From the NCBI GenBank assembly GCA_902790175.1, contig CADAQZ010000058.1, positions 1 through 33,194 on the forward strand: a stretch of DNA of 33,194 bases, written 5' to 3'. This stretch comes from an uncultured Eubacteriales bacterium (GTDB lineage: Bacteria > Bacillota > Clostridia > Christensenellales > Aristaeellaceae). Shown here one piece after another: positions 1 through 33,194 of this stretch. Under the pieces are notes generated by a model. The model was given only the letters and a program-made list of their open reading frames with translations. It had not been told where the DNA came from and did not search any database. Each line of letters starts with the position of its first letter. The first letter of the stretch is position 1. The position numbers and the translations under genes are program-made.

Positions 1-566
1 GTCGTCGCGTTCCGCACGATGGCGTTGATGTCGGCGGAGAGCTCGTCGGCGGTGCGGCCGGCGCGGATCTTCTCAGACAGGTCCCACACCTTCTGCACAT
101 CCTGCGCGGCGCTGGTGACGGCCACGGTCTGGATGGCGGGGTCGGCCTTGAGCACCTCGGCGGCCACCATCTCGCGGATGCGCTCGGTGAGCTCGCCCTT
201 GTAGGCGTTGTCAAACTTCACGCCCACGAGCGCAGTGGTGTTGGTGACGACCACGCGGGCGTCCGCGATCTCGCTGATGCGAGAGATGGCCTTCTCGATG
301 TCGGCCGCGCCGTTGGCCCAGTCGAAGGGGTTGAGCGCGCCGTCTGCGGTGGCGGTGGTGTTGCCGTCATTGGGAGCGACGGCGGTGTTGCCGTTGCCGG
401 ACATACCCGCGGCACCGTTGCCGCTCTGCACGCCCGTGGTGGGGTTCGGGTCGAAGTTCGCCGTCGGGTCGGGCTGCACGTTCGCCGCGTCGTTGTTCAT
501 GCATGCCGCCAGGATCAGCGCGGCGACCGCCAGCACCAGGATGATCGGAATGATCTTTTTCTTCAT
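1..566 (-). CDS. YhcN/YlaJ-family sporulation lipoprotein (3' end outside window)
   Basis: The frame opens at ATG 566 and runs off the left edge, giving about 188 codons with no stop. It begins MKKKIIPIILVLAVAALIL and then AACM, a lipobox-like signal peptide with the lipidated Cys near residue 22. A low-complexity Asn/Thr/Pro/Gly linker follows to about residue 78. The folded part has an 'ADIEKAISRISEIADARVVV' start, a 'TALVGVKFD' strand and an 'IREMVAAEVLKADPAIQTVAV' helix-strand, which matches the YhcN/YlaJ domain of spore-membrane lipoproteins. The family is associated with the spore or forespore membrane and its biochemical role is unclear. The start is supported by AGGAGGT at 574-580. 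It lies 90 bp downstream of the nucleoside kinase on the same strand. The family call is from remembered motifs. Confidence is high for the lipoprotein and good for the family. Confidence 0.82.
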   Translation of the reverse strand, partial: MKKKIIPIILVLAVAALILAACMNNDAANVQPDPTANFDPNPTTGVQSGNGAAGMSGNGNTAVAPNDGNTTATADGALNPFDWANGAADIEKAISRISEIADARVVVTNTTALVGVKFDNAYKGELTERIREMVAAEVLKADPAIQTVAVTSAAQDVQKVWDLSEKIRAGRTADELSADINAIVRNAT

Positions 567-573
567 GTTGCAT

Positions 574-604
574 ACCTCCTTGCGCCCATAGTATGGACGC
601 AAGG
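574..604 (-). promoter_or_regulatory. Hairpin overlapping the Shine-Dalgarno of the YhcN-like gene
   Basis: On the minus strand CCTTGCG, a T, CCAT, the loop ACT, ATGG, a G and CGCAAGG form a stem of about 12 bp (578-604), allowing one G-U pair. The 3' arm ends inside the AGGAGGT ribosome-binding site (574-580). The structure could mask the start of that site. Whether it regulates translation is inference. Confidence 0.4.
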
Positions 605-621
605 CAGGAAGATCATACCGG

Positions 622-658
622 GAAATCTGATTTGACGCTTCGCGTCAAATCAGATTTC
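622..658. repeat. Perfect 17-bp inverted repeat over the kinase stop codon
   Basis: Arms 622-638 and 642-658 are exact reverse complements with a 3-base loop (TTC). The structure overlaps the TGA stop (657-659) of the nucleoside kinase. No T-run follows on either strand, so it is not a typical intrinsic terminator. It more likely stabilises the 3' end or is one of the palindromic repeats common in this window. Confidence 0.7.
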
Positions 659-2309
659 AGTCCTCATCCTTATAGAAGCAGCACCCGCCGATGAACTCGC
701 GCAAAATCGAGTTCACGGGGATCTCGTCCTCCACGTCGGCGGTCTGGATGTAGTTGAGGAACTTCACCAGGCGGCGGGCCATGGTGTAGTAGGGGCTGTC
801 GGGCGTGATGGCCAGAAGCTGCGGGTAGGCGTACTTCTTCATGATGCACAGCTCGTAGGTCAGCGCGGAGTTGAACATCGTGTCGGCCTTCTCCTGGAAC
901 GGGAATATGTACTTCTCCTCGCCGCGGCGCACGGAGGCCCACATCGCCATGGTGTCCTCCGGGGCGGTGCCGCGGAACAGGTTGTCGCGCACGATGCGCC
1001 GCAACAGCCGCGCGTCGGTGGTACGGATGCGGTTGTGGTCGTCCAGATTCAGCATCGTCAGCGGGCTGATGTACACCTTGAACTTCATGTGCGCGGGGAT
1101 CGTGGCCGTCAGCCGGTCGTTCAGGCCGTGGATGCCCTCGATGATGATGGGCTGGCCCGGCTCGACAGAGAACGGGTGCGTCTCATCCAATCGCTTGCCG
1201 GATTTGAAGTCAAACTCCGGCATGTTCACCGTCTCGCCGCGCACCAGTCGCGGCAGGTGGTCGCACAGCAGGTCCAAATCGAGCGTCTCGATGCGCTCCA
1301 GGTCGATGGAGCCGTCGGGCTCGCGCGGGATGGAATCGCGGTCGAGGTAGTAGTCGTCCAGCGACACCTTCACCGGCCTCAGCCCGTGCACGCGCAACGC
1401 GATGGACAGCCGGTGGGAAAACGTGGTCTTGCCCGAGGACGAGGGCCCCGCGATCAACAGCAACAGCGCGCCGGACGCGATGAACTCGTCGGCGATCTGC
1501 TCGATTCGGCGCTCCTGCAGCGCCTCGTTGACGCGGATGAACTCGCGCAGCTTGCGGTTGACCACCATGTCGTTCAGGTCCGCGGCGTTTTCGCAGTTCA
1601 GGATCGCGTGCCAGTCAGCGGCCTCGGAATAGGTGCGCAGCAGGTGCGGCAGGTCCACGAACCGCGCGGGCTTTTTCGGGTCGTTCACGTCCGGCATTTG
1701 CAGCAATATGCCCTCGCCGTACATGCGCAGGTCGAACACGTCCACCAGGCCCGTGCGCGGGGCCATTTCGCCGTAGAAGTAGTCCTCCAGGCCGTCGATG
1801 CGATAGAGCGTGAAGTGGCTGAAGCGCCGGTAGCCCAGTATGCGCAGGCGGTCGGTCTGGCCGGTGCGGGCGAAGTAATCCTGCGCCTGCTCGGTGGACA
1901 GGCGGATGCGCTCCACGGGCAGGTCCGCCTCGACGATCGCGCGCATCTCCTGCTTCAATTGCGCCACGATCGCCTCCGTCACGCGCAGCTCGGGCAGGTC
2001 GATGTACAGCCCCTGCGCGAGGGAATGGCGGATGCGCACGCGCCGCCCGGGATAGAGCCGGTGCGCCGCCGTGAGGAACACGAACTGGATCGAGCGCTCG
2101 TAGATGCGCCGCCCCTCGTCGTCGGCATAGGTCAGCGTGCGGGCGAAGGCGTATTCGCGCACCGGGTCATTCAGGCTTTCCGTGCGTCCGCCCACCAGCA
2201 CGCCCAGCGCGCCCGCGCCGCCGTCCGGCAGCCGGGAGAGCAGATCGCCCCACTTCTCCGCGCCCGTGCAGCTCATTTCCACGCCGTTCAGCTTCAGATA
2301 CACACGCAT
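657..2309 (-). CDS. Nucleoside kinase, uridine-kinase-like with N-terminal TGS domain
   Basis: This is a 550-residue protein. Residues 1-60 resemble a TGS domain (MRVYLKLNGVEM), and the part to about 180 looks like the threonyl-tRNA-synthetase second additional domain ('AHRLYPGRRVRIRHSLAQG'). The kinase domain starts at a Walker A loop GPSSSGKT (about 288-295) and continues with 'VSLDDYYLDRDSIPRE' and 'EGIHGLN', as in uridine kinase/phosphoribulokinase folds. These proteins are usually annotated as nucleoside kinases, and the expected reaction is ATP-dependent phosphorylation of a pyrimidine nucleoside in the cytoplasm. The exact substrate is not shown. Length and motifs look complete. GGGAGG lies only about 2 nt before ATG 2309, and a GTG at codon 3 would have better spacing, so the true start may be two codons later. 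A good promoter lies at 2347-2375. Confidence 0.9.
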   Translation of the reverse strand: MRVYLKLNGVEMSCTGAEKWGDLLSRLPDGGAGALGVLVGGRTESLNDPVREYAFARTLTYADDEGRRIYERSIQFVFLTAAHRLYPGRRVRIRHSLAQGLYIDLPELRVTEAIVAQLKQEMRAIVEADLPVERIRLSTEQAQDYFARTGQTDRLRILGYRRFSHFTLYRIDGLEDYFYGEMAPRTGLVDVFDLRMYGEGILLQMPDVNDPKKPARFVDLPHLLRTYSEAADWHAILNCENAADLNDMVVNRKLREFIRVNEALQERRIEQIADEFIASGALLLLIAGPSSSGKTTFSHRLSIALRVHGLRPVKVSLDDYYLDRDSIPREPDGSIDLERIETLDLDLLCDHLPRLVRGETVNMPEFDFKSGKRLDETHPFSVEPGQPIIIEGIHGLNDRLTATIPAHMKFKVYISPLTMLNLDDHNRIRTTDARLLRRIVRDNLFRGTAPEDTMAMWASVRRGEEKYIFPFQEKADTMFNSALTYELCIMKKYAYPQLLAITPDSPYYTMARRLVKFLNYIQTADVEDEIPVNSILREFIGGCCFYKDED

Positions 2310-2346
2310 CCCCTCCCATTTCCGTACAACACCCCATTATAATTCC

Positions 2347-2375
2347 ATTATACCACCCCGCCCGAATGAACGCAA
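2347..2375 (-). promoter_or_regulatory. Sigma-A-type promoter of the nucleoside kinase
   Basis: On the minus strand the -35 TTGCGT (2370-2375) is followed after 17 bp by TATAAT (2347-2352). The preceding TGG gives an extended -10. A second TATAAT-like word lies slightly downstream. Confidence 0.7.
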
Positions 2376-2392
2376 GACACATGCGAAGCCAA

Positions 2393-2436
2393 AAGCCTTC
2401 CCCTGAAACGCTCCCTTTGGTCGCTGGGGAAGGCTT
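2393..2436. repeat. Inverted repeat AAGCCTTCCCC ... GGGGAAGGCTT
   Basis: Eleven-base arms at 2393-2403 and 2426-2436 flank a 22-base loop. The arm word recurs near 13595-13611 (CCTTCCCC and GGGGAAGGC), so this is a family repeat in the gap between the kinase promoter and the surface-protein terminator. Confidence 0.6.
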
Positions 2437-2443
2437 GGGGGCG

Positions 2444-2479
2444 CAAAACAGCGGCCCGACAGCAAGCTGTCGGGCCGCT
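2444..2479 (-). terminator. Rho-independent terminator of the secreted beta-repeat protein
   Basis: Perfect 14-bp stem (2450-2463 with 2466-2479) of very high G+C, followed on the minus strand by TGTTTT. It lies 21 bp beyond the stop codon at 2501. Confidence 0.85.
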
Positions 2480-2500
2480 AAGGGGCTTTAGATCATGGTC

Positions 2501-5405
2501 TTACTTCTTGATGGGCTTGGCAACCTCTTCGCCGTCGGCAGTGGTGAACACGCCGTCGTCGCCGATGGTCAGCTCGTCCTCGTGCGCCACGATGGCCAGA
2601 GCCGCATCCTTGTCATACCAGAAGTCGTTCATGCCCAGCCAGGCTTCCTCGGGGATGTCGAACTTGTAGCCCTCGGCACCCTTCTTCGCGCCGTCCACGA
2701 TGGCCTTGATCTCGTCCTTCGTGTAGGCTTCCTTCGTCAGAGGATTGATGATGTCCTTGTCCTTCTGTGCGAAGTAGTCGCGGCCGTAGTACACGGTGCC
2801 GACATTCTCGATCTCCACGCCATAGGCCCAGTTGGTCGACTCGGCCTCGCCCTCGGTCGAGGCGGCAGCCGCCGCGGCCTTCTGCTGCGCCTTCTTCTTG
2901 AACTTCAGGGACAGCAGCATGCCGCCGCCGCGCTGCATCTTGATGGTGTAGGTGCCATCCTCGTTCTTCACGTACTCGGCCTTGGTGCCATCGTCATACA
3001 TGATGGCCTTCAGCTTTTTGCCGTGCGGAACCTTGAAGGACAGCTTCACGTCGTCGTTCTGGTGCGCCACCTGATAGGTGGTGTCGCCCGCGGTGTAGGT
3101 GCCGGTGCCGGTGACGGTGATCTTGTTCTGCCACTTGTCGGCCACCTTCGCGATGTACCAGATGGCGGCCTCCAGCTTCGCGCTGGCTTCCGCGTCGATG
3201 GTGCGGGTGAGGGTGGAATCGCCGTCGGCCTCATACCAGGTGTCTTCATTAACGACTACGTTTCCGTCCTCGTCTTCCTCCTCGTACTTTTCGGTCACTT
3301 TCTTGACGTTCTGCGTGATCTCTTCGCTGTAGACGGTGGCGATGCGGCCCAGCGCGTTCTCCTTGGCCGCCCACACGTAGATGTTCGCGGCGCTGGGATC
3401 GTACTCGGTGGTCGCCCACGGATCGTCCTTGTTGACGACCTCGCCGTCGCACACTTGCTTATAGGCGCCGGACTTCATCACGGCGATCGCGTCGCCGTCG
3501 CCGGACAGGGTGCCGTCCACCAGGACGTTCAGTTTGCTGTCCTTCATGGCGGCGACCCGCAGGCCGACGGCGTCGGTGCCGGTGGCGGCCACGTCGCCGG
3601 TCACGTTCACGGTGGCCTTGGCGTTCGTCGTCGCGCTGGCCTCAATGCCGGTGGTGGTGTCCCACATGCCCAGGGTCTCGCTGCCCTTCACCAGCACGTT
3701 GCCCGTCATGGTGAGGGTCGCCTCGCCGCCCACCTTGTCGTACTTAAGGGCCTTGTTCTTCTCATCGTATTCATAAGTGTTGCCAGCGCCGACGTTGAGG
3801 CCGAAGATCCTGTTGCCGGAAGTCTTGTCCCTTTTCGCGATGGCGCCGCCCTCGACGATGACGTTGCCCGTCAGGGTCGCGTTGGTGATGGAGCCCTTGT
3901 CGTATGCGACTTCTTTGCCCTCTTCATTCTCTACGCGCTCGACCGAAGCCTCAACGGTAACGCCGACAGCGTCCTGGCTGCTCTTCACGTTCACGTCGCC
4001 GTTGATCTCCGCGGTCGTGGTGGAGTTTTCGGAAGTCAGAACCGCGCCGGTCGCATTGGCGTTCATCTGCTCCTTCTTCTCATCTTCCTTGCCGGTCAGC
4101 GTGGCGGTGGCGGTGATCGCGCCGGTCTTCAGCGACGCGCCGTTGGCCGTGGCGGTGATCGCGCCGTTCTCCACAGTCGCGGTGCCTCTCACATAGGTAG
4201 CGGAACCAGAGGCGTACGCGTCGTCCGCCGTGCCGGTGGCGGTGACGTTGATGTCGCCGGTCTTCACCGCCGCGGTGCTCTTGTTGCCCAAACTGGTATA
4301 GGCGCCATAGGCAAAACCATCTTCTGCACCGGTAGCCGTGCCAGTCAGGTTGCCCGCAGTGACATTCAGGGCGCCCTGTGTGGCGTACGCCTCGAAGCCA
4401 TTCGTTTCAGCGTAGCCGCTCGCGCTGGTGGCGGTGGCAGTGCCGTTGCCCATGGTCAGGGTAGCCTGGCTGAGCTTCTCCGGCGGCACTTCCTTGCCAT
4501 CCTTCCAAGACGAGTAAGTCCGCGCGCTTACTTCGGCATTTGTGGCAATGGCACTGCCGTTCTTCGCCTCGGCGGTCGCGAACGAGTCGTTCTTCACCGT
4601 CACGCTTATTTCTCCGCCATTGTACGCAGATTCAGAGATATCCGTGGCCTTCGCGCCCAAGGTGTTCTTCACGTCCTCGGCCTTCTGGCCCTCCGCGGGC
4701 TCGGTCGCGGGCGCCTTGGCTACCGCGGTGGCGCTGTCGACGGTCACGTCGACCTTCGACCTTGGTCTTGTCGCCGTTGGCGGAAACAGAGGCAGCCGTC
4801 GCATACAGATCGTCGTAGTTATCGATCTTCGCGCTGGTGCCGGCATAGACGTCGCCGCCGGTGACGGTGAGGGTGCCCTGGTCAACCACGTCGGACCTAC
4901 CGTTGATGTTCAGGGCCGTAGCGTCGTTGTAATAATCTGTATACTTGCCGTACGTTTCCTCGACCGGCTTCGTGAGGTTCACGGTGTCGCCGCCGAAGGT
5001 GAGGTTCATGTTGTCGTTGCCCTGGAGCAGCTTCCGCTCGTCCAGATCGATCATAGCGGTCGACTCGTGGACAGACATGGAGTAAGAGTCACCCGTCAGC
5101 CTCCACTCGCCCGTCTCCGGGTCCTGAGTGTAGGTGCCATAACGCTCGACATAGATGCCCTGGTTCGCACTGTCGGTGCTGGCATCGGTGATGGTGACAT
5201 CGACGGTGTTCGCCGTCGTGGGATCGGCCGCGAACGTCACTTCCGTGTTGCCAATGGGGGCGGGCGGCGTGGGCTCCGTAGCCGCAGCAGCCGCATCCGC
5301 CGCGGGAGCCGCGGCTTCTCCTTCAGCCAGCGCCGCCACGCTGCCCAGCAGCATGCACAGCGTCAGCAAAAGCGCCAAAATGGACTTCATGTTGAGCTTC
5401 TTCAT
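2501..5405 (-). CDS. Large secreted beta-repeat surface protein, frameshifted by a 7-bp duplication
   Basis: The start at 5405 has the ribosome-binding site GAGGGG (5415-5420). A signal peptide (MKKLNMKSILALLLTLCMLL, then GSVAALAEG) is followed by an Ala/Pro-rich stretch. The body is a long succession of short Thr/Val/Ala/Gly-rich strands such as 'INVTATGTADDAYASGSA' and 'NVTGDVAATGTDAVGLRV', which suggests a right-handed beta-helix. The C-terminal ~150 residues are more globular and charged and end in KPIKK. I see no LPXTG motif, S-layer homology domain or transmembrane anchor. The frame breaks at 4750-4763, where CGACCTT is duplicated in tandem. Removing one copy restores one continuous frame of 965 residues (TKVDVTVDSATA across the join). 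Codon use is alike on both sides. Function is not recognised; an adhesin or extracellular-matrix role is only inference. The break may be a consensus error or slipped-strand variation. Confidence 0.75.
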
Positions 5406-5484
5406 GATCTAAGTCCCCTCTCTTTCATTATTCCTCCAGATGATGATTTCTGGATTCTGACATACAAATTTTACCACGAATAAC

Positions 5485-5513
5485 ATATTAAATAAACTAC
5501 GATTCTAGTACAA
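5485..5513 (-). promoter_or_regulatory. Candidate promoter of the secreted beta-repeat protein
   Basis: In the A+T-rich gap 5450-5580, minus-strand TTGTAC (5508-5513), a 17-bp spacer and TAATAT (5485-5490) make a plausible promoter with a leader of about 75 nt. Other A+T-rich words nearby could serve instead. Confidence 0.4.
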
Positions 5514-5562
5514 AAATATTAAATAATTGTAACAAACGAAAAATGTAACCCGTCGATGTGAT

Positions 5563-5571
5563 TGATATGAT
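5563..5571 (+). promoter_or_regulatory. Extended -10 promoter element for the EamA permease
   Basis: TGATATGAT (5563-5571) fits the TGnTATAAT pattern. I see no good -35 at the right distance. It lies about 40 bp before the start, in a divergent A+T-rich region. Confidence 0.35.
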
Positions 5572-5611
5572 AGAATAGACCGACGTTGGTTAATTTGACC
5601 CGGAGGCAAAC

Positions 5612-6559
5612 ATGAGCGCAAGGCTGAAAATCATACTGTCCATGACGGCGTTCGGCACGCTGTCGCTGTTCGTGCGGCGCATCGCGCTGTCCTCGGCGGA
5701 GGTGGCCCTCTTTCGCGCCCTGATCGCGCTTTTGGCGCTGGGCGGGGGGAAGGTTTTGTGGATGGGGGTGAAGAAACTCCCTCCGTCACCGCTTCGCGGC
5801 GACACCTCCCTCGGGGAGGGAGTTGCTTCCCTGGCTCGCCCCCGTGAGGGGGAGCGCTGGCGCGCAGCGCCTGAGAGGGGGCATTCCCTCCCCCGCCTCC
5901 TCCTCTTTCTCTCAGGCGCGGCGATGGGCTTCAACTGGATCTTCCTGTTTGAGGCCTACAAATATACCACCGTGTCCGTGGCGACGCTCAGCTACTACTT
6001 CGCGCCGGTGCTCGTGACGCTGGCCTGCCCGCTGCTGTTCCACGAGCGCATGACTGCGCGAAACGTCGTCTGCTTCGTCGGCAGCACGGCGGGGCTCATG
6101 CTGGTGGTGAACCCCGGCGCGCTCGCGGGGACCGACCCGGTGAGGGGCGTGCTGTTCGGGCTGGCCGCCGCCACGCTCTACGCCACGGTGGTCCTATTAA
6201 ATAAGAAGATATCCGTTTATTCCGGCATCGACCGCACCGTTCTGCAGTTCGGCGCGGCGGCGCTGGTGCTGCTGCCCTACGTGCTGCTGAGCGGCGGCTT
6301 CCACTTCGCGCGCATGGACGCCGCGGGCTGGACGTGCCTGATGGCGGTGGGGCTGATCCACTCCGCGCTGGCCTATGTGCTCTACTTCTCCGCGCTCAAA
6401 TCCCTGCCCGGCCACGACGCCGCCATCCTCAGCTACATCGACCCGCTGGTGGCCGTAGTCGTTTCGCTGGTCGTGCTGCGCGAAAGCGTCGCCCCCTCCC
6501 AGCTGCTCGGCGGCGCGATGATCCTCGCCTTCACGCTGGCGGACGAGCTCGGTAGGTAG
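5612..6559 (+). CDS. EamA/DMT-family permease carrying an in-frame repeat insertion
   Basis: The 315-residue membrane protein has the ten-helix, two-half layout of the drug/metabolite (EamA, RhaT-like) transporters. Helix 1 follows 'MSARLKIILSMTAFGTLSLF', the motif 'GFNWIFLFEAYKYTTVSVA' is typical of the second and third helices, and the C-terminal half has 'GLIHSALAYVLYFSALKSLP' and 'LSYIDPLVAVVVSLVVLRE'. It likely exports or imports a small metabolite across the inner membrane; the substrate cannot be read. The start ATG 5612 has GGAGG just upstream. Residues about 56-93 (LPPSPLRG ... RGHSLP) are not transporter sequence. They are encoded by an intergenic repeat (5778-5893) that sits in a cytoplasmic-loop position and keeps the frame. 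Membership of the family is clear; activity with the insert is uncertain. Confidence 0.88.
   Translation: MSARLKIILSMTAFGTLSLFVRRIALSSAEVALFRALIALLALGGGKVLWMGVKKLPPSPLRGDTSLGEGVASLARPREGERWRAAPERGHSLPRLLLFLSGAAMGFNWIFLFEAYKYTTVSVATLSYYFAPVLVTLACPLLFHERMTARNVVCFVGSTAGLMLVVNPGALAGTDPVRGVLFGLAAATLYATVVLLNKKISVYSGIDRTVLQFGAAALVLLPYVLLSGGFHFARMDAAGWTCLMAVGLIHSALAYVLYFSALKSLPGHDAAILSYIDPLVAVVVSLVVLRESVAPSQLLGGAMILAFTLADELGR
5778..5893 (+). repeat. Intergenic-type palindromic repeat inside the EamA gene
   Basis: Two linked hairpins: CTCCCTCCGTC ... CTCGGGGAGGGAG, and GGCTCGCCCCCGTGAGGGGGAGC followed by a GCGC-rich hairpin and GAGAGGGGGC. A second copy of the latter half lies at 9688-9755 inside another gene. 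Its coding-strand translation is Arg/Gly/Pro-rich and unlike the host protein. Confidence 0.75.
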
Positions 6560-6586
6560 ACTTGTTTTCATTCTATTTCACATAAT

Positions 6587-6640
6587 ATCAGCGCCTATTT
6601 GATGTTTTCGTACATAAATAGACGCTGATTTTCTGTTTTT
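6587..6640 (+). terminator. Rho-independent terminator of the EamA gene
   Basis: A 14-bp stem (6587-6600 with 6616-6629, one G-U pair) is followed by TTTTCTGTTTTT. It lies between converging genes and could also slow the opposite transcript. Confidence 0.8.
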
Positions 6641-6658
6641 GTCATATATGTAGATTTC

Positions 6659-7978
6659 CTAATCCCCGCACACCGTCACCAGCAGCGTGCCCTCCTCGAC
6701 AGCGATTTCGGCCTCAGAGGCGGCGAAGGCGTTGCTCAGGCCGAGCGGGAAGGTGTTGGTGAGGGTCGCGCTGGAGAGCGTCCACTTCGCGCCGCGGATG
6801 TCCACGCCGCGGCAGGTATCCGTCAGCGCGAACACCGACAGCTTGGCGTCTCCCCTGCCCACGTCCACGACATCCGCGGACACACGCAGGCGGCCGTTCG
6901 TCACCGCGGACGCCCAGCTCTTGCCATCGGCCATCTCCACGTGGACGCCGCGCCGCGCCGCGTAGTGCAGCGCCTGGAAGTTCGCCAGCGTGTGGTCGAC
7001 GCGCCCGCCGAAGCCGCCGACGATCAGAAAGTCGTCGAAGCCCATCGCCAGCCCCCGCTTGAGGCACAGCATCGTGTCCGAGTCGTCCTTCTCCACCGGC
7101 ACGCGGCACACAGCCTCGCCGGTGGGCGCGTCGGAGGAGTCGAAGTCGCCGATCACCTGCTCCGGCTTCACGCCCATGCTTCGCGCCAGCAGCCATCCGC
7201 CATCCGCACAGAGCACGCAGTCCCCCGGTCGGGGCGCGTAGACGCGCGCGGGGTCGCCGTCGCAGCGGGCAGTGAAGATCACGCAGCGCCGGGGCTGTTC
7301 GTCGAAGCTGTGATAGCGGCGCATGTCGGCGAAGGTGTCGATGGCGCCGTCGGCGAGGGCCTCGATCGCCTCGCGGTTGTGCGCCGCGGCGGCGTCGCGC
7401 ACGGCGTAGGCGCGCATGCCCGCGCGCTTCGCGCCGGTGATGCCTTCCAGCACGTCCTCGAACACGGCGCAATCCGCCGGGTCGACGCCCAGTTTTTTGG
7501 CCGCGTGGCGAAACAGCGCACCGTCGGCCTTGCCCGTGTCGCCCGCGTCGGCGGCGGTACAGATCGCGTCAAACAGCTCCGCCACGCCGCAGCGCTGGAG
7601 CGTCGGCATGAACAGCTCGCGACGGTTCGCCGTGGCCACCGCCAACTTCACGCCCGCGCGCTTTAAAAGCCGCAGGTACTCACCCGCGCCCGGCTTCAGC
7701 GGCACGTGGTGCGCGTACTCCGCCTCCGCCATGCGCATCCACACCTTCGTCACTTCCTCCACGGTCTCTTTAAGCCCGTAGCGGCCGATGGTGTACACCG
7801 CGGTCTCGCGGAAGCTCATGCCCTGTATGGCGCGGGCAAATTCCTCCTGATTATAGGCAATGCCCCGCGCCGCGAAGAAGCGCACGTCCACGTCGCGCCA
7901 GACGCCGTTGCTGTCCAGCAGCGTGCCGTCGAGGTCAAATAAGGCTGCGCGGAAGGGGATGGCCTGTATGCTTTTCTT
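6659..7978 (-). CDS. HAD phosphatase - thiamine pyrophosphokinase fusion (start codon unclear)
   Basis: The N-terminal ~215 residues are a HAD hydrolase. The nucleophile motif FDLDGTLLDSNG lies at about residues 14-25, motif II is 'LAVATANRREL' and the late acidic motif is 'CAVFEDVLEGITGAKRAG'. The C-terminal ~210 residues are thiamine pyrophosphokinase: CADGG, GDFDSSD, KDDSDTMLCLKRGL and GGFGGRVDHTLANFQ. The predicted TPK reaction is ATP + thiamine to AMP + thiamine diphosphate. The HAD half could hydrolyse a thiamine phosphate or an unrelated phosphate ester. The first in-frame GTG (7891) would cut off the HAD nucleophile, so translation must begin upstream. The frame is open only to 7978, where TAG (7979-7981) stops it. 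An ATG lies two codons further up (7985-7987, ATG-GTT-TAG). So either the TAG is a mutation or error, or a non-standard start such as ATA (7967-7969) is used. Confidence 0.85.
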   Translation of the reverse strand, partial: KKSIQAIPFRAALFDLDGTLLDSNGVWRDVDVRFFAARGIAYNQEEFARAIQGMSFRETAVYTIGRYGLKETVEEVTKVWMRMAEAEYAHHVPLKPGAGEYLRLLKRAGVKLAVATANRRELFMPTLQRCGVAELFDAICTAADAGDTGKADGALFRHAAKKLGVDPADCAVFEDVLEGITGAKRAGMRAYAVRDAAAAHNREAIEALADGAIDTFADMRRYHSFDEQPRRCVIFTARCDGDPARVYAPRPGDCVLCADGGWLLARSMGVKPEQVIGDFDSSDAPTGEAVCRVPVEKDDSDTMLCLKRGLAMGFDDFLIVGGFGGRVDHTLANFQALHYAARRGVHVEMADGKSWASAVTNGRLRVSADVVDVGRGDAKLSVFALTDTCRGVDIRGAKWTLSSATLTNTFPLGLSNAFAASEAEIAVEEGTLLVTVCGD

Positions 7979-8010
7979 CTAAACCATATCAATACTAATC
8001 CGCAATGGAC

Positions 8011-8116
8011 AGATTCTTCGACTGCGCCTTGCAGATCTGCAAGGCTCCGCTCAGAATGACACGGATTCGCTTCGGTGTCATCCTGAGCGGAGCGTCAGCG
8101 AAGTCGAAGGATCTTT
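8011..8116. repeat. Family A inverted repeat (TTCGACTGCGCC...GCTCAGRATGAC pair)
   Basis: The arms at 8011-8062 and 8075-8116 are near reverse complements. The left arm contains a perfect 20-nt palindrome (8026-8045) as a side hairpin. Related pairs occur at 17904-17979, 25218-25292 and 28993-29176. It overlaps the 3' end of the flavoprotein gene and lies just upstream of the HAD-TPK gene. Confidence 0.8.
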
Positions 8117-9340
8117 TCTTCTATCAGCGCCTCTGCGCAGCGCATGCCGTCCACGGCGGCGGACATGATGCCCCCGGCGTAGCCCGCACCCTCGCCGCAG
8201 GGGTAGAGCCCCGCGAGGTTGGACTGGCAGCCGCCGTCACGCTCGATGCGCACCGGTGAGGACGAGCGTGTCTCCACCCCGGTCAGCACGGCGTCGGGGT
8301 CGGCAAAGCCCTTCAGCTTCCGATCCAGCAGCGGCAGCGCTTCCCGCATGCTGTCAGTGACGAACCCCGGCAGGCACCCGTCGAGGCTGCCCCACTTCAC
8401 GCCGGGCCGATAGCTGGGCGTCACCGAGCCTGGGCCCTCGCTGGGCCGCCGTTTCCGCCCGCCAGCGGGTCGTCGCCGCCGAAGTCCTCCGGCAGCACGT
8501 TCACCAGCAGCGCGCTGTTCGCGTTCTCGCCGTCGCGGGCGTAGAGGCTCATGCCGTTGACCACCACCCCGCCCGCCTCGCTGGCGGCGGCGACCACCTG
8601 CCCGCCGGGGCACATGCAGAACGTGTACACGGACCGGCCCGATGGCAGGTGCACGGCCAGCTTGTAGTCGGCGGCCCCCAGCGCGGGATGGCCCGTCGCC
8701 GCTCCGTACTGCGCGCGGTTGACGGCGGCCTGCCTGTGCTCGATGCGCGCGCCGATGGCGAAGGGCTTGCGCGACATGCTCGCGCCCGCTTGATGCAGCA
8801 TCTCAAACGTGTCGCGTGCGCTATGGCCCACGGCGAGGATCACGCCCGCGGTGTCCAGCGCATACGCGCCGTCCGGGCCCTCCAGGCGCGCGGCGGTGAC
8901 GCGGCCATCCTCGACCATCAGGTCGGTGAGGCGCGTCATAAAGCGCACGTCACCGCCCAGCGCGATGATCTGCCCGCGCAGGTTCTTCACCATGGCCTTG
9001 AGGTGGTCGGTGCCCACGTGGGGCTTGGCCTGCCAGAGGATGCTCTCCGGCGCGCCCGCGCGGTGCATCTCCTCCAGCACGGCCCGGCAGCGCGCGTCCT
9101 TGATGCCGCTGTTCAGCTTGCCGTCGGAGAAGGTGCCTGCGCCGCCCTCGCCGAACTGCACGTTGCTCTCGGGATCAAAGGGGCCGCCGCGCCAGAACTC
9201 GGCCACGTCCTTCTCTCGCTCCTCGACGGGCTTGCCGCGCTCGACAACGACGGGCCGAAGCCCCGCCCGCGCAAGCGTCAGCGCCGCGAACAGCCCCGCG
9301 GGCCCCATACCCACAACCAGGCAGCGCCTGGAGGCATTTG

Positions 9341-9562
9341 CTGCCGCGCACACTTGCGACGATTCTTCGCGCCACTGATTCCAGCGCGAAGAATCTTCCT
9401 GTACTGCGTCCCCGCGGGCAGTCGCTGCCGCGCACGCTTGCGACGATTCTTCGCGCCACTGATTCCAGCGCGAAGAATCTTCCTGTACTGCGTCCCCGCG
9501 GGCAGTTGCTGCCGCCTTTCTGGCATCGGTTTCCCGCGCCACTGATTCCAGCGCGGGAAACC
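9341..9562 (+). repeat. 84-bp tandem repeat with constant-loop, variable-stem hairpins
   Basis: Units start at 9341, 9425 and 9509, exactly 84 bp (28 codons) apart. Each has a hairpin with the loop CACTGATTCCA. Copies 1 and 2 have the stem GATTCTTCGCGC/GCGCGAAGAATC (9361-9395 and 9445-9479). Copy 3 has GGTTTCCCGCGC/GCGCGGGAAACC (9528-9562). The four differing bases in each arm are all compensated in the other arm. Confidence 0.85.
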
Positions 9563-9607
9563 TGCCGTCACAGGCATTTTCAACCGAAGTTCTGTCAGCC
9601 GGGCGAT

Positions 9608-9638
9608 CCCCCTGTAGGGGCGCCGTTGCGGCGCCCGC
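9608..9638 (+). repeat. Short palindrome CCCCTGTAGGGGCGCC...GGCGCCC (family E)
   Basis: CCCCTGTAGGGG joins GGGCGCCGTTGCGGCGCCC. A related module, GGGCGGCGCATCGCCGCCC followed by CTACA, lies at 17998-18020. It is part of the insert in the flavoprotein gene. Confidence 0.5.
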
Positions 9639-9687
9639 CTCGAGCCACCCATCGCCACTCCTATGAAGATCGCCGGCATCGCTCGTC

Positions 9688-9755
9688 CCCCTTGGCTCGC
9701 CCCCGTGAGGGGGAGAGCTGGCGGCGCGAAGCACCGACTGAGAGGGGGCCTCCTC
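9688..9755 (+). repeat. Second copy of the EamA-inserted repeat, inside the flavoprotein gene
   Basis: It shares TTGGCTCGCCCCCGTGAGGG, then GGAG, GCTGGCG and TGAGAGGGGGC with 5826-5888. Here it is read on the opposite coding strand and is still open. Confidence 0.7.
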
Positions 9756-10015
9756 CTTGATCTCCGCCGCCCCCTTCGGCAGGCGCACGGGCCGCGCGGT
9801 CTCCACGTCCAGCGTCAGCGTGAAGTGGACATCGCCCTTGTCTCGGGCATCCACGGACTTGCGCGCCAGCCGCGCCCACAGGATGTCCGCGCGCTTCACG
9901 CGCAGCGCCCGCGCCGCGAGCTCCTCCGGCGGCAGCTGCCAGTCGTCCAGTTTTTGCCGAAGCTGGGAAATGCGAATCTTCATGCCGGGCCACCCTTATT
10001 GTCATAGTCAATCAT

Positions 10016-10045
10016 ATTTTATATAAACCCGGCGCGCCCTGTCAA
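10016..10045 (-). promoter_or_regulatory. Promoter of the FAD oxidoreductase gene
   Basis: Consensus TTGACA (10040-10045) is followed by TAAAAT (10016-10021, 18-bp spacer) or TATAAA (10018-10023, 16 bp). The spacer contains the palindrome GGCGCGCC. Confidence 0.65.
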
Positions 10046-10056
10046 GAGCCCAAACT

Positions 10057-12217
10057 CTATTCCCCCTCCAGAGCCATCATCCGCGCCTTTCGGTTCACGG
10101 CGTCGAGGAACTCGCGGGCGGGAATCAGCCCGGCGGTGTACTGGTCCATGAGCTGCCAGGCCTCGCCGGAGGTGTCCTTGTCGAACCAGCTGGGCGCTGC
10201 CACACACACCCGATCGCCGTGCGCGCGATACCATTCGAGCTTTTCCGGCGGGATAAGCCACTTGCCCGTCTGCTCAAATTCCTCCCGATCCCGCTCCAGC
10301 GCGGCGAGCGCCTCCTCCAGTGCCCGCCGGTCCACCTCCGCGGCGGCGGCGATCTGCGCGCGCGTCTGCGCGATCCTCTCGTCGTACGCCGCCGTGACCT
10401 GCGCATACCCGTCGCGGATCACCGGCTCCGTCAGGTCCGGACAGAGGGCATATTCCGTCTCGGCGGGCAGGTGCACAAGCAGCGCCTCCATCAGATCGAG
10501 CGCCGCTTCCGCGTGGGCGGTGTAGGGATTGACGAACGCCGCGGTCATGTTCAGCGGCATCGCGCCGGGCAGGTCGTCGCCGAAGCCCAGCAGCAGCGGC
10601 GTGCCCTCCACCCCGTCGTCGTCAAAGTCACAGCGCGCGCTGAGCTGGACCAGCACGACCTCCCCGCTGCCGAAGCTATAGCCGTAACCCCTGCCGAACC
10701 ACGCGTCCTCCTCCGCGGATTCATCGTCGGGCAGCCCCTCCGGGGCGAGCCCGTAGGCGGTGAAGTCCATGCTGTCCACCCGCTCCAGCAGCGCGAGGAG
10801 CCGGGGATCGCCGTAGTCGGGCAGCGCACCCGCGGCGGCGGCACAATCCACCCAGTCGTTCAGGATGGCCATGCGCAGGTTGTAGCGGAAGCCCTCGGCG
10901 GACAGGTCGGCGTAGGTAAAGCTCGCGCCGGGGCCGAGATCCGAAAGCCTCGGCCGGATCTCCTCCTCCAGGAAGTCCAGAAAGCCCTGCCACGTGTCCG
11001 GCACGTCCGAGATAGACAGTCCCAGCCGTTTAAGCGGAATCTCGCCGACGCCCAGCCCCCTGCCGTTCACGTCCACTGGCAGGGCCGCAAACGCGCCGCC
11101 CGAGGTCGTGTCCCGCCGGATGCCGGGATACATGCGCTCGTAGAACGTCCGCAGCGCTTCCCGCCCGTCCAGTGGCAGCATGTAGCCGCGCTCCAAGAGC
11201 GCCCCGTAGGCCGCCGCGCCGTCGCGGGTGTCGAATATGAACACGTCCACGTCCCTGGACTGCGTCAGCATCCCGTCCAGCACGCCCTCGGCGGACAGGT
11301 CCGCCCGCGCCAGCGCCAGCTCCGGGTGCGCCACCGCGAAGTCCAGCAGCGCGTCGTCCATCCACGGCGCGGAGAAGGACGCGGCGTAGCTCATCACGCC
11401 GCCCGCGTCCAGCGGATGGTCGGCGTCCAGCACGGCCACGCGATCGCTCATCCAGGCGACGTATCGCCCGCCCAGCGCCGCCGCGCCGTCGACGCTCAGG
11501 GGCACGGCGGAGACCGGCTCCCCCAGCTCGCCCGCGTACAGATCGACGGGACACACGCGCCCGTCCAGCACGGCGTAGATCGCGCCCGTGGCGGGGTCGG
11601 CGGTCACGCCGCCGGTGAACGGCGGCAGGTCGCACAGCTTCTCCGCGCGCCCGTCCCGGCCCACGCGGTAGAGCGCCGCGCCCGCGTCGTCGCCCTCCTC
11701 CGCCAGGATCGGGCCGTCCGGGGCCTGTAGCAGTTTAAATGCGTTCCAGCCGCCCAGCGCCTCCACCCGCGCCGAACCGTCGGCGGAATCCACCGCGCAG
11801 AGCACCGCGCCGTCGTTCGCGTAGCCCGACAGGTACAGTACGCCGTCCCGGACGCACAGCCCGGTGAGGTACGCCAGGCCGCCGTCTCGCACGGCAGGCG
11901 GCGCGGCGAGCGTCTGCACGTTTCGCGCCTCGACGGTCCCGGCGTCGGTGAGGGCGATGTCGCACAGCTGCAGCGCCTCCGCCACGCCGTCGTCGTCCGT
12001 CAACAGCCGCGCACCCCTGAGCTTCGCACCGTCCATAAAGAAAAGGAGGCCGTCGAAGGCCTGTCGCCAGCCGTCGCCGGAGCCCTTGGGCAGGTCAATG
12101 GCGTCCTCCCAGCTTTTGACCGCGCCGTCGCCCGCGCGCCAGGTGTACAGCGCGCCGCCCTGGATGTACAGCGTGTCGCCGTCGGTGAGCAGGCCGGATG
12201 ATGATCGTCTTTTTCAC
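10057..12217 (-). CDS. Extracellular solute-binding-like protein with N-terminal propeller-like region; 5' end frameshifted
   Basis: The continuous frame covers 659 residues from an internal ATG (12036), and the reading is open upstream to about 12195 ('GLLTDGDTLYIQGGALYTW'). The N-terminal third has repeated short blades ('LYTW..', 'GLCVRDGVLYLSGYANDGAV', 'AIYAVLDGRVCPVDLYAG') resembling a beta-propeller. The rest resembles ABC-type sugar-binding proteins, and the end 'EFLDAVNRKARMM' is common there. GTG 12217 begins M-K-K-T-I-I-I, a typical signal-peptide start, but runs out of frame within eight codons. A secretion signal and several residues therefore seem to be deleted at about 12193-12198. 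If repaired, the protein would be secreted or lipid-anchored and would bind an extracellular ligand. No permease genes are adjacent. The binding-protein call is moderate and the propeller is an impression. Confidence 0.6.
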
Positions 12218-12220
12218 AGG

Positions 12221-12267
12221 AAAAACCCCCTTTCGCGTCACTATAAAGGACGCCAAAAAGGGGGTTT
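12221..12267 (-). terminator. Rho-independent terminator of the HI0933-family gene
   Basis: On the minus strand AAACCCCC (12260-12267) pairs with GGGGGTTT (12223-12230), with an inner GCGTC/GACGC stem, followed by TTTTTCC. It lies 23 bp past the stop codon. Its 3' arm GGGGG also stands where the ribosome-binding site of the next gene (GTG 12217) would be. Confidence 0.75.
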
Positions 12268-12289
12268 GCGTTGGCTTGACTGTGAAATT

Positions 12290-13516
12290 TTACTTCGTCA
12301 GCGCCGCGTCGATGCCGTCGGCGGCCATCAGCGCGCTGCTCCAGGCCCACTGGAGGTTGAAGCCGCCGCAGTCGCCGTCCACGTCCAGCACCTCGCCCGC
12401 GGCAAACAGCCCCGGGCAGCGCAGCGACTGCATGCAGCGGATGTCAAAGTCCTTCAGTCTCGCGCCGCCGGCGGTGACCTGCGCCTGGTCGAAGCCCTGC
12501 GTGCCCGCGACGGGCAGCGTCCAGCCGTTCAGCCGCCGCGCCAGCGCCGAGAGCCGCGCCCCGGCCAGTTCCCCGGCGGGGGCGGCCATCTCCAGCCCCG
12601 CCGCACGGACCAGCGCCTGGCCCAGCCGCTTGGGCACGATGCCGTTCAAAAAGTCCTCCATGCGCCGCTTGGACAGCTTTCGCGCCCGCGCGCGCAGCGC
12701 GCCCTCCGCGTTGACGCCGGGCATGAAGTTCAGCCGGACCTCGCAGCGCCTGCCGCCGCGCAGCGCCTCGTTCGCCTGCCGGGCCAGCTGCATCGCGGCG
12801 ATGCCGGAGACGCCGTCCTCGCCGAACAGCACCTCGCCCGCCTCCTCGCGCACGGCCTCGCCGTCCACGAGCAGCGCGATCTCGACCTCCGCGCGGATGC
12901 CCTTCAGGCCGCGCACAGCCTGGGGCGGGGTCTTGAGCGCGGCGATGGCTGGAAAGCGCGGCGCGATCGCGTGACCGAAGCCCTCCAGCAGTCGGCAGCC
13001 GTCGCCGCAGGCCCCGAGCTTCGGCGCGGCAAGTCCGCCCGCGGCGACGAGCGCAAATTTCGCCCGCACCGCGCGCCCGTCCGCGCTCGTCGCCTCGAAG
13101 GCCCCGTCGCGCCTCTCCAGCTTCGCCACGGCGAAGTCGGTCAGCGTTTCCACGCCGTTCTCGTCGCAGCACAGCCGCAGCGCGTCCAGCACCGAGGCCG
13201 CCTGGCGGCTCATCGGGTAGACCCGCCCGGCCTCGTCCGCCGCGCTTGGGATGCCGAGCGCCTCGAAGAACGCCAGCACCTTCGCGGGCGGCCACGCTCT
13301 GAGCGCCGCCTGCGCCGCGGCCCGGGAGCCGTGGTAGTCGCTCACCCGGGCGTTCAGGTTCGTCAGGTTGCAGCGCCCGTTGCCGGTGGAGAGCAGCTTG
13401 CGGCCCACCCGCCCCTGCTTCTCCAGCAGGACGACGCGCCGCCCGCGCAGGGCCAGCGCGCATGCGGCCATCAGGCCCGAGGCCCCGCCGCCGACGATCA
13501 GAGCATCATATTGCAT
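12290..13516 (-). CDS. HI0933/YhiN-family flavoprotein (NAD(P)/FAD-dependent oxidoreductase)
   Basis: This is a 408-residue protein. The N-terminal dinucleotide motif is 'YDALIVGGGASGLMAACAL', followed by 'VVLLEKQGRVGRKLLSTGNG' and RCNLTN, the hallmark of the HI0933 (BaiN/YhiN) family. The C-terminal FAD motif is 'CPGLFAAGEVLDVDGDCGGF' and NLQWAW. The length matches the family (about 400 residues). These are soluble flavoproteins; relatives include the bile-acid reductase BaiN, but most have no known substrate. The start ATG 13516 has GAGG about 7 nt upstream. The stop lies at 12290 and a terminator follows. The gene appears complete. Confidence 0.92.
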   Translation of the reverse strand: MQYDALIVGGGASGLMAACALALRGRRVVLLEKQGRVGRKLLSTGNGRCNLTNLNARVSDYHGSRAAAQAALRAWPPAKVLAFFEALGIPSAADEAGRVYPMSRQAASVLDALRLCCDENGVETLTDFAVAKLERRDGAFEATSADGRAVRAKFALVAAGGLAAPKLGACGDGCRLLEGFGHAIAPRFPAIAALKTPPQAVRGLKGIRAEVEIALLVDGEAVREEAGEVLFGEDGVSGIAAMQLARQANEALRGGRRCEVRLNFMPGVNAEGALRARARKLSKRRMEDFLNGIVPKRLGQALVRAAGLEMAAPAGELAGARLSALARRLNGWTLPVAGTQGFDQAQVTAGGARLKDFDIRCMQSLRCPGLFAAGEVLDVDGDCGGFNLQWAWSSALMAADGIDAALTK

Positions 13517-13561
13517 AGTATCCTCGCAGAGATTTGGATCTTCCGGAAAGCTTCAGGAAAG

Positions 13562-13668
13562 CGACCTCATCCGACCTCGCTTCGCTCGGCCACCTTCCCC
13601 AAAGGGGAAGGCTTTTGGTGCGGCACTCTCCAACTCCTCACTCCTAACTCCTCACTCCTAACTCCTTC
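13562..13668. repeat. Two adjacent intergenic repeats at the helD 3' end
   Basis: The first part (13562-13612) has CCTCGCTTCGCTCGG and the hairpin CCTTCCCC-AAA-GGGGAAGG. The second part (13629-13668) is a tandem of CAACTCCT/CACTCCTAACTCCT words. The second part encodes the last residues (ELGVRS) and the stop codon of helD on the minus strand. Confidence 0.7.
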
Positions 13669-15785
13669 ACGAGCTTTCCCCCGCCGAGGAGGGCGGCGGC
13701 GTGGAGGGCGCGGGAGGCGGCGGTGTAGAGGCGGCGGCGCTCGCCGTCGGTGAGGGGCACGTCGGGCCAGACGACGATCACGGCGTCGAACTCCATGCCC
13801 TTGGTCAGGTGGTAGCAGGCCACCACGTTGTCCCCGGCCTCGTAGTTGAGGTCGGCCTCGCCGCCGTCCAGCCGGTAGACGTTCTCCAGCTTCGTGGAGA
13901 GCGAGTCCGCCTGGGCCTGGCTGCGGGTGATCACGGCGATGGACTTGTGCCCCGCGGCGCGGAACCTCTCCAGCGTCTGCTTCAACAGCGCCTCGGAGTA
14001 CTGCGCCACCAGCGGCGCCTCGCCCTCGCGGCCGAACGGCTCCAGCTGCTCGCCGTCCGGCAGGATGCGGTTGCACAGCTGGGCGATGGGCACCGTGGAG
14101 CGATAGCACCGGCTCAGCGGCATCAGCGGGGCCCCGGGCATGCCGAAGCACGCGCCCCAGCGCGAGGGATCGCAGGCCTCCATGCCGGGGGTCGTGCGCT
14201 GCTTGGGGTCGCCCAGCAGCGTGACCTGCGCGTTGGGATAGTAGACTCCGAGCATCGCCAGCGACACGTCGGCGTAGTCCTGCGCCTCGTCCACCAGCAG
14301 GTGGTAGATCAGCTTGTCCGGCGCGGCGAAGCCCAGCCGCACCATCAGATACGCCTCGGCCACGGCGTCCTCCCACCAGGTGATCCCGGCGGCCTGGTTC
14401 TCGGCGTAGGCGTCCTTGAGGGCCTTCGGCGCGGTGCGCAGCGCACGCACCAGCAGCTGACTGCCCTTGAGTTCCAGCATTTGCCGCAGCTGGGCGCGCA
14501 CCGGCTGCAGGCGCTGGGCCACGGCCATGTTGCTCATCTGCCGCAGCTCGCGCTGGCTGTACTTGCCGGAAAAGCTCTTTTCATACTGCTTGTACAGGCG
14601 CTCCTCCCAGCCGGACAGCCGCGTCTGCAGCGTGGCGGCCATGCGCATCAGCTTCTGCGCGGGCGTGAGCAGCGAGAGCTCGCCCCGGTACATGCGCACC
14701 AGCTCGTCCCGGCGAATGAGCACCTGGTTGTCCAGCCGCACGTCGCGGAAGCTGGGCCCGTAGGCGGCGAAGTCGTCCGCAAAGCGCTTCAGCTGGCCGA
14801 GGAACTGCGCCCCGCCCTTGTAGAGCACGGACTGGCGGCGCAGGCCGGTCTCGTCGTCCAGCAGCGCCTCCAGCTGGCGGTAGGGCTTCTCGACCTTCTT
14901 GCCGAGCACGTCCTCCACCACCTCGCGCATCGTGCGCGCGCGGATGTTCTCCTCGCCCAGCTCCGGCAGCACGCCGGACACGTACTCGGAAAAGGCGGTG
15001 CTGGGCGAGAGGATCACGATCTTGCTGGCGTCCAGCACGTCTCGGCGGCGGTACATCAGATAGGCCGCGCGGTGCATGGCCACGCTGGTCTTGCCGGAGC
15101 CCGCGCCGCCCACGACGGACAGCACCCGCGCGTCCTCGCGGCGGATGGCCGCGTTCTGCTCGGATTGGATCGTGGCCACGATCTGCCGCATGTGGCGGCT
15201 GGTGGCCCCGGAGAGGATGTCCAGCAGCATCGAGTCGTCGATGTTCAGCTGGGTGTCCACGTAGTAGCGCAGCCGCCCGTTCTCCATGCGATACTGGCGC
15301 TTCAGCGTCAGCTGGCCCCAGATCTCGCCGGACGGGCTCTCGTAGCGGGCCTCGCCGGGCGTGGCGTCGTAGTACAGACTGCAGACCGGCGCGCGCCAGT
15401 CGTGCACCAGCAATTCGCCCTTCTCGTCCTTTAAGCTATACAGGCCGATGACGATCTTCTCCAGCTTGTCCTCGCCGCGCTCGGCGAAGTCCACGCGGGC
15501 GAAAAACGGGTTCATCAGCATCCGGCGCGAGCGCTGGGCCAGGCTGTCGGCGAATTGGCGGCGCGCCACGAAGCGGTCCACCTCCGCCGAGAGCTGCTCC
15601 AAATCCTCCTCGGAGAGGGCCGTGGGCTTCACGCGCAGGTCCTCCCAGGCGTCAGCCACGATGGCCTGTATCGACTGCAGGTGGTCGTTGGAGATGACCT
15701 GGGCGCGCTCGATCAGCGCCAGCAGCAGCTGCTGCACCCGCACGGTATAGGCCTGCTCCTCGCGCAGTTCCTTCAACTGTTCCAT
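13644..15785 (-). CDS. helD: HelD-like RNA polymerase-recycling ATPase (UvrD/Rep-type superfamily 1)
   Basis: A product of 713 residues from ATG 15785, which has GGAGG at about 15795-15799; an in-frame upstream start (15854) lacks one. The N-terminal ~190 residues are the charged helical and 'FFARVDF..' region typical of HelD, including 'YSLKDEKGELLVHDWRAPVC'. Walker A is 'VVGGAGSGKTSVAMHRAAYL' (about residue 225). The Walker B/helicase motif II is 'LLVDEAQDYADVSLAML', followed by 'LLGDPKQRTTPGME' and the C-terminal 'NVVACYHLTKGMEFDAVIVV'. In Gram-positives HelD binds stalled core RNA polymerase and strips nucleic acid and sigma using ATP. The final KELGVRS and stop lie in an intergenic repeat. 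It diverges from yitT. Confidence 0.88.
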   Translation of the reverse strand: MEQLKELREEQAYTVRVQQLLLALIERAQVISNDHLQSIQAIVADAWEDLRVKPTALSEEDLEQLSAEVDRFVARRQFADSLAQRSRRMLMNPFFARVDFAERGEDKLEKIVIGLYSLKDEKGELLVHDWRAPVCSLYYDATPGEARYESPSGEIWGQLTLKRQYRMENGRLRYYVDTQLNIDDSMLLDILSGATSRHMRQIVATIQSEQNAAIRREDARVLSVVGGAGSGKTSVAMHRAAYLMYRRRDVLDASKIVILSPSTAFSEYVSGVLPELGEENIRARTMREVVEDVLGKKVEKPYRQLEALLDDETGLRRQSVLYKGGAQFLGQLKRFADDFAAYGPSFRDVRLDNQVLIRRDELVRMYRGELSLLTPAQKLMRMAATLQTRLSGWEERLYKQYEKSFSGKYSQRELRQMSNMAVAQRLQPVRAQLRQMLELKGSQLLVRALRTAPKALKDAYAENQAAGITWWEDAVAEAYLMVRLGFAAPDKLIYHLLVDEAQDYADVSLAMLGVYYPNAQVTLLGDPKQRTTPGMEACDPSRWGACFGMPGAPLMPLSRCYRSTVPIAQLCNRILPDGEQLEPFGREGEAPLVAQYSEALLKQTLERFRAAGHKSIAVITRSQAQADSLSTKLENVYRLDGGEADLNYEAGDNVVACYHLTKGMEFDAVIVVWPDVPLTDGERRRLYTAASRALHAAALLGGGKLVKELGVRS

Positions 15786-15852
15786 AAGAAAAACCTCCGG
15801 GCTCGAAAACCATATCCCCGCGCGCGTTCGCGCCGCACGTATAGGATATACC

Positions 15853-15861
15853 ATTATAGCA
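15853..15861 (-). promoter_or_regulatory. Extended -10 promoter of helD
   Basis: Minus-strand TGCTATAAT (15853-15861) lies about 60 bp before the helD start. No strong -35 is seen. It is divergent from the yitT promoter. Confidence 0.5.
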
Positions 15862-15885
15862 CAATGTTAGGGAAAAGAAAAGACC

Positions 15886-15914
15886 TTGCGGATTTTTCAA
15901 TGTTGAATTAGAAT
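15886..15914 (+). promoter_or_regulatory. Promoter of the YitT-family gene
   Basis: TTGCGG (15886-15891), a 17-bp spacer and TAGAAT (15909-15914) lie about 48 bp before ATG 15962. Confidence 0.6.
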
Positions 15915-15961
15915 AATAGCAGAATTCCATCCAAAATCACTCCTCGAAGGGTTGTGATCCA

Positions 15962-16822
15962 ATGCCTCCCAAGCAGCGGCCCATGTGGCGGCGACTTCTG
16001 CTGATCGTCGCGGGCGCGACGATCTACGCCGCGGGCCTGGTGTGCTTCGCCCGCCCCGCGGGCCTGTTCCCCGGCGGCTTTACGGGCCTTTCGCTGCTGA
16101 TCCAGCAGTGCTGCCAGCGCTACCTGGGCTTCACGCCGCCCTACTCGCTGTTCAGCCTGACGCTGAACTTCATCGCGGCGGCGCTGTGCTTTCGCTACAT
16201 CGGCAAGAAGTTCGCGCTGCTGTCGATGCTGGCGGTGGCTATCTCGAGCGTGCTGACGGACCTGATGCCCGCCTACACCTTCTCGCAGGACCCGCTGCTG
16301 TGCAGCGTGTTCGGCGGGCTGGTGAACGGGCTGGCGATCTCGCTGTGCCTGCGCGCCGACGCCAGCACCGGCGGCACCGACTTCATCAGCATCTACCTGG
16401 CGGAAAAGAGCGGCCGCGACGCCTTCAACCTGATCCTGGGCGGCAACGTGGTGATGCTGGCGGCGGCGGGGCTGCTGTTCGGCTGGGAGCGCGCGCTCTA
16501 CTCGATGATCTTCCAGTTCTGCACCACGCAGGCGCTGCACACGCTGTTTCGGCGCTACCAGCACCGCACGCTCTGGATCGTCACCGACCAGCCCGACCCC
16601 GTCTACGCCGTCATTCGCGACACCACCCACCACGGCGCGACGCTGTTTCAGGGCACGGGGCTGTATCTGGGCAAGCCGCGCTCGATGATCTACACCGTGC
16701 TCTCCGGCGACGACATCCGCCGCGTGGTGCACGACGTGCGCCAGATCGACCCCCACGCCTTCATCAACGCCATGCGCACCGACTCGCTGACGGGAAGGTT
16801 CTACCGGAGGAAGCAGGATTGA
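15962..16822 (+). CDS. YitT family membrane protein (DUF161 + DUF2179)
   Basis: The protein has 286 residues. About five hydrophobic helices in the first 190 residues contain the family signatures 'FPGGFTGLSLLIQQ', 'GLVNGLAISLCLRADASTGG' and 'TDFISIYL'. The soluble C-terminal domain (about 195-280: 'LWIVTDQPDPVYAVIRDTTH', 'GKPRSMIYTVLSGDDIRRVV') is DUF2179, a regulatory ferredoxin-like domain. The family is an integral membrane protein of unestablished function, often suggested to be a transporter. Length is normal. AAGGG lies upstream of ATG 15962. The gene ends beside an inverted repeat. Confidence 0.93.
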   Translation: MPPKQRPMWRRLLLIVAGATIYAAGLVCFARPAGLFPGGFTGLSLLIQQCCQRYLGFTPPYSLFSLTLNFIAAALCFRYIGKKFALLSMLAVAISSVLTDLMPAYTFSQDPLLCSVFGGLVNGLAISLCLRADASTGGTDFISIYLAEKSGRDAFNLILGGNVVMLAAAGLLFGWERALYSMIFQFCTTQALHTLFRRYQHRTLWIVTDQPDPVYAVIRDTTHHGATLFQGTGLYLGKPRSMIYTVLSGDDIRRVVHDVRQIDPHAFINAMRTDSLTGRFYRRKQD

Positions 16823-16893
16823 GTGTGGAGTGTGGAGTTGAGATAGCCGCGCGGCAGCAGCTATTAACTCCTCACTCCTAACTCCTAACTTAA
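16823..16893. repeat. Inverted repeat of GGAGTGTGGAGTT / AACTCCTCACTCC type
   Basis: The left arm GAGTGTGGAGTGTGGAGTT is followed by a GC hairpin (GCCGCGCGGC) and the right arm AACTCCTCACTCCTAACTCC. It belongs to the same loose family as the repeat at 13629-13668. Confidence 0.6.
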
Positions 16894-16919
16894 CTCCGCT
16901 CTCCTGTAAGGAGGTTTTC

Positions 16920-17888
16920 ATGCTCGCAGGTTTGCCTGAGGTCGCCGTCATCGGCGCGGCCATCGCCGACATCCCGCTGGCCCCGGTGGGCCCGGAGGTG
17001 TTCGCGGCGCACTCCACGCCGCTGGCGCGGATCGCCATGACCCCCGGCGGCGACGCGCTGAACGAGGCGCTGGCGTTGGCGCGGCTGGGCAGCAGACCGG
17101 CGCTGGTCAGCGTCGTGGGCGCGGACGCCGCCGGAAACTTTGTGCTGCGCGCGCTCGCGGACGCGGGCGTGGACGCCTCGTGCGTGCGGCGCGTCCCGGG
17201 CCTCGACACCGGCATCAACGTCGTGCTCGTCGGCGCGGATGGCGAGCGCCGGTTCATCACCAGCCGCAGCGGCAGTCTGCGCAGGCTGTCCCTTGCCGAC
17301 ATCCTGCCCGCGCTGGGCAGCCCGGCGCTCGCGGACATAAAGATCGCGTGCCTGGCGAGCCTGTTCGTGTCGCCGCTTCTGACCCTCGACGACACCGCGG
17401 CGCTGTTCGACGCGCTGAAGGCGCGGGGACTGACGCTGTGCGCCGACACAACGCGCCCGAAAAACAGCGAGAAGCTTCGTGAGGCGGGCGAAGCGCTGTC
17501 GCGGCTGGACTACTTCTTCCCGAACCGGGACGAGGCCGCGCTGCTGACCGGCGAAAGCGACCCCGACCGCGCCGCCGACGCGCTGCTGGGCGCGGGCGTC
17601 GGGCACGTCGCGATCAAGCTGGGCGGCGCGGGCTGCCTGCTCAAATCCCACAGTGAGCGCCATCTCGTGCCCGCGTTCCCCGGCGCAAACTGCGTGGACA
17701 CCACCGGCGCGGGCGACACGTTCGCCGCCGGGTTCATCGCCGCGCTCGTCGAGGGCCGGTCCTTCCTCGACTGCGGCCGCTTCGCCAACGCCGCCGCGTC
17801 GCTGTGCGTGGAGTACGTCGGCGCGTCGGGGGGATGGACAAGGGATGAGGCGGAGGAGAGGTTTGAGGGAGTAGGCAGTAGGGAGTAG
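16920..17888 (+). CDS. PfkB-family carbohydrate (ribokinase-like) kinase
   Basis: Of 322 residues in all, the N-terminal part has the sugar-binding 'MTPGGDALNEALALARLG' and 'VGADAAGNFVLRALADAGVD'. The C-terminal anion-hole/catalytic signature is 'DTTGAGDTFAAGFIAAL' (about residues 260-276), with Asp as the expected base. The N-terminal 'VIGAAIADIP' strand is also typical. It should phosphorylate a sugar or nucleoside hydroxyl with ATP in the cytosol; the substrate cannot be read. The start ATG 16920 has AAGGAGG at 16907-16913. The last residues (GVGSRE) and stop come from a GGGAGTAGG repeat that begins inside the gene. Confidence 0.9.
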   Translation: MLAGLPEVAVIGAAIADIPLAPVGPEVFAAHSTPLARIAMTPGGDALNEALALARLGSRPALVSVVGADAAGNFVLRALADAGVDASCVRRVPGLDTGINVVLVGADGERRFITSRSGSLRRLSLADILPALGSPALADIKIACLASLFVSPLLTLDDTAALFDALKARGLTLCADTTRPKNSEKLREAGEALSRLDYFFPNRDEAALLTGESDPDRAADALLGAGVGHVAIKLGGAGCLLKSHSERHLVPAFPGANCVDTTGAGDTFAAGFIAALVEGRSFLDCGRFANAAASLCVEYVGASGGWTRDEAEERFEGVGSRE

Positions 17889-18109
17889 GGAGTAGGAATA
17901 GTGAAGATCCTTCGCTTCGCTCAGGATAACAACGACGGCAATCCGCCAATCTGTCATCCTGAGCGGAGCGAAGGATCTTTTAGTCTCGTTATGGGCGGGC
18001 GGCGCATCGCCGCCCCTACACTATTCCTATCCCCTATTGCCTATTCACTTTTCCTACTCCCTACTGCCTACTCCCTACTGCCTACTCCCTACTGCCTACT
18101 CCCTACTCC

Positions 18110-18112
<3 letters not shown>
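17866..18112. repeat. Composite nested palindromic element between the PfkB kinase and gyrA
   Basis: Outer arms (17886-17903 TAGGGAGTAGGAATAGTG; 18019-18036 its near reverse complement) enclose a family A inverted pair (17904-17979) and a GGGCGGCGCATCGCCGCCC hairpin (17998-18016). Beyond the right arm are eight 7-mers, CCTACTC/CCTACTG, in the order C,G,C,G,C,G,C,C (18053-18108). It supplies both the PfkB stop and the gyrA stop (TAG, 18110-18112). Confidence 0.8.
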
Positions 18113-20535
<2,423 letters not shown>

Positions 20536-20573
20536 GTTGTGGTTTCCTCCGTTTCTATGAGAGGTGAGGCGAA

Positions 20574-21066
20574 GGAGGGATTAGGGACTAGGGATTAGGG
20601 ATTAGAAATAGTGGGCAGAGCCACCGCATTCCCCCGTCATTCATCCGAAATCATCATTCGCCCAGTTTTGCTATGAGTACGTTCAGCATGCGTCCAATTA
20701 CCTCGCTGAGGTTCATAGCGTGTGTGATCTGTTCTTGTGTCAGATAACACAGTTCGACGCAAATCAGTAATTGGGTTTCAAGCTCATACTTCGAGCCTCG
20801 GGCCATGGACAGGAACCGGGCATAATCCTTGCTGGACGCGCGGCCGTTGCCTTCTGCGATGTTGGATGGAATGGACACAACAGCCCTGCGGATTTGATTG
20901 GATAGTGCATAGATCTCTTCTTTTGGCAGAAAGCGCATCAGCTTATAGGTTTCCTTGAGCAACTCTATAGAACGCTTCCAAACTACAAGGTCCCGGTAGT
21001 TCTTCGCAAAACCATCTGCCATATGGATACCTTCTCACTATTCCTAATCCCTATTCCCTAATCCTT
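20574..21066. mobile_element. Putative small element: S23-type gene between inverted repeats
   Basis: The left end (20577-20612) reads GGATTAGGGACTAGGGATTA, then GGGATTAGAAATAGTG. The right end (21037-21065) is its near reverse complement, CACTATTCCTAATCCC and TATTCCCTAATCC. Both copies end inward with ATAGTG/CACTAT, as in the element at 17866-18112. The element lies between gyrB and gyrA, which are normally close neighbours. No transposase is present, so mobility is inferred. Confidence 0.5.
20654..21022 (-). CDS. Four-helix-bundle protein (23S rRNA intervening-sequence/S23 family)
   Basis: The 122-residue product begins 'FAKNYRDLVVWKRSIELLKE' and continues with 'IRRAVVSIPSNIAEGNGRAS' and 'YARFLSMARGSKYELETQLL', the signatures of the 23S rRNA intervening-sequence (IVP/S23) family. 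The fold is a four-helix bundle related to Avd of diversity-generating retroelements. The biochemical role is unknown. No reverse transcriptase or variable repeat is near, so this is not a diversity-generating system. The start 21022 has AGAAGG about 7 nt upstream, part of it in the flanking repeat. G+C content is clearly lower than in gyrA and gyrB on either side, which suggests an acquired gene. Confidence 0.88.
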   Translation of the reverse strand: MADGFAKNYRDLVVWKRSIELLKETYKLMRFLPKEEIYALSNQIRRAVVSIPSNIAEGNGRASSKDYARFLSMARGSKYELETQLLICVELCYLTQEQITHAMNLSEVIGRMLNVLIAKLGE

Positions 21067-21072
21067 CTCCCG

Positions 21073-23019
<1,947 letters not shown>

Positions 23020-23068
23020 TCACGCCGCCCTTCCCGGCGGCCCGGAAAATATTTTTCTACCTATAGTA

Positions 23069-23077
23069 ATTATACCA
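23069..23077 (-). promoter_or_regulatory. Extended -10 promoter of gyrB
   Basis: Minus-strand TGGTATAAT (23069-23077) has no convincing -35. The predicted leader is about 55 nt. Confidence 0.55.
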
Positions 23078-23144
23078 CTTTTTGCCCCGCTCAGACTTGC
23101 ATAAACAGGTTAAGAAGGGGCGAAAATATACATTTAACGCGCGC

Positions 23145-23176
23145 GAAAAATAACAGCCCCGCTTGGAGCTGTTTTT
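23145..23176 (-). terminator. Intrinsic terminator of the ACT-domain gene (possibly bidirectional)
   Basis: AACAGC (23152-23157) pairs with GCTGTT (23168-23173), with C/G pairs inside. On the minus strand TTATTTTT follows, and on the plus strand TTTTT. It lies about 85 bp past the ACT-domain gene. Confidence 0.6.
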
Positions 23177-23259
23177 ACATGTGTACGAGCATATAAACGT
23201 ACGGTTTTCGGACTGAAAACGCACACACGCAACGCCTTATCAGCCCGATAAACGGGAAT

Positions 23260-23625
23260 TTATACTACTGTATATCCTTCAGAAGCCAAAACGGTCAACG
23301 CCCGCTCATAGTTCTCTTCTTTCACAAGGATATAATCTGTGTTGTATGTCGATACGGCGAAGATGCCGATTTTATGTTCTGCGAGTATGCCTGACAGTTT
23401 TGACAGAATACCGATCAACGAAAAATCGAGAACTCCCTGAATACGGAAGCCTTTCCATCCGTCATCCCGCTCGGTTGTGTTCTGCGGCGTATCCTCTGTT
23501 TTGCACACCAGCGATAATTCTTCATCCGTCTTCCCGATAAAGTAGAAATCAGTATCCATGTTAATGCATGATTTCTCTGAAACCTTACAAACAGTAAGAT
23601 CATGCTCAATCCTCTTCAATATCAT
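23260..23625 (-). CDS. ACT-domain protein (COG3603-like)
   Basis: This small soluble protein (121 residues) has the C-terminal ACT core 'FSLIGILSKLSGILAEHKIG' followed by 'IFAVSTYNTDYILVKEENYE' and 'ALTVLASEGYTVV', the ligand-binding beta-alpha-beta-beta-alpha-beta fold. The N-terminal half ('HDLTVCKVS', 'FYFIGKTDEELSLVC') fits the second ACT-like half of COG3603 proteins. These probably bind an amino acid; no enzyme domain is attached. Its A+T content is higher than that of neighbours. The ribosome-binding site before 23625 is not strong. Transcription may come from the promoter at 24014-24043 through the upstream S23-like gene. Confidence 0.8.
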   Translation of the reverse strand: MILKRIEHDLTVCKVSEKSCINMDTDFYFIGKTDEELSLVCKTEDTPQNTTERDDGWKGFRIQGVLDFSLIGILSKLSGILAEHKIGIFAVSTYNTDYILVKEENYERALTVLASEGYTVV

Positions 23626-23666
23626 CTGTAACGTTTCCTCACAAATCCCGATTTGTCGATCTGTTT

Positions 23667-23992
23667 TCAGCCTTCGTTCATTTTCTTTTTCACCGTCTTA
23701 CAGGAAGCAATCAGCATCACACGGATAGACGTGCACTTTTCATTCAGAGATCGGAATAATGTATCGTCTATATAGTTTGTGCGGTGAAGCAATTCCATCC
23801 AATAGCCGGTTTCGCTGGCTTCTTTCAGGGCGATCTCGAGCTTTGAGACAAAATCCTTTTTACCCTGTGCGTAATTGGCTTCATGAATATTCGCGCCGAT
23901 GGAAGTGCCAGAGCGTCCAATCTGGTTGGAGATCACGGTTTCATGCTTGGCTTTGAGGTCCTTTACAAGACCGCGAGCTGGTTTTCTTTCAT
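23667..23992 (-). pseudogene. Second four-helix-bundle (S23-family) gene with a short N-terminal deletion
   Basis: ATG 23992 with GGAGGAG upstream reads M-K-E-N-Q-L-A and then goes out of frame. The other frame carries 'LVKDLKAKHETVISNQIGRS', 'GTSIGANIHEANYAQGKKDF' and 'VSKLEIALKEASETGYWMEL', the strongly conserved core of this S23 subfamily, to the stop at 23667. Comparison with remembered homologues suggests loss of about 34-37 bp (a dozen residues of helix 1). It differs from the copy at 20654 and is the IVP type with the RSGTSIGAN motif. A strong promoter precedes it. Function is unknown. It could be intact in reality if the gap is an assembly error. Confidence 0.8.
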
Positions 23993-24013
23993 TGTAGTAT
24001 CTCCTCCGAAATC

Positions 24014-24043
24014 ATTATAGCACAGAGCCGCTGTTTTTTTCAA
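24014..24043 (-). promoter_or_regulatory. Promoter of the second S23-family gene
   Basis: Minus-strand TTGAAA (24038-24043), an 18-bp spacer and TATAAT (24014-24019). The -35 end touches the first ATGATG of the palindrome array. Confidence 0.7.
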
Positions 24044-24194
24044 TGATGTCGGCGCTGTGCGCCTGATGATGCTTCGTCGCTCGCGCTCCGAAATGATGTT
24101 GCTCCCGATGGTCGCAATGATGCTGCTCGCTGTGCTCGCAATGATGCCGCTCCCGATGGTCGCAATGATGCCGCTCGCTGTGCTCACAATGATG
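24043..24194. repeat. ATGATG-spaced repeat array, left half
   Basis: ATGATG recurs at 24043, 24066, 24093, 24117, 24141, 24165 and 24189. From 24093 the spacing is exactly 24 bp. Two inner words alternate (GCTCCCGATGGTCGCA and GCTCGCTGTGCTCGCA), making a 48-bp higher-order unit repeated twice (24093-24140, 24141-24188). Confidence 0.85.
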
Positions 24195-24200
24195 CGATGT

Positions 24201-24392
24201 TTGCCCTTGTCATGTCCCGCAGGACACATCATTGCCGTAGGCAGCATCATGCGCGAAGCGCACATCATTTGCCCGCCAGGGCAAACATCATTTAAAAGAT
24301 TGCCCTTGTCATGTCCCGCAGGACACATCATTGCCGTAGGCAACATCATGCGCGAAGCGCACATCATTTGCCCGCCAGGGCAAACATCATTC
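24201..24392. repeat. 99-bp tandem repeat of CATCAT-spaced short hairpins, right half
   Basis: Two copies (24201 and 24300) are nearly identical. Each is a string of small hairpins: TGTCC-cgca-GGACA, TGCC-gta-GGCA, TGCGC-gaa-GCGCA and TTTGCCC-gcca-GGGCAAA, all joined by CATCAT. The joining word is the reverse complement of that in the left half, so the array is arranged head-on around about 24195. No protein is likely here. Confidence 0.85.
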
Positions 24393-24430
24393 AAAAAGCG
24401 CCTTTTGTCATTGGACAAAAGGCGCTTTTT
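24393..24430 (-). terminator. Terminator of tRNA-Arg
   Basis: Perfect 17-bp stem (24393-24409 with 24414-24430) with a 4-base loop. On the minus strand it ends in TTTTT directly after the tRNA gene. Confidence 0.9.
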
Positions 24431-24432
24431 GC

Positions 24433-24509
24433 TGGCGCACCCAAAGGGATTCGAACCCCTGACCTGCCGCTTAGGAGGCGGCCGCTCTATCCTGCTGAGC
24501 TATGGGTGC
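24433..24509 (-). tRNA. tRNA-Arg (anticodon CCT)
   Basis: The minus strand folds into a complete cloverleaf: acceptor GCACCCA/TGGGTGC, D-stem GCTC/GAGC, anticodon stem GCCGC/GCGGC with loop CTCCTAA (anticodon CCT), T-arm with TTCGAAT, discriminator G and an encoded CCA. It reads AGG codons. Confidence 0.96.
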
Positions 24510-24600
24510 CTGTATGATCGTTCCGGCAAACGGAACAATAGTTATTATGGCACGAAGCCCGCCGCTTGTCAAGGGCGGAAATGTTGCAAATGGGCACGGG

Positions 24601-24629
24601 TTGCGGATCGGCCGCGGATGCGCTATAAT
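24601..24629 (+). promoter_or_regulatory. Promoter of the VanZ-like gene
   Basis: TTGCGG (24601-24606), a 17-bp spacer and TATAAT (24624-24629), with about 30 bp to the start. Confidence 0.7.
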
Positions 24630-24658
24630 AGGCCTATCCCGCGAAAGGAAACTGTCGA

Positions 24659-25180
24659 ATGAAAAACCGCGTATTCTGGAGCCGCTTCTTCCTCGCCGCG
24701 TCGATCCTGACGGCGATCGCGATCTTCTGCTTCTCGGCGCAGTCCGGGCCGGACTCCGCCGAGCTGAGCGAGGGCGTGACGCTGACGGTGGCGCGCGTGG
24801 TGCGCCCGGGCTTTGACGAGCTGCCCGCGCCGGAGAAGCTCTCCTTCATGGACCAGCTGGGCCTGGTCGTGCGCAAGTGCGCCCACTTCAGCGAGTTCGC
24901 GCTGCTGGCCTTCAACCTGGCGTGCTGGCTGCGGCTGCGGCGCATGGATCGCCCCCGCGCGGCGGCGCTGCTTCCCGCCTGGGTGATCGCCACGCTCTAC
25001 GCCGGCACGGACGAATTGCACCAGATGTTCGTCGAGGCGCGCGGCCCCGCCATCCTGGATGTGGGCATCGACAGCGCCGGGGCCCTGACCGGGGCGCTGG
25101 TGGCACTGGCGGCGATGGCAATCTTCAAAATGAAGAGTCTAAAAACAGAAAACAGAATCAGCAGCTGCCGCGAATCCTGA
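24659..25180 (+). CDS. VanZ family protein
   Basis: This 173-residue membrane protein has about four helices. VanZ signatures visible are 'AIFCFSAQSGPDSAELSEGV', 'VVRKCAHFSEFALLAF' (the conserved KxxHfxeya-type motif) and 'YAGTDELHQMFVEARGPAIL' with DVGIDSAGALTG. The family includes VanZ of teicoplanin resistance, but most members are chromosomal proteins of unknown role, and nothing here points to glycopeptide resistance. The ribosome-binding site is AAAGGAAA before ATG 24659. The C-terminal tail (KSLKTENRISSCRES) is unconserved and runs toward an intergenic repeat. Confidence 0.93.
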   Translation: MKNRVFWSRFFLAASILTAIAIFCFSAQSGPDSAELSEGVTLTVARVVRPGFDELPAPEKLSFMDQLGLVVRKCAHFSEFALLAFNLACWLRLRRMDRPRAAALLPAWVIATLYAGTDELHQMFVEARGPAILDVGIDSAGALTGALVALAAMAIFKMKSLKTENRISSCRES

Positions 25181-25217
25181 AAAAAGCGCACAATCGATAT
25201 GTCCTTTTAAACAAAAT

Positions 25218-25292
25218 GTACAGATCCTTCGCTCCGCTCAGGATGACAAGTTTGCGTCGCCTGTCATCCTGAGCGAAGCGAAGGATCTGTAC
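25218..25292. repeat. Family A inverted repeat between convergent vanZ and rubrerythrin genes
   Basis: Arms of 31 bp (25218-25248 and 25262-25292) differ at one position and carry CAGATCCTTCGCTCCGCTCA / TGAGCGAAGCGAAGGATCTG. Such a long stem between converging genes could end transcription from both sides. Confidence 0.85.
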
Positions 25293-25350
25293 GTTTCGCC
25301 TGGGAACAGGTGCGGTCAGAGCGCCGCGGCTTCATCGCCTCGCAGCATCT

Positions 25351-25383
25351 CCTAATCCCTAATCCCTATTCCCTAATCCCTCT
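25351..25383. repeat. CTAATCCCTAATCCCTATTC repeat at the rubrerythrin 3' end
   Basis: A tandem of CCTAATC/CCTATTC words, the same family as the arms at 20577 and 21037. Only one copy is seen here, with no inward partner. Confidence 0.65.
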
Positions 25384-25922
25384 CAATAGTTCTCCGCCTT
25401 GATCTGGAAGTAGCTCTGCGGATGGTTGCACACGGGGCAGACCTCGGGGGCCTGCTTGCCGATGTGGATGTGGCCGCAGTTGCTGCACTGCCAGATCATG
25501 TCGCCCTCGCGGCTGAACACGAGACCGCCCTCGATGTTCGCGAGCAGCTTGCGGTAGCGCTCCTCGTGCTCCTTCTCGATGGCCGCGACGCCCTCGAACT
25601 GCTTGGCGATGTCCTCAAAGCCCTCCTCGCGGGCCTCCTGCGCGAACTTCGCGTACATGTCGGTCCACTCGAAGTTCTCGCCGTCGGCAGCGTCGTTGAG
25701 GTTCTGCGTGGTGGTGGGCACCTTGCCGCCGTGCAGCAGCTTGAACCACATCTTCGCGTGCTCCTTCTCGTTCTTCGCGGTCTCCTCGAAGATCGCGGCG
25801 ATCTGCACGTAGCCGTCCTTCTTGGCCTGGGAAGCGTAGTAGTCGTACTTGTTGCGGGCCTGGCTCTCGCCCGCGAAGGCCGCCATCAGGTTGGCCTCGG
25901 TCCTTGAACCCTTGAATTCCAT
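25383..25922 (-). CDS. rbr: Rubrerythrin
   Basis: The 179-residue product from ATG 25922 has AGGTGC with GGAGGT at 25928-25933; an upstream in-frame ATG lacks a site. The N-terminal ferritin-like four-helix domain has the di-iron ligands in '[16 protein letters not shown]' and '[16 protein letters not shown]'. The C-terminal rubredoxin domain has the two Cys pairs CSNC and CPVC. It reduces hydrogen peroxide to water using electrons from NADH via rubredoxin and is a cytoplasmic peroxide defence of anaerobes. The gene is complete. Its promoter overlaps the 3' end of the merR-type gene. Confidence 0.97.
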
Positions 25923-25960
25923 AACGCACCTCCAAATAATAGTATATCCGGTCCGGACAC

Positions 25961-25989
25961 ATCTTATCATGGAGCCCGGCGTTAGTCAA
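25961..25989 (-). promoter_or_regulatory. Rubrerythrin promoter with a TCCGG-T-CCGGA dyad downstream
   Basis: TTGACT (25984-25989), a 17-bp spacer and TAAGAT (25961-25966), with TGA before the -10. A short dyad, TCCGGTCCGGA, lies near 25947-25957 in the leader. A role as an operator is possible but unproved. Confidence 0.7.
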
Positions 25990-26720
25990 TCCTTACCCGC
26001 GCACCAGGCCTCGATGGCCCGATGCGCGTACTCCGCCGCGCCGGGGCCGCCCGCGGCGTCGATGTTCTCCGACATGCCGGCGGCTCCGGCGTACATGCGC
26101 CCGAGGCCGCGCAGGATCGCGTCGGAGCAGGTGTAGAAGTGCTCGGTGATGAAGGCCTTCAGCTTCGCCACCTGCGCCTGCGGGATCTCGCCCGCCGGGT
26201 CCATGCCCTGCATGGGGCCGAAGGCCGCCAGGATGCCCATCAGCGCCGCCGACAGTTCGCGCTCCTCCTCGCGGGTCCGCCCCTTCGATTTCTCCTCGTA
26301 CTCGCGATACTCCGCCGTCTGCCCCCAGCTGGCCTTCGCCTGCCGGGCGTATTCGTCGATCTTTTTTGAATCAAACGCCGTGAAATTCATATACTTCACC
26401 CCGATCAATTTGATGCCCCGGGCCAGGTCGATCAGGTTCTCTAGATGCTCCACCTTCAGCTGAAGCAGCTCGATCTGCTGGTCCAAGGCCCGGTTTCGGT
26501 CGTAGGCCGGGCTGTCCAGGATGGCGCGGATGTCCTTCAGCGGGAATTGCAGCTCCCGAAACAGCAGGATGGCGCTCAGCCGCTCCAGGCTCGCCTCGTC
26601 GTAGAGCCGATAGCCGGCCTCCGACACCGCCGCGGGCTTCAATAGCCCGATCCGGTCATAGAGGCGCAGCGCGCGCACGCTCACGCCGGTCAGGGCGCTG
26701 ATCTCGCTCACCGTCATCAT
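25986..26720 (-). CDS. MerR-family regulator with TipAS-type ligand domain
   Basis: The product is 244 residues from ATG 26720 (or the next codon, 26717), preceded by GGGAGGTGGG. The N-terminal winged-helix reads 'MTVSEISALTGVSVRALRLY' with DRIGLLKPAAVSEAGYRLYD, followed by the dimerising coiled coil. The C-terminal ~110 residues ('AFITEHFYTCSDAILRGLGR', 'MYAGAAGMSENIDAAGGPGA') resemble the TipAS domain that binds thiopeptides and other drugs. It likely activates its own promoter, which has the stretched 19-bp spacer typical of MerR targets (26743-26773). It is followed closely by rubrerythrin on the same strand, which has its own promoter. Confidence 0.92.
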   Translation of the reverse strand: MMTVSEISALTGVSVRALRLYDRIGLLKPAAVSEAGYRLYDEASLERLSAILLFRELQFPLKDIRAILDSPAYDRNRALDQQIELLQLKVEHLENLIDLARGIKLIGVKYMNFTAFDSKKIDEYARQAKASWGQTAEYREYEEKSKGRTREEERELSAALMGILAAFGPMQGMDPAGEIPQAQVAKLKAFITEHFYTCSDAILRGLGRMYAGAAGMSENIDAAGGPGAAEYAHRAIEAWCAGKD

Positions 26721-26742
26721 GTCCGACCCACCTCCCAGGAAC

Positions 26743-26773
26743 AGAATAAACCCTGACGCAAGGTCAGGGTCAA
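26743..26773 (-). promoter_or_regulatory. MerR-type promoter/operator with 19-bp spacer
   Basis: TTGACC (26768-26773) and TATTCT (26743-26748) are 19 bp apart. Between them lies the dyad ACCCTGAC-GCAAG-GTCAGGGT (26750-26770). The long spacer with a central dyad is the classic MerR arrangement and implies autoregulation. Confidence 0.8.
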
Positions 26774-26851
26774 TGGGAAATCGAAAAATTAACAGAAAGG
26801 GTGAAATCATTTATAACCATTCGCCCTATTTGGCAAACTTGGCAGGGAGGT

Positions 26852-27061
26852 ATCGGAGGGGAGCAGCCCCTCCGATTACCAATCCGTTCCCGGCGGCATG
26901 TACGCCGGGACGGAATGTAATTCTGTTTTGCAGAATTCATACCTTGCAGATTTGCCGCCCGGAAATCGCCTGCGATTTCAGGCAAATCTGTCAAAGGGGT
27001 GGTCTTGGCGGGGGAAGCAGGTCCCCCGCCAATTGCCATGAAGCCGAAGGCGGAATGGCAA
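26852..27061. repeat. Chain of six hairpins with unrelated stems
   Basis: Hairpins follow one another: ATCGGAGGGG/CCCCTCCGAT (26852-26876), CCGTTCCCGGCG/CGCCGGGACGG (26884-26913), AATTCTG/CAGAATT (26919-26937), nested CAGATTTGCC/GGCAAATCTG with inner GAAATCGC/GCGATTTC (26947-26990), TTGGCGGGGG/CCCCCGCCAA (27005-27032) and TTGCCAT/ATGGCAA with inner GCC/GGC (27033-27061). They fill the gap downstream of ilvE. No gene or T-run is seen. Confidence 0.8.
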
Positions 27062-27064
27062 CGA

Positions 27065-28070
27065 TCAGTCCGCGCGCACGCGCCAGCCGTACTTGTCCTC
27101 GATCTTGCCGGTTTGGATGCCGGTGATGGTGTCGTACAGCTTCTGGGTCACCGGGCCGATGGAGCCGTCGCCGATGGTCATGACCTCGTCCATGTAGCGC
27201 AGCTTGCCCACGGGGCTGATGACGGCGGCGGTGCCGGTGCCGAAGACCTCCTCCAGCTTGCCGCTCCTCGACCTCCATGCCCCACTGGCGGCACAGGAAC
27301 AGCACGCTGTTGCGGGTGATGCCGGGCAGTATGGAGCCGTTGAGCATGGGCGTGACGATCTTGCCGTCGATCTTGAACATGATGTTCATCGCGCCGACTT
27401 CCTCGATGTACTTGCGCTCCACGCCGTCCAGCCACAGCACCTGGCTGTAGCCGCCGTCGTGGGCCTTCACCTGGGCGATCAGCTTGGCGAAGCCGATGCC
27501 GCCGCGCACAGCGCGCACGTACTCGTCCTCGATCCAGATGCCCACGGGGGCCAGGCCGCTCTCGTAGTAGGCGCCGGAGGGGCTGAGGATGACGATGAAC
27601 AGGTAGGTCTTGCTGGGGGCCACGCCCAGGAACTCGTCGGTGGCGATGATGAACGGGCGGATGTAGAGGCTCGTGCCGGGCTCGGTGGGGATCCAGTCCT
27701 TGTCGATGGCCACGACTTCCTTGATCGCCTGCACGAAGTCCTCCTCGGGGATCTGGGGGATGCACAGGCGGTCGTTGGAGTTGTTGGCGCGCTTGGCGTT
27801 CATGTCCGGGCGGAACAGGTAGGCCTCGCCGTTCGCGCCGCGATAGGCCTTCAGGCCCTCGAACATCGTCTGGCCGTAGTGAAACACCATCGCGGAGGGG
27901 TCCAGCTCGATCTTCTGGTAGGGCACGATGCGGGCGTCGTGCCAGCCCTTGCCCTCGGTGTAGTTCATGATGAACATGTGGTCGGTGAAGATGTGGCCAA
28001 AACCCAGCTTCTGGCCCGGTGCGGGCTTCGCCTTGGGGGCCGTGGTACGTTCAACGCGGATATCCAGCAT
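27065..28070 (-). CDS. ilvE: Branched-chain amino acid aminotransferase, damaged by two short deletions
   Basis: The start ATG 28070 has TTGGAGCG about 8 nt upstream; a GTG/ATG further up (28115) has none. Features of eukaryote-like type I BCAT are clear: '[20 protein letters not shown]', '[15 protein letters not shown]', '[20 protein letters not shown]', '[20 protein letters not shown]' and MNIMF. The PLP lysine is in GGIGFAK, but the GGNYAAS-like segment expected right after it is absent, apparently an in-frame loss of about 9 residues. After 'WGMEVEER' the frame shifts, and the C-terminus continues in another frame from '[20 protein letters not shown]' to WRVRAD and TGA (27065-27067), with about 15 residues missing. 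The enzyme moves amino groups between Leu/Ile/Val and 2-oxoglutarate. As written it would be inactive, and a sequence error is suspected. Confidence 0.9.
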
Positions 28071-28115
28071 GTGAATCGCTCCAATCTGCAATGTAATGGG
28101 TAACAACTTGCACAT

Positions 28116-28144
28116 ATGATACCGCGCTAAATCGCGAAAATCAA
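28116..28144 (-). promoter_or_regulatory. Promoter of ilvE
   Basis: TTGATT (28139-28144), a 17-bp spacer and TATCAT (28116-28121). The leader of about 40 nt is too short for a T-box. Confidence 0.65.
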
Positions 28145-28187
28145 GAGTTCAGGGCGTTTTTTCATTCGATGTTTACAAATACGCCCC

Positions 28188-28216
28188 TTGCGCTTTCCCG
28201 GCGCTTCGTGTATAAT
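28188..28216 (+). promoter_or_regulatory. Promoter of queT
   Basis: TTGCGC (28188-28193), a 17-bp spacer and TATAAT (28211-28216). It leaves a leader of about 235 nt before queT. Confidence 0.65.
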
Positions 28217-28236
28217 GACATCCACAAATCCATACG

Positions 28237-28443
28237 AGACAGTTCGAGGCCCTCCTGTCTGACGGACGCGCATGCGTCCCGAAAAAACAAAACCAGGTTT
28301 TCGCCGCACAGCGGCGCACAGGGCATGGAATTCCATGCCCTGTGTAAATTTGGCACGATTAGGAAAACGGAACGTTTTCCGGGTCGGCGACATCCGCAGG
28401 ATGGCGTCGACAATCGTTGTGGGGTCTCTCTGTCCGAAAGACA
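28237..28443 (+). repeat. Chain of hairpins forming the queT leader
   Basis: Successive stems: AGACAG/CTGTCT (28237-28260), GGACGC/GCGTCC (28264-28279), AAAAC/GTTTT (28289-28301), CGCCGC/GCGGCG (28302-28316), a perfect 28-nt palindrome (28317-28344), GGAAAACG/CGTTTTCC (28362-28380), CGACATCC/GGAT..GTCG (28388-28409) and TGTC/GACA just before the ribosome-binding site. A preQ1 riboswitch would be expected before many queT genes, but I cannot match a known class. Confidence 0.7.
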
Positions 28444-28458
28444 CAGGAGGAATCCCCC

Positions 28459-28983
28459 ATGAATCCCAACGAAAACAAGCCTCGCTTCACCACGCGCAAC
28501 CTCGTCAACGCCGGCCTGATCGGCGCGATCTACGTGGCCCTGACGCTGATCTTCCAGCCCATCAGCTTCGGCGCGATCCAGTTCCGCATCGCCGAGGCGC
28601 TGACGCTGCTGCCGATATTGACCGTGGACGCCGTGCCCGGGCTGTTCATCGGCTGCGTGATCGCCAACCTGCTGGGCGGCGGCGTGTGGTTCGACGTGGT
28701 GCTCGGCTCCATCGCCACGCTTCTGGCCGCCGTCTGTACGCGCCTGTCGCGCGAAAAGCCGTTCCTCGCCGCCATCTTCCCCACCGTGTTCAACGGCCTG
28801 ATCGTGGGCCCGGTGGTGTACTTCGCGTATGTGCGCGCCCCCGGCGACCCCGTCAGCGTCGGCATGCTGCTGTTCAACATGGCCACCGTCGCCTTCGGCG
28901 AGCTGGTGGTGTGCTACGCGCTGGGCATGCCGTTCCTCTACGCGCTGAAAAAGCTGCCGATGAAGGCGTTTGGGAAGAAGTAA
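28459..28983 (+). CDS. queT: QueT-family ECF transporter substrate-binding component
   Basis: This 174-residue integral membrane protein with five to six helices is full length for the family. It reads 'NAGLIGAIYVALTLIFQPIS', 'FGAIQFRIAEALTLLPILTV' and 'VPGLFIGCVIANLLGGGVWF', then DVVLGSIATLLAA and 'FPTVFNGLIVGPVVYFAYV', which is characteristic of QueT. The S component captures a queuosine precursor (preQ0/preQ1 or queuine) and works with shared EcfA/A'/T proteins encoded elsewhere. The start ATG 28459 has AGGAGG (28445-28450); an upstream in-frame ATG is not supported. The promoter is at 28188-28216. It converges on the next gene across a family A repeat. Confidence 0.92.
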   Translation: MNPNENKPRFTTRNLVNAGLIGAIYVALTLIFQPISFGAIQFRIAEALTLLPILTVDAVPGLFIGCVIANLLGGGVWFDVVLGSIATLLAAVCTRLSREKPFLAAIFPTVFNGLIVGPVVYFAYVRAPGDPVSVGMLLFNMATVAFGELVVCYALGMPFLYALKKLPMKAFGKK

Positions 28984-28992
28984 AGGGCGCAT

Positions 28993-29176
28993 AAAAGATC
29001 CTTCGACTGCGCCATGCTCGCGCATGGCTCCGCTCAGGATGACAACGTCACGCGTATTACGTCCACGGGCGGTTCAAATTCGCTACATGGCTTCGCTCAG
29101 GATGACAGGTTTGCGGTTGTCGCATCGTTGTCATCCTGAGCGGAGCCGCGAAGCGGCGCAGTCGAAGGATCTTTTT
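28993..29176. repeat. Family A inverted repeat with side hairpins between convergent genes
   Basis: Arms 28993-29047 and 29126-29176 start AAAAGATCCTTCGACTGCGC and end GCGCAGTCGAAGGATCTTTT. The left arm carries the side hairpin GCCATGC/GCATGGC (29011-29028), the right arm GCC-gcgaagc-GGC. A degenerate partial third copy lies at 29079-29115. With flanking A and T runs it can act as a bidirectional terminator. Confidence 0.85.
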
Positions 29177-30131
29177 ATTTCTCCACCCTCCTCTTGATCG
29201 CCGCAATGATCGTCAGCACCAGCCACACGACCAGCGCCACGGCCAGGAAGCCGATGACGGCGTAGACCGGCGAGAAGGACAGGCGGTGCTGGAAGGGGGT
29301 CTCGGTGCTGTACCAGTCCTCCCCCAGCAGCGCGAAGGCCCGCTGCACGCCGTAGTCGCCGCCGCGCAAATTCCACGACAGCTTCATCCACCCCGTGGCC
29401 TTGTAGGCGGACACGTTGATCGGCACGGTGATCAGGTTCGCGACGAGCGACACCGCCGCCGCGATCCACAGCCGCGCCTTGCGGCCGCGGCTGCGCGCCT
29501 CGACCTCCTTCTCGTCCAGCACCCACTCGGGCACGTGGGCGCGGATGTGCTCCAGCACGAAGTCGTAGTCCTCCGGCGGCACGGGGATGCGCATGCGGGT
29601 GACCATGTTCTTCAGCACGATCATGTTCCGGTCGCGCTGCTCGACGATGCCCTTCACGCCGGAGAAGTAGTTGGGCTGGTCGCGGGAGGCGTTGTGCACG
29701 TTCGTGGTGGTGCGCGCAGCCTGCCCGGCGTGGCCCGTGGCGAGGCCCGCCACCAGCGTCAGGATCTCCAGCGCGTCGGTCACGTTGCGGGTCTTCTGGG
29801 TGTAGGCCGTCTGCAGCACGTAGTCGTCCGTCATCACGAAGAACATGCGCATCACGCCGCGGGCGCACAGCGCCCAGATCACGTAGATGATCGGCCACAG
29901 CACCAGGAAGCCGCCGAAGAAGATCAGGCCCACCACCCAACCCGGCGTCCGGCCCCAGTCGCCCATCATCATGGCGACCAGGCCCATGCCCAGGGCGATC
30001 CAGAAAAAGATCTTCATCACCATGCCGAACATGTACGGGTCGTGCCACATGTCCATGAAATAGGTCCAGCAGTACACGCCGTCCTCGCTCTGGCGCACGC
30101 GGCGCTCCAGCTCGCGCTCCTCCATGTCCAT
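29175..30131 (-). CDS. Multi-spanning membrane protein of unknown function
   Basis: This 318-residue protein starts from ATG 30131, preceded by GGAGGCGGAGG; an ATG five codons upstream (30146) has no site. The N-terminus is strongly acidic and charged (MDMEERELERRVRQSEDGVY). Hydrophobic helices lie at about 40-60 ('MKIFFWIALGMGLVAMMMGD'), 65-90 ('VVGLIFFGGFLVLWPIIYVI'), around 225-245 and near the C-terminus ('VIGFLAVALVVWLVLTIIAA'). Between them is a soluble stretch with 'GVMRMFFVMTDDYVLQTAY', which recalls a PH-like membrane-associated domain, but I cannot name the family. It is the last gene of the minus-strand cluster that contains the two secreted proteins upstream, 75 bp away across a strong hairpin. 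Confidence 0.75.
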   Translation of the reverse strand: MDMEERELERRVRQSEDGVYCWTYFMDMWHDPYMFGMVMKIFFWIALGMGLVAMMMGDWGRTPGWVVGLIFFGGFLVLWPIIYVIWALCARGVMRMFFVMTDDYVLQTAYTQKTRNVTDALEILTLVAGLATGHAGQAARTTTNVHNASRDQPNYFSGVKGIVEQRDRNMIVLKNMVTRMRIPVPPEDYDFVLEHIRAHVPEWVLDEKEVEARSRGRKARLWIAAAVSLVANLITVPINVSAYKATGWMKLSWNLRGGDYGVQRAFALLGEDWYSTETPFQHRLSFSPVYAVIGFLAVALVVWLVLTIIAAIKRRVEK

Positions 30132-30150
30132 ATCCTCCGCCTCCATTTTC

Positions 30151-30177
30151 GCGGGGGCGTCCGCCGGACGCCCCCGC
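30151..30177. repeat. Perfect GC-rich hairpin between operon genes
   Basis: GCGGGGGCGTCC (30151-30162) pairs with GGACGCCCCCGC (30166-30177) around a 3-base loop. T-richness follows only on the plus strand (CTGTTTTTG), where no gene ends, so it is more likely an mRNA processing or stability element just before the ribosome-binding site of the membrane protein. Confidence 0.7.
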
Positions 30178-30205
30178 CTGTTTTTGTGCGTTTATTCGCG
30201 CTCGA

Positions 30206-31951
30206 TCAGTTGTAGAAGTCCGCCTGGGGCTGGTAGTAGCGCACAGCCGCGTCCAGCGCCGCCAGCGTGGAGGCGTCCTCGCCCTGGATGTACTTGGCGG
30301 TGTAGGTCACGGTGTGGTCGCCCACGGTGTCGTACAGGCGCAGCATGTCGATCATGAAGCCCTGCAGGCGGTAGGTGTACTTCACGGCGGGCAGGTCCTT
30401 GCCGCCGATGGTGTAGTACTCATACTCCACGTAGCCCACCAGGTCGTCGCCGTAATCCCGCTGCATGGCGGGCGTCTGCTTGTCGCGGATGAAGGCCGCC
30501 GGGTCGGGCAGGATGTGGTCCTCCCGGTACACCAGCACGTACGGGATGCCCTTTTCGTTGCCGTTGGTGTAGACGGTCAGGCCGTTGCTCTCGCTGAACT
30601 CCCAGGTGTTGCTCGGATCCGTGGCGATGGAGAAGTCCATCTCGCGGCAGGAGACGGGGATCAGGTTGCCCAGGTCCGGCTTCTGCACCTGCTCGGGCTG
30701 GGGCAGCGGGTCGGAGGAACCGCCGCCGGGCAGGCGATCGCTGGAGCCGCCTTCGATGGCCGCGGGCGCGGCGGAGGCGTTGTTGTAGTAGTCGGCGTCC
30801 TCCTGGAAGAAGCCGACGGCCTCCTCCAGCGCGGCCATGGTGGCGTCGCCCTCGCCCTGGAGGTACTTGGCGACGTACATCACGGTGCGGCCGTTCCGGT
30901 TCTCATAGACGCGGTAGATCTCGATCACGTAGCCCTGCACGCGATAATCGTAGATCGCGCCGACCACGTTCCGCCCGGCCAGCGTGGTGTCGCCGAGCTC
31001 CCGGATGCTGAGCAGGTCGTTGCCGTACTGCTGCTGCATGTAGGGAGTCAGGCCGCGGTCGATGAAGTCGTGCAGGTCCTCGATGGGCTCGTTGAGCACG
31101 TACAGCTGCGCGAACGGGATCACGTCGCGCTCCTGCGTATAGATCAGCGCGCCCTCGCCCTCGACGTACTCCCAGCCCACGTTCGTGGAGGTCAGCGTGG
31201 AGAAGCCCTGCTGCGGCACGGAGACGATGGTCTTGCCGTCGTAGGTGCCGGGCGCGGCGTTCGCCGCGGGCTCCGTGGCGACCGGCGCGGGCTCCGGCTC
31301 GGAGACGGGCGCGGGCGAACCGCCGGTGTAGTAGTAGGGGTCCGGCTGGAAGTAGTGCGCCGCGATGCACAGCACCGCCAGGCAGTCCTGGCTGTCGTCG
31401 GCGTAATAGCGCGCCTGATACTCCACAAAGCCGTCGTCGCGCAGCTGCCTCAGGCAGAAGCAGATCCTGTCGCGGCCGTTGATCTGGTAGGAGAACATCG
31501 CGCCGAGCATCTCCACACCGGCGATGGTATACCAGTTCACGGGGTCCATCTGGATCAGGTCGCCGTCCACCTCATCGCGCAGGCTGGGCGCGAATGTGTT
31601 TTGTATGTATTCCCGGTTCGTGGCCTCGTCGTTGCTGCCGCCCTCGGCGTAGGCGATCATCACCCAGGGGCTGTCGTCGTTGTTGCCCAGGTCGATGTAG
31701 AAGCCGCCCTCGGCGTAGTAGCCGTCCAGGCTGGGGGCCGTGAGCGTGGAGAAGCCGAGCTCCTCGCAGACGAGGGGCTTGTACTCGACGTCCCCACCGC
31801 CGGTTTCGCCGGCGCTGTCGCCGATGGCCGCATCGCCAAAGAGCAACCCTTCGGGGCCGGAGATGGAGCCGATGGGCCCGTCCGCCAGCGCGAGGGCCGG
31901 CAGGGACGCCGCGAGCAGCAGCGCCAGGAGCATCGCTATCAGTTTACGCAT
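30206..31951 (-). CDS. Secreted protein with three ~145-residue repeats
   Basis: This 581-residue protein has a signal peptide (MRKLIAMLLALLLAASLPAL, then ALADG) and no anchor motif. Three homologous domains follow, at about 57-205, 245-395 and 430-581. Each starts with GFSTLT or DFSIAT, contains a 'Y....G..L(I/V)YT' strand, a '(R/D)..LTP.MQ..YG.DL' helix and '(G)..(M/V)..YR(L/V)(Q/N)G', and ends 'Y.AKY.QG....LAAL..AV.(F/Y)(F/Y)Q..ADYYN'. The linkers are Pro/Glu/Ala- and Gly/Ser-rich. The family is unknown to me. A PsbP/Mog1-like fold is a guess from length and pattern. The start 31951 has AAGGAGG. It lies 36 bp after its upstream neighbour, which shares the repeat, so they form an operon. 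Confidence 0.8.
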   Translation of the reverse strand: MRKLIAMLLALLLAASLPALALADGPIGSISGPEGLLFGDAAIGDSAGETGGGDVEYKPLVCEELGFSTLTAPSLDGYYAEGGFYIDLGNNDDSPWVMIAYAEGGSNDEATNREYIQNTFAPSLRDEVDGDLIQMDPVNWYTIAGVEMLGAMFSYQINGRDRICFCLRQLRDDGFVEYQARYYADDSQDCLAVLCIAAHYFQPDPYYYTGGSPAPVSEPEPAPVATEPAANAAPGTYDGKTIVSVPQQGFSTLTSTNVGWEYVEGEGALIYTQERDVIPFAQLYVLNEPIEDLHDFIDRGLTPYMQQQYGNDLLSIRELGDTTLAGRNVVGAIYDYRVQGYVIEIYRVYENRNGRTVMYVAKYLQGEGDATMAALEEAVGFFQEDADYYNNASAAPAAIEGGSSDRLPGGGSSDPLPQPEQVQKPDLGNLIPVSCREMDFSIATDPSNTWEFSESNGLTVYTNGNEKGIPYVLVYREDHILPDPAAFIRDKQTPAMQRDYGDDLVGYVEYEYYTIGGKDLPAVKYTYRLQGFMIDMLRLYDTVGDHTVTYTAKYIQGEDASTLAALDAAVRYYQPQADFYN

Positions 31952-31987
31952 GGTGTTTCCTCCTTCGGTTTGGTTTGATCGTCTATT

Positions 31988-33194
31988 TTACCGCGAGATC
32001 GTGTAGTCCACGCTCCGCAGGTAGTAGTCCTCGGTGCCCGCGTCGATGATCTGCAAGTTCGGGTTCTGGTACTCGTAGCGGTGCAGCTCGTAGTCGTCCC
32101 AGAAGCCGGTCTCGGCGCGGTAGATCTCCCCCGTCTCGCTGTCGTAGAGGCGGTCGTAGCCCAGCGTGGCGTCGCTCCACTTCTGCGAGAGCACGTCGTA
32201 GGCGTCGGTCCGGTCGTCCCACAGCGCGTCGTAGCAGGCGCGGCCCTCCAGCATCGTGGCGTTCATCTGGCGGACGATCGCGCCGGTGTCGTCGATGGTC
32301 TGTAGCGTCTGGCGCAGGTACTCCTCGGAGAAGCGGAACGAGCTCAGGCACCGGCTCAGCACGGGCTCCAGCTCCCGCAGCTCGCCCACCGGCGCGGCGA
32401 AGCCCATGAACTGGTAGACCGAGTCGGGCCAGATGTCCACGCCGCCGGAGATCAGGCTGCCGTCGTTGCTGGGCTGGGCCGTCATCACGCCCTCGCAGGC
32501 AACGTCGTATTCATCGGTGAACGTGATCCGCGCCACGAGGTTCTCCTCGCAGGTGGGGATCCTGAACACCGGGCTGGGCGTGGTGTCCAGCACGCGCAGG
32601 TCCTCGATCACCGGGAAGACCGCGGGGTCCAGCACGTCCCGGCTGTCGGCGTACTTCTCCGCCATCAAGCGGATCTCGGTCGCGTGGGACAGGAAGCAGG
32701 CCAGCGTGTGGTCCTCCAGCACGGGAGCGTCCGAGGTGATCTTCATGCCCGGCAGCGCCGTCCTTCCGGGGTTCTCCTGCCACCAACGCTTCGCCGCCTC
32801 GCTCTTCATGAACGGGTACAGCGCGCCGGTGCGGAAGAAACAGCGGCTGGGGTTGGCCGGGTCGTAGGCCTTGAAGCAGAAGCTGTTGGCCAGGTCGCCG
32901 GTGGCGACGATCTTCCAGCCCGCGGGCAACTCCACCTGGAAGCGGGCGTCCTCGTAGACGTAAGTGTCCGCCACGATGGGCTCGGCCCGCTTCACGCTGT
33001 AGCCGTTCATCGCGGTCGCGCCGCCGCCGCTGCCACTGTTGCCGCCGCTGCCGCCATTGTCGTAGTAGTGCGCGCCGGGATGGAAGAAGTGCACTGCGAT
33101 GGCCAGCGCGTTCAGCGTGTCGTCCGGGTCGTCGGGGTAGTAGCGCAGCGTGTAGCACACGTTGCCGCCCCAGCGCAGATCGAACAGCCGGAAC
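31988..33194 (-). CDS. Secreted/exported repeat-domain protein, N-terminus beyond window
   Basis: The frame is open to the right edge; at least 401 codons are visible, ending at TAA 31988. The first visible residues (RLFDLRWGGNVCYTLRYYPD, then DPDDTLNALAIAVHFFHPGA) match the end of the repeat unit in the next gene. A Gly/Ser-rich linker follows (about 25-45), then a different domain of about 300 residues beginning 'YVYEDARFQVELPAGWKIVA'. In it 'ARFQVELPAGWKI' resembles the start of PsbP/DUF1795-like domains. The C-terminal part is rich in Tyr, Asp and Glu. The full protein is presumably exported like its neighbour. Function is unknown. It is the upstream member of a minus-strand operon with 30206-31951. 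Confidence 0.75.
   Translation of the reverse strand, partial: FRLFDLRWGGNVCYTLRYYPDDPDDTLNALAIAVHFFHPGAHYYDNGGSGGNSGSGGGATAMNGYSVKRAEPIVADTYVYEDARFQVELPAGWKIVATGDLANSFCFKAYDPANPSRCFFRTGALYPFMKSEAAKRWWQENPGRTALPGMKITSDAPVLEDHTLACFLSHATEIRLMAEKYADSRDVLDPAVFPVIEDLRVLDTTPSPVFRIPTCEENLVARITFTDEYDVACEGVMTAQPSNDGSLISGGVDIWPDSVYQFMGFAAPVGELRELEPVLSRCLSSFRFSEEYLRQTLQTIDDTGAIVRQMNATMLEGRACYDALWDDRTDAYDVLSQKWSDATLGYDRLYDSETGEIYRAETGFWDDYELHRYEYQNPNLQIIDAGTEDYYLRSVDYTISR

Follow-up and report, generated by a model that had tools for sequence, protein, structure and literature searches.

Inverted heptamer arrays around an S23 gene in the gyrB-gyrA spacer: a probable insertion element of the 23S intervening-sequence kind

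The spacer between gyrB and gyrA of an uncultured Eubacteriales bacterium contains a unit of about 490 bases, in which a small gene of the S23 family is framed by short tandem repeats in inverted orientation. This unit probably belongs to the small insertion elements that have been known mainly as intervening sequences (IVSs) in 23S rRNA. It lies between two cistrons of an operon, with its S23 gene in the sense direction and inverted arrays of heptamers as its arms. On the best reading of the data, there would be a widespread insertion element, located mostly between operon genes, of which the 23S IVSs are one instance.

S23 genes of many phyla are framed in the same way, the arms match copy by copy, and corresponding sites in relatives are unfilled or differently filled. 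What is new is that the ends vary from copy to copy yet are matched within each copy.

The element between gyrB and gyrA

The window is the whole stretch of DNA that was analysed, 33,194 nucleotides long. The assembly that holds it, G000, comprises 2.43 Mb and is 87.8% complete. The features of the window discussed here are the following.

20,577-21,065, minus strand: S23 element in the gyrB-gyrA spacer, made of inverted heptamer arms and an S23 gene (from sequence; occupancy varies in relatives)
20,577-20,605, plus strand: gyrA-side arm, (GGGATTA)4 with one variant unit; the transcript reads (TAATCCC)n (repeat scan, flank match)
20,604-20,612, plus strand: inner end, AGAAATAGTG region (GAAATAGTG class), pairs with CACTATTCC (from sequence)
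20,654-21,022, minus strand: S23 gene, 122 aa, PF05635 / TIGR02436 (open reading frame and profile searches)
21,037-21,065, minus strand: gyrB-side arm, minus-strand (GGGATTA)n with inner end GGAATAGTG (repeat scan, flank match)
21,073-23,007, minus strand: gyrB, host gene upstream; stop codon about 7 bases from the arm (from sequence)
18,110-20,535, minus strand: gyrA, host gene downstream; frame interrupted in the assembly (from sequence)
17,867-18,110, no strand: S23-less unit with arrays at 17,867-17,896 (plus) and 18,053-18,110 (minus) and non-coding palindromes within (RNA fold z -12.5)
25,351-25,380, minus strand: array of the same heptamer class (window scan, flank match)

The left end of the unit consists of GGGATTAGGGACTAGGGATTAGGGATTAG followed by AAATAGTG, and the right end of CACTATTCC followed by TAATCCCTATTCCCTAATCC. 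Both are tandem heptamers, arranged in inverted orientation as (GGGANTA)n...(TANTCCC)n around the S23 gene. The first-pass annotation had described 20,577-20,612 and 21,037-21,065 as near reverse complements with the inward termini ATAGTG and CACTAT. This description is confirmed: the ungapped match between the two 100-nt flanks scores 21.5, and none of 1000 dinucleotide-preserving shuffles reached that value (maximum 15). The same annotation had taken the ends for one fixed pair of terminal repeats. This idea was discarded, since the ends are arrays of heptamers and S23 copies mostly have a repeat word of their own.

The enclosed gene had been correctly placed in the S23 family. It matches PF05635 with 127.7 bits (cut-off 33.8) and TIGR02436 with 122.6 bits (cut-off 24). 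Its G+C content of 48.8% is, as had been noted, lower than that of gyrA (64.8%) and gyrB (65.8%). When the transcript of the unit is folded, the arms are paired in the predicted structure (-168.2 kcal/mol, z -3.46).

Two further observations concern the neighbourhood of the unit. The gyrA gene is interrupted at 19,825-19,828 into pieces of 236 aa and 572 aa, which may reflect an assembly error or be real; several relatives have a single frame of >800 codons. A second S23-family gene lies at 23,667-23,969 on the minus strand, upstream of gyrB. Its profile match starts at position 19, stops occur a short way upstream, and its arms are unmatched (score 8.0). It is possibly a decayed copy. These two S23 genes are the ones located in G000, as assembled to 87.8%.

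Matched arms around S23 genes in many bacteria

S23 loci from the genus of G000 were compared with several other sets. The named set comes from a scan with the S23 alignment, using one genome per species and including MAG bins; it is biased to the SIPSNIAE type of S23 and holds the best 80 of 587 confirmed stretches. Going by the titles of the sequence records, these best 80 of 587 cover about 18 phylum-level groups, including two archaeal bins. The plasmid set has nine loci, seven of them cyanobacterial, from 29 records with a match. S23 occurs in 35 of 79 Xanthomonadaceae genomes, from which 29 loci were used. The multi-copy set contains further S23 copies from genomes with several.

With thresholds and flank definitions chosen in this analysis, matched inverted arms were found at 143 of 180 distinct S23 genes; the same procedure applied to neighbouring genes gave 16 of 248. 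The 180 remain from 183 after three were dropped for short flanks, and some of the neighbour flanks contain an arm of an S23 unit. At the threshold used, 37 of the 180 have no matched arms, and the second S23 gene of the window is among these.

The counts for the single sets, which overlap, were made with flanks taken from the conserved S23 core. Matched arms are present at 26 of 29 genus loci (shifted control 0/59), at 9 of 9 plasmid loci (0/18), at 57 of 79 named loci from the best 80 of 587 (5/290), at 25 of 29 Xanthomonadaceae loci (1/56) and at 35 of 48 loci of the multi-copy set (0/56). The Xanthomonadaceae figure depends on the flanks: those drawn from extended start codons miss arms that reach into the reading frame (12/30), and the core-based flanks that give 25/29 were adopted afterwards. 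A second type of S23 (genus alignment A2) also has arms in most genus loci, except L002 and L051.

The arms tend to be built from repeats of seven bases. Tandem arrays of period 7 stand on both flanks at 24 of 29 genus loci, compared with 0 of 109 control pairs, and at 18 of 79 named loci (best 80 of 587), compared with 1 of 434. Of the periods tested, 4 to 15, background is exceeded only by 7, its double 14 and, weakly, 8. In Xanthomonadaceae, several S23 genes have GGGATTC/GGGAATC arms, and one such unit lies between two genes that we take to be accB and accC.

For the most part, an arm matches only the other arm of its own copy. When the two arms come from different loci, matches number 2 of 158 pairings in the named set (best 80 of 587), 2 of 96 in the multi-copy set and 2 of 18 among plasmids. 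The rate is higher in the genus (10 of 58) and in Xanthomonadaceae (12 of 58). Since cross-locus arms match among these close relatives, words are shared within young groups.

The strongest contrast is found inside single genomes. Seven multi-copy genomes were compared using 38 of their 80 S23 matches. A copy's own arms match in 28 of 38 cases, whereas pairing the upstream arm from one copy with the downstream arm from a different copy gives a match in only 3 of 210 cases. An example is Confluentibacter flavum, with 10 of 10 for own arms and 0 of 90 across copies. Two of the genomes have lower own-arm counts, 3/8 and 1/4. Such copy-specific ends do not behave like the ends of a transposon family, and this is the most unusual result here. 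Chance overlap of microsatellites with S23 genes was rejected on the basis of these cross-copy controls.

Unfilled plasmid sites and orientation

Plasmids allow filled and unfilled versions of a site to be compared. At a TraM junction, an S23 unit is present in Nostoc C052 and in N. edaphicum. Two C057 plasmids have the junction without the unit, with flanks 94% identical. Strain ATCC 53789 has a filling without an annotated gene, with the similar ends GGGAACAGG and CTGTTCCC. In a third C057 plasmid the junction is occupied by another filling without a gene, which has different 7-base repeats.

A second example is an integrase junction. It is filled in two Calothrix plasmids and unfilled in Tolypothrix, Nostoc carneum and Aulosira plasmids, where three bases separate stop from start. 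At a cas6-cas4 junction, the unit is present in Anabaena sp. 90; Dolichospermum UHCC 0315A, with flanks 98.7% identical, has an unrelated spacer there. A fourth filled site (L096) returned no related record.

The target-site duplication proposed earlier as a check was not recognised at the three plasmid junctions with unfilled relatives, where the flanking bases have diverged. Judged from these sequence comparisons, the unit seems to have moved in the past.

Separately, S23 units between cas6 and cas4 of CRISPR operons were seen on two plasmids, from Pseudanabaena (L092) and Anabaena (L094). The Anabaena operon is of type I-D, going by its cas1d annotation.

The units have a preferred orientation. 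It was counted where both called neighbours lie within 300 bp, with an unbenchmarked caller of reading frames that scores amino-acid make-up; two such neighbours are lacking at 33 of the 80 named loci and at 9 of the 29 in the genus. All three genes share a strand at 39 of 47 named loci (best 80 of 587) and at 19 of 20 genus loci. S23 is antisense between two same-strand genes at 1 of 47 named loci (best 80 of 587) and at none of 20 in the genus. Seven plasmid copies are annotated; five are sense and two (L095 and L096) are antisense to both neighbours. Because the arms are symmetric, the bias must stem from the expression of S23 or from the manner of insertion.

Arrays and units without S23

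The heptamer arrays of G000 are far more numerous than its S23 genes. The pattern GGGANTAGGGANTAG occurs 212 times (90 + 122), compared with 42 (24 + 18) for the reversed pattern, where overlapping matches within one array are counted separately. These arrays are frequently single and at times stand in inverted pairs. An array together with its inner end, GGGANTAGGAATAG, occurs 35 times, compared with 0. Thirty of these 35 loci were fetched and 28 placed, and at 11 of the 28 an inverted array lies no more than 110 nt away, so that they form miniature units. Most miniature units have a core like GGAATAGTGGCTGCCGCG...GGCATTTCC; several other loci run into palindromic repeats.

One unit without S23 lies in the window itself. 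The composite at 17,867-18,110 has GGGAGTA arrays with the inner ends GGAATAGTG and CACTATTCC, and its cargo consists of non-coding palindromes. Because the same kind of end frames this second cargo, the claim of one end type with different contents holds.

Arrays do not require a resident S23 gene, since G017 and G012 have no S23 and yet many arrays, and since S23 and array counts are only weakly correlated across the genus (rho 0.32, p 0.09).

Several other repeats were observed in the window. Arrays of another heptamer class (ACTCCTA/ACTCCTC) lie at 13,631-13,677 and 16,858-16,890, close to gene ends. A block at 24,089-24,398 has 24-base repeats and then two 99-base repeats (96% identical) rich in short palindromes, and adjoins a tRNA-Arg gene at 24,433-24,509. 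Direct repeats of 84 bases (96% identical) at 9,333-9,566 contain inverted CGCGAAGAATC-type motifs. Palindromes of the form ATCCTTCGCT...AGCGAAGGAT (TGTCATCCTGAGCG type) are found at 17,905-17,978 and 25,214-25,296, and a similar one follows an array at at least one other locus of the genome (L194).

Small units of this sort suggest a first alternative, a DNA unit of the MITE type that a host transposase moves in trans by recognising the inner end GGAATAG. Inverted paired ends, different cargo between similar ends, and several S23-less units of G000 with a similar core (an inverted array accompanies 11 of 28 located inner ends) would all agree with it. The S23 copies of one genome, however, mostly do not share their ends. 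A target duplication, moreover, was not recognised at the three plasmid junctions, whose flanks have diverged, and symmetric ends predict both orientations, whereas 39 of 47 named loci (best 80 of 587) are sense with their operon. Such a MITE is an unlikely explanation.

Turnover at the gyrB-gyrA site

Twenty of the 28 genus genomes examined contain S23. The gyrB-gyrA junction could be read at 21 of 23 loci tried. Nine junctions hold an S23 unit, with four different repeat words: GGGATTA in G000, G010 and G021, GGGAGTA in G016, G018 and G024, GGGAACA in G006 and G014, and GGGAAAA in G027. One (G005) holds a shortened unit that retains both arms, four hold a different insert, and seven have no gene insert.

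Among the seven without a gene insert, the distance from the gyrB stop to about codon 6 of gyrA is 33-54 bases in G003, G017 and G022, and 96-239 bases in G023, G020, G015 and G026. The different inserts of G001, G009 and G025 (L081, L064, L082) carry a gene of DUF559 type, assigned by Pfam for G009 and G025 and by likeness for G001. That of G011 (L089) is 966 bases long and has similar outer palindromes; its reading covers the outer parts. As an observation of its own, the DUF559 (nuclease-like) inserts of G001, G009 and G025, perhaps with that of G011, lie near CTCCCTC...GAGGGAG palindromes at this same intercistronic site. They may be another small element dwelling in operons.

The ends occur in inverted pairs, with varied cargo, and some gyrB-gyrA sites have no unit, so neither of the two outcomes that would have contradicted the earlier proposal was found, a gene fixed at this place in all relatives or repeat ends scattered as random single copies.

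The occupant of the site can differ even between close relatives. Over 540 bases of gyrA, G000 and G016 show 97.0% identity, but their S23 genes are 65.3% identical and their words differ (the rows of G008, out of register, were left out of this comparison). The occupant has therefore been replaced or newly acquired.

The word follows the S23 lineage within the genus. Where the arms read GGGAGTA, the S23 genes of the gyr site and those of a second site (L041, L042, L052) have 70-75% identity among themselves; between gyr-site genes whose words differ, identity is 49-65%. Across the genus, S23 identity correlates with word similarity (rho 0.56, Mantel p 0.001, n=26), and the 28 pairs more than 70% identical in S23 share a mean of 6.96 of 7 word letters. 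Only a faint correlation is left across phyla (rho 0.10, p 0.05, n=37).

In the S23 tree, the second-site genes (support 97/92) fall inside the GGGAGTA group (78/77), beside a gyr-site gene (91/89); the support of the GGGAGTA group is thus modest. Word requires five changes on this tree and site three. Because both are the least possible number, the tree alone does not weigh word against site. Taken together, the sequences suggest that the arms and S23 travel together.

A second alternative is the exchange of cassettes by homologous recombination, in which pre-existing intergenic arrays serve as landing pads for S23 cassettes. This model needs neither a transposase nor a target duplication, and it suits a single site with different cargo and a similar kind of end, as well as an S23 lineage that tracks the word within the genus. 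Four words at the single gyrB-gyrA site speak against it, as does the finding that no 7-base array was flagged at the printed unfilled gyrB-gyrA junctions. It also leaves the sense bias unexplained. Cassette exchange is thus improbable, to about the same degree as a MITE.

The S23 gene and its protein

The S23 gene appears to be under purifying selection. The ratio dN/dS is 0.03-0.10 in 10 of 11 pairs, with one pair saturated, and dS exceeds 1.3 in most pairs. Because of these values and of the sense orientation, S23 seems to be the gene that defines the unit and is selected in it; units lacking it look like derivatives or relatives. The first-pass annotation had pictured a small non-autonomous unit that can carry S23. 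The inverted pairs with varied cargo agree with this picture; S23, for its part, does not look like a passenger.

Relatives of S23 have solved structures (2GSC, 2RLD). The protein is also distantly similar to Avd, the accessory protein of diversity-generating retroelements: the bAvd profile gives 28 bits, under its cut-off of 40, and DivGenRetAVD gives 28.4 bits, under its cut-off of 80. Likeness of PF05635 to Avd has been published (PMC10053308).

Three other roles or origins were considered and rejected. A tblastn search with the S23 of the window in 50,697 phage records (E 1e-4) returned no homologue, which speaks against a phage origin. PADLOC gave no match for two S23 proteins, which speaks against membership in a defence system. 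The third was a requirement for a resident reverse transcriptase. RVT_1 was absent from the search of G000 (87.8% complete) and from 20 of 28 genus genomes; six of the eight genomes with one are among the 20 S23 carriers. S23 presence thus does not require a resident reverse transcriptase, and an RNA route through such an enzyme is unsupported.

Signs of purifying selection and sense orientation could be expected of a resident, immobile regulatory module, made of a stem-loop and a small RNA-binding protein of the operon. Such a module, however, would not be expected to show patchy presence, unfilled sites and occurrence in 23S rRNA, nor to differ in S23 lineage, at a single site, between genomes that share 97% of the gyrA stretch. 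This makes it a poor candidate, with a low probability.

Comparison with known systems

The closest known system is the IVS of 23S rRNA. According to PMC4990558, the Coxiella IVS is an insert of about 430 nt with a sense S23-family reading frame and terminal inverted repeats that form a stem of 28 bp. Two or three tandem GACAGAT heptamers, depending on the strain, stand at its 5' end before the S23 reading frame, and RNase III cuts at the first repeat; the IVS is excised from the transcript without ligation. That source cites IVSs in Leptospira, Brucella and Xanthomonas as well, and describes their function and origin as still unclear 25 years after 1990.

The unit of the window shares the S23-family reading frame (127.7 bits) and the terminal inverted repeats capable of forming a stem (21.5). 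It differs from an IVS in its location, between two protein genes of an operon rather than inside a 23S rRNA helix, and in having arrays on both sides. The layout found here also extends across many phyla, mostly with copy-specific words. One locus links the two directly: the S23 copy of an Azospirillum plasmid (L100) lies within a 23S rRNA gene (Rfam LSU) and has heptamer arms that score 23.5.

Inserts in the 16S and 23S rRNA genes of CPR bacteria likewise bear 23S_rRNA_IVP reading frames of the S23 family (PMC11270868). Unlike the present units, those reported there are rRNA inserts only, and the terms "inverted repeat", "heptamer" and "tandem repeat" are absent from the main text of that paper.

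Heptameric intergenic repeats of the form (GGGANTN)n, with GGGAATC and GGGGA(C/T)T as examples, have been described from Xanthomonas and Nostoc (PMC4692102). Two Xanthomonas genomes have 70 and 75 convergent pairs of them, with the G-rich strand just past stop codons and the C-rich strand just ahead of start codons. The GGGATTA and GGGAGTA arrays are of the same unit kind and are intergenic too. The difference is that arms flank S23 genes here, whereas the searched text of PMC4692102 makes no link to S23, and "four helix bundle" and "23S" are absent from its main text. Within the searched part of the open PMC literature, a tie between S23 and heptamers was found only for Coxiella 23S rRNA.

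That the arrays are independent intergenic microsatellites, for instance G-quadruplex or regulatory repeats, and S23 merely lies in the same spacers would fit their abundance without S23 and the description in PMC4692102, but it is strongly disfavoured and very improbable given own-arm matching of 28/38 against 3/210 across copies of the same genome and matched arms at 143/180 S23 genes against 16/248 neighbours.

Diversity-generating retroelements share with the unit a distant homologue of S23, namely Avd, and differ in that no reverse transcriptase was found in G000. MITEs and REP-type palindromes are short inverted-repeat units without a transposase of their own, which the S23-less units of G000 resemble. 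Those S23-less units do have similar ends in common, unlike most S23 copies of a genome.

A model for the element

In the favoured model, an insertion element of the 23S IVS kind, the arms would pair in the operon transcript to form a long stem that closes off the insert. RNase III may then cut this stem and release the insert, by analogy with the Coxiella IVS. S23 would be made from the host transcript and would presumably serve the upkeep or spread of the element itself. Tandem repeats would allow the stem to form in any register, so that arms could grow or shrink by slippage without loss of pairing. Arms and S23 would be inherited jointly and drift jointly, and for this reason old lineages would end up with unrelated words. 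Units without S23 would be shortened or refilled relatives.

Since S23 is oriented in the sense direction and related to Avd, an RNA route to new sites appears likelier than a DNA route.

A bolder extension is offered tentatively and is rather unlikely to be right as a whole. S23 elements might form a pan-prokaryotic mobile class with sequence-free ends, in which each lineage has its own heptamer and the two arms are kept identical by copying one from the other. With an Avd-like S23 recruiting a polymerase in trans, arms would be extended or copied in a telomerase-like manner, and insertion between cistrons would be linked to RNA. If this were true, many heptameric intergenic repeats of bacteria would be footprints of the class.

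Significance

The favoured reading would join three puzzles: the intervening sequences of 23S rRNA, the "four helix bundle protein" of little-known function, and the intergenic heptamer repeats known from Xanthomonas and cyanobacteria. The usual notion of a transposon end does not accommodate ends that vary between copies and match within each copy. For annotators, matched arms around S23 genes give a means of spotting such inserts in operons. Whether IVSs move, and what S23 does, become questions that can be tested in laboratory cyanobacteria or Bacteroidota.
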